Source: Limimonas halophila (GTDB lineage: Bacteria; Pseudomonadota; Alphaproteobacteria; Kiloniellales; Rhodovibrionaceae). Taken from it: a DNA stretch of 64,000 nucleotides. The notes under the pieces are model-generated. The model searched no databases. It was given only the letters and a program-made list of their open reading frames with translations, and had not been told where the DNA came from. The position numbers were made by a program, and so were the translations under genes. Positions within the stretch are counted from its first letter, which is position 1. Each line of letters starts with the position of its first letter. Where the stretch lies: NCBI RefSeq assembly GCF_900100655.1, contig NZ_FNCE01000009.1:1-64000 (forward strand), in the 5' to 3' direction. Shown piece by piece: positions 1 through 64,000 of the stretch.

Positions 1-2256
1 GGCGAAGCCCTTGCCCGCCTCGCCGGCGCGCGCCGCCTCGATCGTGGCGTTGAGGGCGAGCAGGTTGGTCTTCTCCGCGATGTCCTGAATCTGCTGGATG
101 ACGTCGCCGATCTGGTCCGCCGCCTGCGCCAATGATTGCACCTGCTGGGTGGCCTTGTCGGCCTCGCCGCTGGCCTCGCGCGCCGTTTCCGAGGACTGGC
201 TGATGCGGTCCGAGACCTCGCGGATCGACTGCGTCAACTCCTGCGAGGCCGAGGCCACGGTCTGCACGTTGCCCGAGGCGCGCTCCGCCGCCTCCGCGAC
301 GTTGCCGGCCTTGCTCTTGGCGTCCTGGGCGACCGAGCTCATCGTGTTGGCGGTGCCGTCGAGCTGGGCGCCCGCCGCGCCCACGCGCTCGATGATGCTG
401 CCGACCTCGTTCTCGAAGCGGTCGGCCAGCTCGTGCATCGCCCGGCGGCGCTCCTCGGCCGCGCGCTCGCGCTCCTCGTCGGCGCGGCGGTTGGCTTCCT
501 GCGCCTCCGCCATGCCGTCGCGGAAGACCACCAGCGCGCTCGCCATCTCCGAGATCTCGTCGTGGCCGCGCGTGTCGATCTCCGCCTCCAGATCGCCGCC
601 CGCGACCTGCTGCGTCTGCGCCGTCAGGCGGTCCAGCCGGCGCCCGAAGCTGCGGCCCACGTAGAGCCACGCCACCAGCCCCGCGATCACCAGGCTCGCC
701 ACCGCGATCCCGGCCAGCCACATGCGGCCCTGGGTGATGGCGGCGCCCACCGTGGCCGTGCCGGTGTCCACGGCCGAGCGGCTGGCGGCGACAACCTTGT
801 CCACACTGGCGGACAGGTTCCCGCTCGCCTGGCGCGCTTTGTCCAGCGCGTCTTGTGCGCTGGCCTGCGCTTTCAACTGCTGGCGCCGCAGCGCGAACAC
901 GCTCTTGTCGCCCTGACCGAGACTGACCAGGGCGTTGGCGTTTTCGCGCACAGCCTTGGTCTCCTCGCCGTAGCCCAGGGTGTTGATGGCCATGATGATG
1001 TCGTTCGCGGAGTCCTGGAAGCGCTTCTCCAGGCGTTTCAGGCCCTCGGTGGAATCGACGTTCGCGGCGGTGGCGAGGATGCCGGCCGCGTTGTTGGTCG
1101 CGCTCTGGATCGTGAGGTAGGCGCGCAGCGCCGAGACTTCTTCGTTGATGAGCTGCGAGATCCGGCCCGAGATTTCGCCGCCGACGGTTTCGGCCTGCGT
1201 CTGCATCCGTTTTTCGGCCTTGTCGACGAGCTTGGTGACGTTCTGGATCAGCGTGGAGTGCATGCGCCGCGCCGACTTCAGCGTCCGGTCGCGCCGGCCC
1301 GCGAAGCTCTCGTCGTCCAGCGCCTTCTTGTGCAGCGCGCCCACGCTCTCGTCGCCCGTGGCAGCTTTGCGAATCTTGTCGGCGGCGACGAAGATGATGC
1401 CGTTGCTGCCGTCCTCGGGAACGGCCTCGATGTTTTCGTTGAAGGGCTTGACGGCCTTCTTGAGCTTTTTCTGGATCGGATTGACCGAGAAAGAAAGCTT
1501 GGTCGTCGGCACTTGGGCGAGCAGCGCCATGATGCGATTGGCATTGGCGCGCAACTCCAGAAGGTCGCGCAGCCGGCCGACATCCTGCTTCACCAGCGAG
1601 TTCAGCGTCTTCACGCTTTTCTCGCTGGCGTCGGCGGCACCGTTCTGCAGCGCGGTGTCCGCTTCATCGAGTTTGGGGCCGATGGCCTTCTGCACGGCCG
1701 TGTGACGCTCGCGCACCTTTTCCACGGCCGCGGCGACGTCGGCCTTGGCCGCGAGCCGCGCCTTCACGGCTTTGTTCAGGTCGTAGACGACGTTTTCGAG
1801 CTGCTCGGCCTGCGCCGCCAGATCGGCGTCGGTTGTTTGCGTGGCGCCGTCGAGGCTTTTCACCTGTTTGTTCAGTGTGGTGCTGCGCTCTTCCAGCTTG
1901 GCGTGCGCCTGCTTGCGCTCGTCCTGGCTGTCGGCGCCGGCGAGAACCGGGGCCGCCGCCGAAAGCGCCTCGCTGTTGCGGGCGAGGTCCAGGGCCGCCG
2001 TCATGCGGGGGACGTGGGTGGTTGACACTTCCTGCATGGCGGCGTCCACCGCGCGGTAGGAAAACCACCCGACGCCGCCGGCGGCCACGGTGAGCGCGGC
2101 GACGACGCCGAAGGCGACGAAGAGGCGCGCTTTTACCCCGAACCGGCGCTGGCCCCCGCCGGCGCGCGTCCCGGCGGCCGTCTCGCCAGTGCCGTCCGCG
2201 CCCGCCGGTGCCGCCGTGCCCGTCTCGTGCGTTTCACCACCCTCGTCCTGGCTCAT
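1..2256 (-). CDS. methyl-accepting chemotaxis protein (C-terminus beyond window)
   Basis: Transmembrane chemoreceptor that would signal to CheA/CheW. 752 codons are present; the 3' end is cut by the left window edge exactly in the conserved hairpin tip (EKTNLLALNATIEAARAGE). The start is ATG at 2256, preceded by a strong GAGGAGG. Visible parts: a Gly/Ala/Thr-rich cytoplasmic N-terminus of about 40 residues, TM1 near 43-65, a very long periplasmic region of about 445 residues, TM2 near 513-533, then HAMP and the coiled-coil signalling domain. The periplasmic part is helical-looking and rich in Ala, Lys and Asp, and matches no sensor fold I can name. The ligand is unknown. Confidence 0.93.
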   Translation of the reverse strand, partial: MSQDEGGETHETGTAAPAGADGTGETAAGTRAGGGQRRFGVKARLFVAFGVVAALTVAAGGVGWFSYRAVDAAMQEVSTTHVPRMTAALDLARNSEALSAAAPVLAGADSQDERKQAHAKLEERSTTLNKQVKSLDGATQTTDADLAAQAEQLENVVYDLNKAVKARLAAKADVAAAVEKVRERHTAVQKAIGPKLDEADTALQNGAADASEKSVKTLNSLVKQDVGRLRDLLELRANANRIMALLAQVPTTKLSFSVNPIQKKLKKAVKPFNENIEAVPEDGSNGIIFVAADKIRKAATGDESVGALHKKALDDESFAGRRDRTLKSARRMHSTLIQNVTKLVDKAEKRMQTQAETVGGEISGRISQLINEEVSALRAYLTIQSATNNAAGILATAANVDSTEGLKRLEKRFQDSANDIIMAINTLGYGEETKAVRENANALVSLGQGDKSVFALRRQQLKAQASAQDALDKARQASGNLSASVDKVVAASRSAVDTGTATVGAAITQGRMWLAGIAVASLVIAGLVAWLYVGRSFGRRLDRLTAQTQQVAGGDLEAEIDTRGHDEISEMASALVVFRDGMAEAQEANRRADEERERAAEERRRAMHELADRFENEVGSIIERVGAAGAQLDGTANTMSSVAQDAKSKAGNVAEAAERASGNVQTVASASQELTQSIREVSDRISQSSETAREASGEADKATQQVQSLAQAADQIGDVIQQIQDIAEKTNLLALNATIEAARAGEAGKGFA

Positions 2257-2700
2257 GGTGCTTCCTCCTCGCCGGGCCGCGCGCCCGGCTCAGCGCCAGA
2301 TTCTCGGTTTTTTTGAGCAAAAGAGTCGTTAGCCAATGACAATATGTAACGGTCGTGAAGCAAATCTTAAAGCGGGGTTGCACGCAGGACGGTGCGTGTG
2401 CTCAACGACCGACCGTCCTACCAACAGTCGGCCCTGATCGAATGCAAGGCAACTTGGCCTGTGCGTTTGGCATGGCAAAAACACGTCGTCATGGCTGTTT
2501 TTTGCCCGAACCTCAGGTCACCGGATTTATCATGAAACCAAAAATGCACACCGACTCCGTATTTCGCTGCGCTCGGCCGGCGCGCTGGGGTCTTATTTGT
2601 AGTCCGGTTGATGCGCGTACACAACCGCATGCGCAAAGACGCGTGGCGAGCGGTACCGCGAGGGTGCGCAGCCGCATGGAGAACCTCGCGGCGCCGCGCC
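2257..2700. other. intergenic region, no gene seen
   Basis: About 440 bases between the chemoreceptor start and the egtB stop. The part around 2330-2640 is clearly richer in A+T than its surroundings and presumably holds the receptor promoter. Short open frames on both strands show no convincing ribosome binding site or protein-like composition. Confidence 0.5.
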
Positions 2701-3879
2701 TCACCAGGCCAGGCGCAGCCCCGTGAAGGCGTGGCGCACCTCGGGCTCGAAGAAGTTGCGGAAGCTGGGCCGGCGGACGGCGTCGTGCGTCCAGGCGCTG
2801 CCGCCGCGTGCGATCATGTGGCGGCCGTCGAACCAGGGAACGGAATAGCCCTCATAGGGGAAGGCGCGGAAACCGGGGTAGGGGAAGAGGGCGTTGGCGC
2901 ACCACTCCCAGACCCGTCCCGTGCCATTGAGCAGGCCGGTGCGCGCCGCGGCCTCCCATTCGTGCTCGTGGGGCAGACGCGCGTCCGCCCAGGCGGCGAA
3001 GGCGGCGGCCTCGTGCCAGCTTACGCCCATGACCGGGGCATCCGGATCGAGCGGGCGCACGCCGTCCGGCGTGACCTCGACCCAGGCGCCGTTCGCGGCC
3101 CGACGCCATGCGTCCGGCGCGGCGATGGCGTTCGCCTCGCGCCAAGCCTGGCCGGTTTCGCTCCACCAGCGGTTGGTGCGGTAGCCGCCGTCGGCCATGA
3201 ACGCCAGCCATTCGGCGTTGGTGACGGGATGCCGGGCGATGCGGCCGCCGGCGAGATCCACCTCGCTCGCCGGCCGCTCGTTGTCGTAGGCGCGCACGTC
3301 GTCCCAGCCCACGCGGACACGGCCCGCGGGCAGGGCCGCCGTTTCGGGCGCGGGGATCGCGGGAGCGGGCGTTGCGGGCGCGTGCGGATCGGGTGCCTCG
3401 CGGTGCGCCCGCTGCGCCAGCACGAAGCGGATGGTTTCCAAGTGCTGGGCGTGGTGCTGGTGCAGGAAATGGAGCAGGTAGCTGTCCGCCATCAGCGGAT
3501 GGTCGCGCAGCGCCGGGGGCGGGTCGGCCAGGAGCGCGCGGTGGTGGGCGTGCTCGCGCTCGACGTGGGTGAGCAGGGCGTCGCGCTCGGGCACGCGCTG
3601 GCCGCGGCTGTCCTTGGCGCTGAACTCCGGGAAGTAGAGGGCGTGCTGGCCCGGATCGGACGGTTCGCCCAGGCAGAGTTCGCGCAGCCAGTAGCGCTCG
3701 ACCAGCGCGCAGTGCCCCAGGTGCCAGCCGATGGGGCTGAGCAGGGGATGGTACTGCCTCGCCACCTCGGCGGGCGTCAGCGCTTCCGCGATCCGGCGGG
3801 TCGCGCGGTGCAGACCTTCGAGTTCGCCCGGAACACCGTCCGGATCGGTGTCACCCGGCGAGCGGGCGGCGTGCGACAT
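2701..3879 (-). CDS. egtB: ergothioneine biosynthesis sulfoxide synthase EgtB
   Basis: Non-haem iron enzyme that couples hercynine with a cysteine thiol donor and O2 to a sulfoxide. 392 residues. The N-terminal DinB-like half carries the iron ligands H53 (GWHLGH), H142 and H146 (HxxxHxE). The C-terminal half is an FGE-sulfatase fold ending FTGLRLAW, as in the family. The start ATG at 3879 follows GGAGG with 9 bases spacing; ATG at 3885 is possible but only 3 bases from GGAGG. It overlaps the end of egtC by 29 bases, so the two are translationally coupled. A gamma-glutamylcysteine-using type is inferred because egtC is next door. Confidence 0.92.
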   Translation of the reverse strand: MSHAARSPGDTDPDGVPGELEGLHRATRRIAEALTPAEVARQYHPLLSPIGWHLGHCALVERYWLRELCLGEPSDPGQHALYFPEFSAKDSRGQRVPERDALLTHVEREHAHHRALLADPPPALRDHPLMADSYLLHFLHQHHAQHLETIRFVLAQRAHREAPDPHAPATPAPAIPAPETAALPAGRVRVGWDDVRAYDNERPASEVDLAGGRIARHPVTNAEWLAFMADGGYRTNRWWSETGQAWREANAIAAPDAWRRAANGAWVEVTPDGVRPLDPDAPVMGVSWHEAAAFAAWADARLPHEHEWEAAARTGLLNGTGRVWEWCANALFPYPGFRAFPYEGYSVPWFDGRHMIARGGSAWTHDAVRRPSFRNFFEPEVRHAFTGLRLAW

Positions 3880-4636
3880 CGGCATCGGCCTCCAGCACCA
3901 CGAGGTGATCGGACGGCACGGGCGTCCAGCCGGCGTCGCCGTCCAGCGGTTCGGACGCCACCAGCCGGCCGCCGGCGAAGCCATCGTGCCCCGTATGGAC
4001 GTAGAGGCTGGGCGGCGCCGCGGCCAGGGCGTGGCGCACCGCCACCACGCGCGTCCCATCGCTCACGGCCAGGTTCAGCAGTGCTTTGCCGCCCTGCATC
4101 CAATCGCGCAGCAGGCCGAGCAGCCGCTCGACATGGACCGTGAGGTCCGCGCCGGGGTCGTCCGCCGCGAGCTGGCGCAGCGCGGCGAAGACGTATTCGG
4201 AATCCGTGGTGCCGGCGATCCCCGCCTCGACCTCGGGGCGCAGCCAGGCGCGCATGCGCGTTCGCACGACCTCGGCGAAGCCGCTCAGGAAGCCGTTGTG
4301 CAGGAACAGGAGCCCGTCCGCGGCGAAGGGCATGGTGTTGGCCACGGCGATGGACAGCGGGTCGGTGGCGCTGCGCACGTTCGCCAGCCACAGGGGGCGC
4401 GTCAGGCTGCGCCCCAGCGCGGGCAGGTTGGCGTCGCCCCACGCGGGCAGGGTGGAGCGGTAGGCGGCGGGCCCGCCGTCGTCGGCGTACCAGCCCACGC
4501 CCACGCCGTCGGCGTTCAGCGTCGCCGACAGCGTTTCCCGCGGGGCGTGGGCCTGTTCGATCAGGCTGTGCGGCGGCGTTCGCAGGAACTGGTCAAGCGC
4601 GAGGGGTTGCCCCACGTAGGCGGCGAGACGACACAC
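3851..4636 (-). CDS. egtC: ergothioneine biosynthesis amidohydrolase EgtC
   Basis: Class II glutamine-amidotransferase-like (Ntn) hydrolase that removes the gamma-glutamyl group from the hercynyl sulfoxide intermediate. 261 residues, starting MCRLAAYVG, so Cys2 becomes the N-terminal nucleophile after Met removal. The core shows the GVGWY, LWLANVRSATD and FLHNGFLSGF segments of the family and a DSEYVFAAL stretch. It is the first gene of an egtC-egtB operon, divergent from egtD across 127 bases that must hold both promoters. Confidence 0.92.
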   Translation of the reverse strand: MCRLAAYVGQPLALDQFLRTPPHSLIEQAHAPRETLSATLNADGVGVGWYADDGGPAAYRSTLPAWGDANLPALGRSLTRPLWLANVRSATDPLSIAVANTMPFAADGLLFLHNGFLSGFAEVVRTRMRAWLRPEVEAGIAGTTDSEYVFAALRQLAADDPGADLTVHVERLLGLLRDWMQGGKALLNLAVSDGTRVVAVRHALAAAPPSLYVHTGHDGFAGGRLVASEPLDGDAGWTPVPSDHLVVLEADADVARRPLAG

Positions 4637-4763
4637 GAGGCGGCCTCTCCAATGGATGACAGGAGCTGCGCTTGTGAGGCCGAAGTGCGCGTGCGAGGCT
4701 TCGGCACTCAGGGGTCAGCACACGGGCAACGTAGGGGCCGCACCGGCTTAGGGGAAGATAACC

Positions 4764-5783
4764 GTGACGCCAAGCAGTCCCGACGCCGCGACCGCCCCCG
4801 TCGATGCCGACGCCGCCATCGCCGCCGTCGAACCGCTGCCGCCATCCCGCCGCGTGTCCGGGTTGATCGAGGACGTGCGTGCGGGCTTTGCCAAGCGCCC
4901 GCGCGAGCTGTCGCCCAAGTACTTCTACGACGCCCGCGGCGCCGAGCTGTTCGAGCGCATCTGCGCGCTGCCGGAATACTACCTCACGCGCAGCGAGGCC
5001 GGGCTGCTCGACGCGCACGCGGACGCGCTGATCGACCGCGTGCGCCCGGACCACATCGTGGAGCTGGGCGCGGGCAGCGCGCGCAAGACGGAAACCCTGC
5101 TGGCCGCGTGCGAGCGCGCCGGCCTGGACACCGCCTTCTGGCCGCTCGACGTCTGCGCCAGCGTGCTCGTCGAGGCGCGCGAGCGCTTGCAGGCGCGGTT
5201 CCCCGGCCTGCGGGTGCGCGCGCTGGCGGGCGACCACACGGCCGGCCTGGACCACCTGCCGCCACGGACGGGGCGCACGCTCTTCGTCTTCCTGGGCAGC
5301 TCGCTGGGTAACTTCGAGGGTGAGAGCGCGCGCACCCTGCTCGGCGACATCGCCGCGTGCATGGGGGGCGAGGACCGGCTGCTGCTCGGCGTCGACCCCG
5401 TGAAGGACCGGGAAACCCTGGAAGCCGCCTACAACGACAGCGAGGGCGTGACGGCCGCGTTCAACGCCAACGTGCTCAACGTCCTGAACCGCGAGCTGGA
5501 CGGCGACATCGACGTGGACGCCTTCCGCCACCGGGCGGTGTTCAACCCCGCGGCCAATCGCATCGAGGCCTATCTGGACGTCGTGCGCCGCCACACGGCG
5601 CGGTTGGGGGCGCTGGGTGAAACGTATACTTTCGTGGAAGGCGAGAGCCTGTTCACGGAAATCAGCCGCAAGTTCACGCCGACGGGTCTGGACGGCGACC
5701 TCAATCCCGCCGGCCTTGCGCGCGAAGTGGACTTTTTCGCAGACCGCAATCGCTACGCGCTTCACCTCGTGCGGCGGGCGTGA
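4764..5783 (+). CDS. egtD: L-histidine N-alpha-methyltransferase EgtD
   Basis: SAM-dependent enzyme that trimethylates histidine to hercynine, the first dedicated ergothioneine step. 339 residues, close to the family norm. The start is GTG at 4764 with AGGGGAAG upstream. Visible family segments are SPKYFYDARGAELFERI near the N-terminus, the SAM-binding VELGAGSARKT, FLGSSLGNF, and the C-terminal substrate region with EISRKF. It is divergent from egtC-egtB. No egtA (gamma-glutamylcysteine ligase) or egtE (C-S lyase) is present in the window, so those steps must be encoded elsewhere. Confidence 0.94.
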   Translation: MTPSSPDAATAPVDADAAIAAVEPLPPSRRVSGLIEDVRAGFAKRPRELSPKYFYDARGAELFERICALPEYYLTRSEAGLLDAHADALIDRVRPDHIVELGAGSARKTETLLAACERAGLDTAFWPLDVCASVLVEARERLQARFPGLRVRALAGDHTAGLDHLPPRTGRTLFVFLGSSLGNFEGESARTLLGDIAACMGGEDRLLLGVDPVKDRETLEAAYNDSEGVTAAFNANVLNVLNRELDGDIDVDAFRHRAVFNPAANRIEAYLDVVRRHTARLGALGETYTFVEGESLFTEISRKFTPTGLDGDLNPAGLAREVDFFADRNRYALHLVRRA

Positions 5784-6101
5784 GTCCGGGCGCTGTGGAC
5801 GTGGCGTCTCGCCACAGGTACCCTTTGTGATGCGTGCTCCCCGCCGGTCCCAGATCGTGGTGCGCAAACACGCCCCACGCTGGCGGCCGGCCGAAGGCAA
5901 CACAGGGCAACATCACACGAGAACCAACAGCACACGCGAAGACCCAACCGCCGCGAAGGCGCAACAACCGATAAGCCTCAACAGGGGCAAGCCGAACCAC
6001 GGGTCCGACCCAACCAACGGGCCCGCACGCCGTCACAACACCGCCAAGGGCCGACGGCGAATCGACAAGCAACGAACAGGGTCAACCTCCGGGAGGCGTT
6101 C
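5784..6101 (+). other. thymine-poor leader region upstream of the ABC importer
   Basis: No gene is seen. From 5881 to 6098 the plus strand holds only 9 T in 218 bases by hand count, with A and C strongly over-represented. The ribosome binding site GGGAGG of the next gene closes it. It may be a long, weakly structured mRNA leader. I see no clear promoter hexamers or riboswitch-like helices. Confidence 0.45.
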
Positions 6102-7487
6102 ATGACATCCGACGACAACACCAACGGTTCCGCCTGGTCGCGCCGGCGCATTCTGAAGGCCGGTGCCGCGGGGACCGCCGGGCTCGGCGCCATCCTCGCC
6201 AACGGCAAGATGCCGTATCACTTCGTGCGCGGCGCGTTCGCCGAGGAAGCCATCGGCAACTTCCCCATCAAGGGCAAGACGGCCGTGTTCGGCTTCAACG
6301 TGCCGCAGACGGGTGCCTACGCCGATGAGGGCAAGGACGAGCTGCGCGCCTACAAGCTGGCCGTGAAGCACCTCAACGAGGGCGGCGGCATGCTGGAGAC
6401 GATGCAGCCGACCGCGCTCTCCGGCAACGGTGTGCTGGGCAAGAAGATCGATTTCGTCACCGGCGACACTCAGACCGACCCCGACGCCGCGCGGCAGAGC
6501 GCGCGCCGCATGATCGAGCGCGACGGCGTCATCATGTACTCGGGCGGATCGTCGTCCGCCGTGGCGATCGCCCAGCAGTCGCTCGCCCAGCAGATGGGCG
6601 TGATCTTCATGTCCGGGCTGACGCACTCCAACGACACCACGGGCAAGGACCGGCGCCGCTACGGCTTCCGGCACTTCTTCAACGCCTACATGTCGGGCCA
6701 GGCGCTCGGCCCCATCCTGTCCGAGCAGTACGGCGAGGACCGCAAGGCCTTCCACCTGACGGCGGACTACACCTGGGGCCACACGCAGTACGAGTCCATC
6801 AAGAACGCGACCGAGGGCCAGGGCTGGAAGACGGTCAACAACATCATGACCCCGCTGGGCACCTCGGACTACAGCCAGTTCCTGACGGCGGTGCTCAACT
6901 CGGACGCCGACGTGCTGGTGCTGAACCACTACGGCGGGGACATGGTGAACTCCATCACCCAGGCCGTGCGCTTCGGCATGAAGGGCAAGTCCGTGGGCGG
7001 CAAGGAGATGCAGATCGTCGTCCCGCTGTACAGCCGCCTCATGGCCCAGGGGGCCGGCGCCGAGAACATCGAGGGCGTGCTGGGCAGCCAGAACTGGAAC
7101 TGGAAGCTGGACGACGCCGGCTCCAATGCCTTCAAGAAGGCGTTCGAGGCGGAGTACGGCCAGCCGCCGTCCCAGGCCGCGCACACGGCCTACGTCCAGA
7201 CCCTGCTGTACGCGGACGCCGTCGAGCGGGCGGAGACCTTCTATCCGCCGGCCGTCATCAAGGCGCTGGAGGACCACGAGTTCGACGGCATGGGCAACGG
7301 CAAGACCACCTACCGCGCCTGTGACCACCAGTGCTTCAAGGACATGCTCGTCGTGCAGGGCAAGGCCCCGTCGGAGGCCGAGAGCGAGTTCGATCTGCTT
7401 AAGATCGTCTCGCAGGTGCCGGAGAAGCAGGTGAGTTACGCCTGCGACTTCTTCTCGGGCGAGCTGGGCGACTACAAGCCCGCCTGA
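6102..7487 (+). CDS. branched-chain-amino-acid-type ABC transporter substrate-binding protein
   Basis: Periplasmic binding protein (Peripla_BP_6 fold), 461 residues, first gene of a five-gene importer. The N-terminus SRRRILKAGAAG followed by a hydrophobic stretch looks like a twin-arginine signal with Arg14-Arg16, implying export in folded form. Core segments such as SGGSSSAVAIAQQ and FMSGLTHSND line up with the type I periplasmic fold. The ligand cannot be read; amino acids, amides and urea are all transported by this family. ATG is preceded by GGGAGG. Confidence 0.88.
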   Translation: MTSDDNTNGSAWSRRRILKAGAAGTAGLGAILANGKMPYHFVRGAFAEEAIGNFPIKGKTAVFGFNVPQTGAYADEGKDELRAYKLAVKHLNEGGGMLETMQPTALSGNGVLGKKIDFVTGDTQTDPDAARQSARRMIERDGVIMYSGGSSSAVAIAQQSLAQQMGVIFMSGLTHSNDTTGKDRRRYGFRHFFNAYMSGQALGPILSEQYGEDRKAFHLTADYTWGHTQYESIKNATEGQGWKTVNNIMTPLGTSDYSQFLTAVLNSDADVLVLNHYGGDMVNSITQAVRFGMKGKSVGGKEMQIVVPLYSRLMAQGAGAENIEGVLGSQNWNWKLDDAGSNAFKKAFEAEYGQPPSQAAHTAYVQTLLYADAVERAETFYPPAVIKALEDHEFDGMGNGKTTYRACDHQCFKDMLVVQGKAPSEAESEFDLLKIVSQVPEKQVSYACDFFSGELGDYKPA

Positions 7488-7532
7488 CGACGCGTCCGGG
7501 CCGACACGGCATTCCACGGACAAGGCATTGAA

Positions 7533-7568
7533 GCCACCCCGGTGCGCGCTTCGGCGTTCCGGGGTGGC
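7533..7568 (+). other. intercistronic hairpin between binding-protein and permease genes
   Basis: Perfect 10-bp stem GCCACCCCGG / CCGGGGTGGC with a 16-base loop, no T run. It is placed where importers often have an mRNA-stabilising or partial-termination hairpin, which would let the binding protein be made in excess over the membrane parts. Confidence 0.6.
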
Positions 7569-7588
7569 CGCGCCAGCGGGGGACCCGG

Positions 7589-8461
7589 ATGGAGCTGGCT
7601 GATTTTGCCCTTCAAATGGTTTCCGGCCTGCAGCGCGGGGCGATCTTCGTCCTCATCGCGCTGGGGCTGACGCTGATTTTCGGCACCCTGGGTGTCGTCA
7701 ACTTCGCCCACGGCGCGCTCTACATGCTGGGCGCCTACCTGGGCTTCGTGGTTATTTCCTACGCGGGCCACTGGACCGCCTTCATCGCGGTGCCGCTCGC
7801 CCTCTTCGTCATCGGGATCGCCCTGGAACGCGGGCTCATCCGCTACTTCTACCAGCGCCCCGTCACGGATCAGATCCTGGTGACCTTCGGCCTGGCGCTG
7901 GTGATTCAGGAACTCATGCGCTGGATCTTCGGCGGCACCAACCTGCCCTACAAGATCCCGACGTGGGCGGCGATTCCGGTGGACATCGGCATCGGCTTCT
8001 ACCCGCCCTGGCGGCTGCTGATCATCGGGGTGACCGCGGCCGTGGTGCTCGCGCTCTTCCTGCTGTTCCGCTACACGCGCTTCGGCTTGGTGGTGCGCGC
8101 GGGCATGCGCGATCCCGAGATGCTCAAGTTCCTGGGCATCAACGTCACCCAGCGGTTTTCCATCGTCTTCGGGCTGGGCGCGCTGCTGGCGGGAATCGCC
8201 GGGGTGATGGGCGCGCCGACCACCGGCGTCGTCCCCGAGGTCGGCATGCACGTGCTGGTGCCGTCCTTCCTCGTCGTCGTCATCGGCGGCATGGGCAGCA
8301 TTCCGGGCGCGGTGGTCGCGGGCCTGCTGCTGGGCGTGGCGAAGAGCCTGACGGTGATGCTCTATCCGCCGCTGTCCGACGTCATCCTCTATGTGGTCGC
8401 CGCCGTCGTCATTCTCTGGCGTCCGCGCGGGCTGATGGGCCTGAAGGGAGTGATGGAATGA
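7589..8461 (+). CDS. livH: branched-chain-type ABC transporter permease (LivH family)
   Basis: Inner-membrane permease, 290 residues, with about eight hydrophobic segments. The family signature GLTLIFGTLGVVNFAHGAL is near residue 27 and the coupling region around GINVTQRF with GGMGSIPGA follows later. GGGGGACCCGG precedes the ATG. Its stop overlaps the next start (ATGA), so it is translationally coupled to the LivM-type partner. The symbol denotes family, not proven substrate. Confidence 0.9.
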   Translation: MELADFALQMVSGLQRGAIFVLIALGLTLIFGTLGVVNFAHGALYMLGAYLGFVVISYAGHWTAFIAVPLALFVIGIALERGLIRYFYQRPVTDQILVTFGLALVIQELMRWIFGGTNLPYKIPTWAAIPVDIGIGFYPPWRLLIIGVTAAVVLALFLLFRYTRFGLVVRAGMRDPEMLKFLGINVTQRFSIVFGLGALLAGIAGVMGAPTTGVVPEVGMHVLVPSFLVVVIGGMGSIPGAVVAGLLLGVAKSLTVMLYPPLSDVILYVVAAVVILWRPRGLMGLKGVME

Positions 8462-9507
8462 TCAGTCCCCTGCGCACGATGTCCGCCAGCCGCGAAACCG
8501 CGGTCATGGCGGGGGTGGTGCTGGCGTTCGCCCTGCTGCCGTTCATCCTGCCCCTGATCGGCGGCTACGGCGAGCTGGCGGTCCAGATCGCGGTCTGGGC
8601 GATCTTCGCGTTGGGCTTCGACCTGCTTGTGGGCTTCACAGGGTTCCTGTCGTTCGGCCACGCCGCCTTCTGGGGCGTGTCGATGTACGCGGGCGCGCTG
8701 ACGCTCCAGCACGTCACGACGAACGCGCTGGCGGCCATCGTCTTCGGGGTGATCGCCGGCACGATCGTGGCCGTCGTCATCGGCTACCTGACGCTGCGCC
8801 GCCACGGCATCTACTTCGCCATCCTGACGCTGGCGTTCTCGCAGATGTTCTACTTCATCGCGCTCTCGCCGGCGCAGGACATCACCGGCGGCGACAACGG
8901 CCTGACCGGCATTCCCTACGCCGAGTTCTTCGGCGCCACGCTGTCGGGCTGGCACGTCATGTATCCGGTCATCGCCGTGATCGGGGTGGGCGCGGTCTAC
9001 GTCGCGCGGCGCATCGCGCGCTCGCCCTACGGGCTGATGCTGCGCGCGATCAAATCGAACGAAACGCGCCTGCAGTACACCGGGATCAACGTGCGCGGCT
9101 ACCGCCTGATGGCCTTCGTGATCAGCGGCATCTTCGCCTCGCTGGCCGGCATCCTCTTCGGCATCTACGAAACCTACGTGCCGATCCACAGCCTGCACTG
9201 GGCGACCTCGGGCGAGGTCGTGATGATGTCGGTGATCGGCGGCCTGGGCACGCTCTTCGGGCCCATGATCGGGGCGGCCGTGGTGCTCTACCTGGAGAAC
9301 GTGCTCTCCGCGACGATCGCGCAGTGGCTGCTCATCCAGGGCGCCATCTTCATGGCCTTCGTGATCTTCCTGCCGGGCGGGATCGCCGACGGCATCCGCC
9401 GTGTGGCGCTGTTCGTCCGGCGTTCGGGCGGCGCGGCACGCACCTCGGCCAGCCACGGCGAGACTGCCGCGGGCCGGGACGCTGTCCAGGAATCGCCGGG
9501 CGAATGA
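8458..9507 (+). CDS. livM: branched-chain-type ABC transporter permease (LivM family)
   Basis: Second inner-membrane permease, 349 residues, multiple hydrophobic helices. Family segments GFDLLVGFTGFLSFGHAAFWG, HGIYFAILTLAFSQ and GGLGTLFGPMIGA are visible (the first is broken here from a longer conserved run). ATG at 8458 overlaps the LivH stop in ATGA. The C-terminal tail of about 30 residues after VRRSGG is hydrophilic and low in complexity. It pairs with LivH to form the translocation pore. Confidence 0.9.
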   Translation: MISPLRTMSASRETAVMAGVVLAFALLPFILPLIGGYGELAVQIAVWAIFALGFDLLVGFTGFLSFGHAAFWGVSMYAGALTLQHVTTNALAAIVFGVIAGTIVAVVIGYLTLRRHGIYFAILTLAFSQMFYFIALSPAQDITGGDNGLTGIPYAEFFGATLSGWHVMYPVIAVIGVGAVYVARRIARSPYGLMLRAIKSNETRLQYTGINVRGYRLMAFVISGIFASLAGILFGIYETYVPIHSLHWATSGEVVMMSVIGGLGTLFGPMIGAAVVLYLENVLSATIAQWLLIQGAIFMAFVIFLPGGIADGIRRVALFVRRSGGAARTSASHGETAAGRDAVQESPGE

Positions 9508-9551
9508 CCGGCCCGGCCAACCCTCACGAGCGAGAAGGAGACGGGGACCGC

Positions 9552-10303
9552 ATGGCGCTTCTGGACCTCCAGGGGGTTTCCAAGAGCTTCGGGGGCCTCG
9601 CCGCCCTGTCCAACGTGGACCTGCAGGTGGAAGAAGGGCAGGCGCACGCGATCATCGGGCCCAACGGCGCGGGCAAGAGCACGCTGATCAACGCCATCAC
9701 CGGCCGCCTGACCCCGGACATGGGCTCGGTGACCTTCGCCGGGCAGTCGCTGCTGGGCCTGAAGCCGCACCAGATCGTTCAGCAGGGCATCGCGCGCGTT
9801 TTCCAGACGCCCGAGATCTTTCACGACATGACCTGCCTGGAAAACGTCACCATCGCGGCGCTGGCGCACCGGGACGGCGCCTTCAAGCCCAACTTCCTGC
9901 AGCATCCCCGGCGCATGCGCCAGCAGCGCGACGCCGCGGCCGAGCGGCTCGCCGAGGTGGGGCTGGCGGATCAGCGGGAGATGCCGGCGGGCCACCTCGC
10001 CCGCGGCGACAAGCGCCGCCTGGAGCTGGCGATCTGCCTGGCGAACAACCCGCGCATGCTGCTGCTGGACGAGCCCACCGCCGGCATGGCCCAGCACGAA
10101 ACCCAGAACACAATCCAGGTGCTCAAACGCATCGGCGAGAAGGGCATGACCAAGATCGTGATCGAGCACGACATGGGCGTGGTGTTCTCGCTCGCCGACA
10201 AGATCACCGTCCTGCACCAGGGCACGGTGATCGCGTCCGGCGCGCCCGAGCAGGTGCGCGAGGATCCGGCCGTTCACGAGGCCTATCTGGGAGGCGCGCA
10301 CGA

Positions 10304-10307
<4 letters not shown>
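9552..10307 (+). CDS. livG: branched-chain-type ABC transporter ATPase (LivG family)
   Basis: Cytoplasmic ATPase, 251 residues from ATG 9552. Walker A is GPNGAGKST and Walker B LLLDEPTAGM. The signature region reads LARGDKRRLELA rather than the usual LSGGQ; this divergence is common in LivG/UrtD proteins. An earlier ATG at 9504 overlaps the LivM stop and would add 16 residues; I prefer 9552 because homology-like sequence starts there and AAGGAG lies upstream, though spaced 11 bases. Confidence 0.9.
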
Positions 10308-11035
<728 letters not shown>

Positions 11036-11102
11036 CCGCCGCCCCTTGCCGCCGGCGCCGCGCTGTGGCGGGTTCCGATCCGCTGCGGACGGAGGCGCCG
11101 GC

Positions 11103-11372
11103 ATGGCCATCTATCTCGTGACCCTGGACCTGACGCGCGACGACAAGGCGTACCGCGGGCTGACGGACGCCTTGAAGCGCTACGTCCACTGCCGCCCGCA
11201 GGCGCGCGTCTGGCTGCTCGACAGCGAGGCGAAGGCCAGCCGCATCCGCGACGAGCTGCGCCAGCACGTCCACCCGAAGGACGGCATCATCGTCGCCCAG
11301 CTCAAGCCCCAGGCGGCGATGATGGGCGAGACCTGCCACGCCTGGCTGAAGGACGGCGCCCGGCGCTGGTGA
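11103..11372 (+). CDS. small conserved-looking protein, possible ferredoxin-like (Cas2/VapD-type) fold
   Basis: 89 residues, ATG with GGAGG upstream. It begins MAIYLVTLDLTRDD, followed by an amphipathic helix, then ARVWLLDSEAK and DGIIVAQLK, a beta-alpha-beta pattern reminiscent of Cas2, VapD and SinR-like small proteins. No cas1 or repeat array is nearby, so a CRISPR role is unlikely. It could be an orphan RNase-like or simply structural homologue. It lies 67 bases after livF but probably is unrelated to transport. Confidence 0.6.
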   Translation: MAIYLVTLDLTRDDKAYRGLTDALKRYVHCRPQARVWLLDSEAKASRIRDELRQHVHPKDGIIVAQLKPQAAMMGETCHAWLKDGARRW

Positions 11373-11441
11373 CCGGCCGGGTCAGGGGTCAACACGGGCA
11401 TCCCGATCCCCAGATCGCGGACCGGCAGCACGGGGAAGTGC

Positions 11442-12194
<753 letters not shown>

Positions 12195-12271
12195 CGGCGG
12201 TGGAAGGTTTGCCGGTTCTTTCAATTTGAGCTAATTTGGAGGCTCGAAACCGCCGCAAAGGGGTACCCCGG

Positions 12272-12742
12272 GTGCACCTCGACGCCACGAAAGCGCGCCG
12301 GTTGCCGCCGGACGTTCTCCGGGCGGCCAAGCCGCGCGAAGCGCTCATCGAATGGCAGCGCCGGCACGGCCTGCACGGCGCGCTGCCCACGCGCGCGGAC
12401 TTCGACCCCCTGACGATTCCCGGCCTGCTCGGCCACCTGATGATTCTCGACGTTTACCCGCCGCCGGTGGGCTTCCGCGTGCGCCTCTTCGGCACCGGGG
12501 TGGTGGACCTGCTGGACGCGGACTGGACGGGGCTGAGCGTCGACGCCCACAACCTCGGTCCCCTGGGCGGCTACGTTGCCGCTGCGCTGGAAACGACGCG
12601 TGACAGCCGGGCGCCGACGGCCGGTGCCAACACCCTGCACCGCGACCGCCACGGCCGGGTCGAATACGAGGTCGTGCGGCTGCCGCTGGCCGGTGACGCG
12701 CAGGCGATCACCCAGATCCTCGCGTGCGTGCAGGCGCTGTAA
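12272..12742 (+). CDS. PAS-like (PAS_5 family) protein, first of a tandem pair
   Basis: 156 residues from GTG at 12272 with AAAGGGG upstream. TTG at 12236 would add 12 residues. The GTG start makes this protein exactly the length of its paralogue at 12878, and the two align without gaps at the N-terminus (PRxALIEW at residues 21-28 in both). Shared cores are FRVRLxGxxxV, DWTGxxVD, LGPLG and PTAGANTxHR. This resembles the alphaproteobacterial PAS_5 family of small stand-alone PAS-like proteins of unknown function. No signal or output domain is visible. Confidence 0.78.
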   Translation: MHLDATKARRLPPDVLRAAKPREALIEWQRRHGLHGALPTRADFDPLTIPGLLGHLMILDVYPPPVGFRVRLFGTGVVDLLDADWTGLSVDAHNLGPLGGYVAAALETTRDSRAPTAGANTLHRDRHGRVEYEVVRLPLAGDAQAITQILACVQAL

Positions 12743-12877
12743 GCGGGGGCTGCCGGGCCGAGTTTCAACCGTTGATAGGTATTTGAACCGGGCCCTCGCT
12801 TACTGAAGAGAATCTTTCAGCGGATTTCGGCGTGTGCTAGTTTCGATCACCAAGCGTAATGGTCGGGGGCGATTCGG

Positions 12878-13348
12878 TTGCCGCTTGAGCGCCACGAACC
12901 GCGCGAACTCACGCCCGGCATGGTCGGTGCGCGCACGCCGCGCGACGCCCTGATCGAGTGGCGGCGGGGCCAGGGGGTCGACGGTGAGTTGCCGCGGGGC
13001 GCCGACGTCGGCGCCTTCTCGACGCCGCGGCTGGCGCGCCACCTCCTGGTGCTGGATGTCGTTAGCAATCCGGTGCGCTTTCGTGTACGGCTTGTGGGGT
13101 CCGACATCGTCGCGCTGATCGGCGAGGACTGGACGGGCTGCTGGGTCGACCACCGCCACCTTGGCCCGCTTGGCGTGCACGTGGCCGGGGCGCTGGCGAC
13201 CACCGTGGGCAAGCACGGCCCGACGGCGGGCGCGAACACCATTCACCGCCCCAAGCGCCCATGCATCGCCTACGAGGCCGTGCGCCTGCCCCTGCGCGGT
13301 CCCGGCTCCACCGTGGAACAGATCGTCAGCTGCCTTGAGGCGGCGTAA
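12878..13348 (+). CDS. PAS-like (PAS_5 family) protein, second of a tandem pair
   Basis: 156 residues, TTG start at 12878 after a GGGGGCGA stretch. Paralogue of the protein at 12272, with the shared FRVRLVGSDIV, DWTGCWVD, LGPLG and PTAGANTIHR segments. The 135-base gap between the copies holds A+T-richer sequence that may carry its own promoter. Its 3' end overlaps the convergent sppA end by 23 bases. Function is unknown; a sensory or ligand-binding role is only inferred from the fold. Confidence 0.75.
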   Translation: MPLERHEPRELTPGMVGARTPRDALIEWRRGQGVDGELPRGADVGAFSTPRLARHLLVLDVVSNPVRFRVRLVGSDIVALIGEDWTGCWVDHRHLGPLGVHVAGALATTVGKHGPTAGANTIHRPKRPCIAYEAVRLPLRGPGSTVEQIVSCLEAA

Positions 13349-15170
13349 AGCGCCCTGACCGCGCCGCGCTTCCCGGATCTCCCACGGCTTCCGCGGCGGG
13401 CGTGGCGCGCAGCCGGCCGCGGCTGTCCAGCATGTCCACGACGTCGACCACCGGGCGCAGCGTTTCCGCCACGCGCGCCAGGTTGCGCGCCGCCGGGCTG
13501 GCGATGCGGCCACTGAGCGCCTGTTGCAGGAAGCGGCGGAAGGGGTCCTCGGGCTTCGGGAACGGCTCCAGGCGCACGCGCCGGTCGCCGGGGATCTCTC
13601 CGAGCTGCTTGGCAACGCCGACCGCGTGGCGGAAGCCGCCCAGGCTGTCCACCAGCCCCATCGCCTTGGCGTCCGCGCCCGTGAAGACCTTGCCCTGCGC
13701 CGCCTCGGCGACGGCCTCCTCGGACAGCCCGCGGCCCTGCGCCACCTTGCTGGTGAAGTCGGCGTAGGTATCGTCCAGCGACTGCTGGAAGTGCTTCCAC
13801 TCCGCCTCGGAGAAGTCGCTGTTGGGGCTCCAGTAGTCGGCGCGCGGGCCGGTCTGCACGCCGTCGAAGCTCACGCCCAGCTTGTCCCAAAGGCCGGTGA
13901 GCACGAACTTGCCGCCGGCCACGCCGATCGAGCCCGTCAGCGTCCCCGGCGCGGCGACGATGCGGTTGGCCGGCGCGGCCACGAAGTAGCCGCCGGAGGC
14001 CGCGATGTCGCCCATCGAGACGACGATGGGCGTGTCCGCCTCGCGCGCCTGCTTGACCGCGTGCCAGATGGTGTCGCTGGCGACGTAGCTGCCGCCGGGA
14101 CTGCTCACGCGCAGCACGATGGCCCGCACCGCGTCGTCCTTCAGCGCGTTTTGAACGCCTGTGCTCACGGTGTCCGCGCCCATGGTTTGCGGCCCCATGA
14201 GCGGGCTGCCGTCGCTCTCGCCGGCCGTGACGGGCCCGAGCGCGTCCACCACGGCGACGCGCGGCGCGTCCTCGGGGGCGCGGTCGTCGCGCGCGGCGGC
14301 ATAGACGTCGAACGCGATCGGCTCGGCGGCTTCACCGGCCTTTTCCATCAACGCGGCTTCCATTTCCGCGCGGTAGCCCAGGGTGTCGACGAGGCCGGCG
14401 TCCTTCGCGGCTTCCGCGGAAAGCGGCGCATTCTTGGCGAGCGTTCGGACCTGGCCGGTGTCCAGGCCGCGGCCCTCGGCCAGCGCCCGCACCACCTGAT
14501 CCATCAGGCCGTCGACCAGCCGCCCCAGGTTCTCGCGCTGCGGCTCGGGCATGTCCTCGGCCGTGAAGCGGTCGGCGAGGCCCTTGTAGGCCTTGCGCTG
14601 ATCCACGCGCGGGGTCACGCCCAGCTTCTCCAGCGCGCCCTTGAGGAAGGCGCTCTGCGCCTGGAAGCCGATCAGGTCGTAGTCGCCGGAGGGCTGCAGC
14701 CACACCCGGTCGAAGGCGCTCGTCAGGTAGGCGTGGATCGTGCCCGCCGCACCGCCGCTCAGCGTCTCCGCGAAGGCGTGGGCCGGCTTGCCGCTTTCGC
14801 GGAAGGCCTCGACGGCGGCGTGCACCTCCTGCGCCTGCGCCATGCCCAGGCCGCCGCGCCCCACGCGCACGGCCAACGCCTTCACCTGCGGGTCGTCGGC
14901 GGCCGTGTGGATGGTGTCCACGGCCCGGCGCAGCACCAGCGGGGTGTCGCCCGCGGCGCGGCGGAGCGGGTTGGCGGCCGGCGTTTCGGCCACGCCGCGC
15001 GTCAGGTCGATGGAGACGACGGCGCGCTGCGGCACCTCGGGCTCGGCGGGGCCGAAGTCCTTCAGCTCTTCCCAGGCCACGCCGGCAGCGACGGCGAGCA
15101 GGATGACGATCAGGCCGACGCTGGCCAGGAAGCCCACGGCACACTTGAGCAGGAACAGGATCAGGCGCAT
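13326..15170 (-). CDS. sppA: signal peptide peptidase SppA, 67K type
   Basis: Membrane-anchored serine protease that degrades cleaved signal peptides in the envelope. 614 residues; one N-terminal membrane segment (MRLILFLLKCAVGFLASVG onward) and two tandem SppA domains. The Ser/Lys dyad is visible as K196 in the N-terminal domain and S392 (ASGGYF) in the C-terminal domain, matching the E. coli arrangement. Start ATG 15170 with GGAG upstream was chosen over an upstream in-frame ATG at 15230, which would place a charged stretch before the membrane anchor. Confidence 0.92.
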   Translation of the reverse strand: MRLILFLLKCAVGFLASVGLIVILLAVAAGVAWEELKDFGPAEPEVPQRAVVSIDLTRGVAETPAANPLRRAAGDTPLVLRRAVDTIHTAADDPQVKALAVRVGRGGLGMAQAQEVHAAVEAFRESGKPAHAFAETLSGGAAGTIHAYLTSAFDRVWLQPSGDYDLIGFQAQSAFLKGALEKLGVTPRVDQRKAYKGLADRFTAEDMPEPQRENLGRLVDGLMDQVVRALAEGRGLDTGQVRTLAKNAPLSAEAAKDAGLVDTLGYRAEMEAALMEKAGEAAEPIAFDVYAAARDDRAPEDAPRVAVVDALGPVTAGESDGSPLMGPQTMGADTVSTGVQNALKDDAVRAIVLRVSSPGGSYVASDTIWHAVKQAREADTPIVVSMGDIAASGGYFVAAPANRIVAAPGTLTGSIGVAGGKFVLTGLWDKLGVSFDGVQTGPRADYWSPNSDFSEAEWKHFQQSLDDTYADFTSKVAQGRGLSEEAVAEAAQGKVFTGADAKAMGLVDSLGGFRHAVGVAKQLGEIPGDRRVRLEPFPKPEDPFRRFLQQALSGRIASPAARNLARVAETLRPVVDVVDMLDSRGRLRATPAAEAVGDPGSAARSGRFTPPQGS

Positions 15171-15310
15171 CACGGCGGTCTCCGCGGGTGGCGATCGGCG
15201 GCGCGCGGCGGCCCCGGCGCCGGGCTCCACCCTGAATCATTGCGTCGGCTGCGGCCACCGGCTACATCGCCCGTCCGCCTCAATTTCAAACGCACGGGGA
15301 AGATCACGCC

Positions 15311-16633
15311 ATGCGGCGCAAGGCCCGACGCGGCGGCGGCAAGCAGGCGGAGCTCACCATCGAGGGGCTGGGCGCGCGCGGCGACGGCGTGGCCCAGCAC
15401 GACGGCCGCCCGGTGTTCGTGCCCTTCGCGCTTCCCGGCGAGCGTGCGCGCGTCAAGCTGACCGGCGCGAAATCCGCCGGGTACAAAGGCGAGCTGATCG
15501 AGCTGCTCAGCGAAAGCGCGGACCGCGTCGAGCCCGTGTGCCCGCACTACGGGCCGTGCGGCGGCTGCACGCTCCAGCACCTCGCGCCGGAGGCCTACCG
15601 CACCTGGAAGCGCCAGCAGGTGCTCAACGCGCTCCAGCGCGAGGGCGTTCGCGGGCCGGACGGCGGCGAGCCGAACGTCGCGGAGCTGACGGTCGTGCCG
15701 GCGGGCACGCGGCGCCGCGCCACGCTCACCGCCAAGGCGCGCCGCGACGGCGTGGACCTGGGCTTCCACGGGCGCGAAAGCCACGTCCTGGAGCACATCA
15801 CCACCTGCTACGTGCTGCGCCCGCGGCTGGTCGAGGTGCTGCCGGGGTTGAGCAACGCCCTGCGCCATCTGCTCAAGGGCGGGGAGAGCGCGAGCGTCAC
15901 CCTGCTCGACGCGGACAACGGCGTCGACGTGCTCGTGCGCTCGCACCGGCCGCCGGGCCTGGACGCGCGCCAGGCGCTCGCCGCGCTGGCCGAGCAGCAG
16001 GACCTGGCGCGCGTCACCTGGCTGCCCATCGAGCTGGACCCGGAGGAAATCGAGGCCGAGCCCGTCTCCATCCGCCGGCCGCCCTTCGTGCATTTCGGCG
16101 AGATCGCGGTGGAGCCGGAGCCCGGCTCCTTCCTCCAGCCCACGGCCGAGGGGCAGACGGCGCTGATCGAGGCGGTGACGGGCTGGCTCAAGGACGCGGG
16201 CGGACCGCTGGCGGACTTCTACGCCGGCTGCGGCACCTTCACCTTCCCCCTGGCGCGCTACCAGCCCGTGCACGCCGTGGAAGGCGAGCGCGCGGCCATC
16301 GCCTCGCTTTGGCAGGCGGCGCGGCGCAACGACTACGCCGGGCCGGTGACGGCCGAGGTGCGCGATCTGGTCGAGGAGCCACCGGCCGCCGAGGAACTGG
16401 ACACCTTCGCCGGGGTGGTCTTCGACCCGCCGCGCGCGGGCGCCAAGGCCCTGGCGCGCGAGCTGGCGGACTCACGGGTCCCCACGGTCGTGGCGGTGTC
16501 GTGCAACGCCAACACCTTCGCCCGCGACGCGCGGTTGCTGGTGGAGGGCGGCTACACGCTCGCGGAGGTGCGGCCCATCGACCAGTTCCCCTGGTCCGGG
16601 CATCTGGAGCTGGTGGCGCGCTTCCATCGCTGA
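15311..16633 (+). CDS. RlmD/TrmA-family RNA m5U methyltransferase
   Basis: 440 residues. N-terminal TRAM domain (IEGLGARGDGVA), iron-sulfur cysteines C77, C83 and C86 (CPHYGPCGGC) plus a later Cys in TTCYVL, then a Rossmann SAM domain with DFYAGCGTFTFPLA and the catalytic Cys in AVSCNANTFARD. Family members methylate uridine C5 in 23S rRNA or tRNA; the exact target cannot be decided. ATG has GGGGAAGA at good spacing. It starts 140 bases from the divergent sppA. Confidence 0.9.
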   Translation: MRRKARRGGGKQAELTIEGLGARGDGVAQHDGRPVFVPFALPGERARVKLTGAKSAGYKGELIELLSESADRVEPVCPHYGPCGGCTLQHLAPEAYRTWKRQQVLNALQREGVRGPDGGEPNVAELTVVPAGTRRRATLTAKARRDGVDLGFHGRESHVLEHITTCYVLRPRLVEVLPGLSNALRHLLKGGESASVTLLDADNGVDVLVRSHRPPGLDARQALAALAEQQDLARVTWLPIELDPEEIEAEPVSIRRPPFVHFGEIAVEPEPGSFLQPTAEGQTALIEAVTGWLKDAGGPLADFYAGCGTFTFPLARYQPVHAVEGERAAIASLWQAARRNDYAGPVTAEVRDLVEEPPAAEELDTFAGVVFDPPRAGAKALARELADSRVPTVVAVSCNANTFARDARLLVEGGYTLAEVRPIDQFPWSGHLELVARFHR

Positions 16634-16701
16634 AGCGCCACGGCTGTCGGTCGAAAGCTGCCGTGTTGCGCCCTGCGCCCGTGGTTGTACCCTCGGCGTC
16701 G

Positions 16702-17049
16702 ATGTTCACCGCGCGTGCGGAGGACCGCGTGGCCGAGGAGTACCGGGAAATCACCTTCGACAAGCGCGAGCTTCAGGTCGCGCTGCGCGATTACGGCACC
16801 CGGACCGGCCGCATCGAACCCGGCGACGGCGGCGCCGTGGGCGTGGAGATCACCCGGCGCAACGAGGTGGAGGTGAAGCTGTCGCTGGAAACCCGCCGGG
16901 TAACGTTTAACGCCGAGGAGATCACGGCCGCGCTCATCCTCTTCGCATCCAGCCTGCAAATGCCCGTGCCGCGCCGGGCGCAGAAGACGCTTTCGGCCAC
17001 GCGCGAACGCGTCACCCTGGAGCTGCGCACGCACACGCCCTACGTGTAA
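16702..17049 (+). CDS. hypothetical protein, 115 residues
   Basis: Soluble, charged protein with no signal or membrane segment. It contains a repeated beta-like pattern (REITFDKRELQVAL, VEVKLSLETRRVTFNAEEITAAL) and ends ELRTHTPYV. Codon use is like its neighbours, which supports it being real. Starts at ATG 16702 or GTG 16729 are both possible; no strong ribosome binding site precedes either. I do not recognise the family. Confidence 0.55.
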   Translation: MFTARAEDRVAEEYREITFDKRELQVALRDYGTRTGRIEPGDGGAVGVEITRRNEVEVKLSLETRRVTFNAEEITAALILFASSLQMPVPRRAQKTLSATRERVTLELRTHTPYV

Positions 17050-17110
17050 TCTGGACGCTCCTTGAGCGGAACCTACGACAAGCCGAGGATGTACCAGCGG
17101 AGTCTCGCCA

Positions 17111-17150
17111 GGGTCCTTTCTCCTTCAGGAGAAAGAAAGAATGAGGCCAT
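17111..17150 (+). repeat. dispersed 40-bp palindromic repeat, copy A
   Basis: Contains the perfect palindrome CTTTCTCCTTCAGGAGAAAG followed by AAAGAATGAGGCCAT. Two more copies lie at 28938-28977 (opposite orientation, 38 of 40 identical) and 31577-31615 (altered loop). This copy sits between the 115-residue gene and the prmA stop. Confidence 0.85.
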
Positions 17151-17187
17151 GAGTTCCGCTCATTGCGCATGCGTATAAGCGCCCGGC

Positions 17188-18084
17188 TCACACCGGCTTG
17201 CGCAGGATCAGCGTGGTCCAGCCGTCGATGCGGATGCGGCCGTGCAGGATCAGGCCGTGCGCGCGGTGGCGCAGGAAGACGCGCTGCGCCTGGCGGTCGA
17301 GGATGCCGGCGAGCACGGCGTAGCCGCCCGGCGCGAGGTGGCGGGCCAGATCCCCGGCCATGTCGCCCAGCGGCTCGGCGAGGATGTTCGACAGCACGAG
17401 GTCGTAGGGTGCGTTGCGGCGAACGCCGGGGGCTTCGTAGCCGTTGCTGTGGATCGCCGTGATGTGCTTGCTGCACCGGTTGAGCGCCGCGTTTTCGCGC
17501 GCGATGCGCACGCTGACCGCGTCGTTGTCGGCGGCGACGACCGGACAGCGCCACAGCCGCGCGGCGGCGAGGGCGAGCAGGCCCGTGCCCGTGCCCATGT
17601 CCAGGGCGCGTTTCGGCCGCAGCCCGGCTTTGTGCAGCCGCTCGATCGCCAGCAGGCAGCCGCGCGTGCTCTCGTGATGGCCGGTGCCGAAGGCCTGGTT
17701 GGCCTCCACGCGAAAGGCGATGCTGCCCGCCGGGCGCACGGCGTCGGCGTTGTGCTCGCCGTAGACCAGGAAGCGGCCCGCGCGGATGGGCGGCAGGCTT
17801 TCGTAGCTGCGCGCCAGCCAGTCGACGTCGGGCAGGGGCTCGACGCTGTGCGCGGGCATGGGCACGCCCGCCGCCTCGGCGGCGGCGGCAATGGCGTCGG
17901 CGAGCTGGTCCGTTCCCGGCGCCTCGCCGAAGTAGACCGTCAGCGGGACGTGGCCCTGATCGTCCGGCGCGCCGGAGACGATGGCCCCGCCCATGCCTTC
18001 CAGGATGGTTTCGAAGGCCGGTTGCGCGGCCCGCGGCACGGCGAGCGTGAGCTGAACCCCGGCCGTCTGCGGCTGTGCGTCCAT
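17188..18084 (-). CDS. prmA: ribosomal protein L11 methyltransferase PrmA
   Basis: 298 residues. SAM-dependent trimethylation of ribosomal protein L11 by family knowledge. The N-terminal substrate-recognition part is followed by FGTGHHESTRGCLLA, the SAM motif ALDMGTGTGLLALAAARL, and NILAEPL, which are diagnostic of PrmA. The ATG at 18084 has only a weak Shine-Dalgarno. It sits 19 bases after the NDUFA9-like gene on the same strand and is probably cotranscribed with it. Confidence 0.93.
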   Translation of the reverse strand: MDAQPQTAGVQLTLAVPRAAQPAFETILEGMGGAIVSGAPDDQGHVPLTVYFGEAPGTDQLADAIAAAAEAAGVPMPAHSVEPLPDVDWLARSYESLPPIRAGRFLVYGEHNADAVRPAGSIAFRVEANQAFGTGHHESTRGCLLAIERLHKAGLRPKRALDMGTGTGLLALAAARLWRCPVVAADNDAVSVRIARENAALNRCSKHITAIHSNGYEAPGVRRNAPYDLVLSNILAEPLGDMAGDLARHLAPGGYAVLAGILDRQAQRVFLRHRAHGLILHGRIRIDGWTTLILRKPV

Positions 18085-18103
18085 GGGTCCGGTCCGGCGA
18101 CGG

Positions 18104-19057
18104 TCAGGACACGCGGCGCCGGACGTTGAAGCGTCCGCCCGGGCGGTAGACGTCCATGTAGCGCGGCAGCACCGCCTCGATCGCCTGGGGCGAGATCTCC
18201 AGGTCGGCGAAGGTCGGCTGCTCGCCGCCGACCACGTTGTCCACCTTGAGCAGCTTGAGCTGGTCGCGCGTCAGCGGCGGGCTCGGCAGGTGTTCCAGGA
18301 TAGCGGCCTGGATCTCCGCCAGCGCGAAGGGGATGGGCAGCAGCAGGCGCTTGCGCCGGATCTGCTCCAGCATCAGCGCCATCAGCTGCTTGAAGGTGTA
18401 GGTGCGCGGGCCGCCCAGCTCGTAGATGCGGCCCTTGGCGTCGGCGCGCGTGAGCGCCGCCATCGCCGCGTCCGCCACGTCGCCGGCGTAGACGGGCTGG
18501 AAGCGCGTGGTGCCGCCGCCGATCAGCGGGATCACCGGCGACAGCGTCGCCATGCGGGCGAAGCGGTTGAAGAAGCTGTCCTCGGGGCCGACGACGATCG
18601 AGGGACGCAGGATCGTGGCGTCCGGGAAGGCTTCCAGCACCGCCTTTTCGCCCATGGCCTTGGTGCGCGCGTAGACCGAGGGCGACTCCGGGTCGGCGCC
18701 CAGGGCCGAGAGCTGCACGAAGCGCTTCACGCCCGCGTCGGCCGCCGCCTTGGCGATGCGCGCGGGCGCCTGGGCCTGCACCTGTTCGAAGGTCTGGACC
18801 CCGCCCGTCTCGTGCAGGATGCCGACGAGGTTGACGGCCACGTCGGCGCCTTCCAGCGCCCAGCGCACGGCGTCGTCGTCCTGCACCGCCACGGGCAGGC
18901 GCACGATCTGGCCCACGTTGCCCATGGGCTGCAGGAAGTGCGCGGCCTCGGGGTCGCGCACCGCCACGCGCACGGTGTAGCCCTGGTTCGCCAGCCGCTT
19001 GACGATGTAGCGCCCGATGAAGCCGGAGCCGCCGAAAACCGTCGCCGTGCGTTCCAT
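18104..19057 (-). CDS. complex I NDUFA9-like NAD(P)-binding protein
   Basis: 317 residues, extended/atypical short-chain dehydrogenase fold. Glycine motif GGSGFIGRYIVKRL near residue 9; later segments VKRFVQLSALGAD, VYARTKAMGE and LRPSIVVGPED match the family that accompanies respiratory complex I as an assembly or accessory subunit. GGGAGG lies upstream of ATG 19057. Upstream in-frame ATG at 19153 would add a proline/arginine tail and is rejected. Precedes prmA. Confidence 0.88.
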   Translation of the reverse strand: MERTATVFGGSGFIGRYIVKRLANQGYTVRVAVRDPEAAHFLQPMGNVGQIVRLPVAVQDDDAVRWALEGADVAVNLVGILHETGGVQTFEQVQAQAPARIAKAAADAGVKRFVQLSALGADPESPSVYARTKAMGEKAVLEAFPDATILRPSIVVGPEDSFFNRFARMATLSPVIPLIGGGTTRFQPVYAGDVADAAMAALTRADAKGRIYELGGPRTYTFKQLMALMLEQIRRKRLLLPIPFALAEIQAAILEHLPSPPLTRDQLKLLKVDNVVGGEQPTFADLEISPQAIEAVLPRYMDVYRPGGRFNVRRRVS

Positions 19058-19186
19058 CGCGCCCGTCGCCTCCCGAAGCCGTGGTGTCCGCGCGTGCCCG
19101 GCCGGCCGCGCGATCGCGCCCGTCAAGGTAGGGCCGGGCCGGCGCGGGGCCAAGCGCGCGCACGCATAGCACGCCGGCGCGGGGCG

Positions 19187-19214
19187 TTGACAGCCCGCCG
19201 TCGGCGTCTACCGT
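19187..19214 (+). promoter_or_regulatory. sigma-70-type promoter for RNase D gene
   Basis: TTGACA at 19187-19192, 16-base spacer, TACCGT at 19209-19214, ending 32 bases upstream of the GTG start. Strong -35, weak -10. Confidence 0.5.
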
Positions 19215-19246
19215 TCGCCCGATCCGGTCAAGCCAGGAGGCGCGCC

Positions 19247-19861
19247 GTGGCGATCCATCTGCACGAAAACGACATCCCCGCCGATCTCGACCTCGGCACG
19301 CAGGTCGCCATCGACACCGAGACGATGGGCCTGAACCTCAACCGCGACCGGCTGTGCGTGATCCAGCTCTCCGCCGGCGACGGCGACGCCCACATCGTCC
19401 AGGTGCGCGACCGCACGGCGCCCGCGCCCAACCTGCGCGCGCTCGTCGCCGACCGGGGGGTCGAGAAGCTGTTCCACTTCGCCCGCTTCGACGTGGCGCA
19501 CCTGCAGCAGCACTTCGGCGTGGCCTGCCGGCCGGTGTTCTGCACCAAGATCGCCTCGCGCCTGACGCGGACCTTCACCGACAAGCACGGCCTGAAGGAC
19601 CTGTGCCTGGAGCTGCTGGGCGTGGAGCTGTCCAAGATGCAGCAGTCAAGCGACTGGGGCGCGGCGGAGCTGAGCCGCGACCAGCTCGCCTACGCGGCGC
19701 AGGACGTGCTCTACCTGCACCAGCTCCGCGAGCGCACGGCCGCGCTGCTGGAGCGCGAGGGCCGGGCGGAGATGGCGCGCGCCTGCTTCGACTTCCTGCC
19801 CTGGCGTGCCGAACTGGACGTGGCCGGCTGGGACGGCGTGGACATCTTCGCGCACCACTAA
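19247..19861 (+). CDS. rnd: ribonuclease D-type 3'-5' exonuclease, short form
   Basis: 204 residues, GTG start with AGGAGG six bases upstream. DEDD exonuclease motifs: D23 and E25 (AIDTETMG), D82 (FHFARFDVAHL) and the YAAQDVLYL segment with Tyr and Asp, making it DEDDy type. No HRDC domains follow, so it is roughly half the length of E. coli RNase D, as is usual for this alphaproteobacterial form. Predicted role is tRNA or structured-RNA 3' trimming. Confidence 0.9.
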   Translation: MAIHLHENDIPADLDLGTQVAIDTETMGLNLNRDRLCVIQLSAGDGDAHIVQVRDRTAPAPNLRALVADRGVEKLFHFARFDVAHLQQHFGVACRPVFCTKIASRLTRTFTDKHGLKDLCLELLGVELSKMQQSSDWGAAELSRDQLAYAAQDVLYLHQLRERTAALLEREGRAEMARACFDFLPWRAELDVAGWDGVDIFAHH

Positions 19862-19868
19862 TCCGGGA

Positions 19869-20255
19869 TCACGGCCCGTACGGCCGGCGGTCGCGCGTGC
19901 GCAGGATGCCGCGGATGGAGAAGATCAGCACCCAGATCGACAGGCCCAGCAGCACCAGCGCGCCGACCACCACGAAGACCAGCACCCAGCCGACGACGTA
20001 GATCCCGGCCGCGATCCAGAAGTAGCGGATCGCCTTGGCGAAGTGGTCCGCGTAGATCGTGCCGTGCGCGTCCTCGCGCTTCACGTAAGCGATCGCCACC
20101 GCCACGACGTTGCCCAGCCCGTTGGTGAAGACGCCCACCAGGTGGGCGATCCACATCGCCATCACCGTGGTGTGCAGGCCGTCGTCGGCGGCGCGCGGCG
20201 GCTCCACCTCCGGCCGGGTGGGAAAGCGGGCGTCGTCCTCGTGATGCGGGTACAT
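19869..20255 (-). CDS. small membrane protein, DUF4870-like
   Basis: 128 residues. A charged N-terminus of about 28 residues is followed by three hydrophobic segments (around 30-55, 75-95 and 95-115) and a basic tail. The pattern MAMWIAHLVGVFTNGLGNVVAVAIAYVKR followed by a second AIRYFWIAAG helix resembles DUF4870-type proteins of unknown function. It is convergent with rnd, with 7 bases between stops. Confidence 0.7.
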   Translation of the reverse strand: MYPHHEDDARFPTRPEVEPPRAADDGLHTTVMAMWIAHLVGVFTNGLGNVVAVAIAYVKREDAHGTIYADHFAKAIRYFWIAAGIYVVGWVLVFVVVGALVLLGLSIWVLIFSIRGILRTRDRRPYGP

Positions 20256-20411
20256 GCGGCACCTGGCTGTGTGGTCGAACGCGCGAACGGTAGCGCACCG
20301 CCCGCGTGGGGTGGAAGGTGTCGTGCTGGACGCTTTGATCGTGCGACGGTATCACGATGCCTTGGATGCGCCGGGCGCGTTCCGGCGAATGGCGAGAGTG
20401 TGAGCGCACGC

Positions 20412-21461
20412 ATGGCGCCCAACGCACACCCCGATTCTCCCGAAACGCGAAGCGACATCGCCGCCGCCGGGCGCGTGCTCGCCCTCGAACGTCAGGGCCT
20501 GGAGGCGCTGGCCGCGAGCCTGGACGCCAGCTTCGCCCACGCCGTGGACATCATCCGCGCCGCCAGTGGGCGCGTGGTCGTCACCGGCATGGGCAAGAGC
20601 GGCCACATCGCCCGCAAGATGGCGGCGACCTTCGCCTCCACCGGCACGCCCGCGCTCTACGTCCACCCCGGCGAGGCGAGCCACGGCGACCTGGGCATGA
20701 TCGCCGCCACCGACGCGGTGATCGCGCTGTCGCACTCCGGCAACACCGCGGAGTTGTCGGACCTCATCGCCTACGCCCGGCGGTTTTCCATCCCGCTCAT
20801 CGCCGTGACGGCCAAGACGGAAAGCACGCTCGCCACCCACGCGGACTGCGTGCTCCAGCTGCCGGACGCGGAAGAGGCCTGCACCATGGGCCTCGCGCCC
20901 ACGACCTCCACCACGATGATGCTCGCCCTGGGCGATTGCCTGGCCATCACGCTGTTGGAGCGCGCGGGCTTCTCCAGCCGGGACTTCCAGCTGCTGCACC
21001 CCGGCGGCACGCTCGGCAGCCGCCTGGTTCAGGTGCGCGACATTATGCACGGGCCGGAGGCGATGCCGCTGGTCGGTCCCGACGCGCCCATGAGCGACGC
21101 CATCCTGGAGATGACGGCGCGCAAGTTCGGCTGCGTCGGCATCGTGGGCGGCGACCGCGCGCTCGCGGGCATCATCACCGACGGCGACCTGCGCCGGCAC
21201 ATGGCGGACGATCTGTTGTCGCGGCGGGCGGGCGACGTCATGACCAGCGCGCCCAAGACGGTGCGCCCGGAGACGCTCGCCGCGGAAGCGCTCGGGTTGA
21301 TGAATCGCGATGCCATCACCAGCCTTTTCGTCGTGCGTGACGACGGGAGCCGCCCCGATGCGGATGGGGGCCGCGCCGTCGAGGGCGCTGGAGGCACCGC
21401 AGTCGACCGTCCCGTGGGCATCCTGCACATTCACGATTGCTTGCGCGCCGGGGTGGCTTGA
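20412..21461 (+). CDS. kdsD: D-arabinose 5-phosphate isomerase (KdsD/KpsF family)
   Basis: 349 residues. Converts ribulose 5-phosphate to arabinose 5-phosphate, the precursor of LPS Kdo. SIS domain (residues 40-190, VVVTGMGKSGHIARKMAATFASTGTPA split across the sugar-binding site) then two CBS domains. An insert of about 20 Gly/Asp/Arg residues interrupts the second CBS domain near DDGSRPDADGG. ATG 20412 was chosen; GTG 20400 in frame is possible. It opens the LPS transport operon. Confidence 0.92.
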   Translation: MAPNAHPDSPETRSDIAAAGRVLALERQGLEALAASLDASFAHAVDIIRAASGRVVVTGMGKSGHIARKMAATFASTGTPALYVHPGEASHGDLGMIAATDAVIALSHSGNTAELSDLIAYARRFSIPLIAVTAKTESTLATHADCVLQLPDAEEACTMGLAPTTSTTMMLALGDCLAITLLERAGFSSRDFQLLHPGGTLGSRLVQVRDIMHGPEAMPLVGPDAPMSDAILEMTARKFGCVGIVGGDRALAGIITDGDLRRHMADDLLSRRAGDVMTSAPKTVRPETLAAEALGLMNRDAITSLFVVRDDGSRPDADGGRAVEGAGGTAVDRPVGILHIHDCLRAGVA

Positions 21462-21491
21462 AGCCGGTGCCGTGACGAAGAGGAACGGCGC

Positions 21492-22166
21492 ATGGGCAAA
21501 CGCGGCGACGCCGCACAGCAGAGCGACACCGAGCCGGGGGGCGGTCAGCCGCCGCGGCGGGTCTGGCGCAGCGGCTACGGGGTCGTGTCCGGCGCGCTGA
21601 AGATCGGCCTGCCGATCCTGGCTGTGGGGCTCGTGCTGCTGGTCATCGTGTGGCCGCGGCTCTTCCCGGCCCGGAACGGGCTGGAGCCGGTCAACGGCTC
21701 CAGCGTGACCCGCAGCTCGGACGAGCTGGCGATGACCGACCCGCGCTACGTCGGGCGCGACGACAAGAACCGCCCCTTCTCGGTGCGCGCGCAACGGGCC
21801 AAGCAGACCGGCGCGGATGGCAAGCGCGTCTACCTCGCTCAGCCGCAGGGGACGATCACGCTGGACAACGGGCGCAGCCTCGCGGCGGGCGCAAAGTCCG
21901 GCTACTACCACCGCGACACCAAGACGCTGACGCTCAACGGCAACGTGACCGTCCGCCACAGCAGCGGCTACATGCTGCACACCAGCGCCGCCGAGGTGGA
22001 CCTCAAGGCCGGCACGGTCGTGTCCGACCGCCCGGTGGTGGGCCAGGGGCCGGCGGGAACCGTCTACGCCCAGGGCATGCGCGTGCTGGACGGCGGCGAC
22101 ACGGTGATCTTCACTGGGCGAAGTCAGGTGACCCTCGACGCCACGGAAAATGGGGGCGCGTCGTGA
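21492..22166 (+). CDS. lptC: LPS export protein LptC
   Basis: 224 residues. A cytoplasmic N-terminus, one membrane helix (residues 37-56, LKIGLPILAVGLVLLVIVW) and a periplasmic beta-jellyroll with MTDPRYVGRD and TLNGNVTVRHSSGY segments of the family. It bridges the LptBFG transporter and LptA. AAGAGGAA precedes the ATG. Its stop overlaps the lptA GTG start (GTGA). Confidence 0.9.
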   Translation: MGKRGDAAQQSDTEPGGGQPPRRVWRSGYGVVSGALKIGLPILAVGLVLLVIVWPRLFPARNGLEPVNGSSVTRSSDELAMTDPRYVGRDDKNRPFSVRAQRAKQTGADGKRVYLAQPQGTITLDNGRSLAAGAKSGYYHRDTKTLTLNGNVTVRHSSGYMLHTSAAEVDLKAGTVVSDRPVVGQGPAGTVYAQGMRVLDGGDTVIFTGRSQVTLDATENGGAS

Positions 22167-23038
22167 CCGCGCCACGCTTGCTCGCCGCTGCACTCGCGCT
22201 GCTGCTGCCCGCCGCCGCCTGGGCGCAGACCAGCACCCTGGAGATCGACCGCGATCTGCGCATCACGGCGGAAGAAAGCCTGGAATGGCACCGCACGGAG
22301 CAGACCTACGTCGCCCGCGGCAACGCCGTCGCCCGGCACAAGGATCAACGGCTCAGCGCCGACAAGCTGGTCGCCTTCTACCGCGAGGCGGGCGATGACG
22401 GCGAGGGCGACAGCGAGGCGGATGGCGGCCTGCTGGGCGCCGGCAACACCGAGATCTACCGCGTGGAGGCAACCGGGGGCGTCCGCGTCACCACGCCCAG
22501 CGCCACCGTGATGGGGGCGCGCGGCATCTACGACCTGAACGAGCCCGTCGTCGTCATGCTGGGCGACGACCTGCGCCTGGAAACCGAGAACGGCGCCACG
22601 GTCACCGCCGAGGACAGGCTGGAATTCTGGCCCGGGCGCGATCTCGCCGTGGCCCGCGGCAACGCCGTCGCCACCAGCGGTGACCGTGAACTGCGCGCCC
22701 GCGTGATCCAGGCCGTGTTCACGGGCGAGGGCGAGGCGCGCGAGCTGACGCGCCTGGAGGCCTTCGACAACGTTCGCATCCGCCTGGCCGACGGCAACGC
22801 GCGCGCCGAAACCGGCGTGTACGAAACGGGCGCCGACGTCGCCGAACTGTTCGGCTCGGTGCGCCTGGAGCGCGGGGGCACGCGCCTGCAGGGCGGCTAC
22901 GCGCGCGTCGATATGGCCTCCGGCCGCAGCGAGTTGCGCGCCGCCGCGCCCGAAGGTGACGCCGAGACCGGGGTGCGGGGTTTGATCGAGAAGCCCACCG
23001 TCGAGCCGGCGTCCGAAGGCGCCGGGAATTCGGGCTGA
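22163..23038 (+). CDS. lptA: LPS export periplasmic protein LptA
   Basis: 291 residues from GTG 22163, overlapping the lptC stop. Signal peptide ([17 protein letters not shown]), then an OstA-type repeated beta fold with [23 protein letters not shown] and a second round near [20 protein letters not shown]. It is longer than the E. coli protein, with an acidic insert near residue 85 and an extra C-terminal jellyroll turn, a common alphaproteobacterial form. It carries LPS across the periplasm. Confidence 0.88.
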
Positions 23039-23045
23039 CGCCGCC

Positions 23046-23897
23046 ATGCGCCAGGGGACCGACGAGGCCGGGATCGAAGAGGGGCGCCCGCTGGCGCCGG
23101 ACGCCGCCGGCGGCGGGGAGTCCGTGCTCACCGATCAGGCGGACGGCCGCTCGGCCCCGCGCGCCCTGGCCGAGCGCACGGGCTTCGCCGCCATCGACAT
23201 CGCCAAGAGCTTCCGCAAGCGCCCCGTCCTGCGCGGGGTAACGGTCGCCGTTCAGCGCGGCGAGGCCGTGGGCTTGCTGGGCCCCAATGGGGCGGGCAAG
23301 ACCACCTGCTTCTACATCATGACCGGGCTGCTGACCCCGGATCAGGGCTGGGTGACCCTGGACGGCCACGACGTCACCGACCTGCCGATGTACCGCCGCG
23401 CGCGCCTGGGCATCGGCTACCTGCCGCAGGAACCCTCGATCTTCCGCGGCTTGACGGTGGAGCAGAACATCCGCGCCGTGCTGGAGGTGGTCCAGCCCGG
23501 CCGCAAGCGCCGACGCCAACTGCTGGACGAGCTGCTGGAAGAGTTCGCGATCACCCACCTACGGGGCACCTCGGCCGCGGCGCTCTCCGGCGGCGAGCGG
23601 CGGCGCGCCGAGATCGCCCGCGCCCTGGCGTCGCAGCCCAGCTTCATCCTGCTGGACGAGCCGCTCGCCGGCATCGACCCCATCGCCGTGGGCGAGATCC
23701 GCGAACTGGTGAAGCACCTCAAGGAACGGGGGATCGGGGTCCTCATTACGGATCACAACGTCCGCGAGACCCTGGACATCGTGGACCGGGCGTACATCCT
23801 TCACGAGGGCCACGTGCTCATGGAGGGCTCGCCCGCCGAGATCGTGGCGCACGAGGACGTCCGCCGCGTTTACCTCGGGGAAAGGTTCAGCTTGTGA
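23046..23897 (+). CDS. lptB: LPS export ABC transporter ATPase LptB
   Basis: 283 residues from ATG 23046. Walker [10 protein letters not shown], signature [15 protein letters not shown], Walker [14 protein letters not shown] and [10 protein letters not shown] are all diagnostic of LptB. The N-terminus carries about 45 residues before the ABC domain starts, unusually long, and the ATG has no clear ribosome binding site. GTG at 23124, three bases behind GGGGAG, is an alternative start that would shorten the protein by 26 residues. Confidence 0.92.
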
Positions 23898-23932
23898 GAC
23901 TCGCCGCTCAGGTGTTCCAGGGGTAGAGGCCC

Positions 23933-25369
23933 ATGGCGATCAGCCAGCGGCTGGAGGTGCGGCAGAGCCAGTCCCTGGTGATGACGCCGCAGCTTCAGCA
24001 GGCGATCAAGCTGCTGCAGTACGCGAACCTGGACCTGGCGGCCTACGTCGATCAGGAGGTCGAGCAGAACCCCCTGCTCGAACACGCCGCCTCCGAGGAG
24101 ACGGAGCGCGACGTGGCGCCGGCCGAGTCCCGGCGCGGCGACGAGGACGACCTGGACGACCGCGGCGGCGATGCCGGCGACTGGGACGGGGCGCCGCCCC
24201 AGCTTGCCGACTGGTCGCGCATGCCGGCCGGTGGCGGTAGCGACGACGACGGCGGGATCGCCAGCTTCGAGCAGCGGCTCGCCGACTCCGTCACGCTGCG
24301 CGATCACCTGCTGAACCAAGCGCTGCCGCTGGTCGCCGACGCGCGCGAGCGCGCCATCGCGGAAAGCCTCGTCGACAACCTGGACGAAGCGGGCTACCTC
24401 GCCGCCGGCGTGGACGAGCTGGCGGCGCTGCTGGGCACGGACGCCGAGGCCGTGGAGTCCGTACGCCAACGCCTGCTGGGGCTCGACCCGACGGGCGTGT
24501 TCGCCCGCTCGCTGGCCGAGTGCCTGAGCGCGCAGCTGCGCGAGCGCGACCGCCTGGACCCGGCGATGCAGGCGCTGATGGACAACCTGGCGCTGGTGGA
24601 GGACCGGCAGTTCGACCGCCTGCGCCGCCTGTGCGGCGTCGAGGCGGACGACCTTTCGGACATGCTGGCGGAGCTGCGCGCGCTCGATCCCCGGCCGGCG
24701 CTGGCCTTCGGCGGCGGCACGGCGCAGACGGTGGTGCCCGACATCCTGATGCACCGCCACCCCGACGGCGGCTTCACCGTGGAGCTGAACCGCGACACCC
24801 TGCCGCGCGTGCTGGTGAACAACCGCTACTACGCCCGCATCGCCGCCGAGGCGCGCAGCAAGGACGACACGCGCTACCTCAACGAGCGCCTGCAATCGGC
24901 CAACTGGCTGACGCGCGCGCTGGACCAGCGGGCGCAGACCATCCTGCGGGTGACGCGCGAGATCGTGCGCCGCCAGCACCTCTTCTTCGTCAAGGGGATC
25001 GAGTTCCTGCGCCCCATGACGCTGCGCGAGGTGGCGGAAAGCGTGGACATGCACGAGTCCACCGTTTCGCGCGTGACGGCCAACAAGCACATCGCCACGC
25101 CGCGCGGCACCTTCGAGTTGAAGTCCTTCTTCACTGCCGCCATCCAGGGCTCGGACGGGCAGGCGCACTCGGCGGAGGCCGTGCGCCACCGCATCAAGGC
25201 GCTGATCGACGCCGAAACCCCGGGCAAGGTTCTTTCGGATGACCGGATTGTGACGATCCTGCGCGGCGAGGGGATCGATATTGCACGCCGGACCGTGGCG
25301 AAGTACCGCGAGTCCATGGGCATTCCGTCGTCCAGCCGGCGCAAGCGGGCCAAGGCGGCGGCGTCGTGA
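23933..25369 (+). CDS. rpoN: RNA polymerase sigma-54 factor
   Basis: 478 residues. Region I is Gln- and Leu-rich (SLVMTPQLQQAIKLLQ near residues 14-29), followed by an acidic region II, the core-binding domain and the DNA-binding part with TVSRVTANKHIATPRG. The RpoN box ARRTVAKYRE is at about 451-460. Complete and of normal length. Located between lptB and hpf as in many proteobacteria. Confidence 0.96.
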   Translation: MAISQRLEVRQSQSLVMTPQLQQAIKLLQYANLDLAAYVDQEVEQNPLLEHAASEETERDVAPAESRRGDEDDLDDRGGDAGDWDGAPPQLADWSRMPAGGGSDDDGGIASFEQRLADSVTLRDHLLNQALPLVADARERAIAESLVDNLDEAGYLAAGVDELAALLGTDAEAVESVRQRLLGLDPTGVFARSLAECLSAQLRERDRLDPAMQALMDNLALVEDRQFDRLRRLCGVEADDLSDMLAELRALDPRPALAFGGGTAQTVVPDILMHRHPDGGFTVELNRDTLPRVLVNNRYYARIAAEARSKDDTRYLNERLQSANWLTRALDQRAQTILRVTREIVRRQHLFFVKGIEFLRPMTLREVAESVDMHESTVSRVTANKHIATPRGTFELKSFFTAAIQGSDGQAHSAEAVRHRIKALIDAETPGKVLSDDRIVTILRGEGIDIARRTVAKYRESMGIPSSSRRKRAKAAAS

Positions 25370-25443
25370 GCCGCGGCGTTCCGGGCGGTTTCGGCTTTTG
25401 ATTGCCGCGTCCGGGGCGTTACGCTCGCCGGATGGGGCGGTCG

Positions 25444-25472
25444 TTGACTTCCCCGGCCGGCGGGCCTAGCGT
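25444..25472 (+). promoter_or_regulatory. sigma-70-type promoter for hpf
   Basis: TTGACT at 25444-25449, 17-base spacer, TAGCGT at 25467-25472, about 70 bases upstream of the hpf ATG. The same TAGCGT -10 occurs before the tRNA gene at 42591. Confidence 0.5.
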
Positions 25473-25541
25473 CGCGGCCTTCCGCGCAGGCGAGGGTCGC
25501 GGCGGAACACGAATGGGCGTAACGGGCTGGGATCGAAAGCC

Positions 25542-26153
25542 ATGCACCTGTCCGTCCACGGCAGGCACCTCGACATCGGCGATGCGCTGCGCACCCATAT
25601 CGAGGAGAGCCTGAGCGGGATCTTCACGAAGTACTTCGGCGACGCCATCGAGGCCTCGGTGACGATCGCCCGCGACGGCCCGATGTACCACGCGCGGCTG
25701 ATCGCCAAGATCGGGCGCGGGCTCGACCTGGCGGCCGAGGCGCGCGCCGACCGGCCGTACGACGCCTTCGACGGGGCGGCCGAGCACCTGGCGAAGCGGT
25801 TGCGCCGGCACAAGCGGCGGCTGCGCGACCACCACAAGGACGACGGCGGCGGCCCCACGGAACGCGCGCGGCAGGTCGTGCTGTCCGGCGAGCCCGAAGA
25901 GGAGGCCGCGCCGGATGGTGGCGACGGCGACGGCGCCGGCCCGGAGGCCGCGGACGGCCAGCCGGCGGTGGTGGCCGAGATGCCGCACGACATCCCCACG
26001 CTCACGGTCGGCGAAGCGGTCATGCGCCTGGATCTGGCGGATCAGGGGGCGATGATGTTCCGCAACGCCGGGCACGGCGGGTTCAACATGGTCTACCGTC
26101 GCGCCGACGGACACATCGGCTGGATCGACCCGCAGGGCAACGCCGCCGCCTGA
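25542..26153 (+). CDS. hpf: ribosome hibernation promoting factor, long form
   Basis: 203 residues. N-terminal S30AE/YfiA ribosome-binding domain (1-100, ending in the basic AKRLRRHKRRLRDHHK), an acidic Gly/Asp linker, and the C-terminal dimerisation domain with TVGEAVMRLDLADQGAMMFRN. Long HPF proteins form 100S ribosome dimers in stationary phase. Lies between rpoN and ptsN, a classic arrangement, but with its own probable promoter. Confidence 0.94.
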   Translation: MHLSVHGRHLDIGDALRTHIEESLSGIFTKYFGDAIEASVTIARDGPMYHARLIAKIGRGLDLAAEARADRPYDAFDGAAEHLAKRLRRHKRRLRDHHKDDGGGPTERARQVVLSGEPEEEAAPDGGDGDGAGPEAADGQPAVVAEMPHDIPTLTVGEAVMRLDLADQGAMMFRNAGHGGFNMVYRRADGHIGWIDPQGNAAA

Positions 26154-26188
26154 CGGTGCGGCGAGCGTAACTGCGCGAGGTGGCCGTC

Positions 26189-26653
26189 ATGGAAATTGCG
26201 GACCTGATCGGCCCGGAGGCGGTGATCCCCAACCTCCGGGTGACGAGCAAGAAGCAGGCGCTTCAGGAGCTGTCCCGGCGTGCCGCCCGGCTGACGGAGC
26301 TGCCCGAACGGCAGATCTTCGAGGTCCTGGTGGAACGGGAACGCCTGGGCACCACGGGTGTGGGCAACGGCATCGCCATTCCCCACGGGAAGCTGAGCGA
26401 TCTGGACCGCCTGCACGCGCTCTTCGCGCGTCTGGAAAACCCGATCGACTTCGACGCCATCGACGAACAGCCCGTGGACCTGATCTGCGTGCTGCTGGCA
26501 CCGGAAGGGGCCGGGGCCGATCACCTCAAGGCGCTGGCGCGCATCTCCCGCCTGCTGCGCGACCGCACGGTGTGCGAAAAGCTGCGCGGCAGCGAAAGCG
26601 CCGACGCGATCTACGCCATCCTCACGGAATCCGCGGCCAGCCACGCCGCCTAG
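26189..26653 (+). CDS. ptsN: PTS-Ntr EIIA protein PtsN
   Basis: 154 residues. Phosphorylatable His66 lies in GNGIAIPHGKL. Regulatory EIIA of the nitrogen-related PTS, probably phosphorylated through HPr and EI, both encoded in this window at 48.9-51.0 kb. Start ATG 26189 with GAGG upstream; GTG 26180 in frame is less likely. Last gene of the rpoN-hpf-ptsN run. Confidence 0.94.
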   Translation: MEIADLIGPEAVIPNLRVTSKKQALQELSRRAARLTELPERQIFEVLVERERLGTTGVGNGIAIPHGKLSDLDRLHALFARLENPIDFDAIDEQPVDLICVLLAPEGAGADHLKALARISRLLRDRTVCEKLRGSESADAIYAILTESAASHAA

Positions 26654-26864
26654 AGCAGATCGCCGTAAAGCGGAATCAGCTTCTTCGGGGTGTTACGCCC
26701 ACACCGCCCTGGCCATCCCGGCGTGATTCCGCTTGCTCGTGCGTGAAGCGGCCGACAGGCCGGTGAGCGCCGCAGGCGCTGAAACTGCTCGCACACGAAA
26801 AACTGGAACCAAGCGCGAGGTTTCCAGCTTTCTCGGCAAACACGATTTTACGCACGACGCTCTA
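26651..26864. repeat. TAGAGC-bounded intergenic element
   Basis: Starts with TAGAGC overlapping the ptsN stop and ends with GCTCTA (inverted). Inside is a second inverted pair GCGGAATCA (26668) / TGATTCCGC (about 26724), and the A+T-rich ACGATTTTACGCACGACGCTCTA near the right end. This looks like a degenerate dispersed element of the kind common in alphaproteobacterial genomes. No second copy is seen in the window. Confidence 0.4.
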
Positions 26865-26900
26865 ACGCGGCTCGGGACGCGGGAAGGCTTCAAACGCAAC

Positions 26901-26931
26901 GGGGCGCCCGGCCGACGGGCGCCCCGTTTTT
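26901..26931 (+). terminator. Rho-independent terminator downstream of ptsN
   Basis: Perfect 9-bp stem GGGGCGCCC / GGGCGCCCC with a 7-base loop, then GTTTTT. It is the best terminator in the window. The group II intron begins three bases after the T run. Confidence 0.9.
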
Positions 26932-27351
26932 CGGTGTGCCAGGCATGGCGCTGATCTTGGAGGTGAAAGTCCTCTTCGTGGCCCTGGTGGCGGGAAGCGA
27001 TAGCCGAAGGCAACTGCGTCGTCGCGAGGCGGCGTGGGGAGGAAGCTGGAGGCAAAGTGCGGGGCCGACGTACAGGAACCGGATACGAGGCCGCTGCGGG
27101 TGGGTAACCCGGCCGAATACGGGGACGCCCGATAGCCACCCGGAACGCGCGGCGGTAAATCCGGCGGCGACCGCACGAAGGATCAGTGTCTTACCCTGGG
27201 AGGTCTCCCGGTTTCCCCGGGCGAGCCGGGGCAGGAGGCCGGCGACGGTTTCCGACGGACCGGGAGAAGTCAGCCGAGGTCATAGTAGGCCGGGCTTTCC
27301 GCCCTGCCGAAGGACCGAAGTCGGTCGCCAAGGAGCAGACTGGCCCGTTCG

Positions 27352-28812
27352 ATGACCGTAGCGCGGCAGCAAGCGGCCCCAGCCCAGTTCCGGTTCTTCG
27401 ATGCGTCGGATATGGGCCCAGCCCGCCACCCCGAGGCCGGCAACGCCGGCAGCGAAGCTGGCACGCGGGAGGCGCCGCAAGCGGTCGCGGCACGGGCCGA
27501 GCCCCGAGCCTTGCCGACCTTTGTGATGGAGGAGGTCGCCGACCCGGCGAACCTCAACCAGGCCTACAAGCGGGTGAAGGCGAACAAGGGCGCCGCAGGC
27601 GTCGACGGCATGCCCGTCAGCGCGCTCAGGGCCTGGATCGCCGAGCATCGGGACTGGCTGGTCACGGCCCTGTTGGACGGGACGTACCAGCCGGCCGCCA
27701 TTCGCGGGGTCACGCTCCCGAAACCGGGCGGCGGGACCCGGCAACTGGGCATCCCGACGGCCGTCGACCGCCTGGTTCAACAGGCGATCGTCCAGGTGCT
27801 GGAGCCCAAGCTCGACCCGACCTTCTCGGACTCGAGTTACGGGTTCCGGCCCGGGCGCAACGCCCATCAGGCGGTGCTGGCGGCGGGCGATCACGTCGCG
27901 GTGGGCGCGACCATCGTCGTGGACCTCGATCTGGAGAAGTTCTTCGACCGGGTGAACCACGACGTGCTGATGGCGCGTCTGGCCCGGCACGTCGCCGACC
28001 GGCGCCTGCTGAGACTTGTCCGACGCTTTCTGCAGGCCGGGATGCTGGCCCAGGGCTGTCACACCCCGCGCTACGAGGGGACCCCGCAAGGCGGTCCGCT
28101 CTCGCCGCTGATGGCGAATCTCCTGCTCGATGACCTGGACAAGGAGCTTGAGCGGCGGGGCCACCGGTTCTGCCGGTACGCCGACGACTGTAATATCTAC
28201 GTCCAGTCCCAGGCGGCCGGCGAGCGCGTGATGGCGTCGATTTCGGCGTTCCTGGAGCGCCGGCTCCGGCTCCGGGTCAACCGGGCGAAGAGTGCGGTAG
28301 CGCCGGTGCAGCACCGGCAGTTCCTGGGCTATCGCCTGCATCGCGACGGCGGGCTGGGGATCTCCCCGGAGGCCTACCGCCGGGCCACGGCCCGGCTCCG
28401 GGCGATCACCAGCCGGCGGCGGGGCGTGCCGCTCAGCCACGTGATCGCGGAGGTGAACGCGTTCACCACGGGCTGGGTGCGATACTTCCGGCACGCTCGG
28501 GCCAAGCAAGCCCTGACGGCCCTCGACCAATGGCTCCGCCGGCGCCTGCGGTGTTTCCGGCTGAAGCAGGCCAAAACGCCGTCGGGCCTGCGCAGCCTGC
28601 TGACCCGCAATGGCGTATCCCGGCCCACGGCCCGCAAGCTGGCCGGGTCAGGCCGCGGCTGGTGGCCGCTGGCCAACACGCCGCAAGCCGCCCACGCTCT
28701 GTCCCAGGCTTGGTTCGACCAGCGCGGCCTCAAGGCCCTGGTCGCCCATTACAAGGCGGTCACCACGACCGATAACCGCCGTGGTACGAGACGCGTATGC
28801 CCGGTGGTGTGA
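27352..28812 (+). CDS. ltrA: group II intron reverse transcriptase/maturase
   Basis: 486 residues, complete. RT motifs: GVDGMPVSALR, PKPGGGTRQLGIPT, SYGFRPGRNAHQAV, DLDLEKFFDRVNHD, GTPQGGPLSPLMAN and catalytic YADD in RYADDCNIYV. The C-terminal maturase/thumb domain includes FTTGWVRYFRHA. No HNH endonuclease domain is present, as in class C proteins such as the Geobacillus IIC RT. The first about 58 residues precede the conserved region; ATG 27526 is an alternative start. Host targeting would be by terminator recognition. Confidence 0.94.
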   Translation: MTVARQQAAPAQFRFFDASDMGPARHPEAGNAGSEAGTREAPQAVAARAEPRALPTFVMEEVADPANLNQAYKRVKANKGAAGVDGMPVSALRAWIAEHRDWLVTALLDGTYQPAAIRGVTLPKPGGGTRQLGIPTAVDRLVQQAIVQVLEPKLDPTFSDSSYGFRPGRNAHQAVLAAGDHVAVGATIVVDLDLEKFFDRVNHDVLMARLARHVADRRLLRLVRRFLQAGMLAQGCHTPRYEGTPQGGPLSPLMANLLLDDLDKELERRGHRFCRYADDCNIYVQSQAAGERVMASISAFLERRLRLRVNRAKSAVAPVQHRQFLGYRLHRDGGLGISPEAYRRATARLRAITSRRRGVPLSHVIAEVNAFTTGWVRYFRHARAKQALTALDQWLRRRLRCFRLKQAKTPSGLRSLLTRNGVSRPTARKLAGSGRGWWPLANTPQAAHALSQAWFDQRGLKALVAHYKAVTTTDNRRGTRRVCPVV

Positions 28813-28843
28813 GAGGGGGGCGCCGTAAGGCTCCCCCCTACTC
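28811..28843 (+). other. candidate group II intron domain V
   Basis: Hairpin starting GAGAGGGGGG, closed by a GTAA tetraloop, with a 2-base bulge on the 3' side and ending CCCCCCTACTC. Size (33 bases), GNRA loop and bulge position fit domain V. The catalytic triad assignment is uncertain. Overlaps the last two bases of the RT stop codon. Confidence 0.6.
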
Positions 28844-28881
28844 GATTGCGGTGCGCGGAGGTCCGTGTTTCCGGGGCGGGG

Positions 28882-28919
28882 CGCGTACAGCGAGCAGGCG
28901 TCTGCCCTCGCTGTACGCG
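28882..28919 (+). other. strong hairpin downstream of the intron
   Basis: 13-bp perfect stem (CGCGTACAGCGAG / CTCGCTGTACGCG, 28882-28894 and 28907-28919) around a 12-base loop. No T run. It may be part of the intron 3' region, of the disrupted locus, or a terminator for the convergent side. Confidence 0.5.
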
Positions 28920-28937
28920 GTGAACCCGAAAGGTTTC

Positions 28938-28977
28938 ATGGCCTCATTCTGTCTTTCTCCTGAAGGAGAAAGAACCC
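28938..28977 (-). repeat. dispersed 40-bp palindromic repeat, copy B
   Basis: Reverse orientation of the copy at 17111; 38 of 40 bases identical, including the full palindrome CTTTCTCCTTCAGGAGAAAG and AGAATGAGGCCAT. Lies between the intron and the M42 peptidase stop. Confidence 0.85.
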
Positions 28978-29037
28978 AATCGGCGATGCCGCGACCACGG
29001 ACCGATCCGAAGCCGACGACCTGAGAGCTGGTCGGGG

Positions 29038-30300
29038 TTACTCGGACTCGTCCTTGGGCTTCTCGCCGCCCTGGTGCTGGAGCGGTTCGGCCCGGTCGAG
29101 GCGCGGGTGGTTGTTCCGGAACTCGCGGCGCAGCTTGCCGTTGCCGTCGTCGCGGCGGTCGAGGGCCTGAATGGCCTTGGCGACGCCGTGGGTGGCCGCC
29201 AGCACGTCGCCGGTGTGCCCGGATTCCGAGATGGTGTGCATGTTGCGGATGGGCATGCCGATCGAGGTCGCGGCGCAGTCGACCGCGCCCAGCACGCCGG
29301 CCATGCCGTCGGTGCCGGTGTCGGCGCCGCAGACGTCGCGCTGCATGGGGATGTCGTGGGCGCGCGCCTCGCTCTCGATCACGGCGTTGAGCTGCTCGCT
29401 GGCGATGGAGCCGACGGACAGCGTGAAGCCCTCGCTCATCTTGAGCGGGTTGGGCTTGCGGTCGCCGATGCCGGGGGCGGCGGCGTAGTCGTGGTTGACG
29501 TCCACGGCGATCAGCGCGTCCGGCTTCAGCTCACCGGCCAGCACGCGGCTGCCCATGCGGCCGATTTCCTCGTAGCTGGCGATGGCGAAGAGGGTGCGCA
29601 CCTTCTCCGGCGCGCCGGCCTCGGCGGTGAGGCGCGCGGCCTCGGCGGTGACGAAGCAGCCCAGGCCGTTGTCCAGGTAGGCGCCGTAGAAGGTGTCGGG
29701 GCTGAAGCCGTGGCGGATGGGGCGGTTGAGCAGGATGGAATCGCCGGGGCGCACGCCCAGGTTTTCGACCTGCTGCTTCTTGTTCTCGCCGTGGATCTGC
29801 AGCTCGACGTAGAGCTGTTCCTTCTTGATGCCCTTCTCGCCGCTGCGCACGGCCTGGTCGGCGAAGTGGATGGCGCCCACGGCCTCGACGGTGCCGCCCT
29901 CGATGCGGCGGTAGTCGCCGGGGGCGTCCGGGTTCTCGCTGAAGATCGCGACCTCGTGCCCGATCAGGGTCGTCGGCATGAAGGAATCGCTGTTGATCCA
30001 GATCTTGCCGTCGTCGCCGATGCTGCGGACCTGCATGCGGATCTTGTCGGCGTGGCCGACGACCATGACGGTGAAGCGGTCCGTCTCGCCCGGATGGCTG
30101 TCCAACACGATGCCGGCGTGACCCGTGAACTGGTGAACGTGCCAGCCGGGGCGGGCGACGGACTCGAAGTAGGGCTTGAGCACGCCGTAGGTCATCGCGC
30201 CCTCCAGCCCGATGGGGCTGGGCGCGGCCAGGATGTCGCGCATCTGCGCGAACTGCGCCTCGGGCATGGGCTGCGTCCAGGGTGCCTGCGTCTCGGCCAT
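29038..30300 (-). CDS. M42 family metallo-aminopeptidase
   Basis: 420 residues from ATG 30300 with GGAG upstream. Dinuclear-metal peptidase of the glutamyl aminopeptidase/TET family. Likely metal and catalytic residues are visible in VMVVGHADKI, the AYLDNGLGC aspartate, the Glu pair in ASYEEIGRMG, DVNHD and the late His in NMHTISESGHTGDV. It is longer than the usual 350, with a charged tail of about 45 residues. Such enzymes form dodecameric peptide-degrading shells. No operon partner. Confidence 0.88.
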   Translation of the reverse strand: MAETQAPWTQPMPEAQFAQMRDILAAPSPIGLEGAMTYGVLKPYFESVARPGWHVHQFTGHAGIVLDSHPGETDRFTVMVVGHADKIRMQVRSIGDDGKIWINSDSFMPTTLIGHEVAIFSENPDAPGDYRRIEGGTVEAVGAIHFADQAVRSGEKGIKKEQLYVELQIHGENKKQQVENLGVRPGDSILLNRPIRHGFSPDTFYGAYLDNGLGCFVTAEAARLTAEAGAPEKVRTLFAIASYEEIGRMGSRVLAGELKPDALIAVDVNHDYAAAPGIGDRKPNPLKMSEGFTLSVGSIASEQLNAVIESEARAHDIPMQRDVCGADTGTDGMAGVLGAVDCAATSIGMPIRNMHTISESGHTGDVLAATHGVAKAIQALDRRDDGNGKLRREFRNNHPRLDRAEPLQHQGGEKPKDESE

Positions 30301-30584
30301 CGTGGGGTGTCTCCGGGTTTTCCTTGGGGGTCGGTCGTGATCGCATGCCGCGCCGCCCACCGGCGCGCGCCGCGCGGAGGCTGACTCAGCCCGCTCTCAT
30401 CTGCAACGCGGGGCGGTGGTGTGGGGCCGAGATCGGCCGGCGGTAGGCGTTGGGGAAGTGTGTTCTGTGGTGGTTCGCGTGACGCCCAAACCGTATGACC
30501 GTGAGACCATTTCTCCGTGCTGGCGGGAATTGTGTGTGCGGCCAGCTTCGGCCGGTCGCGTCCACGCCACTGCGACATCCGGAA

Positions 30585-31112
30585 TCAGGCGGCGCTGCCG
30601 CCGGGCTGAACGGGTGGCACGATGTCGATCAGCGAGACCCCCACGAAATGCAGGATAATAGCAATCAACGCCAAGATGACCGAGTATAGAAACGCACCAA
30701 GCGCGGATATCGCCAAATTTTTCCAGAATGTATCCTTGGAAGCCATCGTGGCGAGCGTATCTTTCAGCGCCGCGTGGGCGTCTTCGGCTCGCCTGACGGC
30801 GTCCTGGCCGAGCGCTTCTTGGCGGATTTGGGGGTCATAGGACTCTACGACACTTTCCGCGTAGCTGTAGAGGAGGCTCGTCGCGTCATCGCGCAAACGC
30901 TTGACCGAATCCGGGTCCAATTGGGCGTCGACAAATGTTCGGTATTCTTCCCCGGACGGTTCACGTCCATACGTCTGCCGGTGACGAATGACCCAATGAC
31001 GCTTCGAGCGTTTGTACAGCGCATACGCGAGCATGCCGACGAGGTCGTCGTCAGCGCCGACCAAGGTTTCGTACGCCTGATTGTAGCTCGTTTCGTCGTC
31101 AGTTTCGGGCAA
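30585..31112 (-). CDS. membrane-anchored protein of unknown function (two-gene module, distal)
   Basis: 175 residues, TTG start at 31112, eight bases after the stop of the preceding gene. Residues 1-130 are soluble and charged (YNQAYETLVGADDDLVGMLAYALYK near the start is the most family-like part, given here only in outline), followed by one hydrophobic helix at 133-158 and a short Pro/Gly tail. Similar small proteins occur sporadically in accessory regions of other bacteria in my recollection, without an established function. Base composition is nearer 50-55% G+C, well below the window average, suggesting transfer. Confidence 0.7.
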   Translation of the reverse strand: MPETDDETSYNQAYETLVGADDDLVGMLAYALYKRSKRHWVIRHRQTYGREPSGEEYRTFVDAQLDPDSVKRLRDDATSLLYSYAESVVESYDPQIRQEALGQDAVRRAEDAHAALKDTLATMASKDTFWKNLAISALGAFLYSVILALIAIILHFVGVSLIDIVPPVQPGGSAA

Positions 31113-31120
31113 TCCGGCAG

Positions 31121-31333
31121 CTACTTCGTTTTCTTGTCGGTCTTGTTTTTGACGGCGTCCAGCGCACGCTCGTGAACGGTGCGGTCGAGCACCTTGATCT
31201 TGCTTCCATCCGGGGCGTGCACCGTCGCCGCCACGTCACGGCGGTTCGCGTGCCCCGTCGCCACGCGACCGACCAGATAGTGCGTCTGCCGATCAACCTG
31301 CGAATGCGGTTTCAACTTGGTGGCCTGGGTCAC
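31121..31333 (-). CDS. small basic protein of unknown function (two-gene module, proximal)
   Basis: 70 residues, GTG start at 31333 with AAGGAGG at ideal spacing. Lys/Arg/His-rich (ends KNKTDKKTK), no signal or membrane segment. A central HANRRDVAATVHAPDGSKI could be one beta sheet. Directly upstream of the 175-residue membrane protein, so the pair is an operon. I do not recognise the family. Antitoxin-, adaptor- or nucleic-acid-binding roles are all open. Confidence 0.65.
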   Translation of the reverse strand: MTQATKLKPHSQVDRQTHYLVGRVATGHANRRDVAATVHAPDGSKIKVLDRTVHERALDAVKNKTDKKTK

Positions 31334-31763
31334 GGAATGCCTCCTTTTTCAACTCACTATATTGGTCCACGAGACGATCGGATGCAAGAAAGCTAGCCTG
31401 AGCTGTCCTGCCGGCGTGGACGTTCGTCGGTGTCCCGGCGCGGTTCGATCGCTCACCTCAGGTTGTACACGGTCGAAGGCCTGATAGGTCTTTATACCAG
31501 TGGACATGGAAATAGACTTATAAGAGTGAAGTTTGAGTCGCTTCATCTCCGTCTGAAGCTGCGACATCGGCGGGTTGGTCCTTTCTCCTTTTATGAGAAA
31601 GACAGAATGAGGCCATATACCAAAATCAATATACCGCCACAGCCGCTGGTATTACAATCGAAGTGGGCGGCGATGAAGCTTGCTTTCTTCAGACGCCTGC
31701 CGGCGTCGTGATATCCGGCTGTGCGCGTATCCCGCGACAGCTCATGTCGACGGTGATTGAAAA
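31334..31763. other. A+T-rich intergenic region with promoter and repeat
   Basis: 430 bases without a supported gene. Near 31356-31361 the minus strand reads TATAGT, a good -10 for the two-gene module. A dispersed repeat copy lies at 31577-31615. The remainder includes A+T-rich blocks at 31490-31530 and 31615-31660. A 72-codon open frame at 31349-31567 on the minus strand has no clear ribosome binding site. Confidence 0.5.
31577..31615 (+). repeat. dispersed 40-bp palindromic repeat, copy C (altered loop)
   Basis: Same orientation as the 17111 copy. The arms CTTTCTC / GAGAAAG and the tail ACAGAATGAGGCCAT are kept, while the loop is changed from CTTCAG to CTTTTAT and one base is gained. Stem conservation with loop change suggests selection on structure. 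Confidence 0.8.
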
Positions 31764-32171
31764 TCACTCGCCCGTTCGCTGCGTTTTCGCGGCGTGGCGA
31801 GGCGCGGTGAAGGTGAGCAGTTCGTCCAGGGCGTCGGCCTGGAGGCAGGAGAGGGTGTCGCTTTCGGTGTTGTCGCGGCGGTGGGATTCCGTGACGCGGG
31901 CCTTGGCGGCGACGCCCGCCAGGCTGTCGGCGGGGATGAGTTGCATGGCGTCCGCCGCCGCGAACATGCGCTCCATGTGGGTGTCGATGAGCGGATCGTC
32001 CTCGGGCGCGCTCGCCATACGGTCCAACAGCGCCGCGCGGTGGTCGTGAAAGCTGCGCTCCAGGGCCAGCAGCCGCGCGTCGTTGGCCCGCGCCGAGCGC
32101 ATCCAAAGGCAGCCGAGCACCGCGCTCGCGGCCACGCACGTGCCCCATCGCAGATGCGTTCCAGCCCGCAT
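31764..32171 (-). CDS. secreted protein of unknown function
   Basis: 135 residues from ATG 32171 with GGAGG five bases away. An N-terminal signal (WGTCVAASAVLGCLW then SARAN) suggests export; the mature part is helical and acidic (ERSFHDHRAALLDRMAS, DTHMERMFAAADAMQLI). No enzyme motif. It has an excellent own promoter and is divergent from a small HTH regulator, which makes regulation by that protein likely. A longer frame back to 32243 is rejected because it would mask the signal peptide. Confidence 0.7.
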   Translation of the reverse strand: MRAGTHLRWGTCVAASAVLGCLWMRSARANDARLLALERSFHDHRAALLDRMASAPEDDPLIDTHMERMFAAADAMQLIPADSLAGVAAKARVTESHRRDNTESDTLSCLQADALDELLTFTAPRHAAKTQRTGE

Positions 32172-32181
32172 CCTTGCCTCC

Positions 32182-32230
32182 GATCCGTATGTCGTGCTCT
32201 CTGATCGGTACACAATAACGACGGATCGGT
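32182..32230. promoter_or_regulatory. three heptamer direct repeats phased at 21 bp (operator-like)
   Basis: GATCCGT at 32182, GATCGGT at 32203 and GATCGGT at 32224 begin exactly 21 bases apart, that is two helical turns. They straddle the probable transcription start and spacer of the promoter at 32212-32240. A regulator bound cooperatively on one DNA face would fit; the HTH protein encoded at 32275 is the obvious candidate. Confidence 0.55.
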
Positions 32231-32240
32231 GCTGTGTCAA
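32212..32240 (-). promoter_or_regulatory. sigma-70-type promoter for the secreted-protein gene
   Basis: Minus strand: TTGACA (32240-32235), exactly 17-base spacer, TATTGT (32217-32212). It is one of the best consensus promoters in the window. The palindrome TGTGT-CA-ACACA at 32233-32244 overlaps the -35. Confidence 0.7.
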
Positions 32241-32274
32241 CACAAATAGGTCTTATTTCGGTATTGAGTGTCTG

Positions 32275-32514
32275 ATGAACGGTATGCAGTGCCGAATGGC
32301 GCGGGCGGCCCTGGGGCTCGGGATTCGCGAGACGGCGGACCGGGCGCAGGTCGCGCCCTCCACGCTGCAACGGATCGAGCGGGGCGAGGACGTGACCGTC
32401 TCGCGCCTCACGGCCGTTCGCGCAGCCCTGGAAGCGGCCGGCGCCACCTTCCTGCCCGACGACGGCAACGGGCCGGGTGTTCGCGTTCGGCCGAACGGCA
32501 CGGAAACGGCGTAA
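32275..32514 (+). CDS. small HTH (XRE/Cro-C1 family) transcriptional regulator
   Basis: 79 residues. The HTH_3 domain covers most of the protein: MARAALGLGIRETADRAQVAPSTLQRIERGE shows helices 2-3 with the typical STLQRIE recognition segment, then LTAVRAALEAAGATFL. No effector domain. ATG 32275 or 32284, both with weak ribosome binding sites. Divergent from the secreted-protein gene over about 100 bases containing phased heptamers. Probably a local repressor. Confidence 0.8.
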   Translation: MNGMQCRMARAALGLGIRETADRAQVAPSTLQRIERGEDVTVSRLTAVRAALEAAGATFLPDDGNGPGVRVRPNGTETA

Positions 32515-32518
32515 GTAG

Positions 32519-32553
32519 GGCGCCTTCGCACGCCGTCAGGCGTGCAAGGCGCC
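32519..32553 (+). terminator. strong hairpin after the HTH gene
   Basis: GGCGCCTT + bulged C + GCACGCC, loop GTCA, GGCGTGC + AAGGCGCC: 15 pairs with one bulge, starting five bases after the stop codon. No T run, so termination strength is uncertain. Confidence 0.55.
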
Positions 32554-32575
32554 GGCACGTCGGGAAATCTGCTCC

Positions 32576-32610
32576 GGCGGCATGCCGCGCTGGTGCGCGG
32601 CGATGCCGCC
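32576..32610 (+). other. second strong hairpin of identical architecture
   Basis: GGCGGCAT + GCCGCGC, loop TGGT, GCGCGGC + bulged G + ATGCCGCC: again 8 bp, one bulge, 7 bp and a 4-base loop, but with unrelated sequence and the bulge on the other strand. Confidence 0.55.
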
Positions 32611-32635
32611 CTACGAGTTTCCGCAATTTAATCGA

Positions 32636-32674
32636 TGATCCGCGCCCAATTGCGCGCATAGAGCCCGCGGATCA
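32636..32674 (+). other. inverted repeat between HTH gene and rlmI-like gene
   Basis: TGATCCGCG / CGCGGATCA, 9 perfect pairs separated by 21 bases. Confidence 0.45.
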
Positions 32675-32711
32675 GTGCCGGTCCGGATGGCGACGATTCC
32701 CAAGATGGACT

Positions 32712-32817
32712 CAAACATCGCGTTTGGAAGGCGTCCATTGGACTGACAGATGCGATTAAACACGCTTGTGTTTAGCGTCCGTTGGCCTGACGGATGCATG
32801 CAATACGCTTGTATTGC
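32712..32817. repeat. tandem ~43-bp units with covarying hairpins
   Basis: Three hairpins in series: CAAAC..GTTTG (32712-32726), TAAACAC-GCTT-GTGTTTA (32757-32774) and GCAATAC-GCTT-GTATTGC (32800-32817). Units two and three share the loop GCTT but have different stems that keep pairing. The linkers are alike: GCGTCC[A/G]TTGG[A/C]CTGAC[A/G]GATGC. The last hairpin reaches the stop codon of the rlmI-like gene. Confidence 0.75.
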
Positions 32818-34028
32818 TAGTCCAGCGTCAGGGCCTGGCATTTCAGGTAGCCGGTTTCGGGGAGCCAGGGGTGGATGGGGTGGTCGGGGCCGGCGCCGGC
32901 GAAGCGGAGGATGCGGCCGCCGCGCCCCACGTCTTCCAGGCCGCGGCGGATTTGTTCGCCGAAGGTGTGCGCTTCCACGTGGTGGGAGCAGGAGCAGCAC
33001 ACCAGGATGCCGCGCGGGGCGACGAGGCGCGCGGCCATGCGGGCCAGCTTGCGGTAGGCTTTGACGCCCTGCCAGTAGTCCTTCTTGGCCTTCACGAAGG
33101 CGGGCGGGTCGGTGACGACGATGTCGAAGGTCTGCCCGGCCTTGTGGCGGGCCTCCAGGTCGGCGAAGACCTCGCTTTCCACCGTGGAGAAGCGGTCGTC
33201 GACGCCGTTGAGCTCCGCCGCCTCGCGCGCCTTGTCCAGCGCGGTTTCGGAGCGGTCGACGGCGATCACCGAGGCCGCGCCGCCCAGCGCCGCCTGTACG
33301 GCGAAGCCGCCGGTGTAGGAGTAGGCGTCGTAGACGCTGCAGCCCTTGGCGAGCTGGGCGACGAAGGCGCGGTTGTCGCGCTGGTCGAAGAACCAGCCGG
33401 TCTTTTGGCCCTCGCGCGGGTCGGCGCGGAAGTGGGCGCCGTTTTCCAGCACGGGGATGGGGCCATCCAGCTCGCCCAGGCCCATGCGGACCTCGCGGTG
33501 CAGCCCCTCCTGCTCGCGCGAGGCGCCGTCGTTGCGCAGCACGATCGCGCGCGGGGAAAAGACGCTCTCCATCGCGGTCAGCAGCTCGGGCGTCAGGCGC
33601 TCCATGCCCGCGGTGTTGATCTGCACCACGAAGACGTCGCCGAAGCGGTCGATGACGGCGCCGGGGAAGCCGTCGGCCTCGGCGTGGGCGAGGCGGTAGT
33701 GCGGCGTCCCGATCAGGCGGTCGCGCAGGTCGCGGGCGCGGCGCAGGCGGTCGGCGAAGAAGCCGGCGTCGATGCGGGCGTCGGCGTCGACGGTGAGCAG
33801 GCGGGCGCAGATCAGCGGCTTCTTGTTGAAGACGTAGGTGCCGAGCGCCTTGCCCTGCTCGGTTTCCACGCGCACCACCTCGCCGGGCGGGATCTGCTTC
33901 GCGGCGGCGTTCATCTGGATCTCGTTGGCGAAGATCCAGGGGTGGCCGACCTTGGCGCGCTTCTTGGGGTTGTTGGCGCGCAGGCGGACGACGGGACGCT
34001 CCGCGAGGGAGCTGGCGGGCGAGGTCAT
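32817..34028 (-). CDS. rlmI: RlmI-like 23S rRNA cytosine-C5 methyltransferase
   Basis: 403 residues. An N-terminal PUA-like domain ([23 protein letters not shown]) precedes a central EEHEE-type region and a Rossmann SAM domain with [26 protein letters not shown] and CCSCSHHV, matching the RlmI/YccW class that methylates 23S rRNA. The start overlaps the stop of the upstream gamma-glutamyltransferase gene (ATGA), so the two form an operon. Hairpins at its stop may end the transcript. Confidence 0.88.
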
Positions 34029-35785
34029 TCGGTGTCTCCGGGTGCGGGAACGGCGAGCGCGACGCCCTCGCGGCGCGGGTCGGCGGCGCCGTGGATGGTG
34101 CCGTCGGGGGTGACGCGGATGCCGTGCAGGCCACTGGTCATCCCCCGAAGCTCGACCTCGTGGCCGCGCTCGCGCAGGGCGTCGGCGATTTTGGCGAGCT
34201 CGGTGCCCTTTTCAAGCTCCGTGGGCCCGTTGCGGTTGACGAAGCTGGGCTGGCGGATGGCCTCGGCCAGCGAGAGGCCCCGGTCGAGCACGCCGACGAT
34301 GCGCTGGGCGACGAAGCCGATGATGAAGGGGCCGCCGGGCGAGCCCAGGGCCATGCGCAGCTCCGCGTCGTCGTCGAGCACCATCGTCGGCGACATCGAG
34401 GACATGGGCCGCTTGCCGGGCTGCACGCGGTTGGCGACGGGGCGCCCGTCCACCGTGGGCTGGAAGGAAAAGTCCGTGAGCTGGTTGTTGAGCAGGAAGC
34501 CCCGGACCATGCGGTGCGAGCCGAAGGCCTGCTCGATGGAGCTGGTGATGGACACGGCGTTGCCGTCCGCGTCCACGATGGAATAGTGCGTGGTGGAGCG
34601 CCCGCCGGGCGTGTCGGGCAGGGCGGCGCGGCGCGTCAGCAGGCCCGGCTCGGCTTTGCCCAGGCTGGAATCGGGGCGGATGCTCGCCGCGCGCTGGATC
34701 AGGTAGCGGTCGCTCACCAGCCGGGGCAGAGGGATGTCCACGAACGCCGGGTCGCCCAGGTAGCGGTTGCGGTCGGCGAAGGCGAGGCGCGAGGCCTCGG
34801 CCACGTGGTGGACCAGATCGGCGGTGGAGGCCGTCAGCGTTGCCGGGTCGACGGTCTGCAGGATGCCCAGGATCTGCAACACGGTGACGCCGCCGCTGGT
34901 GGGCGGGCGGTGGCCGCAGACGATCTCCCCGCGGTAGCGGCGGCAGACGGGCTTGCGGGCCTTGGCCTCGTAGGTGGCGAGGTCCGACTCCCGGAGCTTG
35001 CCGCCGGCCGCGCGCACCTTGTCCACGATGGCGTCGGCGATTTCGCCCTCGTAAAAGGCGTCGGCGCCGCGCTCGGCGATGGTTTCCAGGGTGCGCGCGT
35101 AGGCCGGGTTGGTGAGCGTGTGGCCGACCGGCAGGGGCGATCCGTCGGCCCGGTAGAACAGCTCGCGCGCCGCCGGGTCGTCCGCCAGATCGTCGTCTTC
35201 GGCGAGCAGCGTGTGCAGGCGTGGGCTGACCGGAAAGCCCTCGCGCGCCAGGCGGATGGCGGGCTGGAAGAGGCGCTTCCAGGGCAGCTCGCCGTGCTTC
35301 TCGTGCGCGCGCTCCAGCATGCGCACCAAGCCCGGCACCCCCACGGACTTGCCGGAGAGCACGGCGGTCCAGAAGTTCATGGGTTCGCCGTCCGGCTTGA
35401 GGAAGAGGTCGGGCGTGGCGGCCTCGGGCGCTTCCTCGCGGCCGTCGTAGGTGGCGATCGTCTTGCGCGCGCCGTCGTAGCGCAGCATGAAGGCGCCGCC
35501 GCCCAGGCCGCTCGACTGCGGCTCCACGAGGCCGAGCACCATTTGCACCGCGATCGCCGCGTCCGTGGCGGAGCCGCCGGCTTGCAGGATCTCGCGCCCG
35601 GCGCGCGCGGCCAGCGGATGCGCCGCCGTCACCATGGCGGTGTCGCTGGCGGCGGTGCGCTTGTCCGCCAGCTCGTAGAGGGCCGGCGTTTCAGGCTCGC
35701 CGGCGGGATCGTCCTCGGGCGCGGTGCCGGCGCAGCCGGTGAGCGCGAGCAGCGCGGCGGCGAGACAGGCGGCCGAACGGCGCAT
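34025..35785 (-). CDS. ggt: gamma-glutamyltransferase, lipoprotein form
   Basis: 586 residues from ATG 35785. N-terminal lipoprotein signal with LTGC (Cys18). Transfers or hydrolyses gamma-glutamyl groups of glutathione in the periplasm. Self-cleavage should generate the small subunit starting at Thr398 ([12 protein letters not shown]), preceded by the expected GGR. Oxyanion and substrate loops SSMSPTMV and [10 protein letters not shown] are present. A further upstream ATG at 36043 is rejected because it would bury the lipobox. Coupled to the rlmI-like gene. Confidence 0.93.
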
Positions 35786-36026
35786 GCCGGAAGGCTCCGG
35801 GTCGGTGGTCGGAGCGGCGAGGGTCCGATGAGACGCGGGCGCGTGCAAGCCCCGGTGGCCGGCGCTCGGGTGCGAAAACGCTGCGAACGGGCGACTCATT
35901 ATAGACGTGCGCGTGGCAGGTACCCTAGCGTGTGTCACCCGGCGGGATCGGGTTTCGCGGTCGAGCCGCGCCGCACGGGCGCGCCCCGCCCCCGCTCGGG
36001 ACCGCGCGGCCCGAGGGAGAGAGTCG

Positions 36027-36776
36027 ATGCTGGACGTGGCCACGGCGACGGCGGCGCTGCAGGAGCGCCCGCGCGATCCCGCCCCCGAGGGCGCGGGCTG
36101 CCATCACTGCTCCATCCGCCATTTGACCATCTGCGCGCCGCTGCAACCGGAGGAGCTGAGCTCCGTCGCGGCGATCGCGGACCGCGTCGACCTGGCGCCC
36201 GACGAACTGCTCTTCGACGCCGGCGAGCCGGCGCGCCGCGTGTTCACCGTCAGCAGCGGCATGCTCAAGACCTACAAGCTGCTGCCCGACGGGCGCCGGC
36301 AGATCACCGGCTTCATGATCGTGGGCGACGTGCTGGGGCTGGCCGACGAGGGCTGCTACGCCTACAGCGTCGAGGGGCTGACCCAGGCCCGCCTGTGCAG
36401 CTTCGAACGCGAGCGCCTGGAGCGTCTGCTGGAAGCCTACCCCAAGATGGAGCGCCGCCTGCTCTCGATGGCGAGCCACGAGATCGCCACCGCCCACGAA
36501 CAGATGCTGCTGCTCGGCCGCAAGACGGCGAAGGAAAAGATCGCCTCCTTCCTCGTCGGCTTCCGGCAGCGCGCCGCGGCGCGCGGGCTGTCCGCCGATC
36601 CGGTGCACCTGCCCATGAGCCGCGCCGACCTGGGCGACTTCCTGGGGCTGACGATGGAAACCGTCAGTCGCACCTTCTCCCGCCTTCGCAAGGACGGAAT
36701 CATCGCGCTGCACAACGGGGGCCGCGTCGAGGTGCGCGACCTCAACGCCCTGGCAAACATGGCCGAAGGGGTGTGA
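36027..36776 (+). CDS. FNR-type oxygen-sensing CRP-family regulator
   Basis: 249 residues. N-terminal cysteines C25, C28 and C36 (C-x2-C-x7-C, the alphaproteobacterial FnrN/FnrL spacing) plus a later Cys in the cNMP-like domain could hold an iron-sulfur cluster. The [27 protein letters not shown] keeps Glu, Ser and Arg of the FNR recognition helix, so TTGAT-N4-ATCAA targets are expected; none was found by eye nearby. ATG 36027 with GGGAGAGAG; upstream ATG 35907 would add a non-homologous Arg/Ala tail. Divergent from ggt. Confidence 0.9.
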
Positions 36777-36855
36777 TTCGGCCGTGTTTGCGCTGCAGCA
36801 TTTTCGGGCGTAAAAATGGAGTCGAGGGCGTGATGGACGGCGGGAGGGCATCCCC

Positions 36856-37674
36856 GTGAACGCGGTGACGACTCGCGACGTGCGCGCGCGCAAGGGCGGC
36901 ACGCCGCTGGTGTGCCTGACGGCCTACACGGCCCCCGTGGCGCGGCTGCTGGACCCGCACGTGGACCTCCTGCTCGTGGGCGATTCCGTGGGCATGGTGG
37001 TCTACGGGCTGGAGACGACGCTGGCCGTGTCGCTGGACACGATGGTCGCCCACGGGGCGGCCGTGGTGCGGTCCAGCGAGCGCGCCTGCGTGGTCGTGGA
37101 CCTGCCCTTCGGCACCTATCAGGAATCGCCTGAGCAGGCGTTCCGCAGTGCCGCCCGCGTGCTGGCGGAAAGCGGCTGCCATGCCGTGAAGCTGGAAGGC
37201 GGGCGCGAGATGGCGGAGACCGTCGCCTTCCTCACGGCGCGCGGCATCCCCGTTCTGGGCCACGTCGGCCTGCAGCCCCAGGCGGTCCACACCCAGGGCG
37301 GCTTCCGCGCCCAGGGCCGCAGCCAGGAGGCCGCCGAGGCCATCATGGCCGACGCGCGCGCCATCGCCGACGCCGGGGCCTTCGCCATCGTCGTCGAGGG
37401 CGTGGTGGAATCCGTCGCCGCCGAAATCACCGAAGAGGTGGCGGTGCCCACCATCGGCATCGGCGCCTCCGCTCGCTGCGACGGGCAGATCCTGGTGACG
37501 GACGATCTGGTCGGGCTCAGTCCGAGTTCGCCCAGCTTCGTCCACCGCTACGCGGAGATCGGCGGCACGATCGACGACGCGGCGGCGCGCTATGCCCGCG
37601 ACGTGCGCGAGCGCGCGTTCCCCGGCGAGGGCAACGTCTACAAGGCCAGACAGGCAGCGGGCGGGGCCGGATGA
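36856..37674 (+). CDS. panB: 3-methyl-2-oxobutanoate hydroxymethyltransferase
   Basis: 272 residues, GTG start with GGGAGGG. Pantothenate pathway enzyme making ketopantoate. TIM-barrel family segments: [27 protein letters not shown] (metal-binding Asp), [26 protein letters not shown] and IGIGAS. The stop overlaps the panC ATG. Located directly after the FNR-type gene, with 79 bases between. Confidence 0.96.
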
Positions 37675-38546
37675 CGACCGACGCGGTGGAAACCCTGGCC
37701 GTGGCGCGCACGGTCGCGGCGCTGCGCGAGCACGTGGCCGCCTATCGCCGGCGCGGCGAAAGCGTGGGCCTGGTGCCCACGATGGGCGCGCTGCACGCCG
37801 GCCATCTGGCCCTGGTGGAGGCGGCGCGCCGGCAGTGCGACCGCGTGGTGGCGACGCTCTTCGTCAATCCCAAGCAGTTCGACCGCCCCGACGACCTGAC
37901 CCACTACCCGCGCGACGAGGGCCGCGACGCGCGCCTGCTGGACGAGGCCGGCGCGGACCTGCTCTTCGCCCCCTCGGGCGCGGAGATGTACCCGGACGGC
38001 TTCGCCACCACCGTCTGCGTCGGCGGGGTGACTGACAGCCTCGAAGGCGCGCACCGCCCCGGCCACTTCGACGGCGTCACCACGGTGGTCACCAAGCTGC
38101 TGCTGCAAAGCCTGCCCGACCGCGCCTTCTTCGGCGAGAAGGACTACCAGCAGCTCGTCACCGTGCGGCGGCTGGCGCGCGATCTGGACATTCCCGTGAC
38201 CATCGAGGGCGTTCCCATCGTGCGCGAGGGCGACGGCCTGGCGCTGTCCTCGCGCAACCAGCGGCTGACGGCGGACCAGCGCGCTGTCGCGCCCACGCTC
38301 GCCCGCGTGCTGCGGGACAGCGCGGCGCGGCTCGCGGATGGAACGGCGGATGCCGACGCGGTGCTGGACGGGGGCCGGCGCACCCTGCTCAATGCCGGGT
38401 TCGACGCGGTCGATTACCTCGCGCTGTGCGACGCCCGCGACCTCACCCCGCTCGCCCGCGCCGACCGCCCGGCGCGCCTGCTGGCGGCGGCGTGGCTTGG
38501 CCCCGTGCGCCTCATCGACAACATTGCTGTTGGCGACGCCGGTTAA
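37671..38546 (+). CDS. panC: pantothenate synthetase
   Basis: 291 residues. Condenses pantoate with beta-alanine using [23 protein letters not shown] carries the HxGH-type nucleotide site; [17 protein letters not shown] and SSRNQRL are diagnostic. ATG overlaps the panB stop (ATGA). Its TAA stop shares the bases TTAA with the TAA of the convergent LysR gene, an unusually tight tail-to-tail junction. Confidence 0.96.
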
Positions 38547-39424
38547 CCGCCCGCCCGCACCTGCCGCAGCAGCCAGCGCCGGAAGGCGTCCACCGCCGGG
38601 CTCGTGACCGTGTGCGGGGGCGCGACGAACCAGTAGACCGCGCCCGTCGCGATCGCCTCGCCGAGCCGGATCAGGCTGCCGTCCGCCAGGCCGTCGTCCA
38701 CCAGCGGCCGGCGGCCCAGACCGACGCCCATGCCCGCCGTGCTCGCGCGCAGGACGGATTCGCTGGAATCCAGCGCCGTCGGCACCGGCAGCGCCGCCGG
38801 GTCCAGGCCGTGCGTGCGCGCCCACCACGCCCATTCGCCGGGGTGCAGGCTGTTCGCCAGCAGCGGCCCGCGGGCGATGGCGGCGGCGTCGGCCGGCTCG
38901 GGGAAGCGTTCCCGCAGCGAGGGCCCGGCCACGGGCGCCAGGGTTTCCGGCCACAGGCGGTCAGCGTGCAGGTGCGCATCCACGTCGGGCGCCATGCGGA
39001 CGGCGGCGTCCACGGCGTCGCGGCTGAAATCTGTGACCCGCGCCGAGGTTTCCAGGTGCAGCGCGATCCCTGGGTGCTCGGTCTGAAAGGCGGGCAGGCG
39101 CGGCACCAGCCAGCGGCCGGCGAAACTGGGCGGGATGCTCAGTGTCAGCCGGCCGGTGGCGCGGGCGGTGACGCGGCGGGTGGCAGCCCGCATCCCGGCG
39201 ATCGCCTCGCCCAGCTCCGCCTGGTACTGGCGGCCCGCCGCCGTCACCGTGAGCCGCCGGTCGCGGCGCAGGAAGAGCGTCACGCCCAGGTGGCGCTCCA
39301 GCTTCTTTACTTGGTGGCTGATGGCGGATTCGCTCAGGCGCAGCTCGGTCGCGGCGGCGCGGAAGCTTTCCAGGCGCGCGGCGGCCTCGAAGGCGCGCAG
39401 GGCGGCGAAGGGCGGCAGCTCCAT
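38543..39424 (-). CDS. LysR-family transcriptional regulator
   Basis: 293 residues from ATG 39424. N-terminal winged HTH (ALRAFEAAARLESFRAAATEL, then SESAISHQVKKLE) resembles the GcvA/AmpR branch; the remainder is a periplasmic-binding-like effector domain. Divergent from the hydrolase gene at 39537 with 112 bases between, so it likely controls that gene. An upstream in-frame start at 39562 would overlap the divergent gene and is rejected. Confidence 0.88.
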   Translation of the reverse strand: MELPPFAALRAFEAAARLESFRAAATELRLSESAISHQVKKLERHLGVTLFLRRDRRLTVTAAGRQYQAELGEAIAGMRAATRRVTARATGRLTLSIPPSFAGRWLVPRLPAFQTEHPGIALHLETSARVTDFSRDAVDAAVRMAPDVDAHLHADRLWPETLAPVAGPSLRERFPEPADAAAIARGPLLANSLHPGEWAWWARTHGLDPAALPVPTALDSSESVLRASTAGMGVGLGRRPLVDDGLADGSLIRLGEAIATGAVYWFVAPPHTVTSPAVDAFRRWLLRQVRAGG

Positions 39425-39536
39425 GCGACCTGAATAGCGTTCATGGCCGCGGGCGTCGAGATCGTTTCCGCGCCCGGCCCCGCGCGGTGTTTTCTGCACG
39501 GGCGAACCGCGGACCACGCAACCGGAGGCGACCGCC

Positions 39537-40394
39537 ATGACCGATCCCGTGCTCGACCGCACCGCCGAAACCAGCGCCGGCCCCGTGCGCTACACCGTCG
39601 TGGGCGAGGGCGCACCCCTGATTCTCGTTCACGGCACGCCGACCTCGGCCTTCCTCTGGCGCCACGTCGTGCGCGAGCTGGCGCCCTTCCACCGCGTCCA
39701 CGTCTACGACCTGCCGGGCTACGGCCAGTCCGCGCAGTTCGCGGACCAGGACGTGTCCATCGGCATGCAGGGCCGCGTGCTGGCGGAACTCGTGGATCAC
39801 TGGGGCCTGGATCGCCCCCTGATCGCGGGTCACGACATCGGCGGCACGATCGTCCTGCGCGCGCACCTGATCGAGGGCGTGGACGTCGCCGGCTTGGCGC
39901 TGCTGGACACGCTCGGCGTGCGGCCGCGCGGCGGCGGCCGCTGGGGCACCGGGCTGTCGCGCCACGTGCGCCTGAACGATTTCGCCGCCTTCGCCGGCCT
40001 GCCCGACTTCGCCCAACGCGGCATCCTGCGCGACTACATCGCCTCGGCCATGCACCGGCCAGCGGCACCGGAGGTGCTGGAGCGCTACATGGCACCCTGG
40101 CTGGGCGAGCAGGGCCGCGCGGCCTTCTACCGCCAGATGCGGCAGCTCGACGAGTGCTACACCGACGAGTTGGAACTCCGCTACGCGGCCCTCGACCGGC
40201 CGGTGCGCCTGATCTGGGGCGAGGAGGACACCTGGCTCAACCGGGTCGACCACGCGGAGCGCCTCCACGCCGCGATTCCGGGCTCGGAGTTGGTGTACCT
40301 GCCCGGCGCTGGGCACTTCACCCCGGAGGACGCGCCGGGCGCCACGGCGCGGGCGATGCGCGGATTTTTCGGGACGCTGCCGGACGGCGGCTGA
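39537..40394 (+). CDS. alpha/beta hydrolase with Asp nucleophile
   Basis: 285 residues. HGTPTSAFLWR forms the oxyanion loop; the nucleophile elbow is AGHDIGG, with D100. Asp there is typical of haloalkane dehalogenases, haloacetate dehalogenases and epoxide hydrolases, not esterases. The Trp following the nucleophile in most haloalkane dehalogenases is Ile here. The late acid and His lie in LIWGEEDTWL and GAGHFTPED. GGAGG precedes ATG. The divergent LysR neighbour suggests induction by its substrate. Substrate unknown. Confidence 0.85.
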   Translation: MTDPVLDRTAETSAGPVRYTVVGEGAPLILVHGTPTSAFLWRHVVRELAPFHRVHVYDLPGYGQSAQFADQDVSIGMQGRVLAELVDHWGLDRPLIAGHDIGGTIVLRAHLIEGVDVAGLALLDTLGVRPRGGGRWGTGLSRHVRLNDFAAFAGLPDFAQRGILRDYIASAMHRPAAPEVLERYMAPWLGEQGRAAFYRQMRQLDECYTDELELRYAALDRPVRLIWGEEDTWLNRVDHAERLHAAIPGSELVYLPGAGHFTPEDAPGATARAMRGFFGTLPDGG

Positions 40395-40403
40395 TCGGCG
40401 CCC

Positions 40404-40895
40404 TTACCTGGGGCGGCCGCCGGTGCGGGCGATGGGCGCCACGGCCTGGGGCTCGGTGTCCCAGGGGAAGAGGATCCAGGTGTCCTGGCTGACCTCGGTG
40501 ATGAAGGTGTCCACCGTCGGCCGGCCCAGCGGCTTGGCGAAGATCGTCGCCAGATGCGCCTTGGGCAGCAGCTCGCGCGCCTTGTCCGCCGTGGCGCCGG
40601 TGTCCACCAGATCGTCGACGATCACCCAGCCGCTGCCGTCGGTGCTGGCCGCGCTCGCGGTCTTGAGCACCTCCAGCTCGCCCTGGCGGTCGTCGACGTA
40701 GCTGGCCAGGCACAGCGTGTCGATCACACGGATTTCCAGCTCCCGCGCCACCACGGCCGCGGGCACCATGCCGCCACGCGTGATCGCGACCACGCCGTCC
40801 CACCGGCCGTGCTCCAGAAGCCGCCAGGCCAGCGCCTTGCCGTCGCGGTGCAGCTCTTCCCAGGAAACGGGGAAATTTTTGCGGTGATCGCCCAT
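40404..40895 (-). CDS. gpt: xanthine phosphoribosyltransferase
   Basis: 163 residues. Salvages xanthine/guanine with PRPP. The PRPP loop VIVDDLVDTGATADKARE and the flexible-loop region SYVDDRQGELEV are visible, plus VAITRGGMVPA near the start. The length fits the bacterial XPRT/Gpt family. Convergent with the hydrolase gene; stops lie 9 bases apart. Confidence 0.92.
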   Translation of the reverse strand: MGDHRKNFPVSWEELHRDGKALAWRLLEHGRWDGVVAITRGGMVPAAVVARELEIRVIDTLCLASYVDDRQGELEVLKTASAASTDGSGWVIVDDLVDTGATADKARELLPKAHLATIFAKPLGRPTVDTFITEVSQDTWILFPWDTEPQAVAPIARTGGRPR

Positions 40896-40987
40896 CGCGC
40901 CGTCGCTCGTCTGATGCCTGGGGCGCCCGGATGCCGGGCATGATGCCGGACGGTGTAGGGCAGGACCCGCGCCGGCAGCAACGACGA

Positions 40988-41016
40988 AGCCCCGGCCGGC
41001 GGAACCGGCCGGGGCT
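40988..41016 (-). terminator. hairpin terminator after the OmpA-like lipoprotein gene
   Basis: 12-bp perfect stem AGCCCCGGCCGG / CCGGCCGGGGCT with a 5-base loop (TTCCG on the minus strand). Only a weak T content follows. A shorter hairpin at 43689 has the same TTCCG loop. Confidence 0.65.
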
Positions 41017-41040
41017 CGCTGTGTCGAGGCGTCCCGGGCG

Positions 41041-42240
41041 TCACTCCAGGTAGATGTGCACCTGGTTGACCTCGGCCTGCTGGCTCGTCGTCGCCGCCAG
41101 GGACACGCGATTGGGCGGCAGTCCCATCTCGTTCAGCGAGCGCAGCACGTCCTCGGCGTGCTGGCGCGACTGCGAGCGGTTGAGGGCCGTTTTCGCCCGC
41201 TGATCCGACTGCGGCGCGACCGCGACGACCTGGAAGGTGGCCTTGGCGTTGTTGTCCAGCGCCCGCTGCACGGCGTTGTAGAGCGGCTGCTGGTACTCGA
41301 CCTCCTCGCTGTCGAAGCGGATCACCACCAGCGGCTCGCGGCCCGAGATGTCCACGTCCCCGGTGGCGCGGCCGTCCGGCGCGGCCGGCTGGACGTCGGC
41401 CCGGTTGGCGAGGCTCTGGCCGTAGAACTCGCCGTTCTTGATGGCCAGCGAAAGCATCGAGAGATTGCGCCGCTCGCGCGAGAGGTAGCTGTTCTGGCGC
41501 GAGACGTCCTTGGAGAGCTCGTTCAGCAGGCGGTCCACCAGCACCATCGTCTGGTTGGCCGAATCCTCCAGCGCGCGCAGGTGCGCGTGGTCGGCCTCGA
41601 CCGCCCCCGAGAGCCCGTAGGACGAGGAGATGCTCTGCAACAGGAAGCCCGCGAGCGCCGAGGTGCTGGACACCTGATTGGACAGCTCGTTCATGCGTTT
41701 GACGACCTGATCCACACGCTCCAGCTCCGCCTGGGCCTGGTTCCACTTCTTCACCAGCCGCGGGTTGCCGGGTGTCGTGCCCGTTTGAAGCTGCGCCTGG
41801 ATGTCGGCCACGAGCCCGTGGTAGCGCCGCGCCGCCTGGCGCGCCTTGGCGCGCAGATCCTGCAGCTGGGCGTTCTGTTGGCCGACGTTGTTCTTCAGCT
41901 TGCCAAGGTCCTTGCGGAACTGCTGAACCTTTTCGCCGACGAAGGTGTCGGTGGGCTCGAAGTCCGGCAGCGGCTCGGGCTTGAAGCGCGTGGTGCCCAG
42001 CCCGGGCATCTGCCCTTCCGGCACGTCCGCGTCGCCGGTCTGGGCCGTCTGCTTCTCCGAGGTATCCTGTTGGGACTGGCTGGACGCCTGCTGCGCGGTG
42101 TCTTGGCGCGCGTCCTGCTGCTGTTGGGTTCCGCCGCCCGCGGTGTCCGGCTGGCTGCGCATCAGGGGATCGTCCCCTGTGCAGCTTCCGAGTAGGGCGA
42201 CGGTGGCGGCCAGGGCCACCGAACGTCCGATCATGCGCAT
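41041..42240 (-). CDS. lipoprotein with coiled coil and OmpA-like C-terminal domain
   Basis: 399 residues from ATG 42240. Signal peptide ending LLGSC (lipid-modified Cys), a Gln/Thr/Asp-rich linker, a predicted coiled coil over roughly residues 120-290, and an OmpA-like domain with VVIRFDSEEVEYQQPLYNAV and RSQSRQHAEDVLRSL. It probably anchors the outer membrane to peptidoglycan or serves a motility/secretion complex. The conserved peptidoglycan-binding Asp is not obvious, so binding is uncertain. The further upstream frame to 42573 is not supported. Confidence 0.75.
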   Translation of the reverse strand: MRMIGRSVALAATVALLGSCTGDDPLMRSQPDTAGGGTQQQQDARQDTAQQASSQSQQDTSEKQTAQTGDADVPEGQMPGLGTTRFKPEPLPDFEPTDTFVGEKVQQFRKDLGKLKNNVGQQNAQLQDLRAKARQAARRYHGLVADIQAQLQTGTTPGNPRLVKKWNQAQAELERVDQVVKRMNELSNQVSSTSALAGFLLQSISSSYGLSGAVEADHAHLRALEDSANQTMVLVDRLLNELSKDVSRQNSYLSRERRNLSMLSLAIKNGEFYGQSLANRADVQPAAPDGRATGDVDISGREPLVVIRFDSEEVEYQQPLYNAVQRALDNNAKATFQVVAVAPQSDQRAKTALNRSQSRQHAEDVLRSLNEMGLPPNRVSLAATTSQQAEVNQVHIYLE

Positions 42241-42622
42241 GTTGATCCCGCCGTTGCCGCGTCGTTGCCGTACACGGGCCGGCGCTGTGGCGGTGTTGGA
42301 ATCCATTGGGGCGCGCCGCGCCCGTCCCCCCGTACTGCGAGCGCCGATCCTACGCGAACGGATTCCCGCGCACAAGGTAGGCCGGACGCGCCCCGTGCGG
42401 AATCGGGCTTGCGTTCCAGGCGCATACGTCCTAAATGCCCGGAACAGCGCGGCACCGGTACAGCCCGGCCGCCGCCATGGCGACCCGCACGCGGCGCATC
42501 GCACGGCCCGATCAGGGCCCACGACAAGGCCCCATCGGGAGCCGTCACGATGCCGCGGAAAAAGGGGTTGCACAGCGCGGAGCGCCGCCTTAGCGTCCGC
42601 GCCGTCCCGACACGGGGCATGC
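42241..42622. other. intergenic region upstream of the lipoprotein and tRNA genes
   Basis: 382 bases containing the promoter of the lipoprotein gene (not resolved) and the tRNA promoter at 42568. GC-rich, no supported gene. Confidence 0.5.
42568..42596 (+). promoter_or_regulatory. promoter of tRNA-Arg
   Basis: TTGCAC at 42568-42573, exact 17-base spacer, TAGCGT at 42591-42596, 26 bases upstream of the mature tRNA end. Confidence 0.6.
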
Positions 42623-42699
<77 letters not shown>

Positions 42700-42864
42700 A
42701 CTTTTCTTTTTCGTATCCAGTTTTCCGAACAATCACGCCTTCGCGACCGGCGGCACGTGCGCGCCGGCTGAATGTGCGGCTTGATGCCGGGTTTGCCGCG
42801 GTCCGTTCCCGACGCCCGGAAACCGCGTAAAATGTGTGGGCTTGACGCCGACGCGCGGTCCACG

Positions 42865-42892
42865 CTCCCCTTTTCTTCTTCAAAAGGGGGAG
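42865..42892 (+). promoter_or_regulatory. hairpin covering the ribosome binding site of the next small gene
   Basis: CTCCCCTTTT (42865-42874) pairs with AAAAGGGGGAG (42882-42892), one G bulged. The 3' arm contains the GGGGGAG Shine-Dalgarno of the ATG at 42898, so the site would be closed until the helix opens. Confidence 0.55.
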
Positions 42893-42897
42893 TGCTC

Positions 42898-43218
42898 ATG
42901 TCCAAGCCGCAGAATGGGTCGCGAGGGTGGAAGAGCCCCCAGCGCGGTGCGGCCGCAGGTGGCCGGGTGTCCCGCAGCGAAGCCGTGGCCTCGCTGATGC
43001 GAGCCGGGCTCGACCAGGAAAGCGCCGAGCGGGCGTTCGACTCCATCGTCCAGGGCGAACGCGAACACGGCCGGCACGCGGGCGAACCGGCGCGGGGCTA
43101 CCCGCCGTCGGTGGGCAAATCGGTTACCGGGGTCCGGAGCGTTTCGGACGCGTTCGAAACCGCGCGGCCCAGTTGCAGGAACGCGCGCTGGCTTTTCTTG
43201 TCCGGCAACGACAGGTAG
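42898..43218 (+). CDS. possible small DNA-binding-like protein, 106 residues
   Basis: ATG with a GGGGGAG six bases upstream. A basic, Gly/Arg-rich N-terminus is followed by SRSEAVASLMRAGLDQESAERAFDSIVQGE, which resembles the N-terminal helices of HU/IHF-type proteins but lacks the rest. The last 40 codons lie antisense to the end of the HTH gene at 43098 and may be meaningless extension. Either a real small protein, a truncated gene, or a leader. I do not recognise a family. Confidence 0.45.
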   Translation: MSKPQNGSRGWKSPQRGAAAGGRVSRSEAVASLMRAGLDQESAERAFDSIVQGEREHGRHAGEPARGYPPSVGKSVTGVRSVSDAFETARPSCRNARWLFLSGNDR

Positions 43219-43535
43219 AGCCGCACCAGTTCCAGGGTATCCCGGCGGCACACGGTTTCGATGCTGGCCTGATTGACGCCGACCGCCGTGTCGCTGCCGG
43301 TGTCGTCGTCCAGCCCCTCAAAGAAATGCCCGGGGTCGACGCCCAGGATGCGGGCAAGCCGGTACAGTGTCCGGGCGCGGATGTGACTGTCGCCGTTTTC
43401 GTACTTGTTGATCTGCTGGTGCGTCACGCCCAGTTGCCGCCCCAGCTCGGACTGGGACATGCCCAGCACGTGGCGGCGGGCCCGAATCTTTTCCCCGATG
43501 CGGATATCCAGCGAATCCTGTACTTGCAACGCCAT
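43098..43535 (-). CDS. HTH (XRE family) transcriptional regulator
   Basis: 145 residues from ATG 43535 with AAGGAG upstream. HTH_3 domain at 12-67 (IGEKIRARRHVLGMSQSELGRQLGV, then QQINKYENGDSHI). The C-terminal half ends in an LVRLYLSLPDKKSQRAFLQLGRAV helix set. Resembles alphaproteobacterial PraR/PhrR-type regulators involved in stress or quorum responses. Its 3' end overlaps the opposite small gene by 121 bases. Confidence 0.87.
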   Translation of the reverse strand: MALQVQDSLDIRIGEKIRARRHVLGMSQSELGRQLGVTHQQINKYENGDSHIRARTLYRLARILGVDPGHFFEGLDDDTGSDTAVGVNQASIETVCRRDTLELVRLYLSLPDKKSQRAFLQLGRAVSNASETLRTPVTDLPTDGG

Positions 43536-43688
43536 CGCCCACGGCTCCTTTCCGCAGGCGGAGCATGGCAACACCTTTCGTATACCGCAACTGGTTTCTC
43601 ACGCTTGACGGGCAGGAGATGTGCAACCGTGGCGTACATGCCACGCGCGGCCTTCTCCCAGGCGCCGAGCCAGCACGGGCACGCCGTC

Positions 43689-43707
43689 GGGCCGGCGGAA
43701 CCGGCCC
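43689..43707 (-). terminator. small hairpin after the 75-residue gene
   Basis: GGGCCGG / CCGGCCC, 7 bp, loop TTCCG on the minus strand. No T run. Confidence 0.4.
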
Positions 43708-43717
43708 GCATGTGGCG

Positions 43718-43945
43718 TTACTGGCTTCGCTTCTTCCCGCCCATCTGCTTGGCCATGCTGGTGGGGTCCCACTTCTTCACCTTTTTCTGGCTCGTGGGCC
43801 GGCCCTGGATGCCCATGCGCTCGGCGCCGTTTTCGCGCACCATCTGCGCGAACTCCTCGAACCGGCGCTGAAGCTCCTGGCGCTCCTCGGAGGTGAGGTC
43901 CTCGTCGCGCTTGCGCGAGAGGTCGCGCTGCTTGATGTCGGTCAT
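43718..43945 (-). CDS. small conserved-looking protein, 75 residues
   Basis: Highly charged and helical (EERQELQRRFEEFAQMVRENGAERMG) with a basic C-terminus KKWDPTSMAKQMGGKKRSQ. No signal or membrane segment. GGGAG lies upstream of the ATG with about 14 bases spacing. The composition and coding pattern look genuine; function unknown. Confidence 0.65.
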   Translation of the reverse strand: MTDIKQRDLSRKRDEDLTSEERQELQRRFEEFAQMVRENGAERMGIQGRPTSQKKVKKWDPTSMAKQMGGKKRSQ

Positions 43946-44034
43946 GGCCGCACACCGCTCCCAAACGATCGGGGTGAGATTGGCAGACTCGCGCGGCGAG
44001 GGTTAAGCATTCGTTGGCAGCGAAAGGTGGCGGG

Positions 44035-44682
44035 ATGACGGAAACGCCTGACCTGATCGTCGACGGCCCGACCGATGCGCCGGTGACGGTGGCGCTCGCT
44101 CACGGCGCCGGCGTCGGGCACGACAGCCCCTTCATGACCGCCATGGCGCAAGGCGTGGCCGCCGACGGCGTGCGCGTGGCACGCTTCGAATTCCCCTACA
44201 TGGCGCGCATGCGCCGCGAAGGCGGTCGCCGGCCGCCGGACAAGGAGGCCACGCTGCTCGCGACCTTCCGCGCGGTTTTGGATGCGCTGGGCCCGCGCGA
44301 GCGGGTCGTGCTGGCGGGCAAGTCCATGGGCGGGCGCATGGCGACGCGGCTGGCCGCCGATCTGGAAGGCGAGGGGGCGCCGGTCGCGGGCGCGGCGGCG
44401 CTGGGCTATCCCTTCCACCCGCCGGGCAAGCCCGCCAATCTGCGCATTGAGCATCTCCAGGCCATCGCGACGCCCGTGCTCATCGTGCAGGGCGAGCGCG
44501 ACGCCTTCGGCACGCCGGGCGAGGTGGCGGGCTATTCGCTTGCGGAAAGCGTGCGGCTGCGCTGGGAGCGGGACGGCGACCACCACTTCGTGCCGCGCAA
44601 ATCGGCGGCGGCGACGCAGCAGGCTAATTGGGCGGATGCCGCCGCAGCGCTCGCGGCGTTCGCGCACGAGGTTGCGGCGTAA
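44035..44682 (+). CDS. alpha/beta hydrolase (KANL3/Tex30-like)
   Basis: 215 residues. LAHGAGVGHDSPFM supplies the oxyanion loop, VLAGKSMGGRMATRLA the Ser nucleophile elbow, and a final DGDHHFVPRKS the catalytic His; the acid is likely the Asp of VQGERDAFG. This pattern matches the small KANL3/Tex30-like bacterial hydrolases of unknown substrate. ATG 44035 has AAAGGTGG upstream. Convergent with irr, stops 8 bases apart. Confidence 0.85.
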   Translation: MTETPDLIVDGPTDAPVTVALAHGAGVGHDSPFMTAMAQGVAADGVRVARFEFPYMARMRREGGRRPPDKEATLLATFRAVLDALGPRERVVLAGKSMGGRMATRLAADLEGEGAPVAGAAALGYPFHPPGKPANLRIEHLQAIATPVLIVQGERDAFGTPGEVAGYSLAESVRLRWERDGDHHFVPRKSAAATQQANWADAAAALAAFAHEVAA

Positions 44683-44689
44683 GCGAGCC

Positions 44690-45112
44690 TCAGCCGTCCT
44701 CGCGCACGCGAATCATCACCTCGACGCGGTCGACGTGCGTGCCCGCCGGCGCCTCGGGCGTGCGCGCCAACTCGACCTCGTGCGCGGGGATGTCCTGCAA
44801 CTGGCCGCTGGTCTCGAAGTAGAAATGGTGGTGCGGGTCGGTGTTGGTGTCGAAGTAGGAGCGCCCCGGCTCGACGACGACCTCGCGCAGCAGGCCGGCT
44901 TCGGTGAACTGGTTGAGGGCGTTGTAGACGGTCGCCAGCGACACCGGCATGGCCGCGGCCTTGGCCTCGCTGTGCAGCTGTTCCGCGGTGACGTGACGCG
45001 CCGAGCCGTGGCCGAAGAGCAGCCGGGCCAGCGCGACGCGCTGACGCGTGGGCCGCAGTCCGGCCTGGCGCACACGCTCCACGAGGTCCTGGTGGTGCTG
45101 CTGGTCCGTCAT
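44690..45112 (-). CDS. irr: Irr-type Fur-family iron response regulator
   Basis: 140 residues. Winged HTH (RPTRQRVALARLLF, SLATVYNALNQFTEAGLL) and the TNTDPHHHFYFE segment with His94-His96, which in Irr binds haem and triggers turnover under iron sufficiency. Irr represses iron-storage and haem genes and activates uptake in alphaproteobacteria. It is divergent from fabA over 340 bases, the usual alphaproteobacterial neighbourhood. A probable target box is upstream of dps at 59256. Confidence 0.9.
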   Translation of the reverse strand: MTDQQHHQDLVERVRQAGLRPTRQRVALARLLFGHGSARHVTAEQLHSEAKAAAMPVSLATVYNALNQFTEAGLLREVVVEPGRSYFDTNTDPHHHFYFETSGQLQDIPAHEVELARTPEAPAGTHVDRVEVMIRVREDG

Positions 45113-45453
45113 GGCGTCGCCGTCGCCCCGCCTGATCGTGTCCGGCCCGGATGCGCACGCACGCCGATCGGCGCGGGAACCCGAGCCCTTCTCGATATAG
45201 AGCCTGTGCCAGGGCTTGATAAGGGGTGATGCGGACGCTTGCCGCGTGGCGGCTCGCTTGTGTTAGGGTCCGGGCGCGCTGGTCGGTGCCCGGCCAGCGG
45301 CGGCGACGATGACTGTCCCAGTCACACCTCGAGGGGCCGTCCCCAACGGCGGGCCGTATCGGAACGCAAGCCCGTCCCCGAGGTTGCACCCACGCGGGCG
45401 CGCCCGATCCGAAACGCGCCCGAACAGCGAGCATAGCGGGATTGGACCTGCCG
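45113..45453. other. divergent irr / fabA control region
   Basis: 341 bases without a gene. A weak promoter for fabA may be TTGCCG (45239) with TTAGGG (45263) at 18-base spacing. No convincing Irr or Fur box was found here by eye. Confidence 0.4.
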
Positions 45454-45984
45454 GTGACCGAGCGCAAGAACAGCTACGAATACGAAGACCTGCTCCGGTG
45501 CGCGCACGGCGAGTTGTTCGGGCCGGGGAATGCCCGGCTTCCGCTCCCGCCGATGCTGATGTTCGACCGCATCGACCGAATCGTCGAGGACGGCGGCGAG
45601 AACGGCAAGGGCGAAGTGGTCGCCTCGCTGGATATCAAGCCCGACCTCTGGTTCTTTTCCTGCCACTTCGAGGATGACCCGGTCATGCCGGGCGCGTTGG
45701 GGCTGGACGCCCTGTGGCAGCTGCTCGGGTTCTTCCTGGGCTGGACCGGGGCGCCGGGTCGTGGCCGCGCGCTCGGCGTGGGCGAGGTGAAGATGGCCGA
45801 TCAGGTGCTGCCCACCGCGAAGAAGGTGGTCTACCGCCTCAACCTCAAGCGCGTGATGTCGCGCAAGCTCGTCATGGGCATTGCCGACGGGCTGATGGAG
45901 GTCGACGGCCGCGAAGCCTACAATGCCAAGGATCTGCGGGTAGGGCTGTTCACCGACCCCAACGCGCAGGCCCAGGGGGCATAA
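45454..45984 (+). CDS. fabA: 3-hydroxydecanoyl-ACP dehydratase/isomerase FabA
   Basis: 176 residues from GTG 45454, which gives the expected [15 protein letters not shown]-terminus; TTG 45442 is an alternative. Catalytic His71 ([13 protein letters not shown]) and Asp85 (GLDALWQ) correspond to the E. coli pair. Makes and isomerises the 10-carbon intermediate of unsaturated fatty acid synthesis. First gene of fabA-fabB-fabI. Confidence 0.96.
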
Positions 45985-46047
45985 GGGCGCCCCGGCGGGG
46001 CTGCCCGGTCAAGTTCGAGCACGATCGGCGAGCCGATGAGGTCTGGC

Positions 46048-47268
46048 ATGCGACGGGTTGTGGTCACCGGGCTGGGGATCGTCTCCAGCATCGGCACCAA
46101 TGCCGACGAAGTGCGGGAATCCCTGCGGGCAGGACGGTCCGGCATCGTGCATGCGCCGGAGCACGCCGAGCGCGGCTTCCGCAGCCAGGTGCAGGGTGCC
46201 ATCGACCTGGACCTGGACGCGCACGTTGACCGCAAGCTGCGCCGCTTCATGGGCGACGGCGCCGCCTACAACCACGTCGCCATGAATCAGGCCATCGCGG
46301 ACGCGGGGCTCAGCGGCGACGAGGTGTCCAACGAGCGCACGGGCTGCATCGTGGGCTCGGGCGGTCCCTCCACCTCCAATCAGGTGCAGGCCGCCGACAT
46401 CGCGCGCGAGAAGGGGATCAAGCGCATCGGCCCCTACATGGTGCCGCGTTGCATGTCCTCCACGAATTCCGCGAACATGGCGACGGCCTTCGGCATCAAG
46501 GGCCACAGCTACACCATCTCCTCGGCATGCTCGACCAGCGGCCACTGCATCGGCAACGCCGCCGAGCTGATCCAGATGGGCAAGCAGGACCGCATCTTTG
46601 CCGGCGGCGGCGAGGAGCTGCACTGGACGCTGTCCATGCTGTTCGATGCCATGGGCGCGCTGTCCACGAAGTACAACGACGACCCCGCGCGCGCCTCGCG
46701 CCCCTACGACGCCAACCGCGACGGCTTCGTCATCACGGGCGGCGGCGGCGTCGTCGTGCTGGAGGAGCTGGAGACGGCGAAGGCCCGCGGCGCGCCCATC
46801 TACGCCGAGCTGGTGGGCTACGGCGCGACCTCCGACGGGGACGACATGGTGGCCCCCTCGGGCGAGGGCGCGGCGCGCTGCATGCGCCTGGCGCTGCAGG
46901 GCGTGGGCGACGCGCCGGTCGACTACGTCAACGCGCACGGCACCTCGACGCCCGCGGGCGACATCACCGAGCTGAACGCCATCCGCGAGGTCTTCGGCGA
47001 GCGCCCGCCCGCGGTGACCTCCACGAAATCGCAGACCGGTCACGCCCAAGGGGCGGCCGGGGTGCACGAAACCATCTATACCCTGTTGATGCTGACGGAC
47101 GACTTCATCGCGCCGTCCATCAACATTGACGAGCTGGACCCGGACGCCGGGGACATGCCCATCGTCACCGAACGCCGGGACAATGCCGGCCTGCGCTGTG
47201 CGATCACCAACAGCTTCGGGTTCGGCGGCACCAACTGCACGCTGGCGTTCCGTCGCTTCGAGGACTGA
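46048..47268 (+). CDS. fabB: 3-oxoacyl-ACP synthase I FabB
   Basis: 406 residues from ATG 46048, six bases after GAGG; ATG 46036 in frame is less well placed. Thiolase fold with nucleophile Cys161 ([12 protein letters not shown]) and the two His in [11 protein letters not shown] and [12 protein letters not shown]. Elongates unsaturated acyl chains after FabA. Same operon as fabA (63-base gap). Confidence 0.96.
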
Positions 47269-47320
47269 CACGCCGCCGCCGACCGACCCAGGCGGCCCGC
47301 AAAGGAAGGACGATCCGAGG

Positions 47321-48127
47321 ATGACCGGAGGACTGCTCGCCGGCCGGCGTGGCCTCATCATGGGCGTGGCCAACGACAAGTCGATCGCCTGGGGCGTGGC
47401 GCGTGCCGCCGCGCAGCACGGCGCGGAACTCGCGTTCACCTACCAGGCCGACGGCTTTGCCAAACGCGTGAAGCCCCTCGCCGAGTCCGTGGGCAGCGAT
47501 TTTCTCATCAAGTGCGACGTCGGCAACGACGCCGACCTGGACGCCGCGTTCGAAGCCGTGCGCGAGCGCTGGGGCGGGCTGGACTTCGTCGTCCACGCGA
47601 TCGCCTACTCGGACAAGAACGAGCTGACGGGCCGCTACGTCGACACCAGCCGCAGCAACTTCCGCGACACGCTCTCGATCTCGGCCTACTCCTTCACCGG
47701 CGTCGCCCAGCGCGCTCTGCCGCTGATGGACAGCGGCGGCAGCCTGTTGACGCTGTCCTATCTGGGCGCCGAGCGCGTGACGCCGAACTACAACGTGATG
47801 GGCGTGGCCAAGGCGGCGCTGGAGGCCTCGGTGCGCTACCTGGCCGCCGACCTCGGCCCGCGCGGCATCCGCGTGAACGCGCTGTCGGCCGGGCCGATGC
47901 GCACGCTCGCCGGCTCCGCCATCGCGGACGCGCGCTACGTCTTCCGCGCCAGCGCCGAGCAGGCGCCGCTCCACCGCAACGTGGAGCTGGACGAGGTGGG
48001 CAACGCCGCCGTCTACCTGCTCAGCGACTTCGCCGAGGCCGTCACCGGCGAGGTCCACCACGTCGACGGCGGTCAGCACGCCGTGGCGATGACCCACCCG
48101 GGTCGGGCGAACGGCGACAAGGGCTGA
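47321..48127 (+). CDS. fabI: enoyl-ACP reductase FabI
   Basis: 268 residues, GGAAGGA and GAGG before the ATG. SDR fold with GVANDKSIAWGVA (NAD site) and the Tyr/Lys pair in YNVMGVAKAALEAS, preceded by the LSYLGAERV strand of FabI enzymes. Last step of each elongation round and the triclosan target. Its stop abuts the convergent GDPD stop. Confidence 0.95.
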   Translation: MTGGLLAGRRGLIMGVANDKSIAWGVARAAAQHGAELAFTYQADGFAKRVKPLAESVGSDFLIKCDVGNDADLDAAFEAVRERWGGLDFVVHAIAYSDKNELTGRYVDTSRSNFRDTLSISAYSFTGVAQRALPLMDSGGSLLTLSYLGAERVTPNYNVMGVAKAALEASVRYLAADLGPRGIRVNALSAGPMRTLAGSAIADARYVFRASAEQAPLHRNVELDEVGNAAVYLLSDFAEAVTGEVHHVDGGQHAVAMTHPGRANGDKG

Positions 48128-48850
48128 TCACCCCCGCACCCGGTCGGGGCGGTCGGTGAAGACGCTGGTGACGCCCCAATCCCACAGCCGCCGGGCGCGC
48201 CGGGGATCGTTCACGGTGTAGACCGTGACGGCGAAGCCCGCCGCGCGCACCGCCGCCACGCCCGCCGCGCCGGCGTCGCGGTTGCCCACGTTCAGCGCGC
48301 AGCAGCCCAGGCTTTCCAGGCGCTCGCGCCAATTCGCCGGGATCCGGCGCACCAGCACCGCCCGGGGAATATCCGGCAGCCGCCGTCGCGCCGCCGCCAC
48401 CGCCGGCTGCTCGAACGACGAGATCAGCAGCGGCGGGGCGCTTTCCAAGCCCGCGAGCACGGCCGCCGTCGCGGCGACGAGTCCGTCCGGATCGCCGTCG
48501 TCGGCTTTCAATTCCAGGTTCACGCCCAGGCCGAGATCGGCGGCTTCCGCCAGCGCCGCCCACAGCGGCGGAACGGTGCAGCCCGCGAACGCCGGCGAAA
48601 ACCGCGCGCCGACATCGGTGCGCGCCAGCTCGGCGGCGGTGAGGTGGGCAATGTGCTCGGCGTGGGTGCGCCCGCGCGCCAGGGCGGGATCGTGGTGCAG
48701 CACGGGCACGCCGTCGGCGCTCAAGCGGACGTCCACTTCCACCCAGGTGCAGCCCGCCGCCGCCGCCACGCGCAACCCGGCCAGGGTGTTTTCCGGCGCC
48801 AGCCCGGCGGCCCCGCGGTGCCCGATGACGCGGGGAAGCTCGGGCACCAT
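48128..48850 (-). CDS. glycerophosphodiester phosphodiesterase family protein
   Basis: 240 residues. The GDPD TIM barrel shows IGHRGAAGLAPENTLAG (catalytic His and Glu), VEVDVRLSADGVPVLHHD and LNLELK-type metal residues (GVNLELKADD), ending VTSVFTDRPD. Cleaves glycerophosphodiesters. No signal peptide, so cytoplasmic. Starts 5 bases after the EI stop and is probably the last gene of the PTS operon. Confidence 0.9.
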   Translation of the reverse strand: MVPELPRVIGHRGAAGLAPENTLAGLRVAAAAGCTWVEVDVRLSADGVPVLHHDPALARGRTHAEHIAHLTAAELARTDVGARFSPAFAGCTVPPLWAALAEAADLGLGVNLELKADDGDPDGLVAATAAVLAGLESAPPLLISSFEQPAVAAARRRLPDIPRAVLVRRIPANWRERLESLGCCALNVGNRDAGAAGVAAVRAAGFAVTVYTVNDPRRARRLWDWGVTSVFTDRPDRVRG

Positions 48851-48855
48851 CCCGG

Positions 48856-50703
48856 TCAGCCCTGGGCGTCCAGAAGCGCGGCGATGTCCCGGCTGTCGCT
48901 GCGGGTGAGGATCTGCTCGGCGCAGTGCTGCGCGCGCTCCCGCGACAGGGCGCGCACGCGCTGCTTCACGCGGGGCAGGGTCTTGGGCGCCATGGACAGC
49001 GTGTCCACACCCAGCCCCAGGAAGAGCGGGGTGTAGCGCGGGTCGCCGGCCATCTCGCCGCACACCGAGATGTCGATGCGCGCCGCGCGCGCCGCCTCCG
49101 CCGCGCTGCGGATCAGGCGCAGCACGGCCGGATGCAGCGGATTGTAGAGGTGCGCGACGTCGTCCTCGGTGCGGTCGATGGCGAGGGTGTACATCGTCAG
49201 GTCGTTGGTGCCGATGGCGAAGAAGTCCGCCTGCGGCGCCAGGGTGTCCGCCGCCAGCGCCGCGCCCGGCACCTCGATCATCGCGCCCACCGGCGGGATC
49301 TCGTGCGGCACCTGGACGCCGCGCTCGTGCAGGCGCTCGTGCACGTTCGCCAGCACTTCGCGCGTCTCGCGGATCTCGCCCGCCGTCGTGACCATGGGCA
49401 GCAGGATGCGCACCGGGCCGTGCGCGGCGGCGCGCAGGATCGCCGCCAGTTGCGTTTCCAGCAGCTCGCGCCGGCTCAGGCTCAGGCGGATGGCGCGCAT
49501 GCCCAACGCCGGGTTGGGGCCGGTGCCCAGGTCGTCGCCCAGCGCCCACGCCAGCTTTTCGCCGCCCACGTCCAGCGTGCGGATCGTGACCGTGCGCCCG
49601 CCCATGCCGTCCACGATTTCGCGCAACTGGTGGTACTGCTCGTCCTCGCCGGGCAGGTCGGCGCGGTTCATGTACATGAACTCGGTGCGCAGCAGGCCGA
49701 CGCCCTCGGCGCCCACGGTGATCGCCTGACCCACCTCGCGCGGCAGCTCCAGGTTGGCGTGCAGGGCGACGCGGTGACCGTCGGTGGTCTCCGCCGGCTC
49801 GTCGCGCAGCTGCTGGAGGGCTTCGGCCTCGCGCTCCAGCTCCGCGGCGCGGCGGCGGTATTCCGTCAGCCGCTCGGCCGTCGGGTTGACGATCACCACC
49901 CCGCGCGAGCCGTCGACGATGACGGTCTCGTCGGCCTCGACGCCGCGCAGCAGGTTGGGAATCCCCAGCACCGCCGGCAGGCCCAGCGAGCGCGCCATGA
50001 TGGCGGTGTGGCCCTCGGCCCCGCCCAGCACCGTGGCGAAGCCGCCGATCTCCCGCGGGTCCATGAGCGCGGTGTCGGCGGGGGTGATCTCCTCGGCGAT
50101 GATGATGCTCTCGGGGTCCAGCCCGTGGAAGCTGCGATAGGGCGATTCCATGAGGTTGCGCACGATGCGCATCCCCACCTCGCGCATCTCCGCCGCGCGC
50201 GCCTTGAGGTAGGGGTCCTCCATCGCCGCGAAGCCCTGGGCGATGCGGTCCACCTCCGCCATCACCGCGGCCTCGGCGTTGATGCAGCGCTCGCGGATGC
50301 GCTGCTCGACGCCCTGGAGCAGGCTGCGCGACTTGAGCATCTGCATGTGGGCGTCGAGGAGGTAGTCCAGCTCCTCCGCCGACTCGCCGTGGACCTGGTT
50401 GGCCTTCGCGCGGATCTTGCGCAGCTGGCGGCGGGCCTTGCGCACGGCGCGCTCGAAGCGCCCGCGCTCGGTGTCCACCTCGGCGGCCGGGATGTGGCGC
50501 GTGACCACGTCGAGGTCGCGGCGCTCGCGCACGTGGGCGGGGCCGATCGCCACGCCCGGCGCGACGCCCAGGCCGGTGAACACGCGCTCCCCGTGGCCGC
50601 TCGCACTCGCGCCGAGCGCGGCGGCGGCCGCGTCCTTCGCCTCGCGCTCGGCCGGATGACGGTCGGCCGGCGCCGGCGTGCCGCTGTGCTGGTTCCCGGT
50701 CAT
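48856..50703 (-). CDS. phosphoenolpyruvate-protein phosphotransferase (EI)
   Basis: 615 residues. EI of the PTS; phosphorylated His232 lies in GGAEGHTAIMARSLG, and the PEP-binding barrel ends with SVCGEMAGDPRYTP. There is no N-terminal GAF domain, so it is EI-like rather than classic PtsP (EI-Ntr), although it may serve PtsN. The first about 40 residues form a Gly/Ala/Glu-rich extension. Follows manX and ptsH on the same strand. Confidence 0.93.
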   Translation of the reverse strand: MTGNQHSGTPAPADRHPAEREAKDAAAAALGASASGHGERVFTGLGVAPGVAIGPAHVRERRDLDVVTRHIPAAEVDTERGRFERAVRKARRQLRKIRAKANQVHGESAEELDYLLDAHMQMLKSRSLLQGVEQRIRERCINAEAAVMAEVDRIAQGFAAMEDPYLKARAAEMREVGMRIVRNLMESPYRSFHGLDPESIIIAEEITPADTALMDPREIGGFATVLGGAEGHTAIMARSLGLPAVLGIPNLLRGVEADETVIVDGSRGVVIVNPTAERLTEYRRRAAELEREAEALQQLRDEPAETTDGHRVALHANLELPREVGQAITVGAEGVGLLRTEFMYMNRADLPGEDEQYHQLREIVDGMGGRTVTIRTLDVGGEKLAWALGDDLGTGPNPALGMRAIRLSLSRRELLETQLAAILRAAAHGPVRILLPMVTTAGEIRETREVLANVHERLHERGVQVPHEIPPVGAMIEVPGAALAADTLAPQADFFAIGTNDLTMYTLAIDRTEDDVAHLYNPLHPAVLRLIRSAAEAARAARIDISVCGEMAGDPRYTPLFLGLGVDTLSMAPKTLPRVKQRVRALSRERAQHCAEQILTRSDSRDIAALLDAQG

Positions 50704-50713
50704 TGGGTCCGGC

Positions 50714-51007
50714 TCATTGGGTTTCGTCGAACCCGCGTTCCAAAAGCGTCGCCAGGGCGTCGAGCGCGGCCTCGGCGTCGGGGCCGTGGGCGCGCACGTC
50801 CAGGCTGGTGCCGCGCCCGGCCGCGAGCATCATAAGGCCCATGATGGAGTCGCCGGGCACCTCGACGCCATCCTTCACCACGGTCACCTCGGCGTCGTAC
50901 TGCTCGACCGTGCGCACGAACTTGGCTGCCGCCCGCGCGTGCAGCCCGCGCTGATTGCACACCGTCAAGCGCCGGGCCGAGGCGGGCGAATCCGTGCCGC
51001 CGCTCAT
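50714..51007 (-). CDS. ptsH: phosphocarrier protein HPr
   Basis: 97 residues. Phosphorylatable His23 (QRGLHARAAAKF) and regulatory Ser54 in GDSIMGLMML, the HprK kinase site. It has about 12 extra residues at the N-terminus. ATG overlaps the EIIA-Man stop (ATGA). No hprK gene is in the window. Confidence 0.95.
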   Translation of the reverse strand: MSGGTDSPASARRLTVCNQRGLHARAAAKFVRTVEQYDAEVTVVKDGVEVPGDSIMGLMMLAAGRGTSLDVRAHGPDAEAALDALATLLERGFDETQ

Positions 51008-51438
51008 GCCTGGGAGCTGCCGGTCCCGCCCGGTTCGTCCTCGCCCTGGAGCAACCGCGAGGCGACGTTGATGTACTTGCGGCCGGCTTCCTGCGCCCGC
51101 GCCACGGCGGTGTCCAGCGGCTCCTGGCCGCGCACCGTGGCCAGCTTGATCAGCATGGGCAGGTTGAGGCCCGCGATGACCTCGACGTTGCCCTGGCCCA
51201 TGAGGGAGATCGCCAGGTTGGACGGCGTGCCGCCGAACATGTCGGTCAGCACCACCACACCCTCGCCCTGATCGACGGCCTGGACGGCGTCGAGGATGGC
51301 CTGGCGGCGCTGGTCCATGTCGTCGTCGGCCGCGATGCACACGGCCTCGATCTGGCCCTGCCGGCCCACCACGTGCTCCAGCGCGGCGACGAATTCCTCC
51401 GCCAGCCGCCCGTGGGTGACGAGCACCATGCCGATCAT
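51004..51438 (-). CDS. PTS EIIA-Man family protein
   Basis: 144 residues from ATG 51438 with GGGGAG. His9 (MVLVTHGRLAEEF) is the phosphorylation site; TDMFGGTPSNLA is the EIIA-Man hallmark. In alphaproteobacteria this protein works without a cognate sugar permease and is thought to signal. First gene of manX-ptsH-EI-GDPD. The upstream frame to 51591 is Arg/Gly-rich and rejected. Confidence 0.93.
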   Translation of the reverse strand: MIGMVLVTHGRLAEEFVAALEHVVGRQGQIEAVCIAADDDMDQRRQAILDAVQAVDQGEGVVVLTDMFGGTPSNLAISLMGQGNVEVIAGLNLPMLIKLATVRGQEPLDTAVARAQEAGRKYINVASRLLQGEDEPGGTGSSQA

Positions 51439-51704
51439 GCCGGCTCCCCGCTCCCCGTGACAGTGCCCGGCGCGTGCCCGGGCGCGCGATGCGGCACGTG
51501 CCGGTGCACACGGCCCACGGGAGCGCGTTTTCGCGCTTGTGTCCAGCCGTCCGCACCGGGTGCGTCCGTTGTTGTAGCCATCCGCCGCCACCGTGACCAG
51601 CCCAAGCGAGCGCGCGGGCGTGACACCGCGTCACGCTTCCCGGGCATCGCGCCGGGGGTCGGGGGTATCCTAAGCTATCCCAGGATTGTCGGAGGGATGA
51701 GGGC

Positions 51705-52289
51705 ATGCGGATCGCGACCGGTGTGATGGCGGCCGGCATGGTGCTCGCGCTGGCGGGCACGGCCGCGGCGGAACCGGCGAAGCAGCCCAGCGCGGCGCAG
51801 CTCAAGGAAGCGCGGCAGTTGGCGACGGAATTCTTCAGCGACCTGAAGGGGGAGCTGCAAAAAGCGATCGCCGAGGGTGGGCCCACGCACGCCGTCGAGG
51901 TGTGCGCGCGCGTGGCGCCCGGCATCGCCGGCGAGCTGTCGACGCACAGCGGCTGGGCCGTCGGGCGGACGGCGCTCAAGGTCCGCAACCCGCGCAATTC
52001 GCCCAGCGTGCGCGAGCGCGCGGTGCTCATGGCCTTCAAGCAGCGCGTCGAGGCTGGCGAGCCCATGAAGACGATGGAAAGCGCCGCCGTGATCGAGGAA
52101 GGCGGCCGGCGCTACCTGCATTACATGAAGGCCATCCCCACCAAGGGCGTCTGCCTGACCTGTCACGGCGAGACGCTCTCGCCCGCGCTGAAGAAGGCCA
52201 TCGACGCGGAATACCCCGCCGACGCCGCCACCGGCTTCGAGCTGGGCGAGCTGCGCGGCGCCTTCACCTTCGTCAAGCCGCTGGAGTGA
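51705..52289 (+). CDS. periplasmic DUF3365-type haem protein
   Basis: 194 residues. Signal peptide to about residue 22, then a DUF3365 (Tll0287-like, PAS-related) domain with one c-type haem motif C150-L-T-C153-H154. Such domains sense redox state or gases, often fused to kinases, but here it is a stand-alone soluble protein. Coupled to the next gene by TGATG overlap. GGAGGGATGAGGGC precedes the ATG. Confidence 0.87.
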   Translation: MRIATGVMAAGMVLALAGTAAAEPAKQPSAAQLKEARQLATEFFSDLKGELQKAIAEGGPTHAVEVCARVAPGIAGELSTHSGWAVGRTALKVRNPRNSPSVRERAVLMAFKQRVEAGEPMKTMESAAVIEEGGRRYLHYMKAIPTKGVCLTCHGETLSPALKKAIDAEYPADAATGFELGELRGAFTFVKPLE

Positions 52290-52948
52290 TGGTGGTCCGC
52301 GGTGCTGTCGCCAGCGCGATCGCGCTCGTGGTGGCGGGCTGTGCTGGTGGTGAGAAACCGGAGGATGCCCCGGCGCGCGTCGCGGCCTACCGCTGCGATG
52401 GCGGCGGGCGCGTGGAGGCGCTGTTCCGGGGCGGCGACACGCTGCGGCTGTTTCCGCCGGGCGGCCACGCGACGCGGCTGACGCGGGCGCGCTCGGCCTC
52501 GGGCGCGCGCTACACCGGCGGCGGCCTGACTTTCTGGGACAAGGGCGATACGGCGTTGCTGAGCCGGGGCGGGGCCGCACCGCTCGAATGCGAACGCACC
52601 GGCAAGCGCGCCGCCTGGGCCGACGCCGCCGTGCAAGGCGGCCGCTTCCGCGCACTGGGGCAGGAGCCGGGGTGGCTGGTGACGGTTGGTGCCGACCGCA
52701 TCACCGCCAAGCTGGACTACGGCCGGACCGTCGTGCGGGCGCCCTCACCCGAACCGACGAAACGTGCCGACACGACGACCTGGACCACGCAAACGGGCGA
52801 TGGCCGCCAGCTCGGCATCATCGCCCGCGATGAAGCCTGCCGCGACGCCATGAGCGGCCACCGCTTTCCCATGACCGTGACGCTTCGGCTGGGCGACCGG
52901 CGTTATCGCGGCTGCGGCCGCTGGCTTGTGGCCGATCACCCCGCCTGA
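52289..52948 (+). CDS. lipoprotein with MliC-like and COG3650-like domains
   Basis: 219 residues, ATG overlapping the previous stop. Lipobox VVAGC. The first part (residues 30-95, YRCDGGGRVEALFR to LECE) matches the C-type lysozyme inhibitor MliC fold with its paired Cys. The second part (about 105-215: RALGQEPGWLVTVG, CRDAMSGHRFPMTVT, YRGCGRWL) resembles the COG3650 domain of unknown function. The fused protein may protect the wall against lysozyme. Its 3' end overlaps the convergent helicase stop by 13 bases. Confidence 0.78.
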   Translation: MVVRGAVASAIALVVAGCAGGEKPEDAPARVAAYRCDGGGRVEALFRGGDTLRLFPPGGHATRLTRARSASGARYTGGGLTFWDKGDTALLSRGGAAPLECERTGKRAAWADAAVQGGRFRALGQEPGWLVTVGADRITAKLDYGRTVVRAPSPEPTKRADTTTWTTQTGDGRQLGIIARDEACRDAMSGHRFPMTVTLRLGDRRYRGCGRWLVADHPA

Positions 52949-55200
52949 TCGGCGGCGACGACGAACGAGGCCATGACCTTCTTCTCGCCGGACTGGTCGA
53001 AGGCGATGGAGAGGCGTTCGCCCTCGGCCGCGCGGACGGTGCCGTAGCCGAATTTGCGGTGGAAGACGCGGTCGCCGCGCGAGAAGCCGCTCCCGCCGCC
53101 GGTTTCCACCACCTCCACGGTGCCCTCGACGAAGCGCGCGGACTGCCCCGTGCGCTGCTGCGCGCGCAGCATGCCGGGCGTCGCGCGGCTGGGTCCGCTT
53201 TCCCAGAAGTCGCTGCCGAAGGGCTGGTTGGTGGACCCGCCGCCGTACAGCCCCGGCTCGCTTTCCACGGTGACGTAGCCCTTGGGCAGCTCGTCGACGA
53301 AGCGCGAGGGGATGGCGGCGTTCCAGCTGCCGTACATGCGCCGGTTGGCGCAGAAGGAGATGATGGCGCGCTTGCGCGCCCGCGTGAGCCCGACGTAGGC
53401 GAGGCGGCGCTCCTCCTCCAGGCCCTTCTGGCCGTGCTCGTCCATGGCGCGCTGGTTGGGGAACAGCCCCTCTTCCCAGCCGGCGAGGAAGACGGTGTCG
53501 AACTCCAGCCCCTTGGCCGAGTGCAGCGTCATCACCGTGACCTGCTCGCCGCCGTCGTCCTGGCTGGCGTCCATGACCAGGCCGACGTGCTCCAGGAAGG
53601 CCGCCAGGGACTCGAAGTCCTGCATGGCGTTGGTCAGTTCCTTGAGGTTCTCCAGCCGGCCGGGTGCCTCCGCCGATTTGTCCTGCTGCCACATCTCGGT
53701 GTAGCCGCTCTCGTCGAGCACGCGCTTGGTCAGCTCCACGTGGTCCAGCTCCTGGGACAGCTCCTTCCACTGCCGGAACTGTTCGAGCAGGGACGCGAAC
53801 GCGCGCCGGGGCTGCGGGCGCAGCTCCTGCGTCTTGATCAGCTCCCCGGCCGCCCGGAACAGCGAGATCCCCCGCGCCCGCGCGGTTTCGTGCAGCGTCT
53901 GCATCGCCTTTTTGCCCAGCCCGCGCTTGGGCACGTTGACGATGCGCTCGAACGCCAGGTCGTCGTCGGGCGACTGGATGATGCGCAGATAGGCCAGGGC
54001 GTCGCGGATCTCCTGGCGCTCGTAAAAGCGCGGGCCGCCCACCACGCGGTAGGGCAGGCCGATGGTGATGAAGCGCTCCTCGAAGGTGCGCGCCTGCGCG
54101 CCCGTGCGCACCAGCACCGCCATCTCGCCCAGGGAATGGCCGTCGGCGTGGAGCTTTTCGATCTCCTCGCCGACGAAGCGGGCCTCGGCGTCGCTGTCCC
54201 AGACGCCGCGCACGCGCACGACCTCGCCCTCGCCGCCGGCGGAGAAGAGCGTCTTGCCCATGCGGCCTTCGTTGTTGGCGATCAGCCCGCCGGCCGCGCC
54301 CAGGATGGTGTCCGTCGAGCGGTAGTTTTCTTCGAGGCGTATCACCCGAGCATTTGGGTAGTAATCAGTAAATCGAACAATATTGTCAACTTCTGCTCCG
54401 CGCCATGAATATATTGCCTGGTCGTCGTCGCCGACGCAACAAACATTCTCGTTTACTTGTCCGAGAAGTCGAACGAGCAAATACTGCGCGACGTTGGTGT
54501 CCTGGTACTCGTCGACCAGGATGTACTGGAACTTGCGCTGGTAGGTTTCCAGGATGTTCGGGTTGTCGCGGAAGAGCGTCAGCGGGTGCAGCAGCAGATC
54601 GCCGAAGTCGCAGGCGTTCAGCGTCAGCAGGCGCTGCTGGTACTGGCGGTAGAGGTCGATCCCGCGCCCGCCCGCGAGGTCGCCCGCGTCGGCGTCGGAG
54701 ACGTGGTCCGGCGTCAGCCCGCGGTCCTTCCAGCGCTGGATCGCCCCCATCACGGCGCGCGCGGGCCACTTCTTCTCGTCGACGGCCTCGGCCTGCATCA
54801 ACTGCTTGAGCAGGCGCAGCTGGTCGTCGGTGTCCAGGATGGTGAAGTTGCGCTCCAGCCCCAGGCGCTCGGCGTGGGTGCGCAGCATGCGCGCGCCCAG
54901 CGCGTGGAAGGTGCCGAGCCACCAGCCCTCCGGCGACTGCCCGGTCATCCCCGCCACGCGCTCGCGCATCTCGCGCGCCGCCTTGTTGGTGAAGGTGACG
55001 GCTAGGATGTTTTTCGGCTGCGCCTTGCCGGCGAGCAGGATGTAGGCCAGCCGCGTGGTGAGCACGCGCGTCTTGCCCGTGCCGGCGCCGGCCAGCACGA
55101 GCACGGGACCCTCGGTGGTCGTCACGGCCGCGTGCTGCGCCTCGTTCAGGCCGTCCAGCAGCGCCCGCGCGCGGGGATGGATCGGGGCGGGGTCGGTCAT
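52936..55200 (-). CDS. UvrD/PcrA-type superfamily 1 DNA helicase
   Basis: 754 residues, full length. Walker A AGAGTGKT near 37-44, motif Ia TFTNKAAREMRER, motif II LVDEYQDTN, motif III GDDDQAIYSWRGA, motif V TLHSAKGLEFDTVF, motif VI YVGLTRARKRA, and a C-terminal Tudor-like end (RGDRVFHRKFGYGTV). Acts in nucleotide-excision and mismatch repair or in displacing RecA/RNA polymerase. A roughly 140-base internal stretch (54341-54480) has markedly low G+C; see the separate entry. Confidence 0.95.
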   Translation of the reverse strand: MTDPAPIHPRARALLDGLNEAQHAAVTTTEGPVLVLAGAGTGKTRVLTTRLAYILLAGKAQPKNILAVTFTNKAAREMRERVAGMTGQSPEGWWLGTFHALGARMLRTHAERLGLERNFTILDTDDQLRLLKQLMQAEAVDEKKWPARAVMGAIQRWKDRGLTPDHVSDADAGDLAGGRGIDLYRQYQQRLLTLNACDFGDLLLHPLTLFRDNPNILETYQRKFQYILVDEYQDTNVAQYLLVRLLGQVNENVCCVGDDDQAIYSWRGAEVDNIVRFTDYYPNARVIRLEENYRSTDTILGAAGGLIANNEGRMGKTLFSAGGEGEVVRVRGVWDSDAEARFVGEEIEKLHADGHSLGEMAVLVRTGAQARTFEERFITIGLPYRVVGGPRFYERQEIRDALAYLRIIQSPDDDLAFERIVNVPKRGLGKKAMQTLHETARARGISLFRAAGELIKTQELRPQPRRAFASLLEQFRQWKELSQELDHVELTKRVLDESGYTEMWQQDKSAEAPGRLENLKELTNAMQDFESLAAFLEHVGLVMDASQDDGGEQVTVMTLHSAKGLEFDTVFLAGWEEGLFPNQRAMDEHGQKGLEEERRLAYVGLTRARKRAIISFCANRRMYGSWNAAIPSRFVDELPKGYVTVESEPGLYGGGSTNQPFGSDFWESGPSRATPGMLRAQQRTGQSARFVEGTVEVVETGGGSGFSRGDRVFHRKFGYGTVRAAEGERLSIAFDQSGEKKVMASFVVAADQAG
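54341..54480 (-). other. low-G+C, atypical-codon patch inside the helicase gene
   Basis: 65 of 140 bases are G or C by hand count (about 46%), against about 70% on both sides. It encodes conserved motif III and its surroundings using ATA, CGA, GTT, TTT and GGA codons that the rest of the gene avoids. The reading frame and protein are intact. Confidence 0.75.
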
Positions 55201-55371
55201 CGCCCGGACATATAGCGCAGTGAGCCGGGCGCGCGAACCCTCACCGCATCCGCTCGAGCGCGATGAGACGACGACGAATCATCCGACGAGCCGCATCGCG
55301 CTCGATCTCATTCCGTCACGGGCATGAGTCAGCGCCCAGGCCAATCCGGCCCGACCTGGTCATGTCCTGGG

Positions 55372-56391
55372 TCACCGATACAGCCGGTCGCCGTATTTGC
55401 GCTTCAGGTCCTCGCCGTAGAGGTGGGCGACCTGCTCGGCGTAGCCGTTGAACAGCTTGGTGGGCACCTTTTCGGGGCTGGCGAGGAAGCCGACGTCGTC
55501 CGTGCTTTGCAGGAACTCTTCCGTCGCCTGGCTCCAGCGCGGGTGGTCGACCTCGGGGTTCACGTTGGCCCAGAAGCCGTACTCGCGCCCGTTCACCTTG
55601 GACCAGAAGGTCTTCGGCATCGCCTCGACGAAGCTGACGCGGACGATGCCCTTGATGGACTTGAAGCCGTACTTCCACGGCACGACCAGGCGCAGGGGCG
55701 AGCCGTTCTGCTTGGGCAGGGGGTGGCCGTAGGCGCCCGTGCCGATCAGCGCCAGCTCGTTCGTGGCTTCCTCGATGGTCAGCGCCTCGACGTAGGGCCA
55801 GGGGTACCAGGGCGAATCCTGACCGGCGGCGACCCCGGGGTCGTGGAAGGTCTCCAGGCGCACGTACTTGGCGCCGGACAGCGGCTTCGCCATCTCCACC
55901 AGCTTGCGCAGGGGAAAGCCGGTCCAGGGCACCGCGATCGCCCAGGCTTCCACGCAGCGGTGCCGGTAGCGCCGCTCCTCCAGATCCATGCGGGCGAGCA
56001 GGTCCGCCGCGTCGATCTGCTGCTCGTTTTCCACCGCGCCGTCGATCGTGACCGTCCACGGGCGGATGGGCAGATCCTGCGCCTTTTTCCAGATGGTCTT
56101 GGAGGAGCCGAACTCGTAGTAGTTGTTGTAGGTGGAAACCAGCTCCTCGCCGGAGATGGGGCGGTCCAGGGTGTAGGCCTCGTTGCGCGGGGCCGGGTAT
56201 TTGCCGGCGGCGGGCGCGTCGGCCGGCGCCCCGATCTTCTTCGCCGAAGCCGTCACGGGCCACGCACCGGCCGTCCCGGCGACGGCTGTGGCCCCGGCGG
56301 CCTGCATCAGCCGGCGGCGGTTCCAGAACACGTCCGGGTCGGTGACGGCGTGGTCCGGAAGGTCCCAGGGACGCGAGCGCTTGATCCGCAT
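55372..56391 (-). CDS. msrP: periplasmic methionine sulfoxide reductase catalytic subunit MsrP (YedY)
   Basis: 339 residues, AGGAGG before ATG 56391. A twin-arginine-like signal (WNRRRLMQAAGATAVAG) precedes a molybdopterin-binding sulfite-oxidase fold; the Moco-ligating Cys146 is in HRCVEAWAIAVPW. Repairs oxidised methionines in the envelope. The haem membrane partner msrQ is not adjacent. Confidence 0.93.
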   Translation of the reverse strand: MRIKRSRPWDLPDHAVTDPDVFWNRRRLMQAAGATAVAGTAGAWPVTASAKKIGAPADAPAAGKYPAPRNEAYTLDRPISGEELVSTYNNYYEFGSSKTIWKKAQDLPIRPWTVTIDGAVENEQQIDAADLLARMDLEERRYRHRCVEAWAIAVPWTGFPLRKLVEMAKPLSGAKYVRLETFHDPGVAAGQDSPWYPWPYVEALTIEEATNELALIGTGAYGHPLPKQNGSPLRLVVPWKYGFKSIKGIVRVSFVEAMPKTFWSKVNGREYGFWANVNPEVDHPRWSQATEEFLQSTDDVGFLASPEKVPTKLFNGYAEQVAHLYGEDLKRKYGDRLYR

Positions 56392-56471
56392 GGCCGGCCT
56401 CCTGTGCCGTATAATCCCATGATGTCGGGCCAGCGCGGGGTCCGGCAATGCCTCCGCGCCGCCCGGACGGA

Positions 56472-57329
56472 TCAGCCGCGCGAGACCGGGGCGTTGATGG
56501 ACCAGTCGTAGCGGTCGTCGCCGATCGACGAGAAATCGGCCAGCTTGTCCTTGAGCGCGGGCTCGGCGTACTGGCGCAGGTGTTCGATCACGCCCGCGTC
56601 GGAGCCGCCGAAGTCTTCCTGGAACCATTCGTAAATCGAGGACACGACCAGCTCGCCGTTGCGCACCGTGGCGCCGCGCGGGTGGTTGACGTAGGTGCGC
56701 GCGGCTTCGTTCAGCTGCTGGTCCAACTTGGCGCCGGTGAAGGGCTCGACGCGCAGGTTGGGGCAGCCGATCGAGGCGCAGTTGACCGCGTAGTGCACGC
56801 GCGGATCCTGCCAGATCGGGCGCAGAATGCGGTGCTCGATGTCGTTCAGGGACAGCTCCGCGCCCTCGACCGTGACCAGCTTCTTGCCCCAGGGGCCGTC
56901 GCTGAAAAGGCCCGGCGAGATGTCGATGTCGCGGATGGTATCCACGGGCCAGTGGCGCAGGATCACTTCGACGGTGAGCGCGTTGTAGAGGTTGGCCCAG
57001 TAGGCGAACTGCTCGGCGCGGTTGTACTCGCTGATCCGCGTGCCGGTGAGCGCGTCCAGATAGCCCTTGAGCGCCGTGCGGTCGGCCTGATCCACCGCCC
57101 CGTAGGCCACGCGGTTCACGCCGTCTGGCCCGCGCGAGACGTATTTCTTCAGGAAATCGCCCCAGGCGCCGTGGTCGATCGTCTTTGTGGACTCGGGATC
57201 GTGCTTTTCCCAGCGCGGCCAGAGGTCGGCCTCCGGCGCGGCGCGGGCGGGCACGGGCAGCGTGGCGCCCACGGCCAGCGCGCTGGCGGTTCCCAGAAAC
57301 GTGCGGCGGCTGACGAAGCGGGCGGTCAT
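56472..57329 (-). CDS. DUF547 family secreted protein
   Basis: 285 residues, GGGAGGG before ATG. Twin-arginine signal SRRTFLGTASALAVGA. The DUF547 core shows FAYWANLYNALTVE, LSLNDIEHRILRP, and HYAVNCASIGCPNLR with paired Cys. Enzymatic activity is not established for the family, though a papain-like fold has been suggested. Eighty bases upstream of msrP on the same strand; possibly an operon. Confidence 0.88.
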   Translation of the reverse strand: MTARFVSRRTFLGTASALAVGATLPVPARAAPEADLWPRWEKHDPESTKTIDHGAWGDFLKKYVSRGPDGVNRVAYGAVDQADRTALKGYLDALTGTRISEYNRAEQFAYWANLYNALTVEVILRHWPVDTIRDIDISPGLFSDGPWGKKLVTVEGAELSLNDIEHRILRPIWQDPRVHYAVNCASIGCPNLRVEPFTGAKLDQQLNEAARTYVNHPRGATVRNGELVVSSIYEWFQEDFGGSDAGVIEHLRQYAEPALKDKLADFSSIGDDRYDWSINAPVSRG

Positions 57330-57452
57330 GGCGCGGCCCTCCCTGTGTGCGGCGGTTCCGCTCCGGTATGTGCCGCGCACCGATCCCGAAACAAGTCTGT
57401 TCACGCGGATCTGTTCGCGGTGTGAACGGCGGGGCGTGGGGTGTCGGAAAGG

Positions 57453-57484
57453 AAAACGCCCGGCCCCGCGCACGGGGCCGGGCG
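57453..57484 (-). terminator. terminator of the aldo/keto reductase gene
   Basis: Perfect 11-bp stem CGCCCGGCCCC / GGGGCCGGGCG, 6-base loop, followed by TTTT on the minus strand. Confidence 0.85.
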
Positions 57485-57514
57485 GATCACGGCGTGCATG
57501 CCGACGTGCGCCGG

Positions 57515-58519
57515 TTAGGCGGCTTTGGCCTCGCGCGTGGGCGGCGCCATGAACTCGGGACCGACGGGATCGGTTACCGTCTCGTTCACGATGCGCTCCA
57601 TCTCCACGAGCGTGGCGTCGTCCAGCGCGATGTCCGCGACCTCGTGCACGGGGTCGAGCTGATCGGGCCGGCGCGCGCCCCAGAGCGCCACGCCCACGCC
57701 GGGCTTGCGCAGCAGCCACGCCAGCGCGAGATGCAGCACGCTCTTGGCGTCGTGTTCGCGCGCCAGGGCGTCCAGCTTGGCCACGGCGTCCAGGTACTGC
57801 CGGTAGCGGGGATTCTTGAACTTGGGATCGACGTTGCGGAGGTCGTCGCCCTCGAACGTGGTGTCCGGCGTCAGCTTGCCCGTGAGCAGGCCGCGGCAGA
57901 GCGCGCCGTAGGTGAGCGTCGTCTGGCCGTGCTCGCGCGCGAAGGGGAAGATGTCTTGCTCCGCGTGGCGCTCGAAGATGTTGTAGGGCGGCTGGATGAC
58001 GTGCAGCGGCGCCTCCGCGCTGAAGCGCCACATCTCCGCGGGCGCGAAGTTGCTCACCCCGATGGCGCGGATCTTCCCTTCGTCGTACAGCGCCTTCATC
58101 GCCTGCGCCGTTTCCTCGACCGGCACCAGGGGGTCGGGCCAGTGGACCTGATAGACGTCGATCACGTCCGTCTGCAGACGGTGCAGGGAGTCCTCGATCT
58201 CCGTGCGGATGCGCGCAGGCGTGGCGTTGCGGTAGGGCTGGTTGCCGTGCCACTCCAGCCCGACCTTGGTGGCGAGCACCACCTTGTCGCGCCGGCCGCC
58301 CTCGGCGAGCGCGCGGCCAACCAACTCCTCGGACTCGCCCATGCCGTAGACGGGCGCGGTGTCCACCAGCGTGATGCCGCGGTCCACGGCGGCCTGGACG
58401 GTACGGATGGATTCCGCCTCATCCGTGCCGCCCCACATCCAGCCGCCGATGGCCCAGGTCCCCAGGCCGATGCGGGTGGCCGACATGCCGGTGTCGGCGA
58501 TTGCGGTGGTCTCGATCAT
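57515..58519 (-). CDS. aldo/keto reductase
   Basis: 334 residues, AGGAGGG before ATG 58519. TIM-barrel oxidoreductase using NADPH. Catalytic Asp/Tyr/Lys/His appear in LVDTAPVYGMGESEE (Asp, Tyr), VLATKVGLEW (Lys) and VYQVHWPDP (His); the cofactor end is ALWGARRPDQLD. Resembles the IolS/YghZ branch. Substrate unknown. It is followed by a strong terminator. Confidence 0.92.
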   Translation of the reverse strand: MIETTAIADTGMSATRIGLGTWAIGGWMWGGTDEAESIRTVQAAVDRGITLVDTAPVYGMGESEELVGRALAEGGRRDKVVLATKVGLEWHGNQPYRNATPARIRTEIEDSLHRLQTDVIDVYQVHWPDPLVPVEETAQAMKALYDEGKIRAIGVSNFAPAEMWRFSAEAPLHVIQPPYNIFERHAEQDIFPFAREHGQTTLTYGALCRGLLTGKLTPDTTFEGDDLRNVDPKFKNPRYRQYLDAVAKLDALAREHDAKSVLHLALAWLLRKPGVGVALWGARRPDQLDPVHEVADIALDDATLVEMERIVNETVTDPVGPEFMAPPTREAKAA

Positions 58520-58643
58520 GGCGGGCCCTCCTGTGTTGCGAAGCCCAACACGTATGATGCGCCGCACAAACGGCGGCGCGAAACCCCCGTGCGACAGGAT
58601 GCTTCACCTCTTTCGGGGGAGAGGGCGCCGACGGCACGAAAAT

Positions 58644-58667
58644 GGCCCGGTCGCGTGCGACCGGGCC
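58644..58667 (-). terminator. terminator of dps
   Basis: Perfect 11-bp stem GGCCCGGTCGC / GCGACCGGGCC with a 2-base loop, followed by ATTTTCG on the minus strand. Confidence 0.88.
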
Positions 58668-58694
58668 GTGTGCGGTGGGCGGCGAGATGCGCGA

Positions 58695-59165
58695 TCAGCT
58701 CAAGTGCGCGCGCAGCATCCAGGCGTTCTTCTCGTGGACCTGAAGGCGGTCGGTGACCAGGCCCTCGGTGACGTGGTCGCTGGCCTGCGCGGCCGTGGTC
58801 ACGACCTGGCGCAGCGTGCCCACGACCGTTTCCTGGTCCTCGGCGAGCTGGCGCACCATCTGCTGCCAGTCCGGCTGGCCGGTCTCTTCCGGCACGGCCG
58901 CGAGCTTTCCGAATTCTCGGAAGCTGCCGGGAGCGTGGTGGCCCAGGGCGCGGATGCGCTCGGCGATCTCGTCGATCGCCTCGCGCAGGTCCGTGTACTG
59001 CTCCTCGAACAGCTCGTGGAGCTGCTTGAAGGACGGGCCCTCGACGTTCCAGTGGTAGTTCTGCGTTTTCACGTAGAGCGTGTAGCTGTCCGCCAGGACG
59101 CGCGACAGGCCCTCGGCGACGCGCTTGCGGTCCTCGGCGCTGATCCCTGTGTTCACCTGCGTCAT
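58695..59165 (-). CDS. dps: Dps family DNA-binding ferritin
   Basis: 156 residues from ATG 59165, preceded by AAAGGAG. Ferroxidase residues are in NYHWNVEGP (His) and DLREAIDEIAERI (Asp, Glu). Stores iron and protects DNA from peroxide. The N-terminus is short and weakly basic, so DNA binding is not assured. An Irr-type box lies 91 bases upstream and an own terminator downstream: a monocistronic gene. Confidence 0.95.
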   Translation of the reverse strand: MTQVNTGISAEDRKRVAEGLSRVLADSYTLYVKTQNYHWNVEGPSFKQLHELFEEQYTDLREAIDEIAERIRALGHHAPGSFREFGKLAAVPEETGQPDWQQMVRQLAEDQETVVGTLRQVVTTAAQASDHVTEGLVTDRLQVHEKNAWMLRAHLS

Positions 59166-59255
59166 GCTGCTCTCTCCTTTGTCCGGGGTGGCGGCGGCGA
59201 CACCGGCCGTTCCCCTTTGTGACGTGGCCTGCGTTCGGCAGTGCCGCAAGATCTC

Positions 59256-59272
59256 TTTAGACCAGTTCTAAA
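59256..59272. promoter_or_regulatory. Irr box (ICE motif) upstream of dps
   Basis: TTTAGACCAGTTCTAAA matches the ICE consensus TTTAGAA-N3-TTCTAAA at 13 of 14 defined positions. It is the only such match noticed in the window. Irr itself is encoded at 44690-45112. Confidence 0.75.
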
Positions 59273-59343
59273 CTGTTCCAGACCCGTTTACGCAGGCCGG
59301 GCCGCGCCGGATCACCGCCTTTCACCATTTTCCGGCAGGCGCC

Positions 59344-61386
59344 TCACGAGGCCGGCATGCGGTGCAGCACGCGCTCGGCCTCGCGGCCGGTCAGCTCCTG
59401 CAGGCGCTCGAAGCGGTGGGTGAAGAAGCCCAGCCCGCGCGTGAGCGAGCGCAGGTCGATGATGAAGTCGTCCAGCGCGGCCGCCGGCATCAGCGCTTCC
59501 AGGTCGTCCCAGCCGGTCCAGCCGGGCTTGTCGTCGAAGCCCAGCACCTGCCCGCGCCGCTCAGCGACCAGGCCGTGCATGTTGTGGGTGTAGTGCTTGG
59601 GCACCGAGACGGTGACGCGCTCGATGGGCTCCAGCAGCACGGGATCGCAGCTCGGCAGCGCCTCGGACACGGCCATGCGGCCGACCGTCTTGAAGGCCTG
59701 CTCGCTGGAATCGACCGAATGGTACTGTCCGTCGAACAACTCCACGGCCACGTCCACCACCGGGAAGCCCAGCGGGCCGCGCTCCAGCGCCTCGCGCACG
59801 CCCTCCTCGACCGCCGGGACGAACTGCTTGGGCACCGTGCCGCCGACGATCGCGTTGGTGAACTGAAAGCCCTCGCCGCGGGCGCGGGGCGCGATCTTGA
59901 TTTGGACGTCGGCGAATTGCCCGTGCCCGCCGGTCTGGCGCTTGAAGCGGCTGTGGTGGGTGGTGCCCTGGCGGATGGTTTCGCGGTAGGGCGTGGGCGG
60001 GCGCTCGGTGCGCACCTCGACGTTGAAGCGGTGGCGCAGCTTGTCCAGCGCCACGGCCAGGTGCATCTCGCCCTGACCCTGGAGCAGCATGCGCCCGGTG
60101 TCGGGGTCGTGCTCCAGGCGGTAGGCCGCGTCCTCCTCCACCAGGCGTGAAATGCCCGTGGTCAGCTTGACCTCGTCGGCGCGCTTCTCCGGCTCCACGA
60201 CGAGCGTGTAGACCGGCTCCGCCGGGCTCGGCCAGGGCAGGGCGGTGTCGCTCAGCGTGGCCTTGCCGGTGATGAGGCTGCCGGTGTGCAGCGCGTCCAG
60301 GCGGGGTAGGGCGACCAGCTCGCCCGCGCCGGCCGCCCCCACCTTGCGCGGCTCGCTGCCGGTCAGGCGGTAGATGGCGGACAGGCGCTGGCCCGCTACG
60401 GTGTCGCCGTCTGTGAGCTGGCCCTGCCAGACGCGGGTGAGCGAGAGCTTGCCGGCGTGGGGCTGGTGGAAGGTGCGCACGACCGTGGCCGCCAGCTCGC
60501 CGTCCCCGAGGCCCGCGGCCTCGCGCACGCCCAGGCGTTCCGCGCCCGCTGCCGGCCCCGGCGTTTCGTGGCGCAGCGCCTTCCACAGCCGCGTGATGCC
60601 GTGGCCGTGCGCCGCCGAGCCCAGGAAGACCGGCACCACGAGGTCGTCGCGCACGTCCTGCTTGAGGTCGGCGTAGATCTCCTCGGCGGGCGGGACGGCG
60701 TCCTCCAGCAGCTTTTCCAGCAGCTCGTCGTCGTAGTCGGCCAGGGATTCCAAGAGCGCCTGACGGGCCTCCTCCTCCCGCTCGGCCACGTCCTCGGGCA
60801 GGCTGACGAGCTCGGACGGCTGGCCGTCGCGGTAGCGGTAGGCGCGCTCGCTGACCAAGTCGACGTAGCCCGAGACCTTGCCGCCCTCGCGGATGGGCAC
60901 CTGGCGCAGCACCAGCGGGCGCGCGGACACGTCCTGCAGCGCCGCCATGACCTCGCGCACGGGCGTTTCGGCGCGGTCCATCTGGTTGATGAAGACCATG
61001 TGCGGGATGGCGTAGGCGTCCAGGGTGCGCATCAGCGGGTCGAGCGCCAGGACGCGCTCGGGGTCGGGCTCCGCGACCACCACGGCCACGTCCGCCGCCA
61101 TCAGGCAGGTGCGGGTGTCGTGCATGAATTCGATGGAGCCGGGGCAGTCGATGATCGACCAGGGATCGCCCAGGTAGCTCGCCTCGGCGACGTTGGGCTC
61201 CACCGACATCTCGCGCTCGCGCGCCTCGCGGCTGGCGTCGCCCACGCTCGTGCCTGCGCTGGGCGAGCCCCGGCGGTCGAGCGCGCCGGCACTGTGGAGC
61301 AGGGCTTCCAGCAGCGTCGTCTTGCCGCTGGTGTACTGCCCGGCAAGCACCGCGCAGCGCGGCGTCGCGGCGGCATCGTGCGTCAT
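59344..61386 (-). CDS. EF-G-like translational GTPase paralogue
   Basis: 680 residues, GGGGAGG before ATG. All EF-G domains are present (GTPase, domain II, III, IV with HSRFKRQTGGHGQFADV, V). The P loop is G16-QYTSGKT23. G3 reads D80-CPGS instead of DTPGH, so the catalytic His is Ser84, and G4 reads N134-QMD instead of NKxD. This is a known EF-G-like subgroup, unlikely to be the housekeeping translocase; the cellular role is not established. Confidence 0.92.
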   Translation of the reverse strand: MTHDAAATPRCAVLAGQYTSGKTTLLEALLHSAGALDRRGSPSAGTSVGDASREAREREMSVEPNVAEASYLGDPWSIIDCPGSIEFMHDTRTCLMAADVAVVVAEPDPERVLALDPLMRTLDAYAIPHMVFINQMDRAETPVREVMAALQDVSARPLVLRQVPIREGGKVSGYVDLVSERAYRYRDGQPSELVSLPEDVAEREEEARQALLESLADYDDELLEKLLEDAVPPAEEIYADLKQDVRDDLVVPVFLGSAAHGHGITRLWKALRHETPGPAAGAERLGVREAAGLGDGELAATVVRTFHQPHAGKLSLTRVWQGQLTDGDTVAGQRLSAIYRLTGSEPRKVGAAGAGELVALPRLDALHTGSLITGKATLSDTALPWPSPAEPVYTLVVEPEKRADEVKLTTGISRLVEEDAAYRLEHDPDTGRMLLQGQGEMHLAVALDKLRHRFNVEVRTERPPTPYRETIRQGTTHHSRFKRQTGGHGQFADVQIKIAPRARGEGFQFTNAIVGGTVPKQFVPAVEEGVREALERGPLGFPVVDVAVELFDGQYHSVDSSEQAFKTVGRMAVSEALPSCDPVLLEPIERVTVSVPKHYTHNMHGLVAERRGQVLGFDDKPGWTGWDDLEALMPAAALDDFIIDLRSLTRGLGFFTHRFERLQELTGREAERVLHRMPAS

Positions 61387-61550
61387 CCCGGCACCTCCCC
61401 GTTCCGGTTGCTCCGGCGGGGTGCCGCCCCGGGGCCGGCGATGCGGGCGCGGGACGGCACCGCGCCGGTCGTTGGGGAAATGGTTTCAAAACCGCGCCAG
61501 TTCCGGCAACACAAAAACGCGCCGGCGGACACGGATCGGGATGTGCGCAT

Positions 61551-61572
61551 GGGCCGGGACGCGCCCCGGCCC
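61551..61572 (-). terminator. hairpin after the aminotransferase gene
   Basis: 8-bp stem GGGCCGGG / CCCGGCCC with a 6-base loop, no T run; located just past the aminotransferase stop. Confidence 0.45.
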
Positions 61573-61577
61573 GGCCA

Positions 61578-63115
<1,538 letters not shown>

Positions 63116-64000
63116 ATGACAACCGCCACCGAAACGCCGACCGAACCCGCGACCAGCAGTCGCCCCCGCGCCAAGCCCATTCAGCTTACGCTGGTGCAGC
63201 TGTGCGCCCTGTCCATCGGGCTCGGCATCGTGACCGGCATCGGCGCCGTGATCTTCCGGTTGCTGATCGGATTGATCCACAACCTCTTCTTTTTCGGCGA
63301 ACTCTCGCTCGTCTTCGAATCCGAAGAGTTGATGCCGCTGAGCCCGTGGGGGCCGTGGGTGATCCTGGTCCCCGTCATCGGCGGGTTGGGCGTCACCTGG
63401 CTGACGCGCACCTTCGCCCCGGAGGCGCGCGGCCACGGCGTGCCCGAGGTGATGGACGCCATCTACCACCGCGAGGGCAACGTGCGCCCCGTGGTGGCGG
63501 CGGCGAAGTCGATGGCCTCCGCGCTCTCCATCGGCACGGGCGCCGCCGTGGGGCGCGAGGGCCCGATCATCCAGATCGGCTCTTCGTTCGGCTCCTCGTT
63601 CGGCCAGCTGCTGCGCGTGGTGACGTGGCAGCGCATCACGCTGATCGCCGCGGGCGCCGGCGCCGGCATCGCCGCCACTTTCAACACGCCCCTGGGCGGG
63701 GTGCTCTTCGCCATCGAGCTGATGTTGCCGGAGGTGAGCAGCCGCACCTTCCTGCCCGTGGTGCTGGCGACCACGACGGCCACCTACATCGGCCGGCTGG
63801 CCTTCGGCATGCAGAACGCCTTCGTGGTGTCGCTGCCGGCGGCGTCCCAGGCCGGGGTCATCAACATCCCCACGATCGCCGGCTTCATCCTCCTGGGGCT
63901 GGCGTGCGGGCTGGTCTCCTTCGCCTTCATTCGCGTGCTCAGCTTCATGGAGGAGACCTTCGAGCGCGCCTTCCGCAACGACTACGTCCGCCACACCGTC
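63116..64000 (+). CDS. CLC-family chloride channel/transporter (C-terminus beyond window)
   Basis: 295 codons visible, cut by the right edge. Membrane protein with signature GHGVPEV (equivalent of GSGIP), GREGPIIQIG with the gating Glu, and GAGAGIAATFNTPLGG. A short hydrophilic N-terminus. Whether it is a channel or H+/Cl- exchanger, and whether CBS domains follow, lies outside the window. Confidence 0.92.
   Translation, partial: MTTATETPTEPATSSRPRAKPIQLTLVQLCALSIGLGIVTGIGAVIFRLLIGLIHNLFFFGELSLVFESEELMPLSPWGPWVILVPVIGGLGVTWLTRTFAPEARGHGVPEVMDAIYHREGNVRPVVAAAKSMASALSIGTGAAVGREGPIIQIGSSFGSSFGQLLRVVTWQRITLIAAGAGAGIAATFNTPLGGVLFAIELMLPEVSSRTFLPVVLATTTATYIGRLAFGMQNAFVVSLPAASQAGVINIPTIAGFILLGLACGLVSFAFIRVLSFMEETFERAFRNDYVRHTV

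Follow-up and report, generated by a model that had tools for sequence, protein, structure and literature searches.

The repeats most similar to those described here are the REPs. REPs adjoin the 3′ ends of ORFs, those of the GTAG group often provide the stop codon, and REP dimers are mostly arranged head-to-head (PMC3733652). In S. maltophilia, one REP forms a perfect palindrome of 8 bp around the loop GCT, and its enzyme cleaves less well when the loop or the GTAG tag is altered (PMC8266576). In CGTC REPs, an 8–9-bp stem starting with A/T bears CGTC at one end and is accompanied by a CCA-like tail (PMC3733652). In IS608, a short 5′ guide pairs and makes triplets with other parts of the strand (PMC5934647).

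In this study, the window was a stretch of 64,000 nt (positions 1 to 64,000 of contig NZ_FNCE01000009.1) from Limimonas halophila, in which two repeat units were found in tandem on the plus strand beside a gene for an RlmI-like RNA methyltransferase. Unit 1 begins with a type-A head (TTCCCAAGA...GGCGTCCATTGGACTGACAGAT; 32697–32751), delimited by alignment with the type-A heads of other loci. It is followed by the tag GCGAT (32752–32756; consensus G-S-GAT), assigned from the S-S′ complementarity counts given below, and by the tail hairpin TAAACAC-GCTT-GTGTTTA (32757–32774), read directly with Watson-Crick pairs at 7/7 positions. This tag starts with two bases that can pair with the GC at the start of the hairpin loop. 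Unit 2 consists of a short, 5′-truncated head (GCGTCCGTTGGCCTGACGGA; 32775–32794), the tag region TGCAT (32795–32799; GC at 32796–32797, then AT), and the tail hairpin GCAATAC-GCTT-GTATTGC (32800–32817), also with 7/7 Watson-Crick pairs. Short heads with an equivalent start recur in other arrays (L017, L066, L082, L085, and L086). The RlmI-like gene, identified by NCBIfam and by its relatives, occupies 32817–34028 on the minus strand with its stop codon TAG at 32817–32819; base 32817 is shared by the unit 2 hairpin and this codon, as expected from the initial annotation, which had the array end touching the stop codon.

Both hairpins were present as first reported, 43 bp apart from start to start and with similar linkers; their stems differ at three of the seven positions (1, 2, and 5), not at four as had been counted. 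The related hairpin reported ahead of the pair, CAAAC-ATCGC-GTTTG, was also present (32712–32726, plus strand), but it lies within the type-A head, and no consensus base pair was predicted when 24 full type-A heads from other loci were aligned (mean column identity, 78%). Since it sits in the head region and is not conserved elsewhere, this hairpin is probably incidental. Folding of the hairpin region was better than that of 200/200 shuffles on the plus strand (z −3.77) and of 199/200 on the minus strand. Perfect 7-bp hairpins with a 3–5-nt loop numbered 40 in the window, and only 4 of them, namely the two of the locus and two copies of another repeat, had at least 4 A/T per arm. A separate hairpin, GTGATT-TTC-AATCAC (31764–31780, minus strand), shares bases with the stop codon of an ORF of 159 aa; the best other match to it had an E value of 0.035, so no strong second copy was present and it was rejected as a second family.

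The array at the RlmI-like gene belongs, as one locus among others, to a modular repeat family dispersed through this genome. When 32690–32830 was compared with its own genome by BLAST, 29 matches were obtained at E up to 10, the query itself included, and 24 of them had E ≤ 0.01. The tail pattern GSRAYNAAACN{5,9}GTTTN, by which no pairing is demanded at the variable places, gave 63 matches in the same genome versus 0 for the reversed control; reading covered 61 distinct sites. Dozens of additional copies were found that combine new stems with a similar loop and linker, the kind of support named in the initial annotation. Units were observed about 600 bp or less from an end of contigs C1, C3, C7, C11, C18, C19, C22, C24, C25, and C26 (10 of 26 contigs); therefore, the true arrays may exceed their assembled length.

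Searches outside this genome covered 37 genomes by BLAST and 60 genomes of the order by tail pattern, all of other genera. The former gave one 27-bp match (E 0.0058; locus L033), judged to be due to chance because no tail hairpin was found there on reading. The latter gave 0–14 matches per genome, similar in magnitude to the 0–24 of the reversed controls. As a foreign-genome control, 91 of the matches listed were collected, and among the 74 with room for a stem and a loop, pairing occurred 25 times at X, 21 times at Y, and 23 times at S, with 3 matches pairing at all three; a match in genome G021, in which all three rules hold, was without a head on reading. A query with head C, run against 385 genomes of the class, matched only the one it was taken from, with at most two candidates scored per genome among the matches listed. 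Two exact head patterns gave no match in viral contigs, plasmids, and phages, and one exact tail pattern gave none in a database of genome contigs. At the limited sensitivity of these searches, no convincing relatives of the family were observed in 37 and 384 other genomes. The Rfam search of the window had no match at the locus, and at a permissive E value neither 12 other loci nor 32500–32900 had a match reaching the gathering score. In the literature searched, no description of this repeat family was found.

The main tail (type 1) consists of the tag G-S-GAT and a 7-bp hairpin, N-AAAC-XY / Y′X′-GTTT-N′, with a loop of 3–5 nt usually starting with S′C. The commonest loops were CCTC, GCTT, and GCT in hairpin lists that, like those used for the boundary counts below, had been restricted to those pairing at six or more of the seven positions. 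This common tail was found behind several types of head, including A (TTCCCCAAGACAGCC...GGCGTCC...CTGAC), B (CCGCTCAGAACCTCGTAC), C (GGTCGTGAGAGACCC...GACGCCGGTGTCGAGTGAC), and at least two rarer ones; when units were sought by head and not by tail, heads A, B, and C all led into the same tail. A second tail type, GKTT-CCAAAGA-TCA-TCTTTGG, gave 32 pattern matches versus 0 for the control and alternates with type 1 inside arrays. The arrays read were direct repeats, with outward-facing tails at two loci (leuS-holA and L195). A second insert (GACAG...GCGCGC) was seen in four arrays (L028, L080, L097, and, on the reverse strand, L062), at the same place in the tail just after the tag.

Pairing fractions were drawn solely from sets in which no pairing was demanded at the variable positions. 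Watson-Crick pairs were formed at N-N′ in 54 of the 61 pattern-selected sites, at X-X′ in 58, at Y-Y′ in 58, and between tag and loop (S-S′) in 59. When counted as 50 distinct tails, the numbers pairing were 44 (N), 47 (X), 47 (Y), and 48 (S), as compared to maxima of 28, 34, 28, and 40, respectively, in 20,000 shuffles. The pattern-selected tails have only two S states because the pattern admitted C or G alone, and common ancestry may therefore account for some of the S correlation; a third S-S′ type, T-A, was found at the mutM site. In 38 distinct tails with four-base loops, 95.3% of cells paired versus 76.2% after shuffling, and 70 cells were changed on both sides and 0 on one side only; slid controls of these tails had 1–12 double changes. 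Counts of pair types and of double-change pairs were not above those of shuffles, being reached by 495 and 467 of 500, respectively, as expected with only four variable pairs. Units sought by head provided further compensated stems (e.g., CCAACGC, TAAGCTG, CGACCTG, and AAACCTC). The AAAC/GTTT core was near-constant, with pair positions 2–5 varying in few units. In the heads, no pair with a double-sided change was found, head C having only 3 nearly invariant predicted pairs; covariation within the unit appears confined to the tail hairpin and its tag. These results strongly support the compensatory change proposed in the initial annotation, as copies elsewhere in the genome carry other, paired stems. 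Its reading as a functional fold is partly supported, the covariation being in the tail, but the unit is neither an isolated tandem nor, on present evidence, a stable functional RNA.

Two further regularities were observed in the tails. Stem position X was A, G, or T, and never C, in the tails examined. In type-2 tails (36 hairpins), the tag base K tracked stem pair 5, with T accompanying A-T in 17 and G accompanying G-C in 14, and 2 more having G.T. This association is as if a base triple were formed, and two lineages could explain it too.

The covariation between loop start and tag suggests a small pseudoknot on the plus strand, where pairing of GS with S′C over a 3-nt linker would make a standard H-type pseudoknot possible. 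On the minus strand, a pseudoknot is unlikely on geometrical grounds, as three bases would have to span the seven-pair stem on its wide side. The argument follows established rules of pseudoknot geometry and not a computed model. Since the plus strand is antisense to the neighbouring gene at most sites, the 3′ end of an mRNA is not likely to be the carrier of the fold. That the main tail type has no one-sided changes points to DNA, or to a correcting mutation process, rather than to RNA. In contrast, the departures from pairing in type-2 hairpins were 6 G.T and 0 A.C on the plus strand, which would suit RNA.

A total of 63 array-terminal hairpins were collected, from which two chance hits in the window and two hairpins at contig ends were removed. 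A gene boundary is abutted by 49 of the 59 remaining tails. The boundary was an opposite-strand stop codon in 42 of the 59 (31 at offsets −3 to +3, 10 at −8 to −19, and 1 at +9); in the 10 with offsets −8 to −19 the stop codon lies inside the hairpin, and in 40 of the 42 cases it is inside or touching it. As most gene-facing tails of the family do likewise, the contact with the stop codon at the RlmI-like locus is not a coincidence. Start codons were found at 5 of the 59, including those of holA (−1) and mutM (+1), both identified by NCBIfam. The other genes were named by eye: argG-like at +10, the gene at L040 at +8 or +11, and polA-like at L195, which is a start-codon case only if the start is TTG at −4 and not ATG at +38. 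At mutM (L217) and holA (L053), the hairpin and the start codon are within 1 base of each other; a Shine-Dalgarno sequence was seen at neither gene. Two terminal tails touch tRNA genes, at the 5′ end of tRNA-Ala (L058) and the CCA end of tRNA-Leu (L065). By our reading, ten terminal tails lie off boundaries: three meet a GCGGATT repeat, three meet a truncated unit, that of L080 is followed by a hairpin and then by an interrupted unit, those of L200 and L223 run into unrelated inverted repeats, and that of L076 is without a head. Other repeats in the same loci (20 copies from four families) lay 7–328 bp from a boundary, 1 of the 20 being under 10 bp. The gene feature closest on the head side, in cases where one was found, was 110–673 bp before the tail and in either orientation. 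No gene-side motif besides the stop codon was found in 33 flanks.

The RlmI-like protein matched the NCBIfam model RSP_2647_MTase over model positions 1–389 of 391, with a score under its cut-off. All 20 full-length matches from other genomes aligned through residue 403 of 403, and two further relatives in the matches listed stop at 396; judging from these alignments, the C-terminus is native. Twenty proteins adjacent to arrays were scanned, 16 of which had a model. The best model ended 2 residues or less from the protein end in 7 of the 16 (YchF, GyrB, TrpS, LeuS, SSADH, SdhB, and GapR). LeuC, PurB, and a CoA ligase, whose stop codons are at −18 or −19, were 4–9 residues longer than the model, with the final five residues and the stop codon encoded by the hairpin. 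In the remaining six (GlnA-like, formate dehydrogenase-like, glyoxylate reductase-like, RecX, thioredoxin reductase-like, and PurC), the protein extended 4 to 22 residues past the model, which gives little information on truncation. The trpS gene takes its stop and its last codons, CTA AAC, from the outer arm. Truncation of genes by insertion was rejected, since with 7/16 models ending within 2 residues and 20/20 for RlmI most genes reach the junction unbroken. With genes mostly intact and no gene-side motif, the junction seems to be set by where a gene can be touched and not by a target word, and insertion or erosion bounded by selection is favoured over sequence targeting.

Several described systems share features with this family. 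Integron attC sites have R and L box pairs in a fold of about 57 bp or more and contain AAC/GTT. The tails have one 7-bp stem, without a second covarying stem, and only their AAAC/GTTT core is similar. The BOX elements of S. pneumoniae, a member of another phylum, are likewise modular intergenic repeats; they were compared by description only. The GTAG REPs of REPtrons (TnpA-REP, RAYT) are also short tagged intergenic hairpins with a perfect stem and a small loop. A hairpin of 5–13 bp with a short loop in many intergenic copies, as is typical of GTAG REPs, was found here (7 bp, loops of 3–5 nt, and 63 matches), as was the position near ORF 3′ ends with supply of the stop codon (42 of 59 terminal tails). 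The family is different from GTAG REPs in having GSGAT or a close variant, not GTAG, at the 5′ hairpin foot, in forming direct repeats in the arrays read here and not head-to-head dimers, and in possessing a tag that covaries with the loop and heads that are long and modular. No match to the Y1 (tyrosine HUH) transposase model PF01797 was obtained at E ≤ 0.001 in the 26 contigs of this genome, compared with matches in 5 of 14 control genomes.

CGTC REPs resemble the family in being alphaproteobacterial palindromic repeats that have no known dedicated transposase (PMC3733652); their CGTC foot, 8–9-bp stem from A/T, and CCA-like tail are absent from the family. Three CGTC-like copies, by a pattern of our own, occurred separately in the loci fetched. 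IS200/IS605 ends, as exemplified by IS608 (PMC5934647), are similar in that a short 5′ guide accompanies a hairpin folded from a single strand. Elements of this kind carry tnpA and two subterminal hairpin ends with guides, and the family is distinguished from their derivatives by the absence of a PF01797 match and of a recognisable second end in the arrays read. Moreover, the IS608 guide pairs with other parts of the strand, whereas the tag described here would pair with the loop of its own hairpin, a variation on the theme. From the contact with stop codons and the perfect small-loop hairpin, the family works like a REP, and by its tag it falls outside the GTAG and CGTC groups. Contact with stop codons is already known for REPs; the tag, the tag-loop covariation, and the modular heads look new.

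With moderate confidence, we regard the family as lineage-specific, orphan, non-autonomous REP-like mobile repeats that are recognised as a folded single strand. The folded plus-strand tail would be the mark for a mobilising enzyme, in the way that TnpA-REP enzymes read tagged REP hairpins. Copies would be mobile only while the fold is intact, and we propose this need as the reason for the compensated stems in the tails. Units would then accumulate as direct repeats whose ends coincide with gene boundaries, in most cases stop codons, positions at which they are tolerated. The differences from known REPs weigh against this explanation, namely the lack of a GTAG or CGTC tag, the direct-repeat orientation, and the lack of a PF01797 match in the genome itself, as do the two S states, for which shared descent may account in part, and the G.T departures of type-2 tails that would suit RNA. 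In addition, stems could be kept perfect by palindrome correction without any enzyme. Such a mutational origin, in which template switching during replication perfects short palindromes so that both arms change together in passive repeats, is considered unlikely. It would yield the observed 0 one-sided changes in 38 distinct tails, and the short loops of 3–5 nt suit the mechanism, but the S-S′ covariation between tag and loop falls outside the palindrome, and the near-constant AAAC/GTTT core is left without explanation.

A host function at the 3′ ends of genes, selected locus by locus (protection of mRNA 3′ ends, termination, or a barrier between transcription units), is quite unlikely. The 42 of 59 terminal tails at or nearly at an opposite-strand stop codon and the preference of type-2 departures for G.T over A.C on the plus strand would agree with it. 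However, no terminator-like site (a G+C-containing stem plus a T run) was found on either strand of 32450–32950, the putative pseudoknot suits only the strand antisense to the gene by our geometry, some tails are at start codons (holA, mutM, argG-like) or tRNA ends, gene features on the head side are distant and in either orientation, and the family was met in one sampled genome only. It is also very unlikely that the units are guide-programmed mobile repeats, in which the last 14 nt (GSGATNAAACXYS′C) contain a 7-nt guide with a 2-bp clamp flanking it, and the element would be inserted where a strand is complementary to the guide, chiefly at the last bases of genes. Insertion directed in this manner, with the element ending at these 14 nt, NAAACXY as the guide, and the outer arm Y′X′GTTTN′ as the matched target, was judged highly improbable. 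Internal units having the motif or a variant but no outer arm (three in L018, two in L057, one in L060 on the reverse strand, and a decayed one in L040) are as it predicts. Against it, 47 array-internal hairpins, in a list selected for pairing, retain the outer arm, and the 33 flanks have no gene-side motif. The trpS outer arm looks imported and not native, since it forms the last codons CTA AAC, of which CTA is presumably rare at the G+C content of this genome, and supplies the stop. If this explanation were true, the complementary variable arms would be a guide and its target, rewritten at each new site.

REPs are abundant, and the family bears on two open questions about them, the upkeep of their hairpins and the spread of orphan families. 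It supplies some 50 distinct natural tails whose stems are compensated, and the tag-loop pairing predicts which mutants should be recognised. Such pairing was not found as a recognition rule in the TnpA-REP descriptions consulted and, if real, would be a rule beyond them. That junctions are flush with gene ends must be accounted for by any model of insertion or erosion.

The intergenic regions of the family also contain other dispersed repeat families, namely AGAGCA..., TTTCTCCTGAAGGAGAAA, GGCGGATTGCCGC..., and a CGTC-type REP (window 26653–26870 and 28940–28980, L009, L011, L021, and L024). The window also has a group II intron with a reverse transcriptase/maturase at about 26930–28880 on the plus strand. 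Spread of the family by reverse transcription was rejected, the reverse transcriptase of this intron being the only RVT_1 match in the genome, with nothing to tie the intron to the family. The intron directly follows a G+C-rich terminator-like hairpin at about 26901–26932.
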